In this document: piece by piece, positions 1-51,657 of the stretch
Position numbering within the stretch: position 1 is the first letter of the stretch
How the letters are laid out: every line of letters begins with the position of its first letter
Origin: a virus
Virus record (IMG/VR): IMGVR_UViG_3300030331_000022
Span: 1 to 51,657 of that record
Strand: one strand, 5' to 3'
Length of the DNA stretch: 51,657 bases
Notes under the pieces: generated by a model
Databases searched by the model: none
Told to the model about the DNA's origin: nothing
What the model saw: the letters and a program-made list of their open reading frames with translations, nothing else
Position numbers and translations under genes: made by a program

Positions 1-2749
1 CTATTTCATTACTTGTGTCGCCTGTTGATTTAACTAAAATACCCTCATCACCTGCATCAGTACGTATTTCTAAATTTTTTGCTGGACTTGAGGTCCCAAT
101 TCCAACGTTGCCACGATCAAGAACAAGGTTGTCAGTAAATGACGTGCCATTATTTCTCAAAGTAAATGAATATTGGACTAGGCCAGATGAAACAACCTGA
201 TTGAGTTTTAAATCAAACTCACTACTAGACGTTAAAGAATACATCCAGTTTTGGACTACGTTTGTACCAACACCTTGTGCTGCGGGTTGTATAGTTAAAG
301 GAGCATCTTGATTTGTAGCTCCAACCCCAACGAAGCCATCAGTGTTAATTCGCATACGTTCAACAGCAGCACTCTCACTTGTACCTGAACTCCCACCAGG
401 AGCAGTAAAAAACTTTATGTTAGAGCCGCCTGTTCCACCACCAGCCCCACCTTTTAGTTGCAAGTCGGTACCTGGTTGGTTTGTACTACCTGCACCACTA
501 GAGCCTTGAATGATGCCAGTTGAGTTACCACCAGTAGCACCAACCACGAGAGAACCAAAGACATTGGTATTTTGACTGGAGTCGACCCGAATACCCTCTG
601 CGCCGCCAGTAACTAACGTCACCGTATCGCCTGTCGGTCTGGTCATGCCTGTGTTTGTGTCATTAGAAAAGGCAAAAGTTGGTGCTGAAACTGCGCCTGA
701 CGCACCTTGAATTTGATTATTGAATATGGCTGTTCCTGCATCTGACATGTCTAGGGTAAGGGCAGTTATTGTAGAACCACCATCGTTACCCCTAAATCTC
801 ATGTCATCATCTTGAACAGTGGAAATAATATCAACGTTGGCACCGTCAGTAATTTTAAATTGCATTTCTTGAGTACCATCAGCCGCAATCCTAACATCTC
901 CACCTGATACATCAAGGGTGATATCACCAGCAACATCAAAGGTTAGATCACCTGCACTCTCAAAGTCACCATTAGAACCATCGTGAGTAATTTTTAAGTC
1001 ACTGTCTGCACCAATGCTAAGTACAGCACCATCGTGATCTAAAAGAACATCACCTTTTATTGTAGTAAGAGATCCAACAGCATTACCAATAGTTACATCT
1101 ACTTCATCTTCAGCATTACCATCTCTTATTTCTAATCCTGATTGAGTTTCACCATCATGTGATGCCACTCTAAACTTCATGTAACCACCTGCACTTGCAG
1201 CAGCAGCAGCATTAATATGTGTTTCTATTGAGCCATAAGTAACATCAGCATTGTTCTCTGAGTTTCTACCTACAAAAAGTATTCTGCCTATTTCATCATC
1301 ACCAGCAGCACTTGCAGATTCTCTTTCAAATACCATTACAGGTCCAACAGAAGCATCTGCATCTGTAGATTTAAGAGTAAGTTGAGTAGAGTTATCAGAA
1401 GTTACAACTTCAACAGAGGTGTTAAAAACTGCAGAGCCACTAACATCTAGAGTACCATTAATATCAATATCTGTAGCAGTAAGATCAATTTCATCAGTAG
1501 CACCTAGTGACAATACGGTTCCACTAGAACCTTGAATAAACTGACTTGCGTCATTAAACATGATCTTATTAGTAGAGTTTAGTGTAAGTCCAGAACCATC
1601 AGTGTGTGTAAGAGTAGTATCACCATCATCACCAAATGATAACACTGCATTATCTGAGTCAAGAAACAAATCATCTGCTATAGTTAAATCACCTGTAGAG
1701 CTTAGTGTCATTTTAGCAGTGGCACTAGCAGCAGCAGTTTCAGATGCACCAGTAGTAAAAACTAATTTAGTAGAGTTAACACTAGAGGTAAACTCTGCCT
1801 CTGCTATAGCATGTATACCTGCAGCCACAGTAGCAGCATCTGTACCACTATCATCCCCTGCAGCAAACTCAATAGAACCAATAACTTCATTTGCAGTTAT
1901 TTCATTTTCTTCAGATTTAAGTTGTATTACTATTGGTTTATTATCACCTGTATTAGTGTTAGTAATTGTCAAACCTGTATCTGCTACATGAGTAACAGTT
2001 ATTTCACTATCTGCACCAAATGATAATACAGAGGCATCAGATAAAAGTTTAAGATCATTACCAAGCACTGCATCTTTAGCTACAGACAATCCACCATCTG
2101 TTTGTAGAGAGCCATCTGTTGTAGATGTTGCATCTGTAGCATCATCTGTTTTAAGGATACCTGCAGCAGTTACATTAGCTCCACTAAATGTAAGTGCAGT
2201 TGTAGATCCTGATTTAATTATTAAGTTACCTGATGTATTAGTTAATGCAGCATATTGTGTACCAGCATCTTTTAAAAATACATCACCACCATCTGCATCA
2301 AGCACAATGTCATCTGCAGTGTCAAGTATCAAATCACCAGTGTCATTTACAATGTAAGAGTTTGTTCCACCATGATACAAATTAAGATCTTCACTTGCCC
2401 CTAATGTTATACGTCCAACAGCACTATCACCTGTAAGATCATCTGCATCTGCATCTACAATAACTTTAATCGTATTAATAAACAAATCTTTAAAAGATAA
2501 AGAAGATGTACCCAAGTCTATTGCATTATTTGATTTAGGTGAAACAATCGTAGCACTAACGGTAATATCTTGTGCAGGACCAACAACAGATACTGGTCCA
2601 CCTTCAGCAGATGTACCATCATGTGTGTGACCACTTGTAGAAAATGCAGTTACAATGGCATCAAACTCTCCATCAAAGTCTGCAGCATTAATAACATTAC
2701 CGTCAGCAATATTATTGTCTGTATCGTTTCTTGTATAACCTGTTCCCAT
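1..2749 (-). CDS. Tail fibre / receptor-binding structural protein, 3' end cut by window edge
   Basis: An uninterrupted minus-strand frame starts at ATG 2749, preceded by AAGGT, and stays open to base 1, giving about 916 visible residues; the C-terminus is missing. The protein is low-complexity, rich in T, S, G, D and N. It is built from loosely repeated beta-type segments such as LSFGADSE and LTLNST, and ends in a stretch containing GNVGIGT, typical of long trimeric phage fibres and often followed by a C-terminal chaperone or tip domain. It is the last gene seen of the capsid-tail run, 4 bases after the nozzle-like gene. The fibre role follows from composition, size and position; no enzymatic motif was recognised. 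It could instead be a tailspike, but no lyase signature is visible. Confidence 0.8.
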   Translation of the reverse strand, partial: MGTGYTRNDTDNNIADGNVINAADFDGEFDAIVTAFSTSGHTHDGTSAEGGPVSVVGPAQDITVSATIVSPKSNNAIDLGTSSLSFKDLFINTIKVIVDADADDLTGDSAVGRITLGASEDLNLYHGGTNSYIVNDTGDLILDTADDIVLDADGGDVFLKDAGTQYAALTNTSGNLIIKSGSTTALTFSGANVTAAGILKTDDATDATSTTDGSLQTDGGLSVAKDAVLGNDLKLLSDASVLSFGADSEITVTHVADTGLTITNTNTGDNKPIVIQLKSEENEITANEVIGSIEFAAGDDSGTDAATVAAGIHAIAEAEFTSSVNSTKLVFTTGASETAAASATAKMTLSSTGDLTIADDLFLDSDNAVLSFGDDGDTTLTHTDGSGLTLNSTNKIMFNDASQFIQGSSGTVLSLGATDEIDLTATDIDINGTLDVSGSAVFNTSVEVVTSDNSTQLTLKSTDADASVGPVMVFERESASAAGDDEIGRILFVGRNSENNADVTYGSIETHINAAAAASAGGYMKFRVASHDGETQSGLEIRDGNAEDEVDVTIGNAVGSLTTIKGDVLLDHDGAVLSIGADSDLKITHDGSNGDFESAGDLTFDVAGDITLDVSGGDVRIAADGTQEMQFKITDGANVDIISTVQDDDMRFRGNDGGSTITALTLDMSDAGTAIFNNQIQGASGAVSAPTFAFSNDTNTGMTRPTGDTVTLVTGGAEGIRVDSSQNTNVFGSLVVGATGGNSTGIIQGSSGAGSTNQPGTDLQLKGGAGGGTGGSNIKFFTAPGGSSGTSESAAVERMRINTDGFVGVGATNQDAPLTIQPAAQGVGTNVVQNWMYSLTSSSEFDLKLNQVVSSGLVQYSFTLRNNGTSFTDNLVLDRGNVGIGTSSPAKNLEIRTDAGDEGILVKSTGDTSNEI

Positions 2750-2753
2750 TGTT

Positions 2754-5117
2754 TTACCTTCTTGTGTTTGTGCCGTACTCTAATGTCACTGTGTCAAGTG
2801 AAAAAGGTGGATCTGTACTATTACTTCTAAATTGTATTGCTGTTGTAAATCCTGTGCCTACTGTTTGTGTATTAAATAAGTTTTGAACTTTACCACCAAA
2901 CACAGCACCAGCATCTGTAATTCTAACATTACTTATAGTTTGTGTCAAAGCATTGCTTATAGTTATTGTAGTGCCATCTACATTTGTAATAGTAGTACCA
3001 CTAGGTATTCCTGTTCCTGCTATTGTATCACCAAATACCATATCAGAATTATCAGCCACAGTTATCGTAGTTCCTCCACTAGAGCCAGAACCAGTTGTTG
3101 CAAACTTAGCAAAAGTATTTACACCAAAGAATGCAATCTGTGCAGTTTCATTAGAGAAAGTTATTGCTGCAGGTTGCACAGAGTTTAATTCATCAAAATC
3201 AAACTTTAAATTAAAATCAAAATTAACTGCACCCTGTGGATCTGTAAATAAATTTGCTTTGTATACTGTTTTACGAATCCTTGGATCATTAAACGGCATA
3301 AAAGGTGATAGATATTCTGCAGATATATTAGATCCATCAAAACTATTACCGTCTTCCATTTTATAAAGAAGCCCATTGTCACCAGAAAAAACAATAATTT
3401 CGTTTGAGCCTACCATTTTACTTGATGCAGAAAATACTTCCATACCTCTTATTTCTGCAAATTGAAAGTCTGTGCCACCTTGAGGAGAAAACTGTGTAGC
3501 TATTATACCTTTAGCTGCAGCCCCAACTTGATCAGGATTAAATGCAAACAATCTATACTGTGACTTAGCTCTAATAGTTAAACTGGTAAATAAACTAGAT
3601 GATCTTATAAAATCACCCAAGGTAGACTGTATGGCTTTTGATATAATCCCTAAACCAAAGTCATTATTACGATCTGTAGCACTAAGTAATCTTAAACCAT
3701 CTGCAGTAAGAAACATAACGTCACCGCCTATTTCTTGAACAGTGTCACCATCAATACAACCTATATCTTCACTAATCGGTGCCAATGCAAAATTAGCTAA
3801 TGCTGTGCCTGTTATTTGTTGTATTGTTTTATCTGTAAATATTATAAGAGATTCTCTAAAAGGTATTAATGCTGTAACAGAACCGCCAACTCTAAAACTA
3901 CCACCACCATTACCCGATGTAAAATCACTATCCAATAATGGTCCTGTAAAAGAAACTACATCTCCCTTGCCATAAAATATATGTGTTTTAAAAGCAGTTA
4001 CATGTGTCGCAGATAATACATCAGATGGAGCACCTGTAAGCTCTACAAAGCTAGTACCATCATACAATGCAGGTGGGTTAGCTCCATCAACTATTGCAAC
4101 CTTACGTGTTCCTGTAAAGTTATATTCAGCAAATCTAGTTCTACCTGCACCTTCTCTGTTTAAACTTATAAACGTTACAGCAGCATTATCAGCAGGGGTA
4201 GATGCTAGGTTAGGACTTATTGCTAGTGTCTGTCCACCTGTACCACCAGCATCAGAAGTAACGGTATATACCTTATCAACATCAGCTATAGTAAACATAT
4301 CTCCTATTTGAGGAGCAACAGTTAATCCATCTACTGCTAATGTACCACCTGAGTTAGACCCACCATTAACCAACACAGTGCCATACGCAGGTACATTTAC
4401 TTTTGTAAAGCCACTACCAGATGTTTTATACAAGTCTGAGTTTAGTGCTACAATAACATCATCACCAAAAACTTCTACACCCTGTGTTCTGTAAGCAGTG
4501 TCATATGTTTTAAATGTTAATGCTGCACCATTTAATGGACTAAACTCTAATGCTACATCATTGCTTAAAGATTGTGAAGAAGATAAAACAATATTATTTT
4601 GATCTGTTACACTAGCCACAGTTACAGTTCCTGAAATACCTGTCCCTGTAACTTCCATTCCTGCTTCTATAGTGCCAGAATTTCCATCTAATACTAATGC
4701 TGTAGCACTACTTATTGCACCATTTACATTTGCTGTAGCACCAAGACTAGCAGATAGTGTTAACGTAGTTCTATTGTTACCAGCATCAAAAGATACACCT
4801 GTTATTGTATGTGTTCCTGTTATACCTGCTACAGTAAATGTATCTCCTGCTACAGGTGTAGTGTGTGTCCTAGCTACAGTTAGTGTAGTTCCTGTTTGAC
4901 CTTTTCCATCTACAACTGCTAGTCCGTATGGTGGTATCTTATTAGCATCAAACTTACTAAACCCAAGTATTCTCCTATACCCACCAACAATAGATGGCTC
5001 AAAGTTTTTTAGAGTTATTGCAGATCCAGGCATATTAATACCTTGTTGCAACGGACTTATATTTGTTACAAGCCCACCTCTAAACTCTACAGGAAACGTT
5101 TGTCGTTTAGTTGGCAT
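2754..5117 (-). CDS. Tail nozzle-like structural protein (T7 gp12-type position)
   Basis: A 787-residue protein beginning MPTKRQTFPVEFRGG. It is beta-rich, with G/T/S-rich inserted segments at about residues 70-190 and 670-740 that read like Ig-like or spike domains, and a core resembling podoviral tail-tube/nozzle proteins (segments such as YDGTSFVELTGAPSDV and LLTADGLRLLS). The gene lies directly after the adaptor gene (3-base gap) and before the fibre, the same order as tail tubular protein A, tail tubular protein B, fibre in T7-like phages. The assignment rests mainly on order, length (T7 gp12 is about 794 residues) and general resemblance to marine podovirus proteins. It probably forms the distal tail nozzle that holds the fibres. 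Confidence 0.65.
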   Translation of the reverse strand: MPTKRQTFPVEFRGGLVTNISPLQQGINMPGSAITLKNFEPSIVGGYRRILGFSKFDANKIPPYGLAVVDGKGQTGTTLTVARTHTTPVAGDTFTVAGITGTHTITGVSFDAGNNRTTLTLSASLGATANVNGAISSATALVLDGNSGTIEAGMEVTGTGISGTVTVASVTDQNNIVLSSSQSLSNDVALEFSPLNGAALTFKTYDTAYRTQGVEVFGDDVIVALNSDLYKTSGSGFTKVNVPAYGTVLVNGGSNSGGTLAVDGLTVAPQIGDMFTIADVDKVYTVTSDAGGTGGQTLAISPNLASTPADNAAVTFISLNREGAGRTRFAEYNFTGTRKVAIVDGANPPALYDGTSFVELTGAPSDVLSATHVTAFKTHIFYGKGDVVSFTGPLLDSDFTSGNGGGSFRVGGSVTALIPFRESLIIFTDKTIQQITGTALANFALAPISEDIGCIDGDTVQEIGGDVMFLTADGLRLLSATDRNNDFGLGIISKAIQSTLGDFIRSSSLFTSLTIRAKSQYRLFAFNPDQVGAAAKGIIATQFSPQGGTDFQFAEIRGMEVFSASSKMVGSNEIIVFSGDNGLLYKMEDGNSFDGSNISAEYLSPFMPFNDPRIRKTVYKANLFTDPQGAVNFDFNLKFDFDELNSVQPAAITFSNETAQIAFFGVNTFAKFATTGSGSSGGTTITVADNSDMVFGDTIAGTGIPSGTTITNVDGTTITISNALTQTISNVRITDAGAVFGGKVQNLFNTQTVGTGFTTAIQFRSNSTDPPFSLDTVTLEYGTNTRR

Positions 5118-5120
5118 GGA

Positions 5121-6065
5121 TTACAATACTCTGCTTGGTAGTATCTTAGTGTTCATTGCTCCTGTGGCAATAGCTGTTGAACGAACATAGTCATATCTAT
5201 TAATGTAAAGAGTACGCATATTTTTAATACCATCATCAAATGCACTTTTTAAAACCATAGCCTCTTGTGTTTCACCTCTAAACATATAAGCTGTATACAT
5301 AGCCCCATCTACAATTACATATCTAAATTGTACAGGTAAACTAGGAACATCTGTAGCTGCTGATAAATTAGTAGGCAGTTTGTAATAATCAAACTCTAAC
5401 ACATAAGGTTTGTCAGGGTATGGATAAAGTAAATAGTTATTGTCAGGGGTTCTTACAATAGCTCTAGGTACTTCTCCTTCGTTAAACTGTGTAACCACAG
5501 TGCTATTTGCTATAGTAGCTGCAGTTGTATTATTTGCTCCTCTAGTACATCCAGTAAAATCATTACCTGATATACCTGTGTAAGTTATTTCTTCAGCCCC
5601 TATATGCAAAGTACCCGTAGCCGAAAAGTTTGTTGTTGATGCGACAGTTATTGTTGTTACAGATGCAGATAGTCCAGAAGAAGCATTAACTGTAGTAGAT
5701 ACTATGGGGTCTTCTTGATTTGCATAATCTTTTGCTATGTATTCTTTATAGTCTAAAATACTTAAACTATTACCTATTGAACTTAAATTTACATCTTTTT
5801 TAATTCTTGCTGTAGAATAGTCTACAGACTTTGCATCTGTAGGTATAGAGTATCTAACTACACCTGCAGTTAAAGTTTTTGTTTCTGTATCATGGTTAAA
5901 TGGAAAGCCATACTCATGCTGATTAATATATCTTATAGAAGAGTTAATAGCATCCTTTACCATAGCATACTCACCTATTGCAGAGGCAAAATTACTAGCA
6001 GTAAGTTCAACCTCGTTTAGCCTTCTATTAACATCATTAACTAAACCTAAATAATCGTATGCCAT
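5121..6065 (-). CDS. Head-tail adaptor / tail tubular protein A-like
   Basis: A 314-residue protein starting MAYDYLGLVNDVNRRLNE. The N-terminal half is mostly helical (NDVNRRLNEVE, MVKDAINSSIRYINQ) followed by GFPFNHDTETKTL, a layout seen in podoviral gp4/gp11-type adaptors that sit under the portal. A T/S/G-rich insert at about residues 125-190 looks like an added beta domain. The C-terminal part contains PVQFRYVIVDGAMYTAYMF, consistent with the closing helices of tail tubular protein A. It lies between the 178-residue virion protein and the nozzle-like gene. Function is inferred from position and helical pattern; I could not run a profile search. Confidence 0.65.
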   Translation of the reverse strand: MAYDYLGLVNDVNRRLNEVELTASNFASAIGEYAMVKDAINSSIRYINQHEYGFPFNHDTETKTLTAGVVRYSIPTDAKSVDYSTARIKKDVNLSSIGNSLSILDYKEYIAKDYANQEDPIVSTTVNASSGLSASVTTITVASTTNFSATGTLHIGAEEITYTGISGNDFTGCTRGANNTTAATIANSTVVTQFNEGEVPRAIVRTPDNNYLLYPYPDKPYVLEFDYYKLPTNLSAATDVPSLPVQFRYVIVDGAMYTAYMFRGETQEAMVLKSAFDDGIKNMRTLYINRYDYVRSTAIATGAMNTKILPSRVL

Positions 6066-6087
6066 CTTATTCCCTTAGATCAAGCTA

Positions 6088-6112
6088 AAGGGGCCAACCT
6101 AAGTCAGCCCCT
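6088..6112 (-). terminator. Hairpin after the 178-residue gene; possible attenuator
   Basis: AGGGGC (6089-6094) and GCCCCT (6107-6112) form a GC-rich stem with a 12-base loop, just past the stop of the 6120-6656 gene and before the adaptor gene. In the coding direction only a short T stretch follows, so it may be a partial terminator or an RNA-processing or stability element that lowers tail-gene expression relative to capsid. On the opposite strand a run of five T follows, so it could also stop antisense transcripts. Confidence 0.45.
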
Positions 6113-6119
6113 AAAGTTT

Positions 6120-6656
6120 TTATGCGAGTAGATCACGATCCACTTCATTAGCAGAGCTAGACTGTGTTACATCATCCAAGAGTACACATACTGCGTACAC
6201 ACGAATAATACCGCCAGTAATAGTTCCACCAGAAGTTTCAATTTCTACATCAATAGTATCTGCTGATGCAGTATATACTGGTAGTTGAGTACATACGCCA
6301 CCAGATGTAATTGGAGGAGTGTGTGCTCCTACTGATGCACCATCTAGATCAAACGATGCAACAAATACATCCACGTCTGTACCAGTAATACCTACATGAA
6401 TAGCAGAGTCTGTAGTAGTACCTTCCATTGCAGTGACAACTTTAAATCCTGCAAATAGGATCAAAGTGTTTGCAGGGACAGCAATAGCTTCAATAATATC
6501 ATTTGCTGCTAGTGCAGTACCACCGTTTTGTAGGATAGCATCTGCAAGATCAATATCGTTCTGCAGAGTTACTAAACTTCCACGAAGCTGTTTATTGCCA
6601 GTACCGCCATTATTGGAAGTAGAGGCTGAGTTCGTGCTCATCGAAATAGTAGCCAT
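6120..6656 (-). CDS. Small virion protein after capsid (possible head decoration)
   Basis: A 178-residue protein of low complexity at the N-terminus (MATISMSTNSASTSNNGGTGN) followed by a beta-rich body (AVPANTLILFAGFKVV, DTIDVEIETSGGTITGG). No cysteine cluster beyond scattered residues and no membrane segment. It is the first gene after the major capsid gene, 16 bases away, where head decoration, stabilising or head-fibre proteins commonly sit. A structural role is inferred from position and composition; I do not recognise a named family. A hairpin follows its stop codon. Confidence 0.6.
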   Translation of the reverse strand: MATISMSTNSASTSNNGGTGNKQLRGSLVTLQNDIDLADAILQNGGTALAANDIIEAIAVPANTLILFAGFKVVTAMEGTTTDSAIHVGITGTDVDVFVASFDLDGASVGAHTPPITSGGVCTQLPVYTASADTIDVEIETSGGTITGGIIRVYAVCVLLDDVTQSSSANEVDRDLLA

Positions 6657-6672
6657 AATTCAATCTCCCTTC

Positions 6673-7746
6673 TTATGCTGCGTTATACTTGGCAGTGGTG
6701 ATAGCTTCTGGACGAAGAATCTTCCTACCATATAGATGCATACCACGAACAATGTCAGCAAAGCTGTCAGGGTCACGATATGTTTCTGTCTTATTAATCT
6801 GCTCTGCAGTTGCAACAGCAGAATCATGTCCAGCAACAATCACACCAAAATTTGAGTTTTGGTTAGCTGTTCCTGATGTTCCTGGACCTGTGCCTACGGC
6901 AGGAAGGTTTGAGGATACATACAAACGGAACCCGTGAAAGTTGTTGATTACAAGACCGTTACGTAGTCCACCTGACTCACCATAGTCTCCGTTCATAAAA
7001 CGGCTATCTTCGTCAGAAAGGATTTCCATAAACACTGGATCAATTACGAGCCAACGACCTTGTGTATCAACTTGTTGCTGATCAAGCAAACGTTTCATAC
7101 GTGCAATAATCATTGCAGGTGAAACAGTTGCAGTTGGAAGTGATGTGGCTCCAGGCATACGAGCAGTTACTGGAATCGAATGATCGCCAGCAGATGTCGT
7201 GGAGATGTTGCCAAAATCACCCTTCTTTAGTTTCATGCTTGAAAGCAGTTCATCATCACCTGCAGTCAAAACAGCTTTTTCACCACTTGCGGTGTCATTT
7301 GCTGTATCTGCCTTTGCATGTAATGCTGACTGTTTAAAGCCTGACATATAACCAAGAACTTCTTGGTCATACTGGTCAGCCAAACGATATGCTGCACGAT
7401 CTGTTGCCAGATCCATGAAGTTTACGTGACTGTGTGCCTCTTCGATGTCATCCATCTTAAAAGCAAAGTAGTTTGACTTGTCAACTACCAATGTGAAATC
7501 TTCATCGTCTAGGTCTTGTGCAGTGACAGTTGTGCCACGTGTATAAGCCTGAACGGAGATCTCAGGTTCTTTGATAATACGAACAGTATCACCTTGAGCA
7601 GAAATCTCCCCAAAGTAATCAGAGTTCGTAATATCCCCAACAGTAGCAGCCTTGCGAAAAGCAAGCTGAACCTGTTTGGAGTAGATTATAGGACTAAAAT
7701 TACCGTTAGGTAGGTTCCCATAACCCGATGCTGATGAAAAAGCCAT
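6673..7746 (-). CDS. Major capsid protein
   Basis: A 357-residue protein of the size and pattern of HK97-fold capsids of podoviruses. The N-terminal FSPIIYSKQVQLAFRKAATV, then QGDTVRIIKEPEISV, DDEDFTLVVDKSNYFAFKMDD, DQYDQEVLGYMSG and RWLVIDPVFMEILS are typical of the P-domain and spine of marine podovirus capsids. It lies between the scaffold gene (7993-8850) and small virion genes. An ideal ribosome-binding site AGGAGG (7755-7760) precedes ATG 7746, and a strong-looking promoter lies about 210 bases upstream, fitting the need for high expression. Confident as MCP on order, length and sequence feel. Confidence 0.9.
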   Translation of the reverse strand: MAFSSASGYGNLPNGNFSPIIYSKQVQLAFRKAATVGDITNSDYFGEISAQGDTVRIIKEPEISVQAYTRGTTVTAQDLDDEDFTLVVDKSNYFAFKMDDIEEAHSHVNFMDLATDRAAYRLADQYDQEVLGYMSGFKQSALHAKADTANDTASGEKAVLTAGDDELLSSMKLKKGDFGNISTTSAGDHSIPVTARMPGATSLPTATVSPAMIIARMKRLLDQQQVDTQGRWLVIDPVFMEILSDEDSRFMNGDYGESGGLRNGLVINNFHGFRLYVSSNLPAVGTGPGTSGTANQNSNFGVIVAGHDSAVATAEQINKTETYRDPDSFADIVRGMHLYGRKILRPEAITTAKYNAA

Positions 7747-7957
7747 GATATAATCCTCCTATAAGTTTGGCTTCACTATGAGCTAAACATATTTACATAG
7801 AGGCTGAATGATCTAATAGGGTGCATACTCTACTGATTGGCCTATCAGTTTTGTACGGGCCTATACACAAACAGGTAAGTCTTTTTGTTTAGGCTAATAT
7901 TAAGTATTCTTACTAGAAGGTAGTCCTATTAAGGGGCTTCTAACAATTATACATATA

Positions 7958-7985
7958 GTTATACTGTATATTTTTTATTTGTCAA
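7958..7985 (-). promoter_or_regulatory. Candidate sigma70-type promoter for the capsid gene
   Basis: On the minus strand TTGACA (7985-7980) is followed after 16 bases by TATAAC (7963-7958), close to the bacterial -35/-10 consensus. It starts 8 bases past the scaffold stop codon and would give the capsid gene its own transcript with a leader of about 205 bases. The leader (7747-7950) has no ORF of note but holds a small hairpin (ACTGAT 7832-7837 with ATCAGT 7844-7849, 6-base loop) and ends in AGGAGG. The same TATAAC -10 recurs at other likely promoters in this window. Confidence 0.6.
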
Positions 7986-7992
7986 CAGTATT

Positions 7993-8850
7993 TTATCGTG
8001 CAGAGCCAGATAAGTCATAAACAAACTTACCTGATCTGATTGATTCCATAATTGCGTCTGCAGCCTTTTCATATTGGTCTGCATTCATTTTAGCAACTTG
8101 AGATTCTTTAAACACGCCACTCGTATCTGTTGTTGCAGGTTCACTACGACTGGCACGACTATTAACTGATTTAGCTGCATCTTTTGAGCTATCTACTTTT
8201 TTAGTTTTAATGTTACGATCTGACTTATATAAATCAATAGCTCTTGCAGCAGAACGTGAGTCAGTATCATTTTCATATAATGCATCCTGTACCCACTTAG
8301 GTTGTTCATCTGCCCACTCATGAAAATCATCACTGTCTCTTATTTGACCAAAGTCAGGGTGAATTTGCATCAATTCTGCCTCTGCTTTTTCACGAGATGC
8401 AGTGGCTCTCATTTCATTTATTTCTTTTACTTTATCTTCTAATCCTGCAGATTGTTCTCTAGCTTTTTTAATTGCAATAGTTTCTACTATAGCTGCAACA
8501 TCAGGATGTTGTTTTGCCCAAGCATCAATATCTTCATCTGATTTAGGTAGACGTATTTCTTTTTGTGTAACTTCTTTTAGTTGCTTTTCAAGATTTTTAA
8601 ACTTGTCTTCCCAATCTTTTTCTTTTTGTTGCATGTGTCTGCGAAGATCACCATAACGTTTCTTAAAACTTTTTTCTTCTGCATTTACAGGTTCTTCTTC
8701 TTTAACTTCCTCTATAGATTCTTCATTTTTATTGTCAAGAAGTTCTTTTAGTTCCTGTTCATCTTTTTTTATTCTATTTTCATTTGCATTTTTTCTTTTC
8801 ATAAATGCGACTTTTTTTGGTTCTTCTTTAACCATTACTGTTTCATTCAT
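7993..8850 (-). CDS. Capsid scaffolding protein
   Basis: A 285-residue, highly charged, helix-forming protein. Residues about 20-125 are Lys/Glu-rich coiled coil (DEQELKELLDNKNEES, KDWEDKFKNLEKQLKEVTQK); the middle contains HPDVAAIVETIAIKKAREQS, and the C-terminus is a short basic helix (RSGKFVYDLSGSAR) of the type that docks scaffolds to the coat protein. It sits just upstream of the major capsid gene, the usual scaffold position. No protease motif was seen, so it is probably released rather than cleaved, but that is inference. Confidence 0.8.
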   Translation of the reverse strand: MNETVMVKEEPKKVAFMKRKNANENRIKKDEQELKELLDNKNEESIEEVKEEEPVNAEEKSFKKRYGDLRRHMQQKEKDWEDKFKNLEKQLKEVTQKEIRLPKSDEDIDAWAKQHPDVAAIVETIAIKKAREQSAGLEDKVKEINEMRATASREKAEAELMQIHPDFGQIRDSDDFHEWADEQPKWVQDALYENDTDSRSAARAIDLYKSDRNIKTKKVDSSKDAAKSVNSRASRSEPATTDTSGVFKESQVAKMNADQYEKAADAIMESIRSGKFVYDLSGSAR

Positions 8851-8919
8851 TATATTTCTTTCACTAGGGCCATCGTAGCCATGTTGGATGGGGGATGAGT
8901 AGCCAGCATATCTAGCAAT

Positions 8920-9216
8920 TTAACGTGTTGCTAGTCCACGTGGTTTTTCCATAGCACTAGGCATAGGAATATCTTGTTCTATTCTTTCAGGTTGTCTAGG
9001 CATGTCTGTTGGAATAGCATCCATTGTTTTATCAGGACGTTCAACAAAATTAAAAGCACTACCTAATTCTGGTCCAAGAACTTTACGAAGTACATCTGCT
9101 TGAGGTGTACCCTCCATATTTCTAAGGACTTCTTTTTCACTTTCTTCTAAATTATTATAATTACTAATAGCAAAGTCAATAAATTGAATTAGTGGATTAT
9201 TTTCTTCAGATTCCAT
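8920..9216 (-). CDS. Small acidic protein between virion gene and scaffold, function unknown
   Basis: A 98-residue protein, acidic in the N-terminal half (MESEENNPLIQFIDFAISNY, NLEESEKEVLRNMEG) and Pro/Met/Arg-rich at the C-terminus. Its ATG overlaps the TAA of the 9216-11243 gene (TAATG), so it is probably translationally coupled to it. No recognised domain. Position between portal-proximal genes and scaffold suggests a virion-assembly role, which is inference only. Confidence 0.65.
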   Translation of the reverse strand: MESEENNPLIQFIDFAISNYNNLEESEKEVLRNMEGTPQADVLRKVLGPELGSAFNFVERPDKTMDAIPTDMPRQPERIEQDIPMPSAMEKPRGLATR

Positions 9217-11243
9217 TATATTTCCTTTTTAATAAAAAGTCCAACAATAAAGGTTTGTATTGCACGATAATAATATCTACTTGCTACACGCAGTGTAAAC
9301 ACACGTTTACCATTTGCCCACTCAATACATTCCTTAAACTCTTTGTATACTGTGTCTGCAGTTCCATTAGCAATATGTTTACGTCCTAAATATCTGTAGC
9401 CACGCCGCATTGTTTCACCCCACCATTTATTATGAAGTGTACGTTTACACCAATCTACGGCATTTTCTCTATCTGTATTTTGAAACATACCACTTTGCAA
9501 TGCATGAGTTGCAATAACACACGAGTCTTTTGTTTTATCTCCAGCTTTATCCTCTGCTGTATCATTTTCTGAAGTTTTTCTAGCTTCTTTAAAAGGATTT
9601 TTTTGATATGCATATTCTCCTTTATTTACAGCCCTATGTAAACTACCACCATATTTCTTAGCTTGAGCAATATCATTAGTAGATAAACCCATAGCTTCAC
9701 CCTCTGAATCAGATAATCCTCTATCTATAAAATCATCTTGTTTAGCACGAAGTCTTGCAATAGCTGCGTGATGGTTTGCAACTGCTGCATTGCCATCTCT
9801 AACTGCATTATCAAATGATTGTTGCTCACGAACATTTAAGTCACCTGATTTAACTCCTGTAACAGGATCTTTACTATAACTTTCTCCACTACCTGCAATA
9901 TCACCCATATCTTGAACATTATATTTTGATGTATATTTATTGTAAAAATTTTGTCTTCCCTCTGATGTAAAAGTTTCTTTTAACCCTTCTCCAATATCTT
10001 GTACTATTCCTCTAGCACCTTTAAATACATCTCCTATTAAACCTGTTTCTTCATATTCTTTTATACGAGGATCTTCTTTCCAAGCATCTCCAAAATTATT
10101 ATTTAAAGACTCTACAATACGATTTTCTTGATTTTTTGCTCCAAATCTACCAGCAAGCCCAACTATACCTGCACCTGGAATTATACTTAGTCCAGTCGTT
10201 GCAGATAATAATTTTTTATTATCAAGATATAAATTAATTAAATTTTCTTTATGCTCTGTTGAAGTATCTTTTTTTGCTAATGTATCTCTAAATTCTTTAC
10301 TACTTTGTCTTTGCTGAGATTCACGCATTCTAGAAAGAAGTTGTTTATCATCATCATCATCTTGTCTAGTTACTTGTGTTGTTTGAACTTGTGTATCTTG
10401 AATAGGTTGCGTTTCTTGTTGATTTAAATATTCATCATAAGGAATAAAACCTTCAGGTAACGGTGTAGTAGGCACATTGTTATATGTACGTACATCTCTA
10501 ATTTCTCCAGTTTCTGGATTAATATATTTTACAGTTTTAGATACATCTCCTGCTTGAGGCACATCTAAGTCAGGTGTAGTTATTGTAGTCTGCACACTTT
10601 GTGGGTCAACAAATTTTGGTAAAAAACCACTTACCGTATCTGTTTGTTGAGGTTCAGTTGTAGTTCCTACTGTTTGTGTTATATCAGCAGGAGTAAAAGC
10701 ACTAGCAGGAGTAATCTGTGGACCTGCAGTAATTTGCCCTAATGATTGTTGATACACAGAAGGTTGATATCCTGCTATGCCTGTAACCATATTTGGATTA
10801 GTATTTTGTATTGTGTTAGCTTGTAAATTAGGAGATACAAATGTTCCCATCTGTGCTTCTACAACTCCACCACGATTCATTTCTTTAGGTTTATCTTCTG
10901 CTGGTCCACTTACAATAATAAGATCAGCCATATCAAATGGAAGATCATCAGGTATAGTGGCTTCTTCACTATTACCCATTTGTCCCATAGCTTCCATCTT
11001 TTTTAAACCCATTTTGGCTTCTTGACGCAGTTGCATTAATTTTTCAAGACCAATATAACGAGTTACATCTTCAGGAAAAACAAACTCACCCTCACTTATC
11101 TTAACATCTATATCATCACGTACACCTTTTTTAGTTCCTCCTATAGGAACTTTGTTACCAGATACTTCATCTATTTCACCGCCTTCATCTTCAAGGCCAC
11201 CACGTGCAAATAATTCCATTTGTTTTTCCATAAGTTTACTCAC
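9216..11243 (-). CDS. Large virion-associated protein with C-terminal CxIAT-type module
   Basis: A 675-residue protein in three parts. The N-terminus (FARGGLEDEGGEIDEVSGNK, then KISEGEFVFPEDVTRYIG) is a segment I associate with marine phage structural proteins, with a second Gly motif NRGGVVEA near residue 125. The middle (about 130-330) is Pro/Thr/Gln-rich and probably disordered. The C-terminal 101 residues begin CVIATHAL (575) and contain DWCKRTLHNKWWG and SRYYYRAIQTFIVGLF, resembling the CFIATAAYG-type C-terminal module of unknown function found in diverse bacterial proteins. A short hydrophobic helix, residues 340-365, precedes it. It overlaps the upstream 74-residue gene by 8 bases. Probably a virion or ejection protein; no enzymatic residues were identified. 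Confidence 0.7.
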   Translation of the reverse strand: MSKLMEKQMELFARGGLEDEGGEIDEVSGNKVPIGGTKKGVRDDIDVKISEGEFVFPEDVTRYIGLEKLMQLRQEAKMGLKKMEAMGQMGNSEEATIPDDLPFDMADLIIVSGPAEDKPKEMNRGGVVEAQMGTFVSPNLQANTIQNTNPNMVTGIAGYQPSVYQQSLGQITAGPQITPASAFTPADITQTVGTTTEPQQTDTVSGFLPKFVDPQSVQTTITTPDLDVPQAGDVSKTVKYINPETGEIRDVRTYNNVPTTPLPEGFIPYDEYLNQQETQPIQDTQVQTTQVTRQDDDDDKQLLSRMRESQQRQSSKEFRDTLAKKDTSTEHKENLINLYLDNKKLLSATTGLSIIPGAGIVGLAGRFGAKNQENRIVESLNNNFGDAWKEDPRIKEYEETGLIGDVFKGARGIVQDIGEGLKETFTSEGRQNFYNKYTSKYNVQDMGDIAGSGESYSKDPVTGVKSGDLNVREQQSFDNAVRDGNAAVANHHAAIARLRAKQDDFIDRGLSDSEGEAMGLSTNDIAQAKKYGGSLHRAVNKGEYAYQKNPFKEARKTSENDTAEDKAGDKTKDSCVIATHALQSGMFQNTDRENAVDWCKRTLHNKWWGETMRRGYRYLGRKHIANGTADTVYKEFKECIEWANGKRVFTLRVASRYYYRAIQTFIVGLFIKKEI

Positions 11244-11460
11244 TTTTTAAAACTTCATCACGTAATAACTTTAATCTACGTAATTGATATATAGCACCTT
11301 GTGCTCTATATACTATTTGTGAATTGTCTGTTTGTTCCATATTACGATGTTGCTGCTCTATAAGCATATCTAAATATTTACTGAACTGGTCCCACTGCTG
11401 CTGGTTGCTGACCAGCTTCTTGAGCTTGTTGAGGTGCTCCTTGTTGTTGTGCATTTCCAC
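11236..11460 (-). CDS. Small helical protein overlapping the portal 3' end
   Basis: A 74-residue, Gln/Lys/Leu-rich helical protein (KLKKLVSNQQQWDQFSKYLD, QGAIYQLRRLKLLRDEVL). It begins inside the last 83 bases of the portal gene in another frame and overlaps the next gene by 8 bases. The portal end it overlaps is a Gln/Pro/Ala-rich tail that tolerates such overlap. The clean helix and the contiguous overlaps on both sides support a real gene. Its role is unknown; a portal- or scaffold-associated assembly factor is plausible. Confidence 0.65.
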   Translation of the reverse strand: MEMHNNKEHLNKLKKLVSNQQQWDQFSKYLDMLIEQQHRNMEQTDNSQIVYRAQGAIYQLRRLKLLRDEVLKSE

Positions 11461-13519
11461 TAAATCCTTGTTCTTGTGGTGTTGGTGCTTGTCCTGTGCC
11501 TATTGTGCCACCTCCTGCTCCTGTCGGATCTGCTGGATTAGCACCTGCTGGTGTTTGTTGTTGTGGTTGTTCTTGTTGAAATTGTTTCATTAACTCAGCT
11601 TGTAATGCAGCCTCACTCATATTATTAGTGACTTTTTCAGGATCAAGTTCAAGAGACTTGGCAATCTCTCTAATAATATATTGAAACTTAGCAAATGGTG
11701 CAAGGGCAGGGCTAGATGCTATCTGCATAAACTGCATAAGTCTTTGACTTCGTACTTCATTAGCCATCAGACTTTCTGTACCACGTGCTTTTACTTCTAA
11801 GTCTCCTTTAATATCTGGATCAAAGTCAAACTGCATATTAAATCTAAATAAACCCTCACCAAGAGGACGTAACAAATAGTCATCTATATTTTTAATTACA
11901 TTTTTTATACTGCCTTGAGCAGCACCCATAAGCATACTGATACCAGAAGCAGTACGGCCCACACCCGATACGCCTGTTTGACCATGTGCAAAAGATGGGA
12001 ATCCAGTTGATTCATCTGCTAATACCCTCGCCTTATCAAATAGCTGCAAGTTTTCTGCAGCAACATTAGGAAACTTTGTACCAAAGATAGCTTGTCCTGG
12101 TGCTCCACCCTGTCTCCTAAATACTTTCCCTGGATATACTGTTAAGTCTTGGCCTGGGACTAAGTTAGTTTCATCTACCTCTATAAGAAGATTACCAGAT
12201 AATACAGCATTGTCAACAGCCATTCTCATAAAACCATTCATAAGAGTTTGGGTATCATCCATATTTTCTGCAATGCCCACCCCAAAAAATGAATATGGAT
12301 TTAATTCATACGGCACAGCCATATAAGGAATACGAGCAGGTTTAAATGGATTAAGAACCATACGGAGTAGTTTACCATTACAGATCCATACGTTTGCTTG
12401 TAGTTCATCTATATCTTGCATTTCAGGTGGTATATCTACCCCTTGTTCAATTAACGCCTCAACTTCAACAGAACCCCAGTATTCTAAAACTTCGAAACGA
12501 TAAACTCCATGTTCTGTTGCATAGTCAGATAAATCATCTTCCCAATATTCTTTATTATAATTTTCACCTAATTCAATTGCTTCATCAATTACGGAGTCCC
12601 TAAAATAAGGACGTTTTTTTAATGCTCTCATTTGAGAACGAGATAGTTTATGCCTTTCTATTACATATTGTGCCTCATCCATATTATTTGCATCTGGATC
12701 GGGATAAAGATTCCACACAGAAACATGAGATACTTGTGGTATTGTTTTCATAATAGGAGAATATTCACCATCATCTCCCCAATTAGGATACTCTTTGTCT
12801 ACAGCAAACGGTCCTTTCATTACACCTGTGCCAAATAAGGCCATTTCAAATGCAGTGCTTCTTAAATGTTTACTAGCACTAGATTCTTCTAGCTGATCAT
12901 GTATTTTCTTTTGCATTTTTTTAGCAGCAATCATAGCTGGACTAAATGTAACTGCTGTTGGAGTTTGGCCTATACCTTCTTTTAAATTATCTATATCCTC
13001 TAGTTTATCCTCTAATGGTCCTAAACTTTCTAGTAATGTTTTAACTGTTGCTCCTGCAGGAAAATCTTTACCATCTCCTGCAAATCCATATGGATTTACT
13101 GGATCATTAATAGTTGATTCTTTTAGCTGTTCAGGTTCTTGTGGATCAAATGTTACATCTGCAACTACGCCTTCAGGAAGTTCTGTAGGATCTACTGTTA
13201 AAGGAAACTTTTGCCCTGCAAATAATACATCAACTATTTGCCCATAAGCAGCCAGTGTTTTTGTTTTAGTTATTTTAATAAATACACGAGACTTCTCTGC
13301 CTCTGTAAACTGAACATCTGGACTATATACACCACGATAGTTACGATAAGCACGAAGCCAACGTTCTTCATCTTGTTGCCTATAATCTTCTGCTCTATTA
13401 AATTTTTCCATAATAAAAGGAATTATATTAGCAGTTTTATAATCCTCAACATTAGATTCTTCACTATCATCTAATACAACAGCATTATCTTCAATAAAAC
13501 CTTCAGTATCTTCTGCCAT
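11378..13519 (-). CDS. Portal protein
   Basis: About 713 residues from MAEDTEGFIEDN. I prefer ATG 13519 over the in-frame ATG at 13534 because it overlaps the stop of the upstream zinc-ribbon gene (TAATG) and has GGAAGG just before it. Portal signatures include ANIIPFIMEKFNRAEDYR with DEERWLRAYRNYRG, the SHVSVWNLYPDPDA segment, PYMAVPYELNPYSFFGVG and SGVGRTASGISMLMGAA, all typical of podoviral dodecameric portals. The C-terminus is a Gln/Pro/Gly-rich tail probably inside the capsid. It lies after terminase, as in most tailed phages. It forms the DNA entry and exit channel of the head. Confidence 0.88.
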   Translation of the reverse strand: MAEDTEGFIEDNAVVLDDSEESNVEDYKTANIIPFIMEKFNRAEDYRQQDEERWLRAYRNYRGVYSPDVQFTEAEKSRVFIKITKTKTLAAYGQIVDVLFAGQKFPLTVDPTELPEGVVADVTFDPQEPEQLKESTINDPVNPYGFAGDGKDFPAGATVKTLLESLGPLEDKLEDIDNLKEGIGQTPTAVTFSPAMIAAKKMQKKIHDQLEESSASKHLRSTAFEMALFGTGVMKGPFAVDKEYPNWGDDGEYSPIMKTIPQVSHVSVWNLYPDPDANNMDEAQYVIERHKLSRSQMRALKKRPYFRDSVIDEAIELGENYNKEYWEDDLSDYATEHGVYRFEVLEYWGSVEVEALIEQGVDIPPEMQDIDELQANVWICNGKLLRMVLNPFKPARIPYMAVPYELNPYSFFGVGIAENMDDTQTLMNGFMRMAVDNAVLSGNLLIEVDETNLVPGQDLTVYPGKVFRRQGGAPGQAIFGTKFPNVAAENLQLFDKARVLADESTGFPSFAHGQTGVSGVGRTASGISMLMGAAQGSIKNVIKNIDDYLLRPLGEGLFRFNMQFDFDPDIKGDLEVKARGTESLMANEVRSQRLMQFMQIASSPALAPFAKFQYIIREIAKSLELDPEKVTNNMSEAALQAELMKQFQQEQPQQQTPAGANPADPTGAGGGTIGTGQAPTPQEQGFSGNAQQQGAPQQAQEAGQQPAAVGPVQ

Positions 13520-13647
13520 TAATTTTCCTTCCAAGGACCGTTTTCAAAGTCATTTATTTGTTCACATCTAGGACAAGATTGATATTTATTAGTATCATAT
13601 ATTGTTTCACATTTTGAACAAATTATTTTAGTATCCAAACACTGCAT
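13519..13647 (-). CDS. 42-residue zinc-ribbon microprotein between terminase and portal
   Basis: Starting at ATG 13647, inside the last codons of terminase in another frame, the frame encodes 42 residues with two CxxC knuckles (CSKC and CPRC) 15 residues apart and an acidic/aromatic tail (NDFENGPWKEN), ending in TAA that overlaps the portal ATG. It fills the apparent gap between terminase and portal exactly, with stop-start coupling to portal. The two CxxC pairs suggest a rubredoxin-like zinc ribbon. Very small zinc ribbons next to terminase occur in other phages. A role in packaging or assembly is inference. Confidence 0.7.
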   Translation of the reverse strand: MQCLDTKIICSKCETIYDTNKYQSCPRCEQINDFENGPWKEN

Positions 13648-15199
13648 CTGCTACCTGCATACCTTTTGATGGAACACCCATTGGATCATAATCAAATATA
13701 CTAAATCGGGGTCTTGACATTATACCATAACGTAATGCATCATACAAGTGATCTTCTGATGTAGTATCAATATCTTCAGGATTCTTTTTGTCAATAGGCA
13801 ATGAAGGTAGTTGTGATATAATATTTGTACAATTATTAAAAAATACTATTCTTGGTTCTTCTGTAAACTCATCTACCTGTAAACGTCTATGTATTTCATT
13901 TTTACCTGCTACCCTTGAACCCTTTGATCTATCAGAAGGACGCCACCTGCATCCTTTCATAATCATCTGCTCAGCCAAACTAGGGCCAGTATCACCACGG
14001 CGATGCCACAAAGAAGAGTCCAAAACTCCATATTTAATATTCCCATCTCCTGCCTCTAGATCTAACACCATATCTGCTAAATCCGTAGCAAGAACTTTAC
14101 TTACATATAATTCTCTGTAAACAACTAACTGTTCACTTGGCGACACTGCAAACCAAACCACGCCTGATTTACTACCGTAGCCATAATCACAAGCTCTAAA
14201 TTTTACCCAATTATTAGGTATATCATATGGCTCTACTACATGTATCTTTCTATCAAACTCTGTAAATGCCGCACCTTCTTTTATATCCCAGTCACCATCT
14301 AGTAACTGCCTACGTTGTTGCTCTGGCAACGATAGCAGCATTGCTTCATAGTCGCCTTGTTGAGCTAAGTAAGGATTGTCGGTAAGACGGGCAGGTATAA
14401 ACCTACGTTTGAATAAAGGTTTGCCAGCTTTTTCGTGTCCAGCAGGATAACGTAAGACCTCACCTGTTTCAATATCCGTAGCATTAAAAGACTCTCCATG
14501 TGGTGCAGGATCAATAAACATTTTTTTAACCCAATGATGGCCCCTACCTCCTGGGTTAGTAGTTGCCCTCATGTATACGGGCAGGTCAGGTGCAGTGGAC
14601 CGTAGACGTGATCTCATGTAGTTCCACGAAAAAGGTGAAGGCCACTGAGTTAACTCGTCAAAGCCTATCCAGCTAAAAGCTAGACCTTGGTAACGCAGGA
14701 CATCATCTTCCCTATCTAGGTAGGACATCCACAACCTCGCACCAGAGGGCGCAGTCCACTGCATTTTTCTTTCAGACCACTTAATACCCTTCCATATTTT
14801 AGGGTACATTTCTTGAGACTTAAATATAAGTTCTCTAAGTTCTTCTGTTGTGTGTCGTAATAACAATCCTGAAAATGCAGGATGCCCCATATAACGCAGG
14901 GGGTCGGCTAACATTGCATATGATTTGCCACCCCCTGCACTGCCGCCATATAACACTTCACGTTCACCTGCTGCTAAAAAATCTGTCTGGGGGCCAGCAT
15001 TAGGTTTAAATACTACGTTGTGCTGTTCCTCTATAGGTATTTCTGTAACTATAGGTTTAGGCTGCGTTACTGTTTTGCTTTGTTTCTTTTTTGCTGTTGA
15101 GTCTTTTCTGCTCAAGGGCTTGCGCCTTGGCGATTGCCTTTTTCGCATAGTCTGCCCATCTGCGTAGGCTTCTAGCTTGGTTGTTCCTTGTTCTTTCAT
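13628..15199 (-). CDS. terL: Terminase large subunit
   Basis: About 523 residues from ATG 15199; a TTG two codons upstream is less likely. The N-terminal 55 residues are basic and extra. The ATPase follows: a Walker A-like GGSAGGGKS near residues 85-93 and a Walker B-like WIGFDELTQW. The RNase H-like nuclease is marked by RACDYGYGSKSGVVWF and GVLDSSLWHRRGD, and the C-terminus by DHLYDALRYGIM. It powers DNA translocation into the head and cuts the concatemer. The gene overlaps the upstream 139-residue gene by 143 bases, unusually long, entirely within its basic N-terminal extension. The order TerS - 139-residue protein - TerL - zinc ribbon - portal is clear. Confidence 0.93.
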   Translation of the reverse strand: MKEQGTTKLEAYADGQTMRKRQSPRRKPLSRKDSTAKKKQSKTVTQPKPIVTEIPIEEQHNVVFKPNAGPQTDFLAAGEREVLYGGSAGGGKSYAMLADPLRYMGHPAFSGLLLRHTTEELRELIFKSQEMYPKIWKGIKWSERKMQWTAPSGARLWMSYLDREDDVLRYQGLAFSWIGFDELTQWPSPFSWNYMRSRLRSTAPDLPVYMRATTNPGGRGHHWVKKMFIDPAPHGESFNATDIETGEVLRYPAGHEKAGKPLFKRRFIPARLTDNPYLAQQGDYEAMLLSLPEQQRRQLLDGDWDIKEGAAFTEFDRKIHVVEPYDIPNNWVKFRACDYGYGSKSGVVWFAVSPSEQLVVYRELYVSKVLATDLADMVLDLEAGDGNIKYGVLDSSLWHRRGDTGPSLAEQMIMKGCRWRPSDRSKGSRVAGKNEIHRRLQVDEFTEEPRIVFFNNCTNIISQLPSLPIDKKNPEDIDTTSEDHLYDALRYGIMSRPRFSIFDYDPMGVPSKGMQVADAVFGY

Positions 15200-15476
15200 T
15201 GTCAAGCCGTTTCCTTAATCCTACATGAGAAATATATCTACCTGTGTTTTTAGATAGCCAGTTAGCAACTTCACGATATGAATATTGCTTTAGATATTTC
15301 TTAGCCTGTTGTAGTTTATCTAGCTCATCAGGTATTGGTGCTAAAACGTCACTATCTTCAGGATGTAGTTCATAACCAAACGGGATAGTTCTTGATATAC
15401 GGGGAATCTCTATCCACTCGTTATCCTCTTGTATATCTGTTGGTTGAGGAAGTTTCCAAATACCAGTTTTATTCAA
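15057..15476 (-). CDS. HTH-like basic protein between TerS and TerL
   Basis: A 139-residue protein. Residues about 60-95 (QYSYREVANWLSKNTGRY followed by ISHVGLRKRLDNERTRNN) look like a resolvase or terminase-type helix-turn-helix; the C-terminus is a Lys/Gln/Ala helix. Its ATG overlaps the TerS stop (ATGA) and its 3' end overlaps the TerL start by 143 bases. The helix-turn-helix and position suggest a DNA-recognition partner for packaging, perhaps a second small terminase-like subunit. I do not recognise a named family. Confidence 0.6.
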   Translation of the reverse strand: MNKTGIWKLPQPTDIQEDNEWIEIPRISRTIPFGYELHPEDSDVLAPIPDELDKLQQAKKYLKQYSYREVANWLSKNTGRYISHVGLRKRLDNERTRNNQARSLRRWADYAKKAIAKAQALEQKRLNSKKETKQNSNAA

Positions 15477-15841
15477 TCTTCTTCCACTTGTTTAGGGGGC
15501 ATAAGCATAACCCCACCTTTTGTTTCTACTTGCATTTTTTCAGTTTTTACAAGACCTGTACGATCCAGTAACTCTTTTGCTGCTTGCATCTTATCACGTA
15601 TACCTAACTCTGTTGGGTCTATTAGTGCACCTACCATTGCAACTGCTGCACGTGGTGCATTACGTGACATATATGTTTGTGTAGCATCAAGTATCTCTTC
15701 TTTTAAACTATTAACAATATGTGTAGTAGATGTATTATCAGAATAACCAGCTAGTTTTTTAGCTTGAGCTACACTACCTGCTGCCTGATCAAACAGCACA
15801 TCTAAAAACTTTTGTTGTTGTTCTGTTAATTGTCTAGCCAT
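15473..15841 (-). CDS. terS: Terminase small subunit (probable)
   Basis: A 122-residue protein starting MARQLTEQQQKFLDVLFD. The N-terminal helix-turn-helix (QQKFLDVLF, then GSVAQAKKLAGYSDNTST) and the following helical segment (AVAMVGALIDPTELGIRDKM) match the layout of Terminase_2-type small subunits, which recognise the genome and feed it to TerL. Its ATG abuts the endolysin stop. Size and position just before TerL support the call. Confidence 0.75.
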   Translation of the reverse strand: MARQLTEQQQKFLDVLFDQAAGSVAQAKKLAGYSDNTSTTHIVNSLKEEILDATQTYMSRNAPRAAVAMVGALIDPTELGIRDKMQAAKELLDRTGLVKTEKMQVETKGGVMLMPPKQVEED

Positions 15842-16293
15842 TACATCATCTCAAAATGTGGTGCATCAATAAATGGTCTGCGTCCTTGTGACCTACGTAA
15901 ATCTATGTAGCTATTCATTGCATCTTCTGCAGTCCCTTGATACATTCTAATATCACCCTCTGACCAAGCTGCACCCCACTTGACAGGGATTGATATACGT
16001 CTAGCTGCCTCTGCAAATGCATCACAAATATCATCATAAACATTTAGTTCCCAAGAAATATCAGAACCAAAATATGCTACAACATCTACGGCTCTACCAT
16101 CAAGATGTTTAGATTTCATAGTTTGTGATCTGCCAGAGTCAAATAGTTTTTGTTGCTCTTCTAAGGTACGTAGTCCATACGTAACTCCAAAGTCCACCGT
16201 AGTCAGTTTAATAGCTTCCATAACAACAGCTACAAGGTCTTTCTCTACACCTTCTAATTTACGAATACTTCTTGCACTTAATTTAAATGTCAT
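15841..16293 (-). CDS. Endolysin, M15-family peptidoglycan peptidase
   Basis: A 150-residue protein of the VanY/L-Ala-D-Glu peptidase M15 type. The zinc-site pattern is visible: H63 and D70 in KHLDGRAVDVVAYF, and H147 in the C-terminal DAPHFE. The segment TYGLRTLEEQQKLFDSGRSQ before it is the usual substrate-binding strand of the family. It has no signal peptide, so it needs the holin encoded just upstream (ATGA overlap) to reach the wall. It cleaves peptidoglycan cross-link peptides at the end of infection. Confidence 0.88.
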   Translation of the reverse strand: MTFKLSARSIRKLEGVEKDLVAVVMEAIKLTTVDFGVTYGLRTLEEQQKLFDSGRSQTMKSKHLDGRAVDVVAYFGSDISWELNVYDDICDAFAEAARRISIPVKWGAAWSEGDIRMYQGTAEDAMNSYIDLRRSQGRRPFIDAPHFEMM

Positions 16294-16679
16294 TTATTTT
16301 TCCCAAAAAACTTAGTAGCTGATCTAACACCAAAACTGGCAGCTACAATTACTCCAAGTGTATATTGATACCACTCAGGCATTGTCTCTAATGCAACAAA
16401 ACCATTTGCCACTATCTCTCTACCCCAATCTCCTGTAAACACAAGCACTAAAGGTATTGAAAATAAAATTGTCAGCCACTCGTCTTTCCACGAGGACTGA
16501 CTTCCTTGTGCCATAATTTTTTCCCAATCAGCCTCAGATGTTGCGGCTGACTTCATTATAGTTGCTTTTGCTTCTGCCTCTACAAGTTTAAGATTACTTG
16601 CTGCAGCCTGTGCATCTGCCTTGCCTTTTAACCAACCACCAGCTAGTTCTGCTATCGGTCCTATCAATGCTTGAATCAT
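16290..16679 (-). CDS. Holin, 3-TM GTA-type
   Basis: 129 residues from ATG 16679, chosen because AAAGG lies 8 bases before it and it overlaps the previous stop (ATGA); an upstream in-frame start to 16718 lacks this. The N-terminus MIQALIGPIAELAGGWLKGK and helical QAAASNLKLVEAEAKATI are followed by two clear membrane segments (WLTILFSIPLVLVFTG, YTLGVIVAASFGV). This matches the holin family first named from gene transfer agents (GTA_holin_3TM). It makes the membrane lesion that releases the M15 endolysin encoded next. Confidence 0.82.
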   Translation of the reverse strand: MIQALIGPIAELAGGWLKGKADAQAAASNLKLVEAEAKATIMKSAATSEADWEKIMAQGSQSSWKDEWLTILFSIPLVLVFTGDWGREIVANGFVALETMPEWYQYTLGVIVAASFGVRSATKFFGKNK

Positions 16680-16879
16680 AGTGATACCTTTGGTGTAGCT
16701 ATCTCTAAGTTTACACACTTAGAAAATGTTTGTGCAGTTTTATTTGGTTTAGTTTTTTCTAAATTTTCTACTAATAATATCCTACTTACTTCACACATTT
16801 CCATATTAGGATATAATATTTGATCAGATACAACCCTATGCTGCCCCATGTTTAACATTATCATTACTATTATATACAT
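16676..16879 (-). CDS. Small exported or membrane-anchored protein in the lysis cassette
   Basis: A 67-residue protein with a hydrophobic N-terminus (MYIIVMIMLNMG) and a soluble remainder with two cysteines (MCEVSR, FSKCVNL). Its ATG overlaps the stop of the 71-residue membrane-protein gene (TAATG), and its stop overlaps the holin start (ATGA), so it is embedded in a coupled lysis cassette. A periplasmic role such as a spanin component is possible but there is no lipobox and I cannot prove it. Confidence 0.6.
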   Translation of the reverse strand: MYIIVMIMLNMGQHRVVSDQILYPNMEMCEVSRILLVENLEKTKPNKTAQTFSKCVNLEIATPKVSL

Positions 16880-17094
16880 TACTTATTACCACGATCTGTC
16901 TTAGCTTCCTTGTTCATCCAGATGCCAAAACATCCTGTTAAAGCTCCCATACAAACAGATACAAGCCCTGCCTGTCCATTAGTAGGATCGGGTAGAGACA
17001 TATACCAATGGACAGATTGATATGTTAATATAGTTACAACTAACATCATTAGTCGTGGAAATATTTTATAGTCATCTATTATTGTGCTTGCCAT
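16879..17094 (-). CDS. Small two-helix membrane protein in the lysis cassette
   Basis: A 71-residue protein with a first membrane helix (LMMLVVTILTYQSVHWYM) and a second (AGLVSVCMGALTGCFGIWM) joined by a short Pro/Asp-rich loop, ending in a charged tail KEAKTDRGNK. GGAGAG precedes its ATG. It is the first gene of the tightly overlapping lysis group and may act as an extra holin, antiholin or spanin partner; which of these cannot be decided from sequence. Confidence 0.7.
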   Translation of the reverse strand: MASTIIDDYKIFPRLMMLVVTILTYQSVHWYMSLPDPTNGQAGLVSVCMGALTGCFGIWMNKEAKTDRGNK

Positions 17095-17103
17095 ACTTCT
17101 CTC

Positions 17104-17325
17104 CTATGCCACTACAAAGTCTATATTATGTCCTTGATTAGGATTTACTTTGTTTCCATTGTGTGGGTGGTACGTATACACAGTTTCGTATCTATACTTA
17201 TCTGATTTTTTATCTATTGCTTTTGCAGTCTCTTCTACTCGTTGTTGTTTGTTTTTTACAGGCCAATCCGTAATAACTTTATCCTGTGGTATCGGTATAG
17301 GAACTGCTATAGGATCTACATTCAT
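17104..17325 (-). CDS. Conserved-looking small protein, function unknown
   Basis: A 73-residue protein with a Pro/Val-rich N-terminus (MNVDPIAVPIPIPQDKV), a charged middle (KNKQQRVEETAKAIDKKSDK) and Tyr/His/Asn-rich C-terminus (YTYHPHNGNKVNP). It starts 3 bases after the previous gene's stop and ends 9 bases before the lysis genes. No domain recognised. Confidence 0.6.
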   Translation of the reverse strand: MNVDPIAVPIPIPQDKVITDWPVKNKQQRVEETAKAIDKKSDKYRYETVYTYHPHNGNKVNPNQGHNIDFVVA

Positions 17326-17328
17326 GGG

Positions 17329-17574
17329 CTAAGTCCGTCTAAATCTGGCGGTTTTCTTTGCAATCTTTTTAGGTTGAGCCACAAACTGCTTACCTGCCTT
17401 CGTGCCTTTTCGTTTGGCTCTTGAAGTAGCTGCATACTCAGAAGCACTGAGAGACTTAATAGCAGCAGTAGGGAGATAACGTTCTCCAGTTTTAGCACTA
17501 GGCTTACCACTTTTAGTTCTCCACTTTTGCTTAGTCCAATCTTTCAGACTCTTCTGAGATTTTTTTAGTGCCAT
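17329..17574 (-). CDS. Basic protein of DUF5872 type
   Basis: An 81-residue, strongly basic protein. The pattern LKDWTKQKWRTKSGKPSA, then GERYLPTAAIKSLSASEYAA and a Lys/Arg tail KKIAKKTARFRR is one I recognise from a widespread small family of unknown function (I believe DUF5872) in phages and bacteria. Its ATG directly follows the stop of the 24-residue gene. Nucleic-acid binding is plausible from charge. Confidence 0.75.
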   Translation of the reverse strand: MALKKSQKSLKDWTKQKWRTKSGKPSAKTGERYLPTAAIKSLSASEYAATSRAKRKGTKAGKQFVAQPKKIAKKTARFRRT

Positions 17575-17649
17575 TTAACAACAGTCACACTCTGGGTGAC
17601 ACTTACGATTAAGTAAAGCACACCAAAGTCTTTTTAAATAACGCATCAT
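17575..17649 (-). CDS. 24-residue Cys-rich basic microprotein
   Basis: The gap between the 61-residue and 81-residue genes is exactly filled by a 25-codon frame starting ATGATG at 17649 and ending TAA at 17575. It encodes MMRYLKRLWC, then ALLNRKCHPECDCC. Its start overlaps the upstream stop (TAATG) and its stop touches the next ATG (TAA-ATG). The N-terminus is an amphipathic basic/aromatic helix and the C-terminus a Cys-His-Cys cluster (C10, C17, C21, C23, C24) that could bind metal or form disulfides. Perfect fit to the gene chain supports translation; function unknown. Confidence 0.6.
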   Translation of the reverse strand: MMRYLKRLWCALLNRKCHPECDCC

Positions 17650-17834
17650 TATTTATATCCCCCACCTGCTTTTTTATAGGCAGAGGCCAACATTTGTGCT
17701 TTTCTAGCTGACCACTGTCCTGGTTTACCACCTTTGCCACCAGCTTTTATTCTATTAAACTGACGTTTACGCATTTCTGGTTTAGTATAGTTTCCAGCTT
17801 TGTTCACCGTAGATTTTCTGGTAGATTTCGCCAC
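17649..17834 (-). CDS. Basic protein with GGKPGQWSARKAQ motif
   Basis: A 61-residue basic protein starting at GTG 17834, six bases after AGGGG. It contains KPEMRKRQFNRIKAGGKGGK followed by PGQWSARKAQMLASAYKKAG, a motif I have seen as a separate small protein or C-terminal domain in many marine phages and bacteria, of unknown function. Its 5' end overlaps the DUF1127 gene by 53 bases in another frame. Confidence 0.75.
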   Translation of the reverse strand: MAKSTRKSTVNKAGNYTKPEMRKRQFNRIKAGGKGGKPGQWSARKAQMLASAYKKAGGGYK

Positions 17835-17943
17835 GACTAACCCCTATATCTTTTAATGCTTTATCAGACATACTTTTTAGCTGCCAATAAGCAACTCTAT
17901 TTTCTTGTGATTTTTTTAAAAAATTATATATTCTTTTTAGCAT
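17782..17943 (-). CDS. DUF1127-family small protein
   Basis: Starting ATG 17943 with AAGGAG nine bases before, this frame encodes 53 residues. Residues 17-40 read RVAYWQLKSMSDKALKDIG followed by VSRGEI, the hallmark of DUF1127 (YjiS-like) proteins, small Arg-rich proteins abundant in Alphaproteobacteria and linked there to RNA turnover and nutrient stress. It is the first gene after a candidate promoter and overlaps the next gene by 53 bases. It is probably of host origin and may alter host RNA metabolism; that role is inferred. Confidence 0.75.
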   Translation of the reverse strand: MLKRIYNFLKKSQENRVAYWQLKSMSDKALKDIGVSRGEIYQKIYGEQSWKLY

Positions 17944-17999
17944 TTCTATCTCCTTAATCTGTAAGTCTCAACTTACTAGAGATAGTTATAACATATTTA

Positions 18000-18028
18000 G
18001 TTATAACATAAAATGCATAATGTTGCAA
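18000..18028 (-). promoter_or_regulatory. Candidate promoter for the DUF1127 - lysis - packaging run
   Basis: On the minus strand TTGCAA (18028-18023) and TATAAC (18005-18000) are 17 bases apart, about 60 bases before the DUF1127 start. The -10 lies in a direct repeat: ATGTTATAACTA occurs again 15 bases downstream. The -35 overlaps the hairpin at 18022-18051, so promoter and hairpin may affect each other. The match to consensus is moderate. Confidence 0.45.
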
Positions 18029-18057
18029 CCCCGTTATGACAGGATTGCAACTTTTTT
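18022..18057 (+). terminator. Terminator-like hairpin, T-tract on the plus side
   Basis: GTTGCAACCC (18022-18031) pairs with GGATTGCAAC (18042-18051) and is followed on the plus strand by six T (18052-18057). Read from the minus strand it is a perfect stem with one G-U pair, starting 5 bases after the stop of the 103-residue gene but with no T run. It may mark the end of that minus-strand unit, or block plus-strand readthrough. Confidence 0.5.
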
Positions 18058-18367
18058 AAGATAACACTACCCTTACCGTTACATCATCAGAACTTGCTGC
18101 TAATATATTCATAATAACAGTATCTCCAATAGCATCTGGTACTGCAAGAGCATAACTACCTGCCTCTAACTGTAAATCGTTAGCTCCACAGTTTGCTTCT
18201 GCAGTACCAAAGTTAATTAAAAATTCCTGATTGGCATGTATGTGTACAACTTTAAAACCAGTACAGGTAAAATGCTTAGTATTACCAGCAGTATTATCTA
18301 CAGTTTGTTTTGTTTGCACACTCCATCGTAGTGTATTAGGTTGAAATATACCTACAGAATTAGCCAT
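18056..18367 (-). CDS. Small beta-rich protein, probable virion component
   Basis: A 103-residue protein (MANSVGIFQPNTLRWSVQ; TGFKVVHIHANQEFLINFG; LEAGSYALAVPDAIGDTV). The even beta-strand pattern and Ala/Asp/Gly loops are like head-decoration or fibre-tip proteins of marine phages. It is next to the similar 171-residue gene. Function not proven. Confidence 0.6.
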   Translation of the reverse strand: MANSVGIFQPNTLRWSVQTKQTVDNTAGNTKHFTCTGFKVVHIHANQEFLINFGTAEANCGANDLQLEAGSYALAVPDAIGDTVIMNILAASSDDVTVRVVLS

Positions 18368-18382
18368 CAGCTATTTCCTAAC

Positions 18383-18898
18383 TTAGTCAAAGTTATGGGT
18401 TACAGTACCATCACCAAATAGATGTCCTGTTACCATCCAGATAGCATCTGTAATAGCTACGCAACTTACATAACCACCAAGAAAACGTCCATCTGCATCT
18501 GAGTTTAGAATTAATTGATGGTCTGCAGCAGCAGGTACATTAAAACCATTTGTATCTACATTTTCATTAAGAGCAACTGCAGTACCTACATCATCTTTAT
18601 CCATATGCAAAATTACACCCTGCATGGTATCTGCATCACTAGCAGCAGAAATAGTGTAGCTATTTGATGTGCCTGTTGTTCCAATATGAAAATCATAGTA
18701 CAATCCTGCCTCTGCAGCAGGAAGTGTTACCACAATACCTGCAGCACGATTCAGACTAAAAATAGTTCCTGACTCTGCTGCCGTTACTGTTTTAGTAGCA
18801 TCAGTAAGACTAGTTACTGTACGTTTCATTGTTGTAAAAGAAATGTTTGGGTTTTGATAAACCTCAATACCTTCTTCTCGTGTTACTGATAGTGACAT
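18383..18898 (-). CDS. Beta-rich probable virion protein
   Basis: A 171-residue protein containing DATKTVTAAESGTIFSLNRA and GIVVTLPAAEAGLYYDFHIG, a pattern I know from small structural proteins of marine phages in which a 'TVTAAESGT-FxLNRA' segment recurs. It starts 14 bases after the repeat-protein gene and precedes the 103-residue gene. It probably decorates the capsid. Confidence 0.6.
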   Translation of the reverse strand: MSLSVTREEGIEVYQNPNISFTTMKRTVTSLTDATKTVTAAESGTIFSLNRAAGIVVTLPAAEAGLYYDFHIGTTGTSNSYTISAASDADTMQGVILHMDKDDVGTAVALNENVDTNGFNVPAAADHQLILNSDADGRFLGGYVSCVAITDAIWMVTGHLFGDGTVTHNFD

Positions 18899-18912
18899 GT
18901 TTTAAATCCTCC

Positions 18913-19182
18913 TTACACTTTTACCAGCTTGTAGCCTTTATCTTTGGCTGCTTTACGGATTTGTGCAAGGGTCATAGAAGTCTTTGCACCACCTCTCGCC
19001 ATTCCTTTAGAACGCATTCCTCCACGTGCCATGCCCTTTTTCTTCATGCCACCACGAGCCATACCTTTCTTTTTCATACCCCCACGGGCCATTCCCTTCT
19101 TTTTCATGCCACCACGAGCCATACCTTTTTTCTTCATGCCTCCACGTGCCATGCCTTTTTTCTTTGTTTTACGCATTGCCAT
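18913..19182 (-). CDS. Ten-residue repeat protein (KKKGMARGGM)n
   Basis: An 89-residue, extremely basic protein. Residues 10-65 hold six copies of GMARGG joined by MKKK (last linker MRSK), followed by a short ordered tail MTLAQIRKAAKDKGYKLVKV that looks like a helix-turn unit. The repeated RGG boxes with Lys clusters suggest nucleic-acid binding or condensation, perhaps packaged in the virion. The ATG lies 2 bases after the upstream stop, and AAGGAG precedes it. No named family known to me. Confidence 0.75.
   Translation of the reverse strand: MAMRKTKKKGMARGGMKKKGMARGGMKKKGMARGGMKKKGMARGGMKKKGMARGGMRSKGMARGGAKTSMTLAQIRKAAKDKGYKLVKV
18988..19155 (-). repeat. Tandem 30-bp repeat encoding GMARGGMKKK
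   Basis: Five to six near-identical 30-bp units, differing mostly at third codon positions (CCACGAGCC, CCACGTGCC and CCACGGGCC variants), which indicates selection on the protein rather than recent DNA slippage alone. Copy number may vary between relatives. Confidence 0.85.
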
Positions 19183-19184
19183 AG

Positions 19185-19868
19185 CTAATAATCTCCTTCA
19201 CTATATAAATTGTTAAACACTCGTTGCGTATCCCAGACGTAACTTACATCTTCTTTTGAGTGAAATATATTTTGATTGGGTGTAAAATCGGGTGCGCCCT
19301 CTCCCATTTCAAACCAAGCAGGGTGAGTTACTCTCACTCTATTATTGGGTAAAGCAACCATATTACCAGTGTATTCTCCTGCATCTAATAACTCAAGGAC
19401 GTGAGATTGTTTATGTTGAGCAGGATCATCAGCTACTTCACTATCTGTGTAGTCTACAGTAAAATAATATTTGGCTGGATAAAATTCATTATCTATTTTG
19501 GCAATCCAAGGTGCAGGAGTTGCACGATCTATTTTATAAACAGAGTGCCAGTGAGACATACAATCCCAAGGTTGCGCCAAATATGTAGGCAATGGCGTAG
19601 GCCATTCCTCTAGTGGAGTATCTGCCACCAATGCAGTTAGTGGCATTCTAGCCCACATTGCACCGCCATGCACGTTGGGGCTATCTTCTTCATCGTCAGA
19701 TTCACAACCTGTAAATATGACCTGAAAACTTAATGTTCTGTTTGGCATAGTGGTAACTGCTACCACCATGCAGTGTAAAAAATCGCCATGATATTCCGAC
19801 ATGTTCTTAGTATATTCACGGCGTACCCATGCTTTGAAGTAGGGTATGTTACTTTGTAGATACGGCAT
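19185..19868 (-). CDS. Conserved marine-phage protein, function unknown
   Basis: 227 residues from ATG 19868 ([20 protein letters not shown]). I chose this start over an upstream extension because it gives only a 20-base overlap with the preceding gene and matches the start of relatives I recall from marine phages. It has conserved-looking FLHCMVVAVTTMPNRTLSFQ and WARMPLTALV segments and many Trp/His/Asp residues. No catalytic motif identified and no membrane segment. Confidence 0.7.
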   Translation of the reverse strand: MPYLQSNIPYFKAWVRREYTKNMSEYHGDFLHCMVVAVTTMPNRTLSFQVIFTGCESDDEEDSPNVHGGAMWARMPLTALVADTPLEEWPTPLPTYLAQPWDCMSHWHSVYKIDRATPAPWIAKIDNEFYPAKYYFTVDYTDSEVADDPAQHKQSHVLELLDAGEYTGNMVALPNNRVRVTHPAWFEMGEGAPDFTPNQNIFHSKEDVSYVWDTQRVFNNLYSEGDY

Positions 19869-20154
19869 TCTTTTTATGTTTCCTTCGCAATTCTGCTTTA
19901 GCTTGTTTAAAGACATTCGCAATAGCTGTCTTACCCATAACTTTAGCACGTTGTTCAGCAACAGTCAATATCTGAATCTTTCTTGCGTAAGGTTTATTTA
20001 TTCTTTTTACTTTTGCAACTGTAGCTTTAGCATCTGCCATAGTTGCAAACTTAATAGATACCGTATCTTTAGGATTCTCATCTGTGTATAGTCTACGTCC
20101 AGACCCTTTAGGTTTCTTACCTGTTCCTACTTTTGGGTCTTTTCTTTTTGCCAT
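19849..20154 (-). CDS. Basic protein, function unknown
   Basis: A 101-residue Lys/Arg-rich protein: a disordered basic head ([20 protein letters not shown]), then [20 protein letters not shown] and a helical basic tail ([11 protein letters not shown]). The middle could form a small alpha/beta fold. Overlaps neighbours by 20 and 38 bases. Probable nucleic-acid binding by charge only. Confidence 0.65.
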
Positions 20155-20278
20155 TTTTATTTTTACCTGCAGTGGTCAAAGCTATAGCAATAGCTTGTTT
20201 TTGGGGCTTGCCCTCTTTACGCAACATGCGTATATTAGAGCTTATAGCCTTATTACTTTTTCCTTTTTTTAGGGGCAT
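20117..20278 (-). CDS. 53-residue basic protein of DUF6496-like pattern
   Basis: Starts ATG 20278 and stops TAA 20117. It encodes [20 protein letters not shown] followed by [19 protein letters not shown] and a Lys/Arg tail. The pattern 'PLKKGKS...SxNI...GKPQKQAxAIAL' is one I recognise as a very common small phage and bacterial protein (I believe DUF6496). It overlaps the next gene by 38 bases and the upstream gene by 26. Confidence 0.75.
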
Positions 20279-20393
20279 TTCTACCGACTATACCTTTTAA
20301 TGTTCTAGCCTGACCTTGGTGTGTTTTTACAGCTTTATTTAAACCTTTTATCACACCTCGTACTTTCTTTTTATTTCCTCTTGTTAGTGGCAT
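20253..20393 (-). CDS. 46-residue basic microprotein
   Basis: ATG 20393 to TAA 20253, preceded by AAAAGG. It encodes [20 protein letters not shown], then [17 protein letters not shown] and a KKRKK end. It overlaps both neighbours by 23-26 bases in a chain of four consecutive small basic genes. Reading frame, Shine-Dalgarno and chain position support a gene; function unknown. Confidence 0.6.
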
Positions 20394-20517
20394 TGCGTTT
20401 TTTCCTTTTTGTTTTACTAGGTAGTAAACCTTTATTTACTGCACGAGCACGTTCTGAAAATCCCATCTTTTCTCCCGTACGTATTTTACGTTTTATTGTA
20501 GATATTTTGGCTACCAT
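20371..20517 (-). CDS. 48-residue basic microprotein
   Basis: ATG 20517 to TAA 20371, two bases after the stop of the 287-residue gene. It encodes MVAKISTIKRKIRTGEKMGF, then SERARAVNKGLLPSKTKRKK. Lys and Arg make up over a third. No known family. An internal ATG (MGFSERAR, preceded by GGGAGAAAAG) could be the true start, giving 31 residues. Confidence 0.55.
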   Translation of the reverse strand: MVAKISTIKRKIRTGEKMGFSERARAVNKGLLPSKTKRKKRNATNKRK

Positions 20518-20519
20518 TA

Positions 20520-21383
20520 TTAATAAAACATGCCACCTTTACGCATGTCATTATTTCCAGACTTCATCACACCGCCACGTTTCATGTAGCCCATTTTATT
20601 ACGTACTGATGTGGGTAATTTTTTCAAACCTTTTTGATCTGGTGTAGGCTTCTTTAAACCCATACCACCTTTTTGTTTTCTATCTGGTCCTGTATTATAC
20701 ATGTTACGTTCCATTTTTCTAATAGCTAAATCTTGTTTATCTTTTTTAGACATTCTTTTTAGTTTAGCAAGATTACGTTTAGCATCTTCACTTAATTTTT
20801 TTCGTGCATCTAAGTTACGTATAACGGCTTGCATTTGATTCTCTGTAGGCTTACCTATTATTTCACCATCTTTTGTAATACCATTCGTAGTATTACCTAT
20901 CATCATATCACTATCTTTTAGTTTAGGTTTAGGTTTTGCTTTAATCCTACCATCTTCACCTGCAAGACTTACACCTTTTTCTTTTGATTTTTCTGCTTGC
21001 TTAGTTTTAGTTGCGGCTTTTGTTCGTTTAATATCTGCTTTTTCTGATAACTTATCAAGTCTTTTTAGCAAACTTTTTTGACTTGCATTAGCCTCACCTT
21101 TTTCTACTAAAGTTTCTAGTCTACTTACTAACCGTGCACGTTCACGTGACCCTAAAGATAAAGCATCTTGCATAGTGGGCATAGACTTTCTACCTTTAGT
21201 AATTTTACCTGCCTTACCCCCCTCTACATCTAAGGTTCCACGAGATGGAGCTTGCCCCTCTTCAAGTTTAGATGTAAATTTATCCTTTTTAAAAATCTTT
21301 TGAGTAGGTTTTTTATCTGGCACTTTTGGTTTATCTCCAAATGCATCTACAAAAAACTCTATTAGTTTTGCTGCTTTACCCAT
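20520..21383 (-). CDS. Lys-rich protein with RGGM-type C-terminus
   Basis: A 287-residue protein, about a quarter Lys/Arg, mostly predicted helix or disordered. Notable parts: N-terminal MGKAAKLIEFFVDAFGDKP, a helical stretch SRERARLVSRLETLVEKGEA, and a C-terminus GYMKRGGVMKSGNNDMRKGG ending MFY, which echoes the RGGM repeats of the 18913-19182 protein. Probably a virion or DNA-associated protein; inferred only from composition. Confidence 0.65.
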   Translation of the reverse strand: MGKAAKLIEFFVDAFGDKPKVPDKKPTQKIFKKDKFTSKLEEGQAPSRGTLDVEGGKAGKITKGRKSMPTMQDALSLGSRERARLVSRLETLVEKGEANASQKSLLKRLDKLSEKADIKRTKAATKTKQAEKSKEKGVSLAGEDGRIKAKPKPKLKDSDMMIGNTTNGITKDGEIIGKPTENQMQAVIRNLDARKKLSEDAKRNLAKLKRMSKKDKQDLAIRKMERNMYNTGPDRKQKGGMGLKKPTPDQKGLKKLPTSVRNKMGYMKRGGVMKSGNNDMRKGGMFY

Positions 21384-21387
21384 TACA

Positions 21388-21681
21388 CTACCATTTTACT
21401 TTATGTGACCAATACTTCGCACTCAACTTAGTTGTTGGCTTGCCTTGAGCATCGTGTCTTGCATAGTAGCTCTTTTTACGAGCTTTATCTTTTTTTGTTT
21501 TAGGATTTTTGCCAGCACCTTTAACTCCTTGCTGACCAAACCTTATAAATTTATATTTGCCACCCTCTGATGCCATAACACAGTGGGATTTAGTAGGGTG
21601 CTTGGGAGTACGTTTAGGTTTATTAACACCACGTAGTCCCTCCTCTTTCATTTTATTTTTGACACGTTCAGGTATTGACAT
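21388..21681 (-). CDS. Conserved basic phage protein (SHKVKW C-terminus)
   Basis: A 97-residue basic protein. It contains HPTKSHCVMASEGGKYKFIR, FGQQGVKGAGKN and SYYARHDAQGKPTTKLSAKY ending WSHKVKW. I recognise this as a family found widely in phages of marine and other bacteria, function unknown. It overlaps the upstream gene by 14 bases and is followed 4 bases later by the 287-residue gene. Confidence 0.75.
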   Translation of the reverse strand: MSIPERVKNKMKEEGLRGVNKPKRTPKHPTKSHCVMASEGGKYKFIRFGQQGVKGAGKNPKTKKDKARKKSYYARHDAQGKPTTKLSAKYWSHKVKW

Positions 21682-21880
21682 CTGTCCAGCCTTCTGCCCT
21701 CATAGCCCACTCTACATGTTCCAAAGTAAATGGTCTACCATAGTGATTCTGTACAGCTTCACGTACATAGAATACATCACTATGAGGAATATGCAAATTT
21801 TCAATGTTATTATTTAGTACGTGTTTATAAAACTCGTCAAGAACATTGTCTGTGTATAGTTTTACTGATTTTTTAGGCAT
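21668..21880 (-). CDS. Small protein at the head of the leftward run
   Basis: 70 residues from ATG 21880 (MPKKSVKLYTDNVLDEFYKH); a TTG two codons upstream is also in frame. The rest contains DVFYVREAVQNHYGRPFTLE and HVEWAMRAEGW, a helical pattern resembling a small winged helix or phage conserved domain. It is the first leftward gene, facing the control region. No Shine-Dalgarno is obvious, and a candidate promoter lies almost on the start, so the mRNA may be nearly leaderless. Confidence 0.65.
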   Translation of the reverse strand: MPKKSVKLYTDNVLDEFYKHVLNNNIENLHIPHSDVFYVREAVQNHYGRPFTLEHVEWAMRAEGWTDVNT

Positions 21881-21892
21881 TGTCAATACTTA

Positions 21893-21921
21893 ATTATACA
21901 AAAAATACAAATTTATATCAC
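21893..21921 (-). promoter_or_regulatory. Weak candidate leftward promoter
   Basis: GTGATA (21921-21916) and TATAAT (21898-21893) lie 17 bases apart on the minus strand. A start would fall about 5 bases before ATG 21880, leaving almost no leader. The -35 is a poor match. Confidence 0.35.
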
Positions 21922-21941
21922 TTAACATACAGTTTAAGTGT

Positions 21942-22018
21942 TATCATTGTACGTGATTTAGTTAATGTATTTATAAAGTAAGTTAATGTAGCATTATAAA
22001 TGTATCATTGTACGTGAT
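21942..22018. repeat. Direct repeat pair TATCATTGTACGTGAT
   Basis: Identical 16-bp copies at 21942-21957 and 22003-22018, 61 bp apart (about six helical turns). Each contains a dyad ATCA-N7-TGAT and each is followed two bases later by AGTTAA. A third AGTTAATGTA lies between them at 21981. The even spacing suits cooperative binding of a regulator. Confidence 0.75.
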
Positions 22019-22109
22019 ACAGTTAAAGTGTAGGCCACCAAAAACTCTCTAGTATAGTTTTACACATTATAAGAACCTTGTCAATCCCTAAAATACATTT
22101 TACTACAAT

Positions 22110-22127
22110 ATTGTAACAATTGTAACA
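22110..22127. repeat. Tandem 9-bp repeat ATTGTAACA x2
   Basis: ATTGTAACA occurs twice head to tail (22110-22118, 22119-22127) and continues ATT. It lies 30 bases downstream of the -10 of the leftward promoter at 22157-22185, where an operator could act. Confidence 0.6.
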
Positions 22128-22156
22128 ATTTGTGATACACATTCTGTATGGAAACC

Positions 22157-22185
22157 ACTATATATGTAATGTGGTTAACAGTCAA
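22157..22185 (-). promoter_or_regulatory. Candidate leftward promoter
   Basis: TTGACT (22185-22180), 17-base spacer, TATAGT (22162-22157) on the minus strand. It would drive the leftward run starting at 21880 with a leader of about 270 bases that includes the 9-bp tandem repeat and both 16-bp direct repeats. Confidence 0.5.
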
Positions 22186-22471
22186 TTTTACTGATCTGTG
22201 TAGATGTACATACACATATAACGCCTACCCCCCGTATGGCCCCTGCCTACCTGCTGACGTGTGCTTACCTAGTCGCATATCAGGCATCATGCTTGCAGGT
22301 GAACAGGCATAATGCAGACACATCCACCACGCATGAGAAAACCTCAACAATTTCAATAGCATATCAACTACCGACAACTGTTATGCAATCAGTTGCCATG
22401 CAATAGCATGAAAAAAAGGCTAGGATTTTCAGCAAGATAGTGTGTTGCAATAGCCGATTACAAAATACCCT

Positions 22472-22608
22472 ACCCCCTATGGGGGTGGTGGCTGATTGAA
22501 CCGTCCAACATTGGACAGCTTGAAAGCCTCACGAGTTTCGTGCACGAACTGCGGTATCGAAGATACCTGTAGTCACACGGGAAACGGCACGGGCAGAGGA
22601 TCACGTGA
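22472..22608. repeat. Cluster of short perfect palindromes upstream of the early genes
   Basis: Successive dyads: ACCCCC-TAT-GGGGGT (22472-22486), GTCCAACATTGGAC (22503-22516), TTCGTGCACGAA (22537-22548), GGTATC-GAA-GATACC (22553-22567) and TCACGTGA (22601-22608). A further one, CAACTG-N9-CAGTTG, lies at 22375-22395. None is followed by a T run, so they are not simple terminators. Candidates are operators or origin-type cruciforms. Confidence 0.7.
22503..22516. promoter_or_regulatory. Palindrome GTCCAACATTGGAC, copy 1
   Basis: A perfect 14-bp palindrome in non-coding DNA 210 bases before the first early gene. It is one of a family GTCCAAYRTTGGAC found nearby at 23129, 23427 and 24585. Copies 1-3 share CC just before and copies 1 and 2 share AG after. 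A repressor or activator operator is the simplest reading. Confidence 0.7.
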
Positions 22609-22623
22609 AGCTGAAATCACCTA

Positions 22624-22713
22624 CTCTATCTCTCCATGTTACAGATAGTTTTCTATCTCTCCCTTTAGGGTGAGAGAGATATAAAACTCTCTTATGTAAC
22701 ATTAGAGATAGAG
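22624..22713 (+). promoter_or_regulatory. Long hairpin in the early leader
   Basis: Outer arms CTCTATCTCT (22624) and AGAGATAGAG (22704-22713) pair fully; then ATGTTACA (22636-22643) with TGTAACAT (22695-22702); then AGTTTTCTATCTCTC (22647-22661) with GAGAGATATAAAACT (22674-22688, one mismatch); the tip is CCCTTTAGGG. In RNA this gives one long stem with small internal loops, ending two bases before the AAAGGGG preceding ATG 22728. It may control translation, RNA stability or processing, or act in replication. Confidence 0.75.
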
Positions 22714-22727
22714 AAAGGGGCCACCAA

Positions 22728-23300
22728 ATGGCAAAATCAACAGCAAAACCACAAGTTGAAGGAACTTCAATCAATGCCGACATCAAAGAGGGCAAAGCCC
22801 TTGGGTCAATCTGGAGACAGACCAACAGTCTGAAACAGACCATCAAGGCCAATGGCTTCGACACACGGCTTGGAAAGCTGATGCAGAAGTTGAAAGCTGC
22901 ATCTTCGATGGATAATGGTCAAATATCCCGTCAAGTATTGACGACTCATGGCATCCATTGCATTGATCGTAGAAGACGATCTGAGGCTTTGTGGTTCGTT
23001 GAAAACGAAGTTGAGGTTCGTGAGTTTATTGCTAAAGCAAAATACAAAGGTTCCTCTCTTACAGCTTTACAAGCTGCAATGCGTAAAGCTGCCAAAGGCA
23101 GTGAAGATCAACCTGCTAAAGCAGAACCGTCCAATGTTGGACAGTCTGAACCTACCGAGCAGCCAAAGGCTGAACGTCCTAAGATCACCCACACTGTAAT
23201 GGTGAATACCATTCTGGCTCAGACCAAGCTCAACAACCTTGATCTTGAAAAGATCATTGAGGATCTTATGGCTGCTATTCCTGCAAAGGCAGCAGCATGA
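22728..23300 (+). CDS. First early gene, function unknown
   Basis: A 190-residue protein. The N-terminal 125 residues are basic and helical (LGKLMQKLKAASSMDNGQIS, GIHCIDRRRRSEALWFVENE), a linker rich in Ala/Glu/Pro follows, and a C-terminal helical segment (NTILAQTKLNNLDLEKIIED) could dimerise. A palindrome of the GTCCAAYRTTGGAC family lies in the linker coding sequence (23129-23142). No family recognised. Position directly after the structured leader suggests an early host-takeover or regulatory protein, which is inference. Confidence 0.75.
   Translation: MAKSTAKPQVEGTSINADIKEGKALGSIWRQTNSLKQTIKANGFDTRLGKLMQKLKAASSMDNGQISRQVLTTHGIHCIDRRRRSEALWFVENEVEVREFIAKAKYKGSSLTALQAAMRKAAKGSEDQPAKAEPSNVGQSEPTEQPKAERPKITHTVMVNTILAQTKLNNLDLEKIIEDLMAAIPAKAAA
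23129..23142. promoter_or_regulatory. Palindrome GTCCAATGTTGGAC, copy 2
   Basis: Perfect 14-bp palindrome within the linker-coding part of the first early gene (encodes part of EPSNVGQ). Preceded by AACC and followed by AG, as copy 1 is preceded by ACC and followed by AG. Confidence 0.65.
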
Positions 23301-23530
23301 TCCACCGTCACACACATCAAACCAGTGTTAGGTATCTTATACCTAGCACTAAACGTGACCTTGCACAGTGGCAGCTTGATGCTGCTACTGACCAATTCTA
23401 TGAATTGGCTACACAGGAAGCAAACCGTCCAATGTTGGACACTTTAAACGAAATCACCAGATCGCCTGAGGAAATGCGTAGACGATCACCTACATTAATC
23501 CATGACAGTGGATGGAAGGATGTAACATGA
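23297..23530 (+). CDS. Small early protein, function unknown
   Basis: A 77-residue protein overlapping the previous stop (ATGA). It contains TKRDLAQWQLDAATDQFYEL and NRPMLDTLNEITRSPEEMRR. Predicted mostly helical. The GTCCAATGTTGGAC palindrome at 23427-23440 lies inside it in a frame different from copy 2, so the repeat is not there for its protein meaning. Confidence 0.65.
   Translation: MIHRHTHQTSVRYLIPSTKRDLAQWQLDAATDQFYELATQEANRPMLDTLNEITRSPEEMRRRSPTLIHDSGWKDVT
23427..23440. promoter_or_regulatory. Palindrome GTCCAATGTTGGAC, copy 3
   Basis: Identical to copy 2 over 14 bases and the preceding AACC, but read in another frame (encodes part of RPMLDT). Confidence 0.65.
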
Positions 23531-23658
23531 CTAGACGTGAGATCAAACGTATGAACCGTAACCGAGCTATAGGCTGGTTCTTTTTAGGTGTAGGTTGGAC
23601 TGCCTTTGCCATCTTATTAGCCTCAATGCCGATGATTTACGAATTAATTGTCTTATAG
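23527..23658 (+). CDS. 43-residue single-pass membrane protein
   Basis: Starts at ATG 23527 overlapping the previous stop (ATGA) and ends TAG 23658. A basic head MTRREIKRMNRNRAIG is followed by a hydrophobic helix (WFFLGVGWTAFAILLASMPM) and a short tail YELIVL. Positive-inside rule puts the N-terminus in the cytoplasm. Possibly an early membrane-targeting host-takeover protein. Confidence 0.65.
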   Translation: MTRREIKRMNRNRAIGWFFLGVGWTAFAILLASMPMIYELIVL

Positions 23659-23697
23659 TTATATAACACTTGACTATTTATGAAAGTGTTATATAAC
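23658..23697 (+). promoter_or_regulatory. Promoter inside a perfect 14-bp inverted repeat
   Basis: GTTATATAACACTT (23658-23671) and AAGTGTTATATAAC (23684-23697) are perfect inverted repeats around a 12-base loop; each arm also holds the palindrome GTTATATAAC. The plus-strand promoter TTGACT (23670-23675), 16 bases, TATAAC (23692-23697) is laid across it, with its -10 in the right arm. A protein binding the arms would block the promoter of the 23728 gene; as RNA it would be a stable hairpin after the 43-residue gene. Confidence 0.6.
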
Positions 23698-23727
23698 ATA
23701 TATAGACATTAACAAAGGAACTTGTAT

Positions 23728-24414
23728 ATGACTTACCAAGTACATACCACAATCAAATCTAATAATCGTAAGGTTGGCAAGATACCTGTGACCACCACAA
23801 GTGCAGCTACCTGCCCTGATGCTTGCCCCTTCAACAATGCAAACGAAGGTGGCTGCTATGCAAATGGTGGGCCACTTGCTATGCATTGGGCCAAGGTAAC
23901 ACGTGGTGAACGTGGTGATGGTTGGCATACTTTTATTGCCAAGGTTACTACCTTCAAGGACGGCCAGTTGTGGCGTCACAATCAAGCAGGTGATCTGGCA
24001 GGTGATGGCAAACGTCTAGATGCCAAAGCAAACGAGCAGCTTGCTGATGCCAACACTGGCAAACGTGGCTTCACCTATACTCACTATCCTGTATTGACGG
24101 ACAAGCATAATGCAAAGGTAGTCAAACGGATGAATGAAAAAGGTTTTGTGGTCAATCTGTCAGCCAACAATGTTAAACATGCAGATGCATTATATGACTT
24201 AGGCATTGGGCCTGTAGCAACTGTGTTACCAGAAACACAAACCACCAATACCACTACACCTAAAGGTCGTAAGGTAATTGTTTGCCCTGCCACAGTCAAA
24301 GACGATGTGTCATGTGCAACATGTCAACTATGTGCTAGGAAACGTGATGCAATCATTGGCTTCCCTGCACATGGATCAAGTAAACGCAAAGCTGATAAGG
24401 TAGCAGCAGCATGA
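23728..24414 (+). CDS. Cys-rich early protein (CPxxCPF...LWRHNQAGDL family)
   Basis: 228 residues from ATG 23728, 8 bases after AAAGGA; an upstream TTG is unlikely. The N-terminus has TCPDACPFNNANEGGCYANG and GPLAMHWAKV; then GQLWRHNQAGDLAGDG, RGFTYTHYPVL, VNLSANNVKHADAL, VIVCPATVKDDVSCATC, QLC and a C-terminal FPAHGSSKRKA. I recognise this as a conserved uncharacterised family in phages, plasmids and actinobacterial or proteobacterial elements. At least seven cysteines in CPxxCP and CxxCxxC patterns suggest bound metal, perhaps an iron-sulfur cluster. It has its own promoter-like upstream repeat. Confidence 0.75.
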   Translation: MTYQVHTTIKSNNRKVGKIPVTTTSAATCPDACPFNNANEGGCYANGGPLAMHWAKVTRGERGDGWHTFIAKVTTFKDGQLWRHNQAGDLAGDGKRLDAKANEQLADANTGKRGFTYTHYPVLTDKHNAKVVKRMNEKGFVVNLSANNVKHADALYDLGIGPVATVLPETQTTNTTTPKGRKVIVCPATVKDDVSCATCQLCARKRDAIIGFPAHGSSKRKADKVAAA

Positions 24415-24566
24415 AACAAACTGTAACATATCGTAATCCTGTGGCTAAAGCCATGCTACAGGAACGCAAGTCGCCACAGGTCGTGCCACCCAAAAAGGGA
24501 GGTAAGGCTAAACGTAACCGCAAACAGGAGAAATACAATGCGATACGAGATGAAGAATTTCGTTAA
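24411..24566 (+). CDS. 51-residue basic protein
   Basis: ATG 24411 overlaps the previous stop (ATGA) and the frame ends TAA 24566. It encodes MKQTVTYRNPVAKAMLQERK, SPQVVPPKKGGKAKRNRKQE and an acidic end IRDEEFR. The pattern 'RNPVAKxM...PQVVPxKKGGKxKRNRK' looks like a small family known from phages as a conserved hypothetical. Overlaps the next gene by 29 bases. Confidence 0.65.
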   Translation: MKQTVTYRNPVAKAMLQERKSPQVVPPKKGGKAKRNRKQEKYNAIRDEEFR

Positions 24567-24681
24567 GTTTACTAAACGAAAAGTGTCCAATGTTGGACAA
24601 AAACCTAAACGTGATGATTGGAAACGTGAACGTAAGATCGCACGTCAAACTAAAATCAACCTTCGTAAATCAGTAGCATAA
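24538..24681 (+). CDS. 47-residue basic protein
   Basis: ATG 24538, with CAGGAG six bases before it, to TAA 24681. It encodes MRYEMKNFVKFTKRKVSNVG, then QKPKRDDWKRERKIARQTK. Copy 4 of the palindrome (24585-24598) lies inside, in the same frame as copy 2 (both give SNVG). Highly charged; nucleic-acid binding possible. Confidence 0.6.
   Translation: MRYEMKNFVKFTKRKVSNVGQKPKRDDWKRERKIARQTKINLRKSVA
24585..24598. promoter_or_regulatory. Palindrome GTCCAATGTTGGAC, copy 4
   Basis: This copy extends to a 16-bp palindrome TGTCCAATGTTGGACA (24584-24599). It lies about 100 bases before the HTH-like gene at 24696. Confidence 0.65.
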
Positions 24682-24695
24682 AAGGAGCTAATACA

Positions 24696-25034
24696 ATGAC
24701 AAACTCAAACGAATACGCACCCAGAGTAAAAGCAGCACATCCAGAATTGTATGCAGAGCATACGTTTCACATGAAGAAAGCTGTATCTTACACATACAAT
24801 TATAGTATAATTGATGAAGTGCTTCTTGAGTGTTGGGACGATATGACAATAGCAGAGATAGCACTAGCTACGAACGAATATCCTAATCGTATCAAGTATC
24901 GTGTGCAAGTTTTACAAACTCTTGGCATGATTAAGAACAAACTTAATATGGAACGTGCTGACCTAAAACGGCAACGTAAAGAGGCCGTTACATGGCTCAA
25001 AGATATTGACACTAAGCTGGCTAAGTGTTCGTAA
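24696..25034 (+). CDS. Putative winged-helix DNA-binding protein
   Basis: A 112-residue protein. Residues about 50-85 (DDMTIAEIALATNEYPNRIK followed by YRVQVLQTLGMIKNK) read as a helix-turn-helix with a wing-like end, and the C-terminus (ADLKRQRKEAVTWLKDIDTK) as a coiled-coil dimerisation helix. AAAGGAG precedes it by 8 bases. It is the clearest candidate transcription regulator in the early block and could be the protein that reads one of the repeated palindromes; that link is speculative. Confidence 0.6.
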   Translation: MTNSNEYAPRVKAAHPELYAEHTFHMKKAVSYTYNYSIIDEVLLECWDDMTIAEIALATNEYPNRIKYRVQVLQTLGMIKNKLNMERADLKRQRKEAVTWLKDIDTKLAKCS

Positions 25035-25198
25035 TTGTATCTGCACTTGTTGCGTACCTGTTGGTGCTCCTTACTGTTGGTAGTGGGTCATCAGCAGGTT
25101 TTAATATAAAACAAATAGACGCAATGGAACTATGGATAATTTACTTTCAAGTAATTACCATATTACAAATACTGCGTTATCTGAAAGGTAAAATGTAA
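25025..25198 (+). CDS. 57-residue two-pass membrane protein, GTG start
   Basis: GTG 25025 overlaps the end of the previous gene by 10 bases and the frame ends TAA 25198. Two membrane segments: FVIVSALVAYLLVLLTVG and LWIIYFQVITILQILRYL, joined by GSGSSAGFNIKQIDAME. The stop overlaps the next ATG (TAATG). Function unknown; holin-like size but in the early block. Confidence 0.6.
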   Translation: MFVIVSALVAYLLVLLTVGSGSSAGFNIKQIDAMELWIIYFQVITILQILRYLKGKM

Positions 25199-25362
25199 TG
25201 CATGGAATGAATATGAATAATGAGGTTTGTTGTATCGATTGCGGAGAAACAGGTTTAGTTTTTGAGGGTCAGAATGAATATGAACCTGATCCAGTTACAG
25301 GTGATCCGAGGTGTTTTGCCTGTGACATAAAAGCTAACCCAGAAAAATATAGGAATTTGTAA
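25198..25362 (+). CDS. 54-residue zinc-knuckle protein
   Basis: ATG 25198 overlaps the previous stop; frame ends TAA 25362, one base before the next ATG. It has EVCCIDCGETGLVF and, after an acidic stretch, PRCFACDIKAN, giving two CxxC knuckles that could bind one zinc. Small zinc ribbons are frequent in this genome. Confidence 0.65.
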   Translation: MHGMNMNNEVCCIDCGETGLVFEGQNEYEPDPVTGDPRCFACDIKANPEKYRNL

Positions 25363-25363
25363 A

Positions 25364-25735
25364 ATGAAAGTAGAGGTATACTTTAACCTACACAAACACT
25401 TGTTCTCTGTTCGTTCATGTAAAACAGGTAGGGTAATTGAACATACTACACATGTTCATTTGGACAGTCCTGTGTTTATAGTACGTCAATCAGGCCGTAA
25501 ACGTGTGTTACGTGAAGGTAAAAAGAATGTTCATGCTTTTGTAAGGGGCTATAGAAATCCTTATTTGGATTGGGCTTTACCTGACGGTTATCCTGTAGGA
25601 TATAACCCATACAAGTTTGATAGTTTTGTAAACAAACATACGCATGATCCTGTGCATTTTGCAAGTAAAGCAGCAATGCTTGTGTTGCCAAACAATAAAC
25701 CTGTAATAAGAGTAAAACAAGGAGTCGATATATGA
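25364..25735 (+). CDS. Conserved-looking early protein, function unknown
   Basis: A 123-residue basic protein. It starts MKVEVYFNLHKHLFSVRSCK and continues TGRVIEHTTHVHLDSPVFIV, RQSGRKRVLREGKKNVHAFV and GYNPYKFDSFVNKHT. Strong beta pattern with many His. I recall similar 'VEVYxNLHKxxxSVRxxKTGRVxxHxxxV' proteins in phages, without function. Confidence 0.7.
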   Translation: MKVEVYFNLHKHLFSVRSCKTGRVIEHTTHVHLDSPVFIVRQSGRKRVLREGKKNVHAFVRGYRNPYLDWALPDGYPVGYNPYKFDSFVNKHTHDPVHFASKAAMLVLPNNKPVIRVKQGVDI

Positions 25736-25968
25736 CGATTAAATCGTACGAAATTGTCCTACAGATTGATGGTGTGGATAGTAGGATCATGTTAGATGAT
25801 ACCTTTCCATCCATTGTCGATTGGATAAGTGCTTGCAATATGGCAGTCCTGATGGCAAAGCACGTACACCCAAGCAAAGAGGTAGAGTTTATCTCTTGCT
25901 CGGAATACATTGATGAACAATATGCAGACTATGATTACATAGCCCCTGCCTCATTCACAATACATTAA
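25732..25968 (+). CDS. Small early protein, function unknown
   Basis: A 78-residue acidic protein (MTIKSYEIVLQIDGVDSRIM; LDDTFPSIVDWISACNMAVL; SEYIDEQYADYDYI). ATGA overlap with the previous gene. Alpha/beta pattern, no motif recognised. Acidic small proteins early in phage infection often mimic DNA or bind host enzymes, but nothing here proves it. Confidence 0.6.
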   Translation: MTIKSYEIVLQIDGVDSRIMLDDTFPSIVDWISACNMAVLMAKHVHPSKEVEFISCSEYIDEQYADYDYIAPASFTIH

Positions 25969-25979
25969 GGAGAATAACT

Positions 25980-26342
25980 ATGGAAGCTAAGATAAAACTG
26001 ACTAAAACCATGCTTGATAAAAGCATTATTGATGCCAACAAAACTGTGCAAAAGTTTTTGCTAGGAGATTTTGGAATGGATTATAATGATCAGTTCTTTG
26101 TTGATCGCAATAAATTTATTGTAACTGGTGAATACACTGATGGCACAGAAGCCAAGGTTACATTCTATCGTACTGGCACACGTGGAGACAAACGTATTAG
26201 CATACAAAAGTTAAAACAGTATGCTGATGCAGGTGATGAGATACGTCTGTCATCTGACAGTGAAGACGTTCTAGGTGGTGATGGGCTGCGGATTTTTATT
26301 CAAGTACACAGACCACTAGAGGATGCTGAAGATGCTGCTTAA
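25980..26342 (+). CDS. Early protein, function unknown
   Basis: A 120-residue protein (KIKLTKTMLDKSIIDANKTV; FFVDRNKFIVTGEYTDGTEA; KVTFYRTGTRGDKRISIQKL; acidic end HRPLEDAEDAA). AAGGAG precedes its ATG. Alpha/beta pattern with an acidic C-terminus like ssDNA-binding proteins, but too little to call. Its last 20 bases overlap the SleB-like gene. Confidence 0.6.
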   Translation: MEAKIKLTKTMLDKSIIDANKTVQKFLLGDFGMDYNDQFFVDRNKFIVTGEYTDGTEAKVTFYRTGTRGDKRISIQKLKQYADAGDEIRLSSDSEDVLGGDGLRIFIQVHRPLEDAEDAA

Positions 26343-26727
26343 TACAGTGCTAATGTGTCTTGCACTTAATGTGTATCACGAAACACGAGGTCAGCCTATG
26401 GCTGAAGGGTATGCAGTGTCTCATGTGGTGTTGAATCGTGTCAAACATGATCGTTGGCCTAATGATGTATGCTCTGTTGTAAAACAAGGCTATAAAAAGG
26501 GCAGTAAAAAGTGCCAGTTTAGTTGGTATTGTGACGGTAAACCTGACACACCTTACGAAAAAAGGGCTTGGGTATTGTCTCAGTTGATAGCACATGATGT
26601 GCTTGAAGGGACTGTGGTTGATAACACAAACGGTGCTACCCACTACCATGCACACTATGTCAATCCTTGGTGGGCAAAAAAGTTAACTAAAACTGTGTCA
26701 CTAAAGACACACATATACTATAAATAG
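26323..26727 (+). CDS. SleB-like cell-wall hydrolase with export signal
   Basis: A 134-residue protein of the Hydrolase_2 (SleB/CwlJ) family: LNVYHETRGQPMAEGYAVSH with the likely catalytic Glu20, then VVLNRVKHDRWPNDVCSVVK, KKCQFSWYCDGKPD, TNGATHYHAHYVNPWW and a C-terminal THIYY. The N-terminus (LKMLLNTVLMCLALNV) looks like a signal or membrane anchor, so it may reach the periplasm without a holin. A second start at 26332 is possible. It is far from the lysis genes, inside the early block, which is odd for an endolysin and may point to wall remodelling or blocking superinfection. Confidence 0.8.
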   Translation: MLKMLLNTVLMCLALNVYHETRGQPMAEGYAVSHVVLNRVKHDRWPNDVCSVVKQGYKKGSKKCQFSWYCDGKPDTPYEKRAWVLSQLIAHDVLEGTVVDNTNGATHYHAHYVNPWWAKKLTKTVSLKTHIYYK

Positions 26728-26810
26728 CTTATCGTTACTAGTATAGGGATCATAGGTGTGATACAACAGGTTATCAGTTGCCTAACTAAAATGAAAAAAA
26801 GGAGAATAAT

Positions 26811-27656
26811 ATGCCATTTGATTTTACAAACTTTGAAGTACCAGAAAACTTAAACTTTCCTGTGGAGTTTGAACCCACTAAAGTAAGTGACAAAAAGTAT
26901 GTCATCAATGCCGACACTGGTAAATACCTTGGTATTGTCGGCAAAGGTTTTACGTGTGCATCACACGGTGATTTTTATCGTCGTGTCTACGACACAATCA
27001 CAGAGAACCTTTTGTCAACAGAGATTGAGAATGCACAGTTTACGTGGCGGTCTGCCCGTAACAATGCATGGTCTATGCTAGACATTACACTGCCCGACAT
27101 GCAGGTTGAGATTAGCACCGACAAGCATACAACTACGTTGGGTAATAGGATCATATCTTTGCATGGTATTGACGGTTCATGCAGCAATCAAGCATTCTTT
27201 GGTGCCATAGATTTCTTTTGCACCAATGGGCAGATATCTGGTGACTATGACAAGATCCGTAAGAAAAACACTTCCAACTTTACATTAGATGGTTTCATTC
27301 AGGAATTGCAACGTGCACGAACTGATTTCTACACAGAAACAGCCAAGATGCAAGTGTGGGCGCAAACTTCCACAAAGTATGTAAACATACAGTCTTTGCT
27401 TGAGGAGATGATATCCTCTAAACGTAAAGCAGAAAAAATGTTCAGCCTATACTGTGCAGAGGCAAGCACACGTGGTCACAATAAGTGGGCATTGTATTCT
27501 GCCTTTACCAACTACGCCAGCTATGCTGATGAACGTAACGGATTCAACTTGCGTAACACTGGCAACGACACACGTGCTATCAGCATGTTTAGCCGTGAGC
27601 AAGAGGTCAGCAAGTGGGTCAGTGACAGACGGTTCATAGAACTGGAAGCTGCTTAA
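26811..27656 (+). CDS. DUF932 (phage/plasmid-like) protein
   Basis: A 281-residue protein of the DUF932 family: YVINADTGKYLGIVGKGFTC, NNAWSMLDITLPD, LHGIDGSCSNQAFFGAIDFF, CTNGQISGDYDKIRKKN and NKWALYSAFTNYASYADERN. The family is common on plasmids and phages; function unknown, though it often sits with replication genes. AAAGGAG lies just before the ATG. The 83 bases upstream (26728-26810) hold no gene I can support. Confidence 0.85.
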   Translation: MPFDFTNFEVPENLNFPVEFEPTKVSDKKYVINADTGKYLGIVGKGFTCASHGDFYRRVYDTITENLLSTEIENAQFTWRSARNNAWSMLDITLPDMQVEISTDKHTTTLGNRIISLHGIDGSCSNQAFFGAIDFFCTNGQISGDYDKIRKKNTSNFTLDGFIQELQRARTDFYTETAKMQVWAQTSTKYVNIQSLLEEMISSKRKAEKMFSLYCAEASTRGHNKWALYSAFTNYASYADERNGFNLRNTGNDTRAISMFSREQEVSKWVSDRRFIELEAA

Positions 27657-28780
27657 TGCCAAAGCTGCCACGTTATGTACAGGAACGAGTGTCACCTTCT
27701 GGTGGCATCTCGTATCGTTTTAATCCACCACAGATACTAGTGGATGAAGGTGTAGTAAAAAGAGAGTCTTACGGGTCTGACTTAAAGCAGGTTCGTAAGA
27801 TCGTCAAGCAACACAATGAAAACATTGACAAATGGCGTGATGAACAATCTGTTACACTTAACATGAATAAGGTCACAGATCTAATCAACTATTACTATCA
27901 GTCTAATGATTTCAATATGTTACGTGACACAACTAAAGTAGATTACCGATACTTCCTGACCATCTTGCACCAGACTATGGGCTGGCGTAAGTATGACAAG
28001 ATTACACCTAAGATTGCCAAGCAAGCCTATGAAGATTGGGTTAGACGTGGCATTAGCTTTGCTAATCATGCAGCTACTTGTGCTAGTAGAGTGTACAACT
28101 ATGCAATAATGATGGAGTATGCTACGCAGAATCCTTGGGCTAATATCAAACGCAAGTCCAGCAAACAACGTAAGGTTACGTGGTCACACGGTGAGATCAT
28201 CAAGTTCCTTGACATGGCCTACACAGACTTTGAATACAGGAACATAGGACTAATAGTACAGATGGCCTACGAGTGGTGTCAGAGACTAGGAGACATGCGT
28301 AATTTACGGTGGGATAACATAGACTTTACCTATGGTAAATTAGAACTAGAGCAAAGTAAACGCAGGGCAGAGGTAAGTCTACCAATATCTGACAACCTGC
28401 TGCACATGTTGAAAGAGCAACATAAAGACTTTGGGTTCCAAGAATATGTGGCTCCGCATCCTAGACCCATGAATGGAGTGTATAGTCCGTATGCTATGGA
28501 ACGACTATCTAAGGTAGGTAGAAGGGTCATGCGACTAGCTGGTTTACCAGAAGAACTAAGACTAATGGACATACGTAGAACAGGAGTAACACAAATGGAT
28601 AAGGAAGGTGTGCCGATTAACCAGATCATGTCTGTTACAGGGCATAGCCACATGGCCTCTGTAAAGCCATACCTAAAACATTCTTACGATAGTGCAAATA
28701 GTGCCTTGACAATGCGTAATGTATCTGTATCCTTGAGTGAAACGAACAACATAGAAAGTGATACATATGAATATAAGTAA
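27656..28780 (+). CDS. int: Tyrosine recombinase (integrase)
   Basis: A 374-residue tyrosine recombinase. The SAM-like core-binding part is at about residues 65-165 (FNMLRDTTKVDYRYFLTILH). The catalytic domain shows R210 in YEWCQRLGDMRNLRW, D305-x-x-R308 in RLMDIRRTG where most relatives have HxxR, H330 in VTGHSHM, and Tyr339 in VKPYLKHS. The His-to-Asp change is unusual but occurs. Its ATG overlaps the DUF932 stop (TAATG). It should catalyse site-specific recombination; whether the phage is temperate is not shown, since no repressor or att core was identified. Confidence 0.9.
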   Translation: MPKLPRYVQERVSPSGGISYRFNPPQILVDEGVVKRESYGSDLKQVRKIVKQHNENIDKWRDEQSVTLNMNKVTDLINYYYQSNDFNMLRDTTKVDYRYFLTILHQTMGWRKYDKITPKIAKQAYEDWVRRGISFANHAATCASRVYNYAIMMEYATQNPWANIKRKSSKQRKVTWSHGEIIKFLDMAYTDFEYRNIGLIVQMAYEWCQRLGDMRNLRWDNIDFTYGKLELEQSKRRAEVSLPISDNLLHMLKEQHKDFGFQEYVAPHPRPMNGVYSPYAMERLSKVGRRVMRLAGLPEELRLMDIRRTGVTQMDKEGVPINQIMSVTGHSHMASVKPYLKHSYDSANSALTMRNVSVSLSETNNIESDTYEYK

Positions 28781-29555
28781 TATAATTAATGATATATCAC
28801 TTAGTAATGGTGAGACTAAACGCATGAACTGCCCTGAGTGTGATGGCTACAAGACGTTCACTATCACTAACAATATGGGATCATTGCTATGGAACTGTTA
28901 CAAGGCAGGGTGCTCTGTGTCTGGTGGTAAACGTGTGCACTTATCTGCCGATGATATACGTAACTCACTTGGCAGTGTTGCCAAAGAGACACACTCTGTT
29001 GGTTTTGAAAAACCTGAGTGGCTAGTCAAAGACTACAATGCTATTCGTCCATTCTGTAATGAGTGGAGTCTTGACCCACAACACTTAGGACTTCTTTATG
29101 ACGTGAAGGAACATCGTGTAGTGTTCCCTATTATGCAAGGGAATGTGATAGTTGATGCCACAGGTCGCAGTTTGTCTGGACGTTTACCTAAATGGAAACG
29201 ATACGGAAAAAGTCTATTGCCATACACTTGTGGATGTGGTACAACTGCCGTAGTTGTTGAGGACTGTGTAAGTGCAGCTATTGTTGGTGCGACAGGCGAA
29301 CTTGGATGCTCTAGTGGTGATGTATATGTCGGGGTAGCAGTGTTGGGTACATCATTATCGGAGGGACACAAGCAATACTTATCACAGTTCTCAACAGCAG
29401 TGATTGCCTTAGACCCCGATGCACTACCAAAGACATTGGCGATTGCGAAAGAATTACGAGGACACGTAAAGCACATACGTGTATTGTATTTATTAGACGA
29501 TTTAAAATATAGAAACGAAACCGACATGATGAAACTAACAGAGCTAGGAGATTAA
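28767..29555 (+). CDS. DNA primase (zinc-finger + TOPRIM)
   Basis: 262 residues from ATG 28767. An N-terminal zinc finger has Cys22, Cys25 (NCPECDGYKT) and Cys44, Cys49 (WNCYKAGCSVSGG). The TOPRIM-like part has VVVEDCVSAAIVGATG (Glu) and STAVIALDPDALPKTLAIAK (DxD). This is the primase half of a T7 gp4-type protein, encoded apart from the helicase that follows one base later. It makes RNA primers for the phage polymerase. The start overlaps the integrase end by 14 bases. Confidence 0.85.
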   Translation: MNISNIINDISLSNGETKRMNCPECDGYKTFTITNNMGSLLWNCYKAGCSVSGGKRVHLSADDIRNSLGSVAKETHSVGFEKPEWLVKDYNAIRPFCNEWSLDPQHLGLLYDVKEHRVVFPIMQGNVIVDATGRSLSGRLPKWKRYGKSLLPYTCGCGTTAVVVEDCVSAAIVGATGELGCSSGDVYVGVAVLGTSLSEGHKQYLSQFSTAVIALDPDALPKTLAIAKELRGHVKHIRVLYLLDDLKYRNETDMMKLTELGD

Positions 29556-29556
29556 T

Positions 29557-30780
29557 ATGGAATTATCACTTGTACGCAGTCTGATGGACAAGTCATTCTA
29601 CGATGAGCATCGTGGGGCAAAGTGTCCAGACAGATTGTTTAGCAAAGATGTACGTAAGATCAAGCAGTCTATTGATGCTGCTATGAGCAGGTACGAACGT
29701 ACAGTAACGCCAGATGAGATAGAGGCATTGTTTATGGCAAACAATCCTACCCTTACAACGGCACAGAAACAGGCATATAGCCATCTATTTACGAAAATAA
29801 AACGTGAGTCACCTATGGGTGGAGATGTAGCACAAGAGGTGCTATCCAAACTATTTCAACAAGTTGTGGGAGAAGATATTGCAAATCTTGGATTTGATTA
29901 TGTGAACGGTGACAAGTCTAGTCTTGAGCCACTACGTAACCTCTTGGAACAGTATGGAGATGATTTTACACCCAATCTAAAAGTAGAGTGGGAAGACATA
30001 AGTATTGATACTATACTTGCAATGACAGATCTTGAGTCGCAGTGGACATTTAACATACCATCTCTTACACGCAAACTAGAGGGTATAAATGCTGGTCATT
30101 TGATTGAGGTAGGTGCAAGGCCAAACACTGGCAAGACATCCTTTCATGCCTCTCTTGTGGCCTCTCCTGATGGGTTTGCATGGCAAGGGGCAAAGTGTGT
30201 AGTGCTATGCAACGAAGAGGGTTACTATAGGGTTGCACATAGGTACATCACTGCTGCTACTGGTATGGACAAATACCAGATTAGTAGAAACAAAGAGGTG
30301 GCTATGCGTGTGTTTGATCAAATACGTAAGAATATCATGTTCAAAGATGCGACTGGACGGGACATGAACTGGGTAGAATCTGTGTGTAAATCCTACAAGC
30401 CTGATATTGTAATCTTAGATATGGGTGATAAGTTTGCTAGGACTAGTGGATTTGCTAGACCTGATGAAGCACTCAAAGCTAATGCTGTACATGCTAGACA
30501 AATTGCTAAACAACATAACTGTGCTCTGTTTTATATGTCTCAACTATCCGCAGATGCAGAGGGTAAAGTTGTGCTTAATCAAGCTATGATGGAGGGCAGT
30601 CGTACAGGTAAGGCAGCAGAGGCTGACCTTATGATTATGATATCTAAGAATCCTACTGTGCAAGATCAAGCAGAGGAAGACATAGAACGACATATAAATA
30701 TTGTTAAAAACAAACTGTCTGGATGGCATGGCCTGATACATGTAAATCTAGACTACCATACTGCGAGGTATTTAGTATGA
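29557..30780 (+). CDS. Replicative DnaB/T7 gp4-type helicase
   Basis: A 407-residue RecA-fold helicase. Walker A GARPNTGKTS is at residues 186-195, NEEGYYRVAHRY follows the first beta strand, Walker B PDIVILDMGD is near 282-291, and a later LFYMSQLSADAEGK and EGSRTGKAAEADLMIMI are the H3/H4-type motifs. Residues 1-150 are an N-terminal helical domain of unknown role. AGGAG lies just before the start. It unwinds DNA together with the preceding primase. Confidence 0.9.
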   Translation: MELSLVRSLMDKSFYDEHRGAKCPDRLFSKDVRKIKQSIDAAMSRYERTVTPDEIEALFMANNPTLTTAQKQAYSHLFTKIKRESPMGGDVAQEVLSKLFQQVVGEDIANLGFDYVNGDKSSLEPLRNLLEQYGDDFTPNLKVEWEDISIDTILAMTDLESQWTFNIPSLTRKLEGINAGHLIEVGARPNTGKTSFHASLVASPDGFAWQGAKCVVLCNEEGYYRVAHRYITAATGMDKYQISRNKEVAMRVFDQIRKNIMFKDATGRDMNWVESVCKSYKPDIVILDMGDKFARTSGFARPDEALKANAVHARQIAKQHNCALFYMSQLSADAEGKVVLNQAMMEGSRTGKAAEADLMIMISKNPTVQDQAEEDIERHINIVKNKLSGWHGLIHVNLDYHTARYLV

Positions 30781-31520
30781 TTGATGTGAAATATATAAAT
30801 CATATGGGTACTGACATTACAGTTGTAAATGCTGCACGTGTTAGCTTTGGAAAAAAATCAGATTTTGTGTGCACTGACATGATAATAGGCAAGTACGAGA
30901 TGAAAGAGGCTGATACAAAGCTGATCAAATATCTTGCCAAACACAAACATATGTCACCCTTTGGACATTGTTTTGCTACCTTTCATGTCAAGGCTCCTAT
31001 ATTTGTGGCACGTCAGCTAGTCAAGCATAAATTCCTACGTTGGAACGAGATCAGCCGTAGGTATGTAGACAGTGAGCCTGAGTTTTATATCCCTGAGTTT
31101 CGTAAAGCAGTTAAAAATAAAAAACAGGGATCAGGGGGAGTCATAAACTCTGAAAACTTACGTATTAGATTTGAAAGAAATATGGTAAGTGCAAAGCATA
31201 AGTACGAATATCTATTACATCAAAACGTATGTCCAGAACAAGCACGTATGGTGTTGCCACAAAATACTATGACTGAGTGGTACTGGTCAGGCAGTCTTGA
31301 TGCCTTTGCTGATATGTGTAATCTGCGTTGTGCTTCTGATACACAATACGAAACACGGTTAGTCGCAACAAAGGTTAGTGACAGTATGAAAGTATTATTT
31401 CCTGTGTCTTGGGATGCTTTAGTAAAAGTTAATGGACATCAAGCAGAAAAAATGACTGATGTTGCAGTATTTTCAGAAGACATATGGCAGGATGGTGATG
31501 GCGGGGAGTTATTTACATGA
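30777..31520 (+). CDS. thyX: Flavin-dependent thymidylate synthase
   Basis: 247 residues from ATG 30777, overlapping the helicase stop (ATGA). The ThyX signature appears as KHKFLRWNEISRRY at residues 83-96, next to FVARQLV; the usual RHR is KHK here. VNAARVSFGK at the N-terminus and ARMVLPQNTMTEWYWSGS near the C-terminus are typical of the FAD/dUMP site, with EQARMVLP marking the family. It methylates dUMP to dTMP using FADH2, supplying thymidine for the AT-rich phage DNA. Confidence 0.92.
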   Translation: MIDVKYINHMGTDITVVNAARVSFGKKSDFVCTDMIIGKYEMKEADTKLIKYLAKHKHMSPFGHCFATFHVKAPIFVARQLVKHKFLRWNEISRRYVDSEPEFYIPEFRKAVKNKKQGSGGVINSENLRIRFERNMVSAKHKYEYLLHQNVCPEQARMVLPQNTMTEWYWSGSLDAFADMCNLRCASDTQYETRLVATKVSDSMKVLFPVSWDALVKVNGHQAEKMTDVAVFSEDIWQDGDGGELFT

Positions 31521-31948
31521 TACATAAATTTATGAATAATATACCAGAGTTTTGCCTTAGTCACTGGCTACTCAGGATACCTTTAGCAATTGTGTTTATA
31601 CAACAGGGATTTTCTAAGTTCCCTATAACACTTGAGGATGCAAGTTCATTTGGACTACCTTTAGTTGTATGGTCATTTGCTGCGTACGGAGAACTCGGTG
31701 CAGGTATAGGTTTAATAGTGAGTGGTATTATAGGACTAAGTATTTGGGACTTTTGGATTAGAGATATGTTTGCATTTTGGGCAGACTTACTGACACGTTT
31801 CTGTGGTATTACCATTTGTTGTGTTATGACTGGTGTTATATGGGTGGGTGAACCAGATAGTTTAACTGACGTATTACTATATGATAACTTACATGTTTTA
31901 TTGTGGGTTGGTGGTTTGTTCTTTGCCCTAAGAGGAATGAGAGCATGA
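31517..31948 (+). CDS. DoxX-like four-helix membrane protein
   Basis: A 143-residue membrane protein with about four helices: HWLLRIPLAIVFIQQGFSKF, GLPLVVWSFAAYGELGAGIG, LLTRFCGITICCVMTGVIWV and NLHVLLWVGGLFFALRGM. The RxxLaivFiqqGfsKf start and AygELgaGigLivsG segment match the DoxX/SURF4-type family. Role in phages unknown; cellular members are linked to redox and thiosulfate metabolism. ATGA overlaps on both sides tie it to thyX and the next zinc-ribbon gene. Confidence 0.75.
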   Translation: MIHKFMNNIPEFCLSHWLLRIPLAIVFIQQGFSKFPITLEDASSFGLPLVVWSFAAYGELGAGIGLIVSGIIGLSIWDFWIRDMFAFWADLLTRFCGITICCVMTGVIWVGEPDSLTDVLLYDNLHVLLWVGGLFFALRGMRA

Positions 31949-32103
31949 GAAGAACTAGTATAGTAGAGTGTCCGTGGTGCAAAGAGGCATTTGACTGGAG
32001 AGAAGACAGAGAATGCCCACATTGTAAAGACAAATATCAATGTGTAAGTTGTGGTGCACCCACCAAAAATACATGGTGTGGTTTTTGTTTAGAGGAAGAG
32101 TAA
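31945..32103 (+). CDS. 52-residue double zinc-ribbon protein
   Basis: From ATG 31945, overlapping the previous stop (ATGA), the protein has four CxxC knuckles: CPWC, CPHC, CVSC and CGFC, enough for two zinc ribbons in 52 residues, ending in an acidic LEEE. A start upstream at 31903 is also open but would overlap the DoxX-like gene. Probably nucleic-acid or protein binding. Confidence 0.75.
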
Positions 32104-32104
32104 A

Positions 32105-33127
32105 TTGAGACTAGAGAATGAAATAAAGTTAGACTTTAAAGATGTCTTAATAAGACCAAAGAGAAGCACTCTTGGTAGCCGTAAACAAGTTGAATTAACA
32201 AGAGATTTTAAGTTTAAAAATTCTCTTGGGATGTATCGTGGCATACCTGTAATGGCTGCTAACATGGATGGTGTTGGTACTTTTGAAATGGCAAAGGCTC
32301 TAAAAGATCTAGGTCTGTTTACTTGTTTAGTTAAGACCTACACATCTGAGGAGATCATTAACTTTTTTAAAAGTGATCAACGTTTATATCAAAGTGTGGC
32401 AGTAAGTATTGGTATTACTGATGATGATCTTATAAAGTGGCATGAGGTTTACTCTCATGAGCACAGTGTAAAATATGTTTGCATTGATGTTGCTAACGGC
32501 TACAGTGAAAACTTTGTAGATTTTGTAAAAGAGTTTAGAGGTAGATATCCTGAGATAGTTATTATAGCAGGTAACGTAGCCACTGGTGAAATGACAGAGG
32601 AACTAATACTAAGTGGTGCTGACATAGTTAAAGTTGGTATTGGTCCTGGGTCTGTTTGTACAACGAGAATAAAAACTGGTGTTGGTTATCCACAACTGTC
32701 AGCCATAATAGAATGTGCTGATGCTGCTCATGGTCTTGGTGGCTTAGTTATTGCTGATGGTGGTTGTACCTGTGCTGGTGATGTTGCAAAGGCTTTTGGT
32801 GCAGGTGCAGACTTTGTAATGCTAGGTGGTATGTTTGCTGGTCACGATGAGGGAGGTGTCGAAATAGTAGATGGCAAGGTTCAGTTCTACGGCATGAGTT
32901 CTAAAGCTGCCAATGACAAACACTTTGGTGGCTTAAAAGAATATAGAACATCTGAGGGTAGGGATGTACAGATACCACATAAAGGAGAGATAACTAATAC
33001 TGTCCAAGAAATACTTGGTGGCCTAAGATCATCCTGTACCTATGTTGGAGCTAGGAACTTAAAAAATTTAAGTAAATGCACAACTTTCGTTAGGTGCACA
33101 CAAACATATAATTCTGTTTTTTGTTAA
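32105..33127 (+). CDS. guaC: GMP reductase
   Basis: A 340-residue GuaC. The start is TTG 32105, supported because [20 protein letters not shown] matches the N-terminus of E. coli GuaC and AGGAAGAG lies before it. The catalytic Cys185 is in [66 protein letters not shown] and FYGMSSKAA follow the IMPDH/GMPR barrel. It reduces GMP to IMP and ammonia with NADPH, shifting purines toward AMP, which fits an AT-rich phage. It lies among nucleotide genes (thyX, RNR). Confidence 0.93.
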
Positions 33128-33140
33128 GGGAGTTTGCTGA

Positions 33141-33383
33141 ATGATAGACAGACCTGAAGGTTATAAAGAGATAGTAATACGAACAAGTAACCCAAGAGTA
33201 TCTTGTAGTGGGGAGAACAATGACCACCCACTAGTTTACTATGATGTACCAAGAGATGGAACATATGTCGTTTGTGGCTACTGTGATATTAAATTTGTTT
33301 ATGAACCAGATAATGCAGACCACTGGACAGATAAGACTGAAAAGATTGCAAGGATTTGTTATAGTAGAGGATTTTTTGTATGA
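33141..33383 (+). CDS. zf-CHCC zinc-finger protein (NDUFS6-like fold)
   Basis: An 80-residue protein with Cys22 (RVSCSGENNDHP), His29, Cys45 and Cys48 (VVCGYCDIKFVYE), the order and spacing of the zf-CHCC family known from NDUFS6 and small alphaproteobacterial proteins. The C-terminal 25 residues are helical. GGGAG precedes its ATG. Likely host-derived; function in the phage unknown. Confidence 0.75.
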   Translation: MIDRPEGYKEIVIRTSNPRVSCSGENNDHPLVYYDVPRDGTYVVCGYCDIKFVYEPDNADHWTDKTEKIARICYSRGFFV

Positions 33384-33568
33384 CACCTAGAGAAGAAGCA
33401 CAGATAGAAGCAGAGAAAACTTACGTAGCTTTTTTAGAAAAAAGCAAACGTGTGTTGATAGTTAGTGTGTTGGTGCTTTTGCTTTTAGCTTTTTGCAGTG
33501 ACTTTGACACACCAACAAATTATAACGGTGAGGTTTATGCCCCCAAAAACATAGGAGAAGATAGATGA
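33380..33568 (+). CDS. Small single-pass membrane protein
   Basis: A 62-residue protein: a charged helix (REEAQIEAEKTYVAFLEKSK), one membrane helix (VLIVSVLVLLLLAFC) and a short polar tail. Because the N-terminus is charged and cytoplasmic, the tail is probably periplasmic. ATGA overlaps with both neighbours. Confidence 0.65.
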   Translation: MTPREEAQIEAEKTYVAFLEKSKRVLIVSVLVLLLLAFCSDFDTPTNYNGEVYAPKNIGEDR

Positions 33569-33669
33569 ATCATAATTTTTATATTAGAGAACTGTCTGAA
33601 AGAGTTTTTGAACTTGAAAAAAAAGTAGCTATACTAGAAGAAAAACTCAAGGAGACTAAGAATGTTTAG
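33565..33669 (+). CDS. 34-residue coiled-coil microprotein
   Basis: ATG 33565 overlaps the previous stop and TAG 33669 overlaps the next start region. It encodes MNHNFYIRELSERVFELEKK followed by VAILEEKLKETKNV: a clean heptad pattern (L, V, L, V, L, L) as in a leucine-zipper. The perfect chain of overlaps supports translation. Confidence 0.6.
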   Translation: MNHNFYIRELSERVFELEKKVAILEEKLKETKNV

Positions 33670-33997
33670 AGCAATACTAGCTGCCTGTATGATAGCAGGT
33701 GGAGCACAAGCAGGTGAGTGGCAAACAAAACCTGTAATATGTGGAGGTGAGGAAGAAACATTTAGCACATTAGCCTTGATGGAGCAACGCCTTGTATATA
33801 AGGCAATGCAGTATACAACAGTCAAAGATCCAGATGATTTAATAGATGGACTATCTGATAATCCTGTGTTATTACATATGGCTATCTACATGAACTTAGA
33901 TACAGGCACGTACACAGTATTGGAATATCATGACTTGTACAAACAGTTTTGCCTGATTAGTTATGGCAATCAAGGGATGTTTGTAAATGGTGATTAA
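33662..33997 (+). CDS. Exported protein, function unknown
   Basis: A 111-residue protein with a short signal peptide (MFRAILAACMIAGGAQAGEW, likely cut after AQA) and a mature part with conserved-looking ICGGEEETFSTLALMEQRL, MNLDTGTYTVLEYHD and QFCLISYGNQG; two cysteines could form a disulfide. The layout is that of small secreted phage proteins of unknown function that I recall from pelagic myoviruses. It should act in the periplasm. Confidence 0.7.
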   Translation: MFRAILAACMIAGGAQAGEWQTKPVICGGEEETFSTLALMEQRLVYKAMQYTTVKDPDDLIDGLSDNPVLLHMAIYMNLDTGTYTVLEYHDLYKQFCLISYGNQGMFVNGD

Positions 33998-34208
33998 ACC
34001 AATGACTCAAGAAGAACGTCAACGTGCAAAGGAGAAACAATATATGAATAGTAATATGAGCACAGAGATTGCGTTGTATAATGCAATGAAAAAACATGAT
34101 TTAACTTTAGCAGAGGCAGTACAAGCAATGGAGATATTTGCAAATGACAAAGAGTTTCAAAATGATCTTGACAGATTCTATGGAAATGAGGTATTCATAG
34201 AAGAATGA
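33987..34208 (+). CDS. Small helical protein before DNA polymerase
   Basis: A 73-residue protein (MTQEERQRAKEKQYMNSNMS; YNAMKKHDLTLAEAVQAMEI; DLDRFYGNEVFIEE). The 'HDLTLAEAVQAM' segment looks like a helix-turn. Overlaps the previous gene by 11 bases and the polymerase start (ATGA) by 4. Starts at 34005 or 34044 are alternatives. Function unknown. Confidence 0.6.
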   Translation: MVIKPMTQEERQRAKEKQYMNSNMSTEIALYNAMKKHDLTLAEAVQAMEIFANDKEFQNDLDRFYGNEVFIEE

Positions 34209-36256
34209 AACACTTAACACTTGACATAGAAAACACTGTGACAAAAAGAAACGGCAAGATACATCTTGATCCGTTTGAACCAGAGAATACATTGGTTATG
34301 GTGGGTATGCTAGATGATCTTGGTAACGAAGCACTAGTGACATTTGATCACTCAGAGCATCCTCCCACCCAAGAGGGAGCACAGATAGTACAACGATTAC
34401 TTGATCGTGCTCCCTTACTAATTATGCATAATGCTGCACACGATCTTGTGTGGCTATGGGAATCAGGATTTAAATATGATGGCAAAATATTTGACACCAT
34501 GCTAGGTGAGTACGTTTTACAACGTGGTGTTAAAGAGCCTTTGTCTCTTGAGGCTTGTGCCATTAGGTATGACCTTGATACTAAGAAGCAAGATACTATG
34601 AAAGAGTATTTTAAGAAAGATGTGTCGGTAAAAGACATACCTTATGCAGAGTTGCAAGAGTATTTGTCTTTTGATTTGAAAGCTACACAACAATTGTACC
34701 TTTGTTTAGTGACATTGTACGAGGAGTGTAGCACACTGGAAGGGACACTGCGTCTTACTAATCAACTTGCAGTTTACCTAGCACGTATATACCAACGTGG
34801 CTTTGCTGTTGATATGTCTGTGCTTGATCAAGTTAGGCAAGAGTTTACAGAGGAACGAGATAACCTTGTCTCTAGTCTTGAAGCACAGGTGATTGATCTA
34901 ATGGGTTTTAGGCCAATCAATCTTAACAGTCCAGAGCAATTGTCTTGGGTTATCTATAGTAGCAAACCCAAAGACAAAAAAACATGGCCTGATATGTTTG
35001 ATCAACGTATGGATAGACAAGATGTCCAGTATCAGATACGTAACAATAGCATTAAGTTGTACAAACAAAAGGCAATGCAATGTAATGTATGCAAAGGTAA
35101 TGGAAAGATACGAAAGGTAAAGAAAGATGGAACACCATATGCAAAACCTAATAACTGTGCTACATGTAATGCCAGTGGTTTTCTATTTCTGGATACTAAT
35201 GAGATAGCTGGACTAAGATTCAGTAGGGATGTAGATAATCCTAAATGGATTAGTGCCAATGGCTTTAGCACCAGTAAAGATAATCTAGTGTATCTAGAGG
35301 GTATTGCACGTAGCAGAGGTAATACTAAGGCAGAAAAGTTTTTGTCCAGTGTACGTAGGTTGTCAGCAGTGGAAACCTACCTGTCCAGTTTTGTAGAGGG
35401 CATTGCAACTCACGTCAAGCCTGACGGTAAACTTCATGTAAGGTTGTTGCAACACCGCACTGGTACTGGCAGGTTGTCAGGGGCTGATCCTAACATGCAA
35501 AACATGCCACGTGGCGGTACGTTTCCTGTCAAACGTGTATTCAAGTCACGATGGGATGGCGGTAGTGTGATGGAGGCTGACTTTGCACAGTTAGAATTTC
35601 GTGTGGCTGCGTTTCTATCACAGGACACCACTGCTATTAACGAGGTAGCTACTGGCTTTGATGTGCACAGTTATACCGCCAAGGTTATTACAGATGCTGG
35701 TCAGTCTATCAGCAGACAGGAAGCAAAGGCACACACATTTGCCCCTTTGTATGGGGCAAGTGGCTTTGGTAGAACCAAGGCAGAGGCTGCTTATTATCAG
35801 CAGTTTACAACCAAGTACAGTGGCATTGCCAAGTGGCATGAGTCTTTGGCAAAGGAAGCATTAAATACAGGCAAGATTACTACTCCATCTGGACGTGAGT
35901 TTGCTTTTCCTGACGTAGAACGTAGACGTTATGGAGGTGTGACATTTTTCACACAGATTAAAAATTATCCCGTACAATCGTTTGCAACTGCTGACATTGT
36001 ACCTATATCTCTGATATATATCGACAAGATGCTAGAGATAAATAAATTAAATAGTTGCATCGTCAACACAGTACACGATAGTATTATTATTGATGTGCAC
36101 CCTAACGAGAAGGAGAAAGTATTAAGGATTATAAACCGTACTAATGAAGTGCTTACGTCACTGGTAAACAAACGGTGGAATTTGGATTTAAATGTACCTT
36201 TATTATTAGAGGCAAAAATTGGTCCGAATTGGCTTGACACAAAGGACGTAGCCTGA
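34205..36256 (+). CDS. polA: Family A DNA polymerase with DnaJ-type zinc insert
   Basis: A 683-residue polymerase. The 3'-5' exonuclease has D7 and E9 (LDIEN), MHNAAHDLVW (D80) and YLSFDLKATQQLY. The polymerase has motif A VMEADFAQLEFR (D459), motif B SRQEAKAHTFAPLYG with R504, K508, F512 and Y516, and motif C NTVHDSIIID (H624, D625). F512 aligns with E. coli Pol I Phe762. Between the two parts, residues 291-328 contain CNVCKGNGK and CATCNASG (Cys293, 296, 318, 321), a half DnaJ zinc finger. This architecture is, to my knowledge, described for phage HMO-2011. The gene follows a 4-base overlap with the previous gene. Confidence 0.95.
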   Translation: MKHLTLDIENTVTKRNGKIHLDPFEPENTLVMVGMLDDLGNEALVTFDHSEHPPTQEGAQIVQRLLDRAPLLIMHNAAHDLVWLWESGFKYDGKIFDTMLGEYVLQRGVKEPLSLEACAIRYDLDTKKQDTMKEYFKKDVSVKDIPYAELQEYLSFDLKATQQLYLCLVTLYEECSTLEGTLRLTNQLAVYLARIYQRGFAVDMSVLDQVRQEFTEERDNLVSSLEAQVIDLMGFRPINLNSPEQLSWVIYSSKPKDKKTWPDMFDQRMDRQDVQYQIRNNSIKLYKQKAMQCNVCKGNGKIRKVKKDGTPYAKPNNCATCNASGFLFLDTNEIAGLRFSRDVDNPKWISANGFSTSKDNLVYLEGIARSRGNTKAEKFLSSVRRLSAVETYLSSFVEGIATHVKPDGKLHVRLLQHRTGTGRLSGADPNMQNMPRGGTFPVKRVFKSRWDGGSVMEADFAQLEFRVAAFLSQDTTAINEVATGFDVHSYTAKVITDAGQSISRQEAKAHTFAPLYGASGFGRTKAEAAYYQQFTTKYSGIAKWHESLAKEALNTGKITTPSGREFAFPDVERRRYGGVTFFTQIKNYPVQSFATADIVPISLIYIDKMLEINKLNSCIVNTVHDSIIIDVHPNEKEKVLRIINRTNEVLTSLVNKRWNLDLNVPLLLEAKIGPNWLDTKDVA

Positions 36257-36262
36257 TATAAC
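36234..36262 (+). promoter_or_regulatory. Candidate promoter before the putative SSB gene
   Basis: TTGACA (36234-36239), 17-base spacer, TATAAC (36257-36262), overlapping the last codons of the polymerase gene. A start near 36269 would give a leader of about 30 bases with AAAGGAG before ATG 36298. Near-consensus; same -10 as the capsid promoter. Confidence 0.6.
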
Positions 36263-36297
36263 TATACATCTGTAACAAAAGAAAAGGAGATACATAT

Positions 36298-37194
36298 ATG
36301 ACAATGGTAGAAACATTTAACACATCAGATTACAACTCAATGGCTGCTACACTTGGGATGGCAGCAGACAATAAACCGTCCCGTGATAGTTCCACACTTG
36401 CACGATTGCGTATCAATCACTCACCTATCATGGGTGAGCAAGAGGTAAATGGTAAAAAGGTAAAGCTAGAGGTTGTAGCTGGTGGCACGTATAAGTTGGA
36501 GATTCCTGATGGGCCAACTTACTACGCAGAATCTGCCACTATACGTCCATACATGCAAAGGTTTATGTATAAACGATTTATCATGGGTAGTGATTCAGCA
36601 CCTAATCGTTATGTTAAAACGATTATGGCTGATAACCTAAACATTGATCTAAAAGACAATGATGGTGGTTTTAACTGTGGTAAACCTGCAGGATGGATAG
36701 AGGACTTCAAGGCTTTGCCTCAAAAAACACAAGACTTGATCCGACAGATTAAACGTGTTCGTGTAATGTTTGGCACAGTAACACTTGTTAATCCTGTAGA
36801 CTTGAATGGCAACCCTGTCAACCAAGAGTTAGACAATACCCCATTCATATGGGAGATTGAAAACCGTGATGCTTTTAAGATGGCTGGAGGTATCTTTGCC
36901 AAGCTAGGCAAGATGCGTAGGCTACCACCGATGCACACAATCAAGTCAGCCACACAAGAACGTAGCTTACCTAATGGTAACAGTTTCTTCTTACCTGATT
37001 TGGAGTTGGATATCACTAACTCGTTAGACTTAGATGCAGGTGCACAAGAAACACTAACAAACTTCTTGGCTTGGATTGCAAACTATAACGAGTACATATC
37101 TAACGCATGGGATGAAAACTCAGGTAAACACGAGGACATTCCATTCGATGATGTGGACGATATCATTGATGCAGATATGGAAGAATTTGCGTGA
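36298..37194 (+). CDS. Probable single-stranded DNA-binding protein
   Basis: A 298-residue protein. The body is beta-rich (KKVKLEVVAGGTYKLEIPDG, RVRVMFGTVTLVNP, NTPFIWEIENRDAFKMA) and the C-terminus is strongly acidic (PFDDVDDIIDADMEEFA), the hallmark of phage and bacterial SSB tails that recruit replication partners. It lies between DNA polymerase and two nucleases, the place of gp2.5 in T7-like phages, and has its own likely promoter. There is no sequence match I can name, so the call rests on layout and context. Confidence 0.55.
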   Translation: MTMVETFNTSDYNSMAATLGMAADNKPSRDSSTLARLRINHSPIMGEQEVNGKKVKLEVVAGGTYKLEIPDGPTYYAESATIRPYMQRFMYKRFIMGSDSAPNRYVKTIMADNLNIDLKDNDGGFNCGKPAGWIEDFKALPQKTQDLIRQIKRVRVMFGTVTLVNPVDLNGNPVNQELDNTPFIWEIENRDAFKMAGGIFAKLGKMRRLPPMHTIKSATQERSLPNGNSFFLPDLELDITNSLDLDAGAQETLTNFLAWIANYNEYISNAWDENSGKHEDIPFDDVDDIIDADMEEFA

Positions 37195-38045
37195 TAAACC
37201 ATCCAGCCGAACTAAAGATACATCAGTATCTGGAGAACGCAGCCAATGGCAAGTCAGAGATATCTGATGAAACTATTGACCGTGTTTCTTCAGATATTGC
37301 TGATGCATTGAAACGACAGTTTGGCTCTGGTAATAAACGTGACAAGTTTAGGTTAAGGATGTCCAACATTGGTCGTCCTACTTGTCAGCTTTGGTTTGAT
37401 AAAAATAAACCTGATGAGGCATTGCCAAAGCCAACCACATTTGTAATGAACATGATGATAGGAGACATAGTTGAGGCAGTGTTTAAAGGTATTCTTAAAG
37501 AGGCTAAAGTAGACTTTAAAGATACTGATAAAGTTAGCCTTGCAGTGGGAGACACTGATGATACTTATGTTTCTGGGTCGTATGACCTTATAATGGACGA
37601 TGCAGTTGATGACATCAAGTCTGCATCTGATTATAGTTACAAACACAAGTTTGACTCATACGAGTCACTGGAAAAGAGTGATCCGTTTGGTTACATAAGT
37701 CAACTTGCAGGATATGCTCGTGCAGCAGGTAGAAAACTAGGTGGCTGGTGGGTAATAAACAAAGCAAGTGGACAGTTTAAATATGTCAAGGCAAAGACAG
37801 ATGTGCCTAGACAAATAAATAAAATAAGGAGGGTAGTAGAAACTATAAACCTGAATGACTTCAGGAGATGCTTTTCCCCTGTACCCGAAACGTTTAGGGG
37901 GAAAGCAACTGGTAACTATATACTTGACGATAGTTGTAGATTTTGCGATTATCGGTTTGCATGTTGGCCTAGCCTAAAAGAAATACCATCTCGTGTATCT
38001 CAAGCTAAAGTGCCACCAATTGTACAATACGTAGAAGAGGAATAA
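37191..38045 (+). CDS. Cas4/RecB-like PD-(D/E)XK exonuclease with Fe-S cluster
   Basis: A 284-residue protein with PD-(D/E)XK motifs: SGSYDLIMDD (D132), VDDIKSASDY (D141, K143) and YISQLAGYARA (Q171, Y175). Four cysteines, one at 65 (RPTCQLW) and three near the C-terminus in CRFCDYRFAC (249, 252, 258), are spaced as in the iron-sulfur domain of Cas4/AddB nucleases. It overlaps the SSB-like stop (ATGA). Likely a 5'-3' exonuclease for recombination or host-DNA breakdown, working with the SSB-like protein and the resolvase. Confidence 0.82.
   Translation: MINHPAELKIHQYLENAANGKSEISDETIDRVSSDIADALKRQFGSGNKRDKFRLRMSNIGRPTCQLWFDKNKPDEALPKPTTFVMNMMIGDIVEAVFKGILKEAKVDFKDTDKVSLAVGDTDDTYVSGSYDLIMDDAVDDIKSASDYSYKHKFDSYESLEKSDPFGYISQLAGYARAAGRKLGGWWVINKASGQFKYVKAKTDVPRQINKIRRVVETINLNDFRRCFSPVPETFRGKATGNYILDDSCRFCDYRFACWPSLKEIPSRVSQAKVPPIVQYVEEE
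37361..37374. promoter_or_regulatory. Near-copy of the early palindrome (GTCCAACATTGGTC)
   Basis: Matches copy 1 at 13 of 14 bases (one A-to-T change in the right arm). It lies 170 bases into the exonuclease gene. Could be chance. Confidence 0.35.
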
Positions 38046-38047
38046 TA

Positions 38048-38500
38048 GTGAACCATAAACAGTTTAAAGCTGCAATGAAGCATGGGTATAGGAGTGGTCT
38101 TGAAATAAAGGTCAAAGACTTTTTAAGAGAACATAAGATACCTATCAAGTACGAATGCTTAAAGATTGAGTGGGAAGACTTGATGTATCGTACCTATACC
38201 CCTGACTTTATTTTACCTAACGGTATTATTGTTGAGGTCAAGGGTAGATTCACTGCGACTGATAGGCGCAAACACGTTTGTATCAAGAAACAACATCCTA
38301 AGTTGGATATTCGTTTTGTATTTGAGAGTAGTAGACGCAAGCTAAGTAAAGGTGCTAAAACTACGTATGCCTCATGGTGTGAACGTAACAAGTTTGCATA
38401 CTGTGATCGTGTAATACCTATAGAGTGGCTAAAAGAAAAAGGTAAGAATATGCATCCAGAGTTTATTCAGTTTCCTTTAAAAAAAGTAAAGAGAGGTTAG
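38048..38500 (+). CDS. T7 endonuclease I-like Holliday-junction resolvase
   Basis: A 150-residue protein starting at GTG 38048. The active-site residues of T7 endonuclease I are all visible and nearly in register: E19 (RSGLEIKV), D53 (YTPDFILP), E63 and K65 (GIIVEVKGRF). The overall length equals T7 gp3 (149). It resolves branched replication and recombination intermediates before packaging. It begins 3 bases after the exonuclease stop. Confidence 0.9.
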   Translation: MNHKQFKAAMKHGYRSGLEIKVKDFLREHKIPIKYECLKIEWEDLMYRTYTPDFILPNGIIVEVKGRFTATDRRKHVCIKKQHPKLDIRFVFESSRRKLSKGAKTTYASWCERNKFAYCDRVIPIEWLKEKGKNMHPEFIQFPLKKVKRG

Positions 38501-38501
38501 C

Positions 38502-38822
38502 ATGGGTACAGTATTTCAACAGTTCGATGACAACGATATATTAATACGTCTGTCTCCCTTCCTAGATGAACAAGATGGGTGGACAGGTGAAGTGTTGGTA
38601 GGCATAGCAACATCAGAAGATAACTATCTTAGTGAAAATGATTATTTTCATATCATGCAATTAGGATCTATGTTATGTGCAGCAGTTCCTTTAATGGAAG
38701 AAAGTGAAACATTTAGAAAAATGCTTTACGAGTACACACAAAATGTGTTAGAAGAGGAGAGAAAAGAAAAAAAGAAAAAAGTAGTAGAGAAACACGACAA
38801 TATAATTAAGGTAAACTTTTGA
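38502..38822 (+). CDS. Small acidic protein, function unknown
   Basis: A 106-residue protein (FQQFDDNDILIRLSPFLDEQ; NDYFHIMQLGSMLCAAVPLM; a Lys/Glu coiled stretch EERKEKKKKVVEKHDN). I recall similar 'DDxDIxIxLxPFLDxxxxWTGEVxVxI' phage proteins, without function. One base separates it from the resolvase. Confidence 0.65.
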   Translation: MGTVFQQFDDNDILIRLSPFLDEQDGWTGEVLVGIATSEDNYLSENDYFHIMQLGSMLCAAVPLMEESETFRKMLYEYTQNVLEEERKEKKKKVVEKHDNIIKVNF

Positions 38823-38833
38823 AAGGATCACGA

Positions 38834-39076
38834 ATGTTTGACAATGTAAACAATCCAAAACATTATAACCAAGCAGGTATTGAATGCATTGATGCCATTC
38901 GTGCCGCCACTGGTGACGGTTTTGAATACTATCTACAGGGCAATATACTAAAGTATTTGTGGAGATATCGGTACAAGAATGGGGTAGAGGATCTCAAAAA
39001 AGCACAATGGTATCTCAAGCTATTGATTGAGGAAAAAAATGCGAGTAAAAATATTTCTGACAATAGAACTGGATGA
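38834..39076 (+). CDS. DUF3310 protein (SaV-like)
   Basis: 80 residues from ATG 38834, 6 bases after AAAGGA; an upstream TTG is less likely. VNNPKHYNQAGIECIDAIRA, FEYYLQGNILKYLWRYRYKN and GVEDLKKAQWYLKLLIE match the DUF3310 family, often annotated as phage nucleotide kinase-like and homologous to the helper part of phage nucleotide enzymes. It sits beside the reductase gene, fitting nucleotide metabolism. Biochemical role not established. Confidence 0.85.
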   Translation: MFDNVNNPKHYNQAGIECIDAIRAATGDGFEYYLQGNILKYLWRYRYKNGVEDLKKAQWYLKLLIEEKNASKNISDNRTG

Positions 39077-39197
39077 AGAGGATTACCCAATACCTGTAGA
39101 TGGTATGGTGGAGGAAGATGTGGATGAGACTATACGTAACCTCATTCACGATGTAGACGGTGTTACCGTCAAGTCTGTAAAAGTAATAGTGGAGTAA
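39039..39197 (+). CDS. 52-residue acidic protein
   Basis: ATG 39039 overlaps the DUF3310 gene by 38 bases, with GAGG before it, and ends TAA 39197. It encodes MRVKIFLTIELDEEDYPIPV, then DGMVEEDVDETIRNLIHDVD and GVTVKSVKVIVE: a beta-alpha-beta pattern. I recall similar short proteins in marine myo- and podoviruses. Confidence 0.65.
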   Translation: MRVKIFLTIELDEEDYPIPVDGMVEEDVDETIRNLIHDVDGVTVKSVKVIVE

Positions 39198-39200
39198 ATA

Positions 39201-40958
39201 ATGATATTAGAAAAACCGACAGAAACCTATGGCCCAACACTTAATATCTCTGAAGAGATACATTCCATGAAGTATCGTGGAAAAAACGAGTCATTTAAAG
39301 AAGCTATGAAACGTGTAGCTGAAGCATTAAAAGATGATGATCATCACTTTTTAAACTTTAAAAATATTCTGTACAATCAAAGGTTCTTACCTGCTGGACG
39401 TGTGCAGTCAGCAATGGGTGCACCAAGACGTGTAACACCTTACAATTGTTTTGTGTCTACCACCATACAGGATAGTATGCAAGGCATCATGGAAGCCGCC
39501 ACAAGAGCCGCAGAGACTATGAGGCTTGGTGGTGGTATTGGATACGACTTTTCTACGTTACGTCCACGAGGGGCCATGATACGCAGCCTAGAGAGCAAGT
39601 CCTCTGGCCCTATATCTTTTATGAATGTGTTTGATGCAGTGTGCGGCACAATCTCAAGTGCAGGGCATAGACGTGGAGCACAGATGGGTGTGCTACGTGT
39701 TGATCACCCTGATATAGAGGAGTTTGTACGTGCAAAGAACAATAGTACTGACCTAACTAACTTCAATGTGTCGGTAGGTATCACAGATAAGTTTATGGAA
39801 GCAGTAAAATCGGACAGTGACTTTGACCTAGTGTTTGAAGGAACTATCTATAAGACTATCAGTGCTAGTGCACTATGGGATGACATTTTACGCAGCACAT
39901 GGGACTGGGCAGAACCTGGGATACTATTCATTGACAGGATAAATAAAAAGAACAATCTACGTTATTGTGAAACTATTGCAGCTACAAACCCGTGTGGTGA
40001 GCAGCCATTGCCACCTAACGGAGCATGCTTGCTTGGCTCTTTTAATTTAACTAAATACGTTGTAAAAGTAAATGACAAGTACGTGTTTAATATTAATCAG
40101 CTACGTAATGACATACCCAATGTTGTTCGTGCTATGGATAACGTGGTGGATCGTGCGGTATATCCACTAAGCCAACAAGAACAAGAGGCTAAATCAAAAC
40201 GCCGCATGGGATTAGGTGTGACAGGTGTTGCTAATGCAATAGAGGCACTTGGCTTTGATTACGGATCATCCGCATTCATCACACAACTAGAAATGATAAT
40301 GGAGGTAATACGTGATACAGCATATAAAAGTTCTATTTCTTTGGCCTTGGAAAAAGGTCCGTTCCCTTTGTTCGATCAGAGGTACTTGGATTCCGATTTT
40401 GCAAAGACTTTACCAGACGACATTAGGCAGGATATTTCTAATTATGGCATTCGCAATAGCCATTTACTATCTGTGGCCCCAACAGGAACAATCAGTCTCT
40501 CAGCAGATAATGTCTCCAGTGGGATCGAACCTGTCTTCTCCTACTATTACGACAGAACCATTATCACCTTCGATGGACCCCAGACAGAACGAGTAGAGGA
40601 CTACGGATATAGGGTGTTTGGTGTTAAGGGCAGGACTGCTGACGACTTGTCTGTATTTGATCATGTAAAAGTGCTCAATGCAGCCAGCAAATACGTTGAC
40701 AGTGCCTGTTCTAAGACATGTAATGTTGGTGATGATGTATCGTGGGATGATTTTAAAGATGTGTACATGCAAGCATATGAAGGTGGTGCATCTGGATGTA
40801 CAACTTTTCGTGCATCAGGAAAACGGTATGGCATTCTTAATGCATCCTCTGCTGAAGATGTAGTAGAGGAAGAAATTGTAGAAAATACAAAAGATTTTGT
40901 TGACGAAGGAACAGCTTGCTATTATGATATGGAAACTGGTCTTCGTAAGTGTGAATAA
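39201..40958 (+). CDS. nrdJ: Ribonucleotide reductase, class II (B12-dependent)
   Basis: A 585-residue reductase. PYNCFVSTTIQDSMQGIMEA (Cys83), ETMRLGGGIGYDFSTLRPRG, the active-site ATNPCGEQPLPPNGACLLGS (N263, C265, E267) and VAPTGTISLSADNVSSGIEP are typical of NrdJ. No N-terminal ATP-cone and no separate radical subunit are encoded nearby, which supports adenosylcobalamin use. Two cysteines near the C-terminus (TACYYDM, RKCE) could be the redox pair. It converts ribonucleotides to deoxyribonucleotides for replication; the host must supply B12. Confidence 0.9.
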   Translation: MILEKPTETYGPTLNISEEIHSMKYRGKNESFKEAMKRVAEALKDDDHHFLNFKNILYNQRFLPAGRVQSAMGAPRRVTPYNCFVSTTIQDSMQGIMEAATRAAETMRLGGGIGYDFSTLRPRGAMIRSLESKSSGPISFMNVFDAVCGTISSAGHRRGAQMGVLRVDHPDIEEFVRAKNNSTDLTNFNVSVGITDKFMEAVKSDSDFDLVFEGTIYKTISASALWDDILRSTWDWAEPGILFIDRINKKNNLRYCETIAATNPCGEQPLPPNGACLLGSFNLTKYVVKVNDKYVFNINQLRNDIPNVVRAMDNVVDRAVYPLSQQEQEAKSKRRMGLGVTGVANAIEALGFDYGSSAFITQLEMIMEVIRDTAYKSSISLALEKGPFPLFDQRYLDSDFAKTLPDDIRQDISNYGIRNSHLLSVAPTGTISLSADNVSSGIEPVFSYYYDRTIITFDGPQTERVEDYGYRVFGVKGRTADDLSVFDHVKVLNAASKYVDSACSKTCNVGDDVSWDDFKDVYMQAYEGGASGCTTFRASGKRYGILNASSAEDVVEEEIVENTKDFVDEGTACYYDMETGLRKCE

Positions 40959-40971
40959 AAGGAGTGACTAA

Positions 40972-41190
40972 ATGACAAAAGTAAATATAAATGATGTGGA
41001 TTATGATACAGAGGATTTCAATGAGGATCAAACGGCCTTGTACAAAGAGTTCATATATGCTGCAAATGTAGTCAATAATCTTAACTATCAAATGCAGTGT
41101 GTAAAAACAATGCAAGCTAGTGTAGCAAATAAACTAACTAAATCTTTACAAGATAAAGGAGATGATAATGCCAGTACGGAAGAAGTTTAG
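40972..41190 (+). CDS. Small acidic helical protein, function unknown
   Basis: A 72-residue protein (KVNINDVDYDTEDFNEDQTA; KEFIYAANVVNNLNYQMQCV; acidic end). The pattern 'INDxxYDxEDFNEDQxxLYxE...NxxNYQ' recalls a small family (DUF6447-like) of phages. AAAGGAG precedes it. Confidence 0.65.
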   Translation: MTKVNINDVDYDTEDFNEDQTALYKEFIYAANVVNNLNYQMQCVKTMQASVANKLTKSLQDKGDDNASTEEV

Positions 41191-41623
41191 AAGAGATTGG
41201 TACAACAGGTATGACTCACCTGCCAAACAAACCCTCGTGCAATACCTAGAAAGTATCGGACACGAGATAACCGAAACTAAAGAAAATTACACTGTGGATA
41301 TTGTTTCAACAAAAGAAAACCACACGTATTTTAACGAGGCAGAGGTTAAGGTTTCTTGGACAGGTGATTGGCCTACCGAGTGGAAGGAGATACGTATACC
41401 AGAACGTAAAACTAGACTGCTTGACAGGTACAAAGATGCCAATGGTGTGCTAAACTTCTACGTTTTTCGTAGAGACTTAAAGCAGGTATGGCGTATCAAA
41501 GATACCAGCCTGACAAAAGAACGGTTACGTGAAGCAAAAGGTAGAAACATCACAAAGGGAGAACACTTTTATCACATCCCTTACACAGAAGCAAAACTAA
41601 TTAATATAGGAGAAGCAGCATGA
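41168..41623 (+). CDS. Possible PD-(D/E)XK nuclease
   Basis: 151 residues from ATG 41168 (AAAGGAG 8 bases before; a start 6 bases upstream is possible). YTVDIVSTKENHTYFNEAEV followed by KVSWTG gives a D...ExK arrangement like small endonucleases, and RIPERKTRLLDRYKDA and LNFYVFRRDLKQVW complete an alpha/beta fold. The nuclease call is weak; it may act in DNA repair or host-DNA degradation. Confidence 0.55.
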   Translation: MPVRKKFRRDWYNRYDSPAKQTLVQYLESIGHEITETKENYTVDIVSTKENHTYFNEAEVKVSWTGDWPTEWKEIRIPERKTRLLDRYKDANGVLNFYVFRRDLKQVWRIKDTSLTKERLREAKGRNITKGEHFYHIPYTEAKLINIGEAA

Positions 41624-41877
41624 ACCCTAAGAAACTATCCCGTAAACAACGCAATCTTGGCAAACATGATGCGCCACTAAAATGGCAGTTTGACCAAGGC
41701 TTCAATGCCTTTAAACGTGGGAAGATTGTCAACCCATTCTCAGATGACACCATGCAGTCTAGAGAGTGGGAGAGAGGCTTCAATAAAGCCTACTTTGAAC
41801 AACTAAAACGGGTTAAAAAATATGAGCTTGGAAGAAGAGGCAAAGCAGTTTCTCAAGAAACGGAACACAGAGTCTGA
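41620..41877 (+). CDS. RMF-like small protein
   Basis: An 85-residue basic protein overlapping the previous stop (ATGA). WQFDQGFNAFKRGKIVNPF, then REWERGFNKAYFEQLKRVKK resembles the two-helix ribosome modulation factor family (RMF) and its many phage relatives. RMF dimerises and silences ribosomes; a phage copy could alter host translation, but binding is not shown. Confidence 0.6.
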   Translation: MNPKKLSRKQRNLGKHDAPLKWQFDQGFNAFKRGKIVNPFSDDTMQSREWERGFNKAYFEQLKRVKKYELGRRGKAVSQETEHRV

Positions 41878-41953
41878 TCCAGACAGGCTACGTGACGAGT
41901 TAATAAAAATGCTGGAATGGTTCATAGAACAACTCAAGAAAAAAGGGGCTTAG
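41822..41953 (+). CDS. 43-residue charged helical protein, last rightward gene
   Basis: ATG 41822 overlaps the RMF-like gene by 56 bases; frame ends TAG 41953 inside the terminator loop. It encodes MSLEEEAKQFLKKRNTESDP, then DRLRDELIKMLEWFIEQLKK. Strongly amphipathic. Its function is unknown. Confidence 0.6.
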   Translation: MSLEEEAKQFLKKRNTESDPDRLRDELIKMLEWFIEQLKKKGA

Positions 41954-41970
41954 TTGCCCCTTAATTTTTT
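41943..41970. terminator. Bidirectional terminator between convergent blocks
   Basis: AAGGGGC (41943-41949), loop TTAGTT, GCCCCTT (41956-41962), then a plus-strand T tract ending in six T (41965-41970). On the minus strand the same stem is followed by a run of six T. It ends both the rightward early block and the leftward virion block; the stop codons of both final genes lie within it. Confidence 0.9.
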
Positions 41971-44900
41971 GGTACAAAATCTATGTCCTGTAACAGGCCA
42001 CTAAATGTTATTAAAGAAGTTAGATCTTCTAAACTTGTTATATCAGGCAGTCTTTTATTTACATCTTTAAATAAAACTATACCGTAGGCTCTTTCATCTT
42101 TTGATAATCTTCTTAATTGATCCGCAAGTATGGCACGTTGATCAGCAAGACCAGCTTCAGGATCATTATAAGCTGCACGTAAATCTTCTGCAGCATTTTT
42201 AATAAAAACACGTGCAGCCCTGTGTTGATCTATTTTACGAGTATGTTTAGACTCTGCAAAATCTTTAGCTAATGTTACCATCATTGGAAAAACATTTTCT
42301 AAAAATTCATTTTCTGCCAACTTTAGTTCTGGTATTCTAGATTTACTACCATACTCATATGTTGCATCGTCATAGCCTATTTCAGTTAAATAATCTCTAA
42401 CATCTGAGTCACGATCTTTTATAGTTATACCTGCAAATAGCCTTGTTGCTGCATCAGGACGATCAACCTGCCCTTCATCTATTGTAACACGATTTGGTAA
42501 CTCTTCTTCAAATGATGGTGCAGCTAAACCTCTCCTAGCTATTTGCTCATAAAATGTATTTTCAAAGGTGCTTTCTGATACCTCTACACTGCCAGTAAAA
42601 TCTTTTGCCTCTTTAGTTCTAATGTCTAATGCTCTTTGTGCCTCTGGTATTTGAAATATGGGAGTAAGAAATGTGTTGACGTATTGTCCAACTAAACGGC
42701 CTATTCTTTTAGAACGTACTTCTGCGTCTATTTCATCATCTGTTCCTTTTATAATCTCAGTTATTTCATCAACAAATACATTTCCAGTTCCTGTTCTAAC
42801 TACAGTTCCAAGAAATGTTTCAGTTATTTCATCCATCCCCATGCCAAACCAAGTACCTAACGTTCCTTCTTGTTGCCTTCTTGCAAAATCAGCTATCCAA
42901 GATGCTTGTCTTAAAGGATACTGAGCAGTAATATCTGCTTGCTTATCTTCGTATGCCATTGTAGTATAGTTTTCTGTGGCATGTTCACTTGTTCTATAAT
43001 CATACATACCTTTTAGAGCAGCTAATCCTACAAGATTACGTGTAATGTCTTGCCTATCTCTAGCCGTTAAACCAGCTTCACGAGATTCTTTAAACAGTGC
43101 TTTTCTAATTGCTACTTGTGGTATACCACCTACGTTTTGTGCTATGTATTCCATTGATCTAAACATAAATCTAGGAAAGGGTACTATAACAGTTAAACCT
43201 GATTTAGTTATAAAATTAGATAGAACTTTAAATGGGGCAAAATCAGGTGGCAAAGCATACGTAACGTCCAGTGCTTTATTTGTGGATGCTTCAACTAAAC
43301 TTAAAAAAGAATCTCCATCTTCAGGACGCAATGAGGGAGCATCATTTAACAAGTCTTGTATCTTACCCTCTTTTAAAGATTGTTGTAAATCTACATCCCA
43401 CTTAACTTTTAATTGTCGTTCTAGTTCTGCCAAGAATGTTGCTCGTCTAACAACATGTTCTTGCCAACGGTTAGGGCCATTTACTGCCCATGCTAAGTCC
43501 TCACCACGTGACATTACTTGGTCTAATGCATAACCTGCTTTCGATGTAGACTGACCTCTACCTGTTGCCTTTTGTATTTCACCAATGCTATTAAACATTT
43601 TATCAAATTGTTCGGAAAGCTCTGGTCTATCTAAAATATAATCCGTAAATTCCTCTGCACGATTTTGCTCTAAAAACATGTAACGTAAATTATTAAATGA
43701 TCCTGACCACGTTCCATCCCTAACTAAAGGATTAACTGAATTATGAAAATCTATTAAAGCTGCACCTCTAGACTTACCTGTGTGTCTAGCATTTCCATAT
43801 GTAAGTATGGCAGTATCCATTATATCTGACAAAGACTCCATAGGAGAACGTATTAGTGCAGATTGAAAGTTACGTACAGCAGTAGCTAACGAGGATACCA
43901 TTAACCCTCTACGTATATTTTCTCCACGTAGAACAGTGCCTGTCCACATTTTACCAAGTGCATTTTGTGTAGCTATCTTAGCTTCTATTTCCTGTAGTTC
44001 TTTGACAGACTTTGGCTTGATGCGATTAATTTGTGATAAACGATTTAATAACTTACCTGCTTTTGATCCTGATCCTACAATACCAAGCACGTATTCTTCA
44101 AAACTTAACCCATTCTTTGTTAAAACTTCTAGTAATTCTGGAGATGTAAGTAATTCTTTATCAAGTGTGAGATCAAATAATTTATCTATTAATCTTTCAC
44201 CTTTCATATCTTTAAAAGGTTTGCCTTTTTTAACTTTTAATTTATCTGCAAACTTAGGATCACTTTTTAAGTCTACTATTGTGGAAACAAATATATCCAT
44301 CTTATCTGGATCAAGTATGGGTAGTGCAAGTGCATCATCATTTATTGCATAGTCTGTTAAATTTACAGTCTTACCATCATTACCTACGTAGCCCATGTCA
44401 CTGTAGTAATCACTAATTTTTTTAGTACCTGCCTCTCTAATTAAATCTGGATCAGGAACGAGATTGCCATCTTTTAACTCTTTAGATATTTTTACATCTA
44501 ATTCTTCTTCCATTTCCTTTATTAATTGTGTACGTAATTCTTTATTATCAGAGGCAACACTCTTTGCTGCTGCTACCTTTTCGTCATACAATTTAGTTTC
44601 GTTAGCAATAGCTTTAGCTACATCATCATAAGCAGTCCTGCCACCTGATAATACTTTCCATGTAGCATTTATTGGCTTTATAATTAGTTTTGCTATCGGA
44701 ATAGTAGCTGCAGTTTCTAATATACCAATACCAGTATTAAGTGCAGCCTGACCATATTCATCATCACGAACATTTTCTTGAACATCTGCAAAAATATGTG
44801 GTATTTCTACTGCAGCAGTAACAGGATTTAAAAACTCATCAGCCAAAACTATTTTATTTAGTTGTGGTATTGTTAAAAACCCTGCCTCTACTGCATTTAA

Positions 44901-45797
44901 CAACCTTTCAGTCAAACCACTGGTAATAAAATTTCTATGATTTAAACGTTCTTTAGTTGCTTCATAATTACGTTCTGCGATATCCATTTGTTGTTTTAAT
45001 AATGCATCTAAAGTAGTTTCTGCTGTTCCAATATCCATATCTGTTTGAGCTATTGCAGCCCTTTGAAGTGGAGTCATTTCTCCTAGAGGACCAGATGTTT
45101 GTACACGTAACCGCATCATTTCTGTTTGAGTATTAATAGCATCCTCTTTTAATCTTTTATGCATAAGTTTTGTAGATTCAAATATATCACCAGACTTAAT
45201 ACTAGTTTTATATTCTTCATATGCATCATCTAGTATTTGTTGGGGTGTTCTTTGTGGCTCCGTGTCTTCTAGAGCATCTTTTGTTTCCCCTGTTACAGCT
45301 TTTGTTTCTTCATCTATTTCTTTTATTTGCTCTTCCGTTAAACGACTTTTTTCCAATACTTCATCTGAAGGCATTAAATAGTTAAGCTCAAGACCAGATA
45401 AACGTCCAGTCCTATCAGGATCTGGCCTAAGAAAAGTTTCAACCGTTAACCTATCTGCTAGTGCTTTCTCCTCTTCACTCATAAGATGATGTCTGCCATA
45501 AACGTTATTTTCAATATTATGATATTCTCTTGAAATTTCGTCAAAGCTACGAATTTCTGACCTGCCTACAAAATTTGGACCCTTATCTATTTCCTCAGAT
45601 GACACAACTTCTTTAGGGCTTTCATCTTTATAATCAGGATCAATTGATTTCATAGATAACATAGGCAAGCCACTGTCTGTTTTTTGCTCACCTGAAGTGT
45701 AAAGAGGATTTATTTTAGATCCTTTATCTTGATTATAAAGACTGCTTATGCCTGATTTACTTTGTGGTGCACCATATAAAGGGTTTATTTCTGTCAT
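41961..45797 (-). CDS. Very large internal virion protein
   Basis: A 1278-residue protein. The N-terminus repeats INPLY (NPLYGAPQSKS, INPLYTSGEQ) in a disordered lead; the rest is mainly helical with membrane-like stretches (AGFLTIPQLNKIVLADEFL, FPRFMFRSMEYIAQNVGG) and conserved-looking SSLATAVRNFQSALIRSPME and VMSRGEDLAWAVNGPNRWQE. These features, its size and its place at the end of the second virion block suggest an ejection protein like T7 gp16. No transglycosylase motif was found. The stop codon lies in the bidirectional terminator. Confidence 0.65.
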   Translation of the reverse strand: MTEINPLYGAPQSKSGISSLYNQDKGSKINPLYTSGEQKTDSGLPMLSMKSIDPDYKDESPKEVVSSEEIDKGPNFVGRSEIRSFDEISREYHNIENNVYGRHHLMSEEEKALADRLTVETFLRPDPDRTGRLSGLELNYLMPSDEVLEKSRLTEEQIKEIDEETKAVTGETKDALEDTEPQRTPQQILDDAYEEYKTSIKSGDIFESTKLMHKRLKEDAINTQTEMMRLRVQTSGPLGEMTPLQRAAIAQTDMDIGTAETTLDALLKQQMDIAERNYEATKERLNHRNFITSGLTERLLNAVEAGFLTIPQLNKIVLADEFLNPVTAAVEIPHIFADVQENVRDDEYGQAALNTGIGILETAATIPIAKLIIKPINATWKVLSGGRTAYDDVAKAIANETKLYDEKVAAAKSVASDNKELRTQLIKEMEEELDVKISKELKDGNLVPDPDLIREAGTKKISDYYSDMGYVGNDGKTVNLTDYAINDDALALPILDPDKMDIFVSTIVDLKSDPKFADKLKVKKGKPFKDMKGERLIDKLFDLTLDKELLTSPELLEVLTKNGLSFEEYVLGIVGSGSKAGKLLNRLSQINRIKPKSVKELQEIEAKIATQNALGKMWTGTVLRGENIRRGLMVSSLATAVRNFQSALIRSPMESLSDIMDTAILTYGNARHTGKSRGAALIDFHNSVNPLVRDGTWSGSFNNLRYMFLEQNRAEEFTDYILDRPELSEQFDKMFNSIGEIQKATGRGQSTSKAGYALDQVMSRGEDLAWAVNGPNRWQEHVVRRATFLAELERQLKVKWDVDLQQSLKEGKIQDLLNDAPSLRPEDGDSFLSLVEASTNKALDVTYALPPDFAPFKVLSNFITKSGLTVIVPFPRFMFRSMEYIAQNVGGIPQVAIRKALFKESREAGLTARDRQDITRNLVGLAALKGMYDYRTSEHATENYTTMAYEDKQADITAQYPLRQASWIADFARRQQEGTLGTWFGMGMDEITETFLGTVVRTGTGNVFVDEITEIIKGTDDEIDAEVRSKRIGRLVGQYVNTFLTPIFQIPEAQRALDIRTKEAKDFTGSVEVSESTFENTFYEQIARRGLAAPSFEEELPNRVTIDEGQVDRPDAATRLFAGITIKDRDSDVRDYLTEIGYDDATYEYGSKSRIPELKLAENEFLENVFPMMVTLAKDFAESKHTRKIDQHRAARVFIKNAAEDLRAAYNDPEAGLADQRAILADQLRRLSKDERAYGIVLFKDVNKRLPDITSLEDLTSLITFSGLLQDIDFVPKN

Positions 45798-45802
45798 AAT
45801 AA

Positions 45803-47005
45803 CTACTTCACCTTGGGTGGTGTATAAACACCTGCATCAAAAAATGTGTCAAATATTCCAAGGGGAGTTTCTGCACGAGGTATACCTGTATATACTTTTA
45901 TTCTAAATTCATTCTTTTCAGTTTGTTCGTTAAATTGTCTTACAATAATAACATCCCCCTCTTTAAAACCTCCTATATCTTGAGTTTTTAAAGCTGCTGC
46001 AAAACTGTTAATAACATAATCTCCTGCATCATTAACTTCTGTTTTATTATAACCAAAATCCATAGTTTCTTTATCTGCTTTTTTATTAGCAACTGCTTTA
46101 GCATGATTTTCTAATGTTCTTTCTGCTTTATTTTTTATACCAATAGCACGAGCCATCAATATGTCATCAGAAAAATTATCAGTTGGCTTTGCAGCTATTG
46201 CTATCTCACCTGCAGCCTCTAATGAAGCTATAGCTTGAGGACCAGCCTGACCTCTAATTGCTTGCATAATACCTGTTTTTACATCATATTTAAATCCTGC
46301 ATCCATTGCAGCATTTGTCCTTGCATTTTTAATTACTGTTTCACGAGAGTCTGGACTAAAAAGTTTGTCTGCTTCTTTACTAGGATCATTCTCCATTTGT
46401 GTTTTCCAATAAGCCACATTTTCATCTTCTATTTTATACTCTTCACTGTCCTCACCAAATTTACGTTTAGCACTTAATCTTTTATTTAACGATGTTGCAT
46501 ATCCTACTTTAATACTTCCTATTTCAAAATCTTCTTCTTCTTCTTTTTTCTTCGCAAGTGTACTTAAATTTAACCTAAAGGGATTTGTTGGATCTATTTC
46601 AGTACGACTTTGAAATGTTTCACTAACTATACCATTTATATTACTTTCATTTCTAGGATCATTATGATCATCATTTATTAAATTACTATCTAATATTGAA
46701 CTAGCAGAAAATCCATTTTGATTAGCAGTGTTTGCAAAATTTGCATACTGTGTTACTGCAGCAGATCCACCTTTCATAATCCACTGTGCTTGTGCATCAG
46801 TATAACCAAGTGTTTTTAGAAAAGCTGCATTTTCTTTATCTTCTTTTCTTGTCTTACGTCTTTCTGCTGCGTCAGCCAAACGCATTCTAGTTGCCTCTTC
46901 TTCTGCAAGCATATCAAATTTAAATTGACGTTCCTCTGCCTCATCAATATCTCTGACAATTTGTTTTCCCATTCCACTTAGAAATGCTCCAAAATTAAAC
47001 GCCAT
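45803..47005 (-). CDS. Virion protein, probable internal or ejection component
   Basis: A 400-residue protein with a helical, charged N-terminus (GKQIVRDIDEAEERQFKFDM, DAAERRKTRKEDKENAAFLK), a middle rich in Asn/Asp, and a C-terminal beta segment (GGFKEGDVIIVRQFNEQTEK). No known domain. Located 5 bases before the 1278-residue gene, so likely part of the same internal or ejection set. Confidence 0.6.
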   Translation of the reverse strand: MAFNFGAFLSGMGKQIVRDIDEAEERQFKFDMLAEEEATRMRLADAAERRKTRKEDKENAAFLKTLGYTDAQAQWIMKGGSAAVTQYANFANTANQNGFSASSILDSNLINDDHNDPRNESNINGIVSETFQSRTEIDPTNPFRLNLSTLAKKKEEEEDFEIGSIKVGYATSLNKRLSAKRKFGEDSEEYKIEDENVAYWKTQMENDPSKEADKLFSPDSRETVIKNARTNAAMDAGFKYDVKTGIMQAIRGQAGPQAIASLEAAGEIAIAAKPTDNFSDDILMARAIGIKNKAERTLENHAKAVANKKADKETMDFGYNKTEVNDAGDYVINSFAAALKTQDIGGFKEGDVIIVRQFNEQTEKNEFRIKVYTGIPRAETPLGIFDTFFDAGVYTPPKVK

Positions 47006-47516
47006 CTGTAGTTCTCCTAGACATTAAACCAGCTTTTGGTTTTTCTGGCTCTGGTTCCTTAACCTCTGGTTCTGGTTCTGGTTCTTTGCTCTTTTTACTT
47101 TCCTCTTTACGCACCCTTTCCATTGCAAGTGCAACCCTTTGCTGCGTAGGTTTATCTTTATCTGTTGCTACATTAGAACCCATAGTGTACTCTACATCTG
47201 CTTCCTCTGCTAGATATGCCATAGTTTCCATTAATACAGGTATAATTAATATGCCTACATCTAAAGAATGTTTACCCCCCATAACACCTGCAGTTTGCAT
47301 AGAATTTGCAATAGTTGTTAAAGGTATGCCTGTTTCCATTACATCAAATAAATTACCTATAAAATCTTCACTAAGTAATCTGGGTATATAAAACTCTAAT
47401 GCCTCTTCTACAGTATCGTATTGTGGTGGATTTTGCCAAGGCACATTGCCTAACTCAGCAGTTAAACCTTGACCTGCAATAGGGGCATCTAACATAGGTT
47501 GTGGTTTAGTTACCAT
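46995..47516 (-). CDS. Conserved marine-phage protein, possible virion component
   Basis: A 173-residue protein. PGQGLTAELG-type start (APIAGQGLTAELGNVPWQNP), PQYDTVEEALEFYIPRLLSE and IPLTTIANSMQTAGVMGGKH match a family I recall from cyanomyoviruses and pelagiphages, function unknown. The C-terminus is a Pro/Glu/Lys repeat (PEPEPEVKEPEPEKPK), probably disordered. Overlaps neighbours by 11 bases on each side. Confidence 0.7.
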   Translation of the reverse strand: MVTKPQPMLDAPIAGQGLTAELGNVPWQNPPQYDTVEEALEFYIPRLLSEDFIGNLFDVMETGIPLTTIANSMQTAGVMGGKHSLDVGILIIPVLMETMAYLAEEADVEYTMGSNVATDKDKPTQQRVALAMERVRKEESKKSKEPEPEPEVKEPEPEKPKAGLMSRRTTDGV

Positions 47517-47712
47517 TTCTTAATTCCATTCTAGCTTTCCGTAATTCTGCAACGTATTTTGCAACCCGTTGTCTTGGGTTAAGCTCTTTTTTAGTTTCTG
47601 GTTTTTGCATATTACGAGATAATAATCCCATACTTTTACCAGTATCCTCAGTTTTTTCCTCTACTTTAGAAAAATCTAAATTACTATATGTCTGATATCC
47701 TACATTAAACAT
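47506..47712 (-). CDS. Small protein upstream of the GQGLTAELG-family gene
   Basis: A 68-residue protein (MFNVGYQTYSNLDFSKVEEK; GLLSRNMQKPETKKELNPRQ; VAKYVAELRKARMELRNGN). The N-terminus recalls the small partner found next to the previous family in other marine phages. No domain known. Confidence 0.6.
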   Translation of the reverse strand: MFNVGYQTYSNLDFSKVEEKTEDTGKSMGLLSRNMQKPETKKELNPRQRVAKYVAELRKARMELRNGN

Positions 47713-47721
47713 TATTTCTTC

Positions 47722-50700
47722 CTATATAAAACTACCCAAAATACTACTACCAATACTTGTTTTTAAATCAGAAGTAAGCAATGCTCCAATAAGAGCACCG
47801 AATCCTTCACTTACAGCAAAGTCTTCTTTTAGTTTTGCTAAATCAACTGTTGTGTCAGCATTTAATTGTGCTAGTGCTAATTCTTGATATCTTCCTCTAT
47901 CATTTTCTGCAGATGTCCATGCCCAATTCATATTATCCGAATAAAATTGCCACAAGTTATTATATGCCGTAGTAGAATATCCAAGCAAAGATGCAGCATT
48001 TATTTCATTTGCTCTATTTATTGCTTGATTATCTGCAGTTGCAATTTGCCTACGCCACTGAGCATTTGCCTGATCAATCACAAGTCTATTCTGTGCATTA
48101 AATTGTTGACGTTGATTATTTATTTCTGTATTGAATCTTTCAATAACATTAGTTTGCCCTGCATTAAACTGCGCCTGTGCATTTGCTTGTGATGTATTAA
48201 ACTGTGCAGTATTGTTTGCTAAACTTGCAAAAAACTGATCTGTTTGATTTTGTGATGTAGCATTAAACTGTGCAGCAGCATTAATTGCAGCTTGATCAGT
48301 AAACAATGCTTGCGTTCTCTGTTGTGCTCTAAACAATTCGGTTTGTTGTTGATTTGATAAATTAGCCATATCAATTTGTAAAAAGTTTTGTGCATTTTGT
48401 ACTGCAGCTTGTTGTCTATTAGACAGATTAGCCATGTCTAAATTTGCAAGTGCAGCAGCTTCTGCCATAACCATAGCTTGATTGTTATTTAAATTGGCTA
48501 AGTTCATACTGTTAGCAATACGAGAGTTTTCTAATGCTATCTGTTGCTCTGCAGTAAAGTTCATGTTAGCTACATCACTAACTTTAGCTGCATTAGCTAC
48601 ACGTGCCTGAAATGCTTGGTCAAACTCTTGACCTATAAATTGTGCTCTTTGTTGTGCTGCAAGCATAGCACGTTGTTGACGATTTGACAAGTTTTGTTGT
48701 TCAAAAGTTGCTTGTGTAGATGCATCAGCTTGAGCAATAGGTAACGCAGATTCCATAGCTGCCTGTACAAGTGCCTGTCCTGCTATACTACTAGCACCTA
48801 ATCCTCTTGCAGCCATTTGTGCACTTACTGCTCTCATTGCACCAGCAGCCCATGCAGGGGTAGCACCACCTTCAAATTGATCCATAAGACCTTCTAGCTG
48901 CCCTTGTACAGTAGCTTTTTTACTTGGGGTAGCTTCTGCAGCCTGTACTTGTTCTGTAAACTTAGCAGCCTTCTCTGCGTCTGCAGCCCCTGTTACAAGC
49001 TCACCACTTTGTATCTCACGGGTAACAGGATTATCAATTAATGTAGCTGTACCTTGTGCAGCTTGTAATCCTGTTATACTTGACTCTGCTTGTTGTTCTG
49101 CAGTAATAGTTTCAGGGGCATCAGCCTGTGCTGCTCGTGTACCTGCTGCAACTTTATCTACATCTGTTGCTGCAGTTTGTGCAGTCATAACTGTAGTAGG
49201 TGTAGCCACAGGCATACCTGCTTGTGTCGTAGTTGCAAGTGCAGTTGGCAATGCAGCAGAACCTGATACTTGTCCAGAGGCAGGATCAATAAACTGCCCT
49301 GCTTCTACACCAACTCCAATAGGAGTAACAATAGCACCAGACGGTAATCCTGGTGTTATAGCTTGAGTTTTCAATACATCAGTAAGAGTAGAACCCTCTG
49401 TAAATGTTTGTGATGGTATATATTGTTGGTCTAAAACACGAGGAGTTCCCCCTACTTGAAACTTTTGAGCCATACCACCTTGAGCCATTTGCATAGCCTT
49501 TTGAGTGTACATATCCATCTTTTGTTTTTTATCAGGATTATTGTTAAGATAATCATTAAATCCAGACATGTCACCTTGATATCCTAAACTACCTGCAATA
49601 CGTTGCATTGCTTGCGGTTTAAAACCTCCAAAAGATTGTGTCATAGGCATAGTTTGTTGTTGTTGTTGTTGCATGTTTGGAACCATACCCCCTTGCTGCA
49701 TAAAATAACTACCACCATAATTAGGATTATTAAGTGATATAGTTTGTGGACCTACAGAAGACTGTCCAAGCACACCAGTTGAAAGAGGTGTATACGTAGG
49801 CTGTTGTCCTAAAACAAATGTGCCTGTAGCAGGATTTACATTACCCATAAACTGTGGTTGAAATCCTTGCACTTGAGTTGTTGTTGCTTGTTGTGTAGGT
49901 ATTGGATTAATATTTACAGGAGTAACTTGTGGAGCTGTAGAAGTAGTAGGTTGTGCAACAGACATCTGTGGATTAATAATAGGTTGTTGTGTTTGTAAAG
50001 GTGTAGTAGATGGACCTGTATTTAGCACAACTGGTTCTATATTAGACTCTGTACCTGTATCTACATCAACATTTGCACCTACGTTAGCAGAATCTGATAC
50101 AACTGGATCTGGATCTGGATCTGGGTCTGGGTCTGGGTCTGGGTCTGGGTCTGGGTCTATCACTGGATCTGGATCTGGATCTGGTCCAGATATAGTAGTA
50201 GTATCTAATCCCATATTTTTTGTATGAAAATCGTCTAAAGCATTAGCCACCTTTTCATTAGTTTCAAGTCCTTGATCGTGTCTCAGTGCAGCAGTTGTAT
50301 CTTGTATTGTTATTGAACCATCATTATTAAAATCATATTGATCTATTTCATCTGCAGGTATTTTATCTAAACCAACGATATCTTCTTGTATTCTTTCCAC
50401 CATTGCCTTAGAAGAAAGCTCTGGACTATTTTCTATAAAATTACTAAAGGCACTTGTTATCTTATTATTTATTTCCTCTGTCTGCCCAAGATTTTTAAAA
50501 CCTCTTAATGCATTTACAACATCTCCAGTTCCAATGCTACCATCACCATTTATATCATAAATAGATAATTGATCTGTAGGTATTTCTTTTAATCCAACTA
50601 TATGTTCTTGTAATTTTTTAACAAAAGCAGATTTAACTTCAGGATCTGCTGAAGGAGGTACTTTTGTTATTGTATCATTTTCTACAATGTATCCCTTTTG

Positions 50701-50991
50701 TGTTAAAGAATCTGCTACCTCTCTCATATTTTGAGTTATTTTAGTGCCTTCAGGAATATCTAATCCTGCAGTAATGTATGCCTCTGCATCAGCACGTTGT
50801 GCAGATGGTGTACCAAGATCAGCTTCTGTTAAATTAGTAAAGTTACCTTGTGCTTTAAATTTTCTAAACTGATCTTCTGCTTTTAAACTGGCAAGGAAAT
50901 CATTAGGAGCAGTTACACTAATAGTATTTCCAGTAGGCAGTGTATATGTATAACTATTTAATATAGTTCCTATGCCGTATTCGTTTTCCAT
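47722..50991 (-). CDS. Giant Q/N-rich virion protein with Ca-binding-like repeats
   Basis: A 1089-residue protein. Residues 126-165 and 200-238 form a duplicated unit with EF-hand/dockerin-like loops: DINGDGSIGTGD (146-157) and DFNNDGSITIQD (220-231). A DP-repeat tract follows (270-296). The middle is Gln/Pro/Thr-rich with GGM segments (QQGGMVPNM, AQGGMAQKF). Residues about 680-1020 are helical repeats of AQFNAxxxN and ANLSNRQQ type. The C-terminus is hydrophobic (GFGALIGALLTS). No enzymatic motif. Probably a large internal or tail-associated virion protein, as in marine phages I recall. Confidence 0.7.
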   Translation of the reverse strand: MENEYGIGTILNSYTYTLPTGNTISVTAPNDFLASLKAEDQFRKFKAQGNFTNLTEADLGTPSAQRADAEAYITAGLDIPEGTKITQNMREVADSLTQKGYIVENDTITKVPPSADPEVKSAFVKKLQEHIVGLKEIPTDQLSIYDINGDGSIGTGDVVNALRGFKNLGQTEEINNKITSAFSNFIENSPELSSKAMVERIQEDIVGLDKIPADEIDQYDFNNDGSITIQDTTAALRHDQGLETNEKVANALDDFHTKNMGLDTTTISGPDPDPDPVIDPDPDPDPDPDPDPDPDPVVSDSANVGANVDVDTGTESNIEPVVLNTGPSTTPLQTQQPIINPQMSVAQPTTSTAPQVTPVNINPIPTQQATTTQVQGFQPQFMGNVNPATGTFVLGQQPTYTPLSTGVLGQSSVGPQTISLNNPNYGGSYFMQQGGMVPNMQQQQQQTMPMTQSFGGFKPQAMQRIAGSLGYQGDMSGFNDYLNNNPDKKQKMDMYTQKAMQMAQGGMAQKFQVGGTPRVLDQQYIPSQTFTEGSTLTDVLKTQAITPGLPSGAIVTPIGVGVEAGQFIDPASGQVSGSAALPTALATTTQAGMPVATPTTVMTAQTAATDVDKVAAGTRAAQADAPETITAEQQAESSITGLQAAQGTATLIDNPVTREIQSGELVTGAADAEKAAKFTEQVQAAEATPSKKATVQGQLEGLMDQFEGGATPAWAAGAMRAVSAQMAARGLGASSIAGQALVQAAMESALPIAQADASTQATFEQQNLSNRQQRAMLAAQQRAQFIGQEFDQAFQARVANAAKVSDVANMNFTAEQQIALENSRIANSMNLANLNNNQAMVMAEAAALANLDMANLSNRQQAAVQNAQNFLQIDMANLSNQQQTELFRAQQRTQALFTDQAAINAAAQFNATSQNQTDQFFASLANNTAQFNTSQANAQAQFNAGQTNVIERFNTEINNQRQQFNAQNRLVIDQANAQWRRQIATADNQAINRANEINAASLLGYSTTAYNNLWQFYSDNMNWAWTSAENDRGRYQELALAQLNADTTVDLAKLKEDFAVSEGFGALIGALLTSDLKTSIGSSILGSFI
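50104..50184 (-). repeat. Hexanucleotide repeat encoding DPDPDP
   Basis: GGATCT and GGGTCT hexamers in tandem on the plus strand, interrupted once by ATCACT, encode 27 residues of alternating Asp-Pro. The unit variation is third-codon type. The length may vary by slippage. Confidence 0.85.
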
Positions 50992-51452
50992 TACCTAGTT
51001 CCTATCCATACAAAACCAAACAAAAAGCCAACACAACACAAAAATAAAAAGATACCCGATGTCCACTCAATAATTGCTTGTTTAATTTCTTCTTGCCTAT
51101 GTTCATGTTCTCTTTTTTGCTTTCTAAGTTTTGCTTCTATCTCTAATATTTCTTGCCATTTAGAAGGTCCATACATAACTGATATATAATCTTTTAATTC
51201 TTTTCTCATGGCTGCGGCCTTTTGTTTAGCTGCAAAAATTTCCATAGCTTGTGCTTCTATACCACCACCTAATGCTTTATACCAAGGTGGCTTTTGATTT
51301 TGTTTATCTACAAAGTCTAAATCAGCTATAGCACCAGCCCATTTAGCCATAGTACCACCCATGTCTTGCAGGTCTTTGCCAACCTGTATGCCTTTTTTTA
51401 GTGTGTTAAAGGCAGCAGTAGCACCTGCAATAGCCGTTATGGGATCTATCAT
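50991..51452 (-). CDS. Virion or membrane protein, function unknown
   Basis: A 153-residue protein. The N-terminus MIDPITAIAGATAAFNTLKK recalls the 'MIDPITAxxA...A' small structural proteins common in marine phages; a charged helical middle (AAMRKELKDYISVMYGPSKW) follows and a membrane helix ends it (IFLFLCCVGFLFGFVWIG). Its ATG overlaps the stop of the next-upstream gene (ATGA) and its own stop abuts the giant gene. Possibly an ejection-vessel component. Confidence 0.65.
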   Translation of the reverse strand: MIDPITAIAGATAAFNTLKKGIQVGKDLQDMGGTMAKWAGAIADLDFVDKQNQKPPWYKALGGGIEAQAMEIFAAKQKAAAMRKELKDYISVMYGPSKWQEILEIEAKLRKQKREHEHRQEEIKQAIIEWTSGIFLFLCCVGFLFGFVWIGTR

Positions 51453-51657
51453 CTTCTCTCTATAATTCTATCTAGCTTTGCGTCTAGAGCCTCCAGTCTG
51501 TCTATTATTCTATTTATATCACTGTTAGCTTCTGCTTTAGTCATATAGTCACGAGCCATTTCTTCTCGTGTTTTATTTAATAGGACTTGCATACGTTGTG
51601 TTTCTGTGTGTTGGCTACGGATAACCCAGCCTACTATACCAAGTAGACCAGTTAGTC
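51449..51657 (-). CDS. Membrane-anchored coiled-coil protein, start beyond the right edge
   Basis: An open minus-strand frame entering from the right edge encodes a hydrophobic stretch (LTGLLGIVGWVI), then a charged helix (TREEMARDYMTKAEANSDIN; RIIDRLEALDAKLDRIIERR) ending TGA 51449, which overlaps the next ATG. This is the common phage layout of one membrane helix plus coiled coil. The start codon is not visible, and an internal ATG at 51594 exists. Function unknown. Confidence 0.65.
   Translation of the reverse strand, partial: LTGLLGIVGWVIRSQHTETQRMQVLLNKTREEMARDYMTKAEANSDINRIIDRLEALDAKLDRIIERR

Follow-up and report, generated by a model that had tools for sequence, protein, structure and literature searches.

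Palindromes around the first early gene

The DNA analysed here, referred to as the window, is a viral stretch of 51,657 bp. It contains the palindrome GTCCAAYRTTGGAC as exact copies at positions 22503, 23129, 23427 and 24585, and no other copy is present over its full length. Allowing one mismatch adds only the word at 37361; five further matches carry three mismatches. The features of the locus are the following.

22170..22209, plus strand: candidate early rightward promoter, TGTGGTTAACA..CTGATCTGTGTAG, in a conserved block; a guess, without a call in the consensus scan
22503..22516: site 1, GTCCAACATTGGAC; non-coding, in the gp1 leader, 225 bp upstream of the start codon
22728..23300, plus strand: gp1, 190 aa, proposed site binder; covarying residues 112 and 116; AlphaFold model
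23129..23142: site 2, GTCCAATGTTGGAC; within gp1, reads SNVG, in a variable linker predicted to be disordered
23427..23440: site 3, GTCCAATGTTGGAC; within the ORF 23297-23530, reads PMLD
24585..24598: site 4, GTCCAATGTTGGAC; within the short basic ORF 24538-24681, reads SNVG
24696..25034, plus strand: 112-aa helix-turn-helix-like protein directly after the array; earlier candidate binder
37361..37374: near-copy with one mismatch, in a conserved gene, probably outside the array

The preliminary description had reported four perfect 14-bp palindromes in non-coding DNA and three genes, read in different frames (SNVG versus PMLD), with CC directly 5' of copies 1-3. All four positions and each of these details are confirmed, and the comparison with shuffled sequence that it had proposed gave no exact copy in 100 dinucleotide shuffles of the window. 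It had also placed no copy at a terminator; in a consensus scan, copies 3 and 4 are called as weak hairpins of terminator type on the minus strand. The SNVG of site 2 lies in the most variable part of gp1, and the word recurs in different genes and frames, so that the DNA and not the protein is kept. Rfam gave no family at gathering score within 21800-25200, and no tRNA was found in the window.

The near-copy at 37361 had been counted as a fifth member. CRP-345 carries the exact word at the corresponding position. A one-mismatch word also stands at the matching place of the corresponding gene in CRP-2 and CRP-603, phages without an array in the 50 kb read. Because these two phages have such a word there, the near-copy is probably a coding coincidence and not a member of the array.

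The window comes from a marine phage of the HMO-2011 type, with roseophages CRP-1 and CRP-345 among its relatives. This group (PMC9038755, PMC6918029) is defined by a DNA polymerase with a partial DnaJ domain that holds two CXXCXGXG motifs, and its phages are described as dominant and widespread in the ocean (both PMC9038755). The window polymerase shares 65-79% identity with its counterparts in HMO-2011, CRP-1 and CRP-345, and C293, C296, G298, G300, C318, C321 and G325 are invariant in the alignment. The second motif has the consensus CXXCDARG, a departure from the strict CXXCXGXG that we count within the group definition. As is typical of the HMO-2011 type, an integrase lies upstream of primase, helicase and polymerase, and an integrase is found in all 17 loci that extend to the primase. 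In bacterial genomes, a search with the polymerase turned up 12 loci. Eight of them match at 55-66%; they lie on MAG contigs of 8 to 63 kb whose assigned organisms are unrelated, and we read them as binning contamination. The accessible portions of PMC9038755, PMC6918029 and PMC8528129 mention neither palindromes nor promoters, and that of PMC8528129 no repressor; the sole literature match to the searched words was unrelated.

The array in related phages

The 91 non-redundant genomes compared consist of the window, two isolates, 18 genomes from a motif scan and 70 from protein scans. Of the 177-200 relatives per scan, 80 were kept in each of the first three protein scans, and near-duplicates were removed by shared k-mers (80 to 53 and 268 to 91). 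The query alignments came mostly from loci first found by motif, which makes the protein-found sets partly dependent on the motif. In most relatives about 12 kb around gp1 was examined.

The preliminary description had proposed a search of relatives for the motif, and the motif is indeed found at conserved places. Sites of the skeleton GTCC-RA-NN-TY-GGAC are present in at least three copies in 85 of the 91 genomes, and all 53 non-redundant loci found through the gp1 protein carry sites of this form. The sites span from about -300 bp before the gp1 start to about +3.5 kb, with none further upstream in the DNA examined. In the 53 protein-found loci, GTCCAA..TTGGAC is absent from the roughly 107 kb at -3000 to -500. 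The larger set holds 416 sites in the 310.9 kb between -450 and +3500; the 634.4 kb beyond these limits contain 11, and not one of these lies upstream. A site is present at the place of site 2 in 78 of the 91 genomes, and the leader place of site 1 is kept in 73, with some contigs ending short of the leader. One genome (L244), with threonine at gp1 residue 112, has no site in the 1.5 kb available downstream and is an exception.

Isolates were compared over the first 50 kb of seven of them, with CRP-212 and CRP-738 outside the comparison. CRP-1, CRP-345 and HMO-2011 have both the array and a gp1 homolog, gp74 in HMO-2011; no such array occurs in the first 50 kb of CRP-2, CRP-603, CRP-207, HTVC033P, CRP-235 or CRP-3. 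In HMO-2011, from another host lineage, the words are GTCCG-N4-CGGAC in a matching layout, one of the five being reverse-complemented. The central bases are biased in orientation (TG 244 versus CA 63), as are the inner pairs (GA..TT 11 versus AA..TC 1).

Covariation of the sites with a helix of gp1

The AlphaFold model of gp1 is small and all-alpha. A helix-turn-helix is predicted at residues 94-122, with helices at 94-104 and 111-122, the second being the putative recognition helix. Sequence searches of Pfam, PHROG and PDB gave no relative (PDB, 0 matches at E 10), and a Foldseek search of PDB returned nothing at E 0.001. The single BFVD match at that level is S4S2E1 (E 1.9e-5), which from its length and accession style we take to be HMO-2011 gp74. 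In bacterial genomes 13 matches to the gp1 pattern were found, and none was confirmed.

In 11 genomes, all from the protein scans, all or nearly all copies have shifted jointly from GTCCAA..TTGGAC to GTCCGA..TCGGAC (here the AA and GC classes), which amounts to about ten changes on the gp1 tree. Residues 112, 116 and 119 of gp1 track the site bases. The combination S112 and K116 is present in all 11 GC-class genomes and in none of the 74 others, and accompanies GC-class sites in nine of nine independent pairs (sign test, p 0.004); the helix and linker columns were left out of the tree that defined these pairs. Residue 112 is associated with class at p 2e-10, uncorrected for the number of columns; for residue 116 and a CG centre the association is no more than suggestive once phylogeny is counted (p 0.06). 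These tests used 87 rows, 85 of them with sites; genomes with the gp1 start off the contig or with a gp1 shorter than 150 aa were left out, and L171, removed as a near-duplicate from the 91-genome set, was restored by hand. All five sites differ between L171 and L182, two genomes with 92.6% identity over 8.6 kb.

Eight contigs fetched after the rule had been seen agree with it: L398 and L416, with S112 and K116, have GATGTC at three of four and six of seven sites, and six contigs with T112 have AA in the left half of nearly all sites. Class was assigned by the majority of sites, and one genome, L045 (T112, S116), has two of each; it was taken as AA-class in the pair and neighbour-family tests and as GC-class in another residue test. 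Further exceptions are one GC site each in two T112 genomes (L220, L150) and one AA site retained in a genome with S112 and K116 (L269). S112 alone occurs in five genomes with an AA majority or GA..TT sites.

As a control, 12 neighbouring gene families were examined, 11 of them testable; the integrase family had one GC-class member. The sole neighbour residue that tracks class comparably is residue 18 of the basic ORF 24538-24681 (6e-8), which is itself encoded by a site, and the next best reaches p 0.00056 in a family with three GC-class members. The 24696-25034 product, proposed earlier as the binder, looked like a strong candidate after the comparison of L171 and L182, where precisely this gene is swapped for another ORF. 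It failed over 89 genomes: the gene is found in 40 of them, alongside both site classes, and its best residue reaches p 0.019 (uncorrected). The data point instead to the 22728-23300 product. Changes of the protein and of the word have gone hand in hand many times during evolution, and no residue of a neighbour other than the site-encoded one compares; gp1 is therefore very probably the binder of the palindromes, a reading drawn from sequence comparison. The preliminary description had proposed an operator or structural site for a phage or host factor, spread over the first early genes. The conserved places, the joint change of the copies and the covariation with a predicted helix-turn-helix support an operator-type site for a phage factor in those genes; with gp1 indicated as the binder, a host factor is unlikely.

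Proposed action of gp1 and comparison with known systems

In the proposed mechanism gp1, the product of the first early gene, would bind the palindromes, with GTCCAATGTTGGAC as the target of the window protein and GTCCGATGTCGGAC as the expected preference of a gp1 with S112 and K116. A dimer would probably read the two GTCC half-sites, and residues 112, 116 and perhaps 119 on helix 111-122 would choose the inner bases. With sites in the gp1 leader, inside gp1 and then at spacings of a few hundred bases or more, its own operon is the most likely target of gp1, which on accumulating would block elongating RNA polymerase at several sites. Such roadblock operators would turn down early transcription in an autogenous manner, like Cro or an immunity repressor. 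Promoter occlusion does not fit, because the candidate promoter, itself a guess, is overlapped by no site. We give this reading, binding by gp1 with autogenous roadblock repression of the early operon, a probability of about 60%.

Binding by gp1 might instead organise or segregate the phage DNA, in a ParB/parS-like or nucleoid-like manner and with no repression of transcription. Palindromes clustered around the gene of their binder recall parS arrays, and ParB DNA-binding domains are among the top second-look matches in structure for the full gp1 model (4umk, Z 3.9, rmsd 4.8, 92 aligned; 6s6h, Z 3.2). These Z values, however, are within the background for helical models; all second-look matches lie under Z 5, and for the domain alone only 5k5d is left (Z 2.0). 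No ParB family appears among the 25 Pfam families listed, out of 30, for 84 gp1 members (E 0.1), and with integrase genes in 17 of 17 loci a segregation system would be less needed. We consider this role unlikely. Activation of the early genes by gp1, or recruitment of RNA polymerase to them, is less probable again: sites precede several early genes, for example in L110, and lie between genes in HMO-2011, but three of the four window sites are inside ORFs, and the consensus scan calls no plus-strand promoter-like pair beside the sites.

The word could also function at the RNA level, as a hairpin (GUCCA-NNNN-UGGAC) of the early mRNA to which gp1 or some other factor binds. The A-T to G-C change at positions 5 and 10 would retain the pair, the excess of GA..TT over AA..TC is what G-U pairing allows, and the centre is biased in orientation. 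Among 12 single-mismatch variants in 311 kb, however, no arm change is wobble-compatible and one is of the mirror type, counts which disfavour a hairpin. Rare centres occur in both orientations (four to one in HMO-2011; three GG and two CC in L040), and the covarying residues are located where helix-turn-helix proteins read DNA, so that we regard this as quite improbable. Least probable is that some other protein of phage or host binds the sites and that residues 112 and 116 change with them by linkage alone. Gene conversion could produce such linkage from the site within gp1, some 60-70 bp from the helix codons, and the ~12 kb view of most relatives would leave room for another binder, but sites as far as 2.5-3 kb away change too, the same residues are involved in nine of nine independent changes, L171 and L182 are otherwise nearly identical, and the other neighbours do not track class.

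Under autogenous repression by gp1, selection to escape superinfection immunity would be expected to make helix and sites change together again and again, as they have. We lean towards a wider interpretation, at somewhat better than even odds: that gp1 represents a new family of phage regulators that read palindromes, and that a small, recurrent set of changes in one helix (S112 and K116, usually with loss of basic residue 119) altered its specificity about ten times, the dispersed sites following each time. These abundant marine phages would then offer a natural archive of operator-repressor coevolution and immunity groups. The first early gene of HMO-2011-type phages, from a previously nameless family, gains a testable function. 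The genomes form a natural data set in which the same change of protein-DNA specificity arose repeatedly, with intermediates present (mixed genomes, GA..TT sites), and the joint change of a repressor and many operators becomes a directly testable question. If gp1 sets immunity, the site class in metagenomes would predict which phages exclude each other.

The conserved inverted repeats of Streptomyces phage phiC31 are dispersed palindromic repressor sites. The palindromes described here are likewise dispersed, in an array limited to one operon, a likeness of description. ParB/parS systems share the clustering of short palindromes near the gene of the binder; unlike them, gp1 has no ParB match in the Pfam families listed, and its fold comparison is not significant. 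KorB, which binds the OB operators of plasmid RK2, is site-specific and influences transcription at a distance from promoters (PMC11790492), as is proposed here for gp1. It belongs to the ParB family and works as a CTP clamp, whereas the Pfam scan showed no domain of this kind in gp1.

Roadblock repression of the early operon, as at the stoperators of Cluster A mycobacteriophages, is by analogy the most likely action. Stoperators, in the portions of the literature available, are asymmetric sites spread over the genome and bound by a repressor monomer (PMC6550527, PMC9283540). The sites here are instead 14-bp palindromes within about 4 kb around the gene of their binder, and the gp1 family is unnamed and, by the Pfam, PHROG and PDB searches, apparently unrelated. 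As far as those sources go, the two systems are alike in having many copies of a short site through phage genes, in an orientation bias relative to transcription, which here concerns the central bases only, and in the joint change of site motif and protein between phages.

Distribution of the palindrome array

The exact GTCCAAYRTTGGAC palindrome is present in four copies in the window, and none appeared in 100 shuffles. As the preliminary description stated, the copies occupy both non-coding DNA and genes: one lies in the leader of gp1, the 190-residue product of the first early gene (22728-23300), and the others lie within three ORFs, in two reading frames. The proposed fifth near-copy at 37361 was set aside. 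It has one mismatch and sits in a conserved gene, and CRP-2 and CRP-603, which show no array in the 50 kb read, carry a one-mismatch word at the corresponding place. The statement that no copy is at a terminator needs qualification for copies 3 and 4, where the A-rich bases preceding the site give rise to weak minus-strand terminator-like hairpins.

The window spans a 51,657-bp virus record. Among named phages in the phage collection, those nearest to it are the roseophages CRP-1 and CRP-345, with ~74% identity across 39% and 29%, respectively, of the 20 kb searched. Its DNA polymerase shares 76-79% identity with those of CRP-1/CRP-345 and 65% with that of HMO-2011, which assigns the window to the HMO-2011-type phages. 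Contigs with polymerases of this type (L433-L440) have also been binned into MAGs whose labels name unrelated bacteria and an archaeon, a placement that is probably contamination.

An IMG/VR scan with one form of the site word gave at least 119 stretches. Among the matches listed, 39 records (the window and two isolates among them) contain at least three copies, and gp1 is also found in the fetched stretch of 33 of these. The site skeleton GTCC-RA-NN-TY-GGAC is indeed shared by relatives: a gp1 protein search gave 80 loci, reduced to 53 non-redundant ones, and all 53 carry it (49 with GTCCAA..TTGGAC, 4 with GTCCGA..TCGGAC only). In a larger set of 91 non-redundant genomes, drawn from three protein scans and the motif loci, at least two sites are present in 88 and at least three in 85. 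The sole one-site genome (L059) is at a contig end. Two genomes have none: in L331 (Cys-112, Asn-116), GTCC-N6-GGAC words of another kind stand at -152, +1026, and +4673 from the gp1 start, and L244 has no site within the 1.5 kb downstream examined.

Sites are concentrated between -450 and +3500 (416 in 310.9 kb, versus 11 in 634.4 kb outside). All 11 outlying sites are downstream of this range and none is upstream. Five of them are one GG-centred word, exact GTCCAAGGTTGGAC, located 5.7-7.1 kb past the gp1 start in CRP-1 (6868), CRP-345 (7079), L166, L167, and L194; in CRP-1 and CRP-345 it lies inside the gene annotated as integrase, and it is probably protein-coded. When the records of CRP-1 and CRP-345 are read across their ends, sites appear before gp1 (-238 and -234, respectively), within it, near +1050, and further on (+2228 and +2132, respectively). 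In six isolates other than these two and HMO-2011, the first 50 kb contained no array.

SAR116 is the host of HMO-2011. By hhalign, HMO-2011 gp74 is homologous to gp1 (probability 98%, E 1e-13), a relationship that direct tblastn at E 0.01 did not detect. HMO-2011 contains AGTCCG-N4-CGGACT at 53878 (-290), 54807 (+640 by the GTCC), 60, 1261, and 1926; four of these copies share one centre, and the copy at 60 has its reverse complement.

The view that the DNA rather than the protein is conserved was borne out. The site within gp1 encodes SNVG in the most variable, predicted disordered stretch of the protein, and SDVG or SDIG in the other site class; five relatives (L018, L024, L036, L040, and L068) are without this peptide and have sites at other places. 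The last site is carried by a short basic ORF (24538-24681) that is matched in 48 of 49 long loci; no ORF is annotated at its place in CRP-1. Relative to gp1, the central bases in the relatives' arrays are biased in orientation (TG 244 versus CA 63), as are the asymmetric forms (GA..TT 11 versus AA..TC 1) and the HMO-2011-like set (GACAGC 23 versus GCTGTC 2).

Joint change of gp1 and the sites

Genomes were classed by the majority of their sites as AA-class (GTCCAA..TTGGAC) or GC-class (GTCCGA..TCGGAC). Over 8.6 kb, relatives L171 and L182 share 92.6% identity, yet the inner bases differ at all five site places, being AACGTT in L182 and GACATC or GATGTC in L171. On the gp1 tree the GC-class genomes do not group together (10 rows, 9 changes needed), nor do they when the helix and linker are omitted (11 rows, 10 changes). 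Mixed genomes occur, with AA and GC sites numbering 1 and 4 in L269, 4 and 1 in L220, 5 and 1 in L150, and 2 and 2 in L045; L110 has four GA..TT sites.

AlphaFold predicts an all-helical gp1 (pLDDT 77; domain alone, pLDDT 86 and pTM 0.77). The model has helices at 94-104 and 111-122 in an arrangement resembling a helix-turn-helix, which would put residues 112, 116, and 119 at the classical major-groove positions (2, 6, and 9) of the second helix. Two C-terminal helices may dimerise. No convincing PDB or Pfam family match was found for gp1, and one of 84 members matched the unnamed PHROG phrog_7721 (E 9e-5).

When each gp1 column was tested against site class, residues 112, 116, and 119 stood out, together with residue 136, itself part of the site-encoded stretch. 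Residue 112 is Thr in most AA-class genomes and Ser in the GC-class. Ser-112 with Lys-116 occurs in 11/11 GC-class genomes and 0/74 others, and 9/9 independent pairs run in one direction (sign test p 0.004). Five genomes with Ser-112 and Arg-116 have 26 sites of AACGTT or GACGTT type, 24 of them CG-centred. Among AA-class genomes with at least three sites, the centre is CG in 15 of 21 with a basic residue 116 versus 5 of 51 otherwise (Fisher 4e-7; p about 0.06 across independent pairs). Where the protein is HMO-2011-like (Lys-112, Lys-116), nearly every site has G/C at positions 5/10. When the residue test was extended to 12 neighbouring families, the one comparable signal came from residue 18 of the basic ORF, which a site encodes; the integrase, with one GC-class member, allowed no judgement, and GC-class members numbered just 3 to 6 in several families. 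These results make gp1 the very probable binder of the sites.

Contigs added afterwards fit this pattern. L398 and L416 (Ser-112, Lys-116) have GATGTC at 3/4 and 6/7 sites, and the sites of L400, L415, L423, L425, L426, and L428 (Thr-112) are AA-type, with some variation: one CACATT in L400, and an A at position 9 in 2/3 sites of L426 and 1/6 of L428. L415 and L425, with an identical helix and nearly identical sites, may be close kin.

Operon layout and proposed role of gp1

The leftward genes of the window stop at about 21,890, and the rightward early genes start with gp1 at 22,728. The GC skew changes sign at about 22500, the start of the early operon, and tracks gene direction. Aligning 20 relatives shows conserved blocks in the gp1 leader (21890-22727), and Rfam gave no family at threshold there.

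Conserved leader elements (20-relative alignment) and the integrase
about 22084-22055, minus strand, leftward promoter-like TTGACA/TAAAAC pair
22375-22396, CAACTG..CAGTTG
22472-22486, hairpin
22530-22605, structured-looking element
22621-22716, long hairpin
27,656, integrase, after the rightward early gene start

The gene slot after the last site is exchangeable, holding a 112-residue helix-turn-helix-like protein (24696-25034 in the window) or an unrelated 76-residue ORF; the otherwise near-identical L171 and L182 differ in it after +2500. Adjoining the array, 25364-25735 encodes a relative of mycobacteriophage L5 gp82 (Pfam PF25735, E 1.1e-29).

From its start ahead of gp1, the array runs solely along the early operon. 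The candidate promoter block, at which a consensus scan gave no promoter call, is free of overlapping sites. The best fit is roadblock repression, in which gp1 bound at the sites would hold down the early operon, gp1 included. A role of the sites in partition or DNA organisation is unlikely, and activation of the early genes by gp1 binding is somewhat less likely still. That the site word acts as an RNA target is the least probable of the three.

If a roadblock repressor of this kind excludes superinfecting kin, repeated change of specificity would be expected. Superinfection exclusion by the repressor of Cluster A mycobacteriophages offers an analogy (PMC6550527, PMC9283540). A literature search on forms of the site word returned unrelated context only, and searched papers on HMO-2011-type phages (PMC9038755, PMC6918029, PMC8528129) contain no mention of "palindrom" or "promoter". 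Dispersed repressor sites are an already known kind of system; what is new here is the gp1 protein family, the palindromic layout within one operon, and the record of repeated recoding.

Follow-up and report, generated by a model that had tools for sequence, protein, structure and literature searches.

In the viral DNA analysed here (51,657 nt, the whole stretch being referred to below as the window), a long hairpin at 22624-22713 ends where the ribosome-binding site of the first rightward gene begins. One such hairpin is carried by about 50 distinct relatives, the phages HMO-2011, CRP-1 and CRP-345 among them, right before the Shine-Dalgarno (SD) sequence of their own first rightward gene; its shape, direction and place stay constant although almost all of its bases have been replaced. 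The explanation preferred here, held tentatively and at a little under an even chance, is that the hairpin acts as an early-mRNA leader element that masks the SD until the stem is cut or bypassed, after which the 3' arm would refold. A stem before the SD of an early gene is of a kind already known; new, as far as could be checked, are the hairpin family itself, its strictly Watson-Crick evolution, the lock on its orientation and the self-folding 3' arm.

Phage and genomic setting

The window belongs to an HMO-2011-type phage by its DNA similarity to the Roseobacter phages CRP-345 and CRP-1 and the Puniceispirillum phage HMO-2011, and encodes a PolA-type polymerase, a DnaB-like helicase, an integrase, an SU10-like portal and a terminase; tRNA and tmRNA genes were looked for and none was found. 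Phages of the HMO-2011 type are among the most abundant and most widespread marine phages (PMC9038755). The leftward genes begin at 21886 and the rightward ones at 22728, with 841 bp between them that hold no convincing open reading frame (ORF), and the hairpin forms the right end of this intergenic region. The equivalent non-coding region of the relatives, of about 800-1100 bp, is conserved in all of them and rich in position-conserved palindromes. The product of the first rightward gene (gene 1), presumably an early gene to judge by its place, has no match in Pfam, PHROG or PDB, and its AlphaFold model is helical, of medium confidence (pLDDT 75.9) and without a fold match. The gene 1 family is fast-evolving, with the invariant motifs EGxxL..W, GFDTRLGK and RRRxEALWFxEN.

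Structure and energy of the hairpin

RNA folding of 22600-22740 on the plus strand gives a minimum free energy (MFE) of -46.8 kcal/mol, whereas shuffled sequences average -27.1 (z -5.6) and 0 of 200 fold as low; both the long near-continuous stem proposed in an earlier note, made from the sequence alone, and its remark that the arrangement is unlikely by chance are thereby confirmed. The minus strand of the same stretch folds at -53.5 (z -6.4), and DNA folding of 22621-22715 has a z of -8.0. Among all 100-nt stretches of the window, the hairpin has one of the ten lowest energies (-39.3), lower than the minimum in each of five shuffled genomes (-31.6 to -36.7). The lowest stretch of the window, at 50101, is a hexanucleotide repeat within a gene. 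This hexanucleotide/12-mer repeat (CTGGATCTGGGT, 50091-50196), the strongest RNA fold of the window, is located inside a leftward gene of 1089 aa that has weak EF-hand-like matches.

The arms had been described as 10, 8 and 15 bp long with one mismatch. The 10- and 8-bp helices stand as described (Table 1), and the one correction concerns the number of mismatches: the inner helix, of about 16 bp, has two single ones, T.C (22646/22689) and C.T (22653/22682); its 5' strand (22644-22661) is also locally self-complementary (AGATAG..CTATCT). The stem does end just before the ribosome-binding site, the SD starting at 22714 directly after it. The hairpin is not an intrinsic terminator, as the stem is followed on the plus strand by AAAGGGG instead of a U-run and a terminator scan finds no site for it; a terminator-like site on the minus strand (22472-22486) is not conserved in relatives. 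Rfam returned 0 matches at the gathering threshold, and the best sub-threshold matches at a permissive threshold were plant miRNA precursors, which any long hairpin may give.

Table 1. Features of the hairpin, its upstream region and the start of gene 1 (window coordinates)
Feature	Position	Strand	Basis and remarks
Small covarying hairpin CATGC-AATA-GCATG	22397-22410		Comparison with relatives
Conserved palindrome GTCCAACATTGGAC	22503-22516		GTCCGATGTCGGAC, CCCCAACGTTGGGG in relatives
Second conserved element, AGTTT..GCACGAACTGC-(variable hairpin, 22553-22567)-TGTAGT..GAAACGGCACGGGCAGAGGATC	22534-22606	+	Both-sided changes
Basal helix, 5' strand CTCTATCTCT	22624-22633	+	10 bp with 22704-22713; fold and covariation in relatives
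5'-side internal loop CC	22634-22635	+	Opposite T 22703 (2x1 internal loop); 3-5 nt 5' bulge in relatives
Middle helix, 5' strand ATGTTACA	22636-22643	+	8 bp with 22695-22702; fold and covariation
Inner helix, 5' strand	22644-22661	+	About 16 bp with 22674-22691; T.C mismatch 22646/22689
Tip (CCTTTAGGGTGA)	22662-22673	+	Around CCCTTTAGGG (22661-22670); 0 inversions among 52 distinct hairpins
Alternative local hairpin of 3' arm, AGAGAG-ATATAAAA-CTCTCT	22673-22692	+	Fold and family comparison
Inner helix, 3' strand	22674-22691	+	Fold
3-nt bulge TTA, 3' side	22692-22694	+	Fold
Middle helix, 3' strand TGTAACAT	22695-22702	+	Fold
Basal helix, 3' strand AGAGATAGAG	22704-22713	+	Fold and covariation
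Shine-Dalgarno AAAGGGG	22714-22720	+	Abuts stem; same layout in 48 of 50 leaders
Small hairpin GCCA-CCAAA-TGGC holding start codon	22720-22732	+	Fold; similar GCCA..ATGGC in many relatives
First rightward gene (gene 1), 190 aa	22728-23300	+	ATG at 22728

Hairpin family and covariation

Through the gene 1 homologues in IMG/VR, 80 loci were collected, nearly all of which have a stem of 79-95 nt before the first gene. A covariance model built on one subfamily (alignment A2), with the window left out, matches the window hairpin at E 4e-7 and the HMO-2011 hairpin at 7e-4, and detects one plus-strand copy per phage, with 84 matches in a second set. The architecture is shared and consists of a basal helix, a 5' bulge of 2-5 nt, a middle helix of 7-8 bp, a small 3' asymmetry, the T.C mismatch and an inner helix, the stems having 33-45 Watson-Crick pairs and the tip carrying a 3' GA bulge.

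A lack of compensatory changes in relatives had been named beforehand as what would refute the hairpin, and such changes are present. Across 40 distinct sequences, 97.7% of the cells are paired, and changes on both sides are found in 24 of the 28 pairs, which 0 of 500 shuffles reach; 170 cells changed two-sidedly against 10 one-sidedly, and no slid register comes near. The arms were misaligned in the MAFFT alignment A1, in place of which A2 and the covariance model-based A4 were used; A2, which was not fitted to the structure, gives 39 both-sided versus 2 one-sided changes.

At the equivalent place no such hairpin is present in the loci L164-L168 or in CRP-2, CRP-3, CRP-13 and CRP-603, so that the hairpin is not indispensable, and CRP-9 has a different, imperfect long stem there. 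Two further loci, L161 (2894-2989) and L204, bear hairpins of the same geometry at the same place that share almost no sequence with the rest.

Watson-Crick strictness and template switching

In ordinary RNA helices, a both-sided change passes via G-U, and G-U pairs can be seen. In the present family, G-U intermediates on the transcribed strand are practically absent despite the abundant both-sided changes: among 1797 Watson-Crick pairs of 52 distinct hairpins, a G.T mismatch occurs in 1 context versus A.C in 4, and a symmetric aligner finds G.T/T.G as rare as A.C/C.A. The terminator-like stems of the same contigs, taken as a rough control, have 26 G-U in 405 pairs and also 18 A-C. The small hairpins of the same intergenic region present the same stem with the loop in either orientation (22 stem/loop pairs; ACATC-AAA/TTT 10:9, ACAGT-ATA/TAT 6:9, TCCAA-CA/TG 33:10), the best single inversion being ACAGT-ATA-ACTGT versus ACAGT-TAT-ACTGT with identical flanks, and AT-rich loops of two or three bases can also recur in both orientations by chance. 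On the sequence evidence, the strict Watson-Crick pairing together with the neighbouring loop inversions is the footprint of DNA template switching, which can create and maintain stems and for which multiple compensatory changes and loop inversion have been proposed as footprints (PMC8794818). Since double changes can arise in one DNA-level step, covariation alone is no proof of RNA function.

The likeness to the template-switch hairpins of Monttinen and Loytynoja (2022; PMC8794818) lies in both-sided changes without visible intermediates and in loop inversions, which are met here in the hairpins neighbouring the long one. However, the former were shown mainly for rRNA genes and not for a phage intergenic region, and the long phage hairpin differs in being protected against inversion. 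An old inverted repeat without function, kept perfect solely by template switching at replication, would account for the strictly Watson-Crick arms and for the inverted loops next to them, as stems can be made and kept in this way (PMC8794818), but the same process would erase the recurrent mismatch and bulges and invert the tips, all of which are kept, and the place and direction of the hairpin relative to the SD are constant; it is scarcely credible that the hairpin is nothing else. Textbook covariation without G-U intermediates, beside freely flipping loops, is a warning for the inference of RNA function from covariation, and the intergenic region is a good natural case for template-switching studies.

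Signs of strand-specific selection

The tip is inverted in 0 of 52 distinct long hairpins, whereas the adjacent small hairpins show loops both ways. The 5' bulge recurs, and so does the T.C mismatch, with 38 occurrences in about 46 hairpins. Of 50 leaders, 48 have the SD right at the foot of the stem and the ATG 6-10 nt further on, and in the locus L090 (2790-3000), where an extra small ORF separates the hairpin from the gene 1 homologue, the hairpin-SD junction is kept. The best local stem of the 3' arm has a mean of 5.63 bp over 57 hairpins versus 3.48 in shuffles (for the 5' arm, 4.37 versus 3.55), and the self-inverted repeat of the 3' arm is found in unrelated sequence versions, such as AGAGAG/CTCTCT, TGAGAGA/TCTCTCA, GAAATA/TATTTC and AAGGG/CCCTT. 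The orientation lock, the recurrence of bulge and mismatch, the SD abutment and the self-complementary 3' arm are unexpected from template switching alone, and together they argue for a probable strand-specific function, the four features not being independent tests because the hairpin sequences are related.

Possible overlap with a promoter

Of 47 distinct leaders, 19 have an exact TTGACA within the 50 nt that precede the middle helix, versus 0.6 expected, and TATAAT, TATAGT, TATATT or TCTAAT often stands 15-16 nt past it at the 5' bulge, which in relatives often contains a -10-like sequence; the locus L143 has TTGACA-15-TATAAT, and TTGACA also precedes the first gene in the hairpin-less L164, CRP-2 and CRP-603. 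The hairpin might accordingly be a DNA-level element, in which the inverted repeat overlaps the gene 1 promoter, with the -35 just upstream, the 5' bulge containing the -10 and the middle helix the start, and in which negative supercoiling extrudes a cruciform or hairpin that switches the promoter, only the inner part and the 3' arm being transcribed. Such an element would agree with the strict Watson-Crick symmetry without G-U bias, and has a precedent in the N4 promoter hairpin that, placed between the rrnB -35 and -10, abolished activity until gyrase was inhibited (PMC4496689). However, TTGACA stands anywhere from 15 to 28 nt before the hairpin, the -10 spacing met most often (15) is short, about 60% of the leaders, that of the window included, are without such a -35, and the fixed distance to the SD is unexplained by promoter overlap alone; this account, the main rival of the preferred one, is considered rather unlikely. 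A promoter scan of the plus strand of the window gave nothing above chance.

Given the consensus -35 in about 40% of the relatives, transcription may begin inside the hairpin in part of the family, and an RNA leader and an overlapping promoter may hold together. One such combination, put forward as an improbable guess, is a supercoiling-sensing early promoter switch built on the long inverted repeat, the DNA and RNA roles sharing one palindrome. The -10 would sit in the bulge that recurs on the 5' side, and host sigma-70 transcription of gene 1 would be turned off (or on) as the hairpin is extruded, in step with the topology of the incoming genome; the 3' arm, once transcribed, would bear its own 5'-terminal hairpin. 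If true, the shared palindrome would account at once for the strict Watson-Crick symmetry, the recurrent bulge, the lock on orientation and the self-complementarity of the 3' arm.

SD accessibility and the proposed leader switch

In the long leader of the window, the SD is predicted to be closed (GG unpaired 0.03), and in an RNA consisting of the 3' arm only (start at or after the tip) to be open (0.88), the RNA then starting with a short hairpin; the median SD accessibility of 48 leaders is 0.40 in full length and 0.76 with the 3' arm only, an opening upon sequence removal that is partly trivial. The closure in the window runs through a CCT 5' of the stem; a conserved anti-SD in the 5' flank, considered as a candidate, is present in the window and several relatives but is not general. 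Thus, the earlier proposal that the leader holds ribosomes off is plausible for the window, but the closure is not uniform across the family. Cutting by RNase III, also suggested earlier, is possible.

Under the preferred reading as an RNA leader switch, the hairpin of a large share of HMO-2011-type phages would act in a strand-specific way, as part of the leader of the first rightward mRNA. With this leader at full length, a stem of about 36 bp would form at the foot of the gene 1 SD and, in the window, would help to close it, with little of the first protein being made. The stem would then be opened, for which a cut of the long duplex by RNase III is the simplest route, or bypassed by a transcript starting inside the 5' arm, and the 3' arm, left alone, would refold into a short hairpin at the new 5' end, which may protect the message and leave the SD free. 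The model joins the observed structure, conservation, fixed place and direction, self-complementary 3' arm and predicted SD opening with transcription of the whole hairpin, RNase III cleavage and an effect on translation or stability, which we infer. The scarcity of G-U, unlike in ordinary RNA helices, counts against an RNA leader, since template switching explains the pairing at the DNA level, and the TTGACA just upstream in 19 of 47 leaders means that the basal 5' arm is perhaps untranscribed from that promoter in part of the family. No description of first-gene control in HMO-2011-type phages was found in the literature, and the single-copy hairpin marks a control point that is testable in cultivated members.

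Comparison with known leaders and promoters

A long duplex directly before the ribosome-binding site, as found here, is a feature of the RNase III-processed early leaders of the lambda N and T7 type. In the lambda N-gene leader, an RNase III hairpin is located between nutL and the N ribosome-binding site, and the T7 RNase III sites R0.3 and R1.1 are stems in early leaders just upstream of the SD. The phage hairpin likewise lies in the leader before the SD and differs from the T7 sites by its one copy per genome and its much longer, nearly perfect stem. The lambda N type has a nut site upstream and an N-like antiterminator as its first product, and the phage hairpin differs from it in that the leader has no lambda-type boxA (CGCTCTTTA) at one mismatch and that gene 1 is unlike known proteins. 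The leaders of lambda N and cIII and of E. coli adhE resemble it in a long stem that immediately precedes the SD of an early operon's first gene, in another conserved element upstream and in an SD exposed, or here predicted to be exposed, when the stem is opened or cut (adhE, cIII: PMC5371410), the SD being described for adhE and lambda cIII as occluded until RNase III cleavage (PMC5371410). However, the phage hairpin is distinguished by its strict Watson-Crick evolution, and its cutting is only proposed.

The N4 early promoters resemble the present case by an inverted repeat at an early promoter, the sequence being free while the pairing is kept (PMC4496689), but their hairpins are short, with a 3-nt loop at -11, and are read by the virion RNA polymerase, whereas the family stems have 33-45 Watson-Crick pairs; among the large proteins of the window searched for a candidate N4-type virion enzyme, no match to an RNA polymerase family was found. 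Stem-loops of the ompA type at the 5' terminus stabilise mRNA, and the 3' arm would be a 5'-end hairpin with a free SD if transcription starts inside the hairpin or the tip is cut. A full-text literature search gave no paper that joins HMO-2011-type phages with a hairpin, and the main HMO-2011-type genome paper makes no mention of a promoter, inverted repeat, stem-loop or intergenic element.

Upstream elements of the intergenic region

Upstream of the hairpin, at a distance of some 20 nt in the window and of up to about 60 nt or more in relatives, comes a second conserved element, its family form being AGTTT..GCACGAACT-(variable perfect hairpin)-AGT..GAAACGRC..GSGCAGAGGATC. Its pairs behave like those of the hairpin, with both-sided changes in 9 of 15 and one-sided changes in none. 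The element is common to HMO-2011, CRP-1, CRP-345 and about 100 viral contigs and has no Rfam family match. The 3' core of the element has matches in 107 viral stretches and only 7 in 84,980 bacterial and archaeal genomes, which is about the number estimated for chance, and an occurrence outside phages was rejected. The several covarying helices from 22397 to 22715, with the riboregulator-like element among them, might belong to a single long, structured non-coding RNA extending across the intergenic region and ending at gene 1 by happenstance; however, there is neither an Rfam match nor a terminator, the conserved blocks farther left resemble promoter or operator DNA, and this reading appears very unlikely.

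The conservation of the non-coding region in all relatives, its many position-conserved palindromes and the turn of the GC skew there would fit a replication origin or DNA-processing signal that comprises the whole 841-bp region with its small inverted repeats, the hairpin being one part of it. However, the skew tracks gene direction throughout the window and is therefore uninformative on an origin, no initiator gene or iterons were identified, and the tie of the hairpin to the SD would be left unexplained, which leaves the origin a decidedly improbable explanation; nothing specific supports the replication signal that had been suggested for the hairpin itself. An integrase att site was considered and dropped, because the integrase is absent from several HMO-2011-type subgroups (PMC9038755), whereas the hairpin is tied to the gene 1 SD.

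Many small position-conserved palindromes, with stems exchanged and loops in both orientations, are spread over 21887-22620 and its equivalents. The blocks at 22055-22085 and 22150-22202 (TAGTTTTACACATT..TGTCAA; GGAAACCAC..GTGGTTAACAG..TTTTACTGATCTGTGTA) are strongly conserved without covariation, and the TGTCAA corresponds to TTGACA for a possible leftward promoter.
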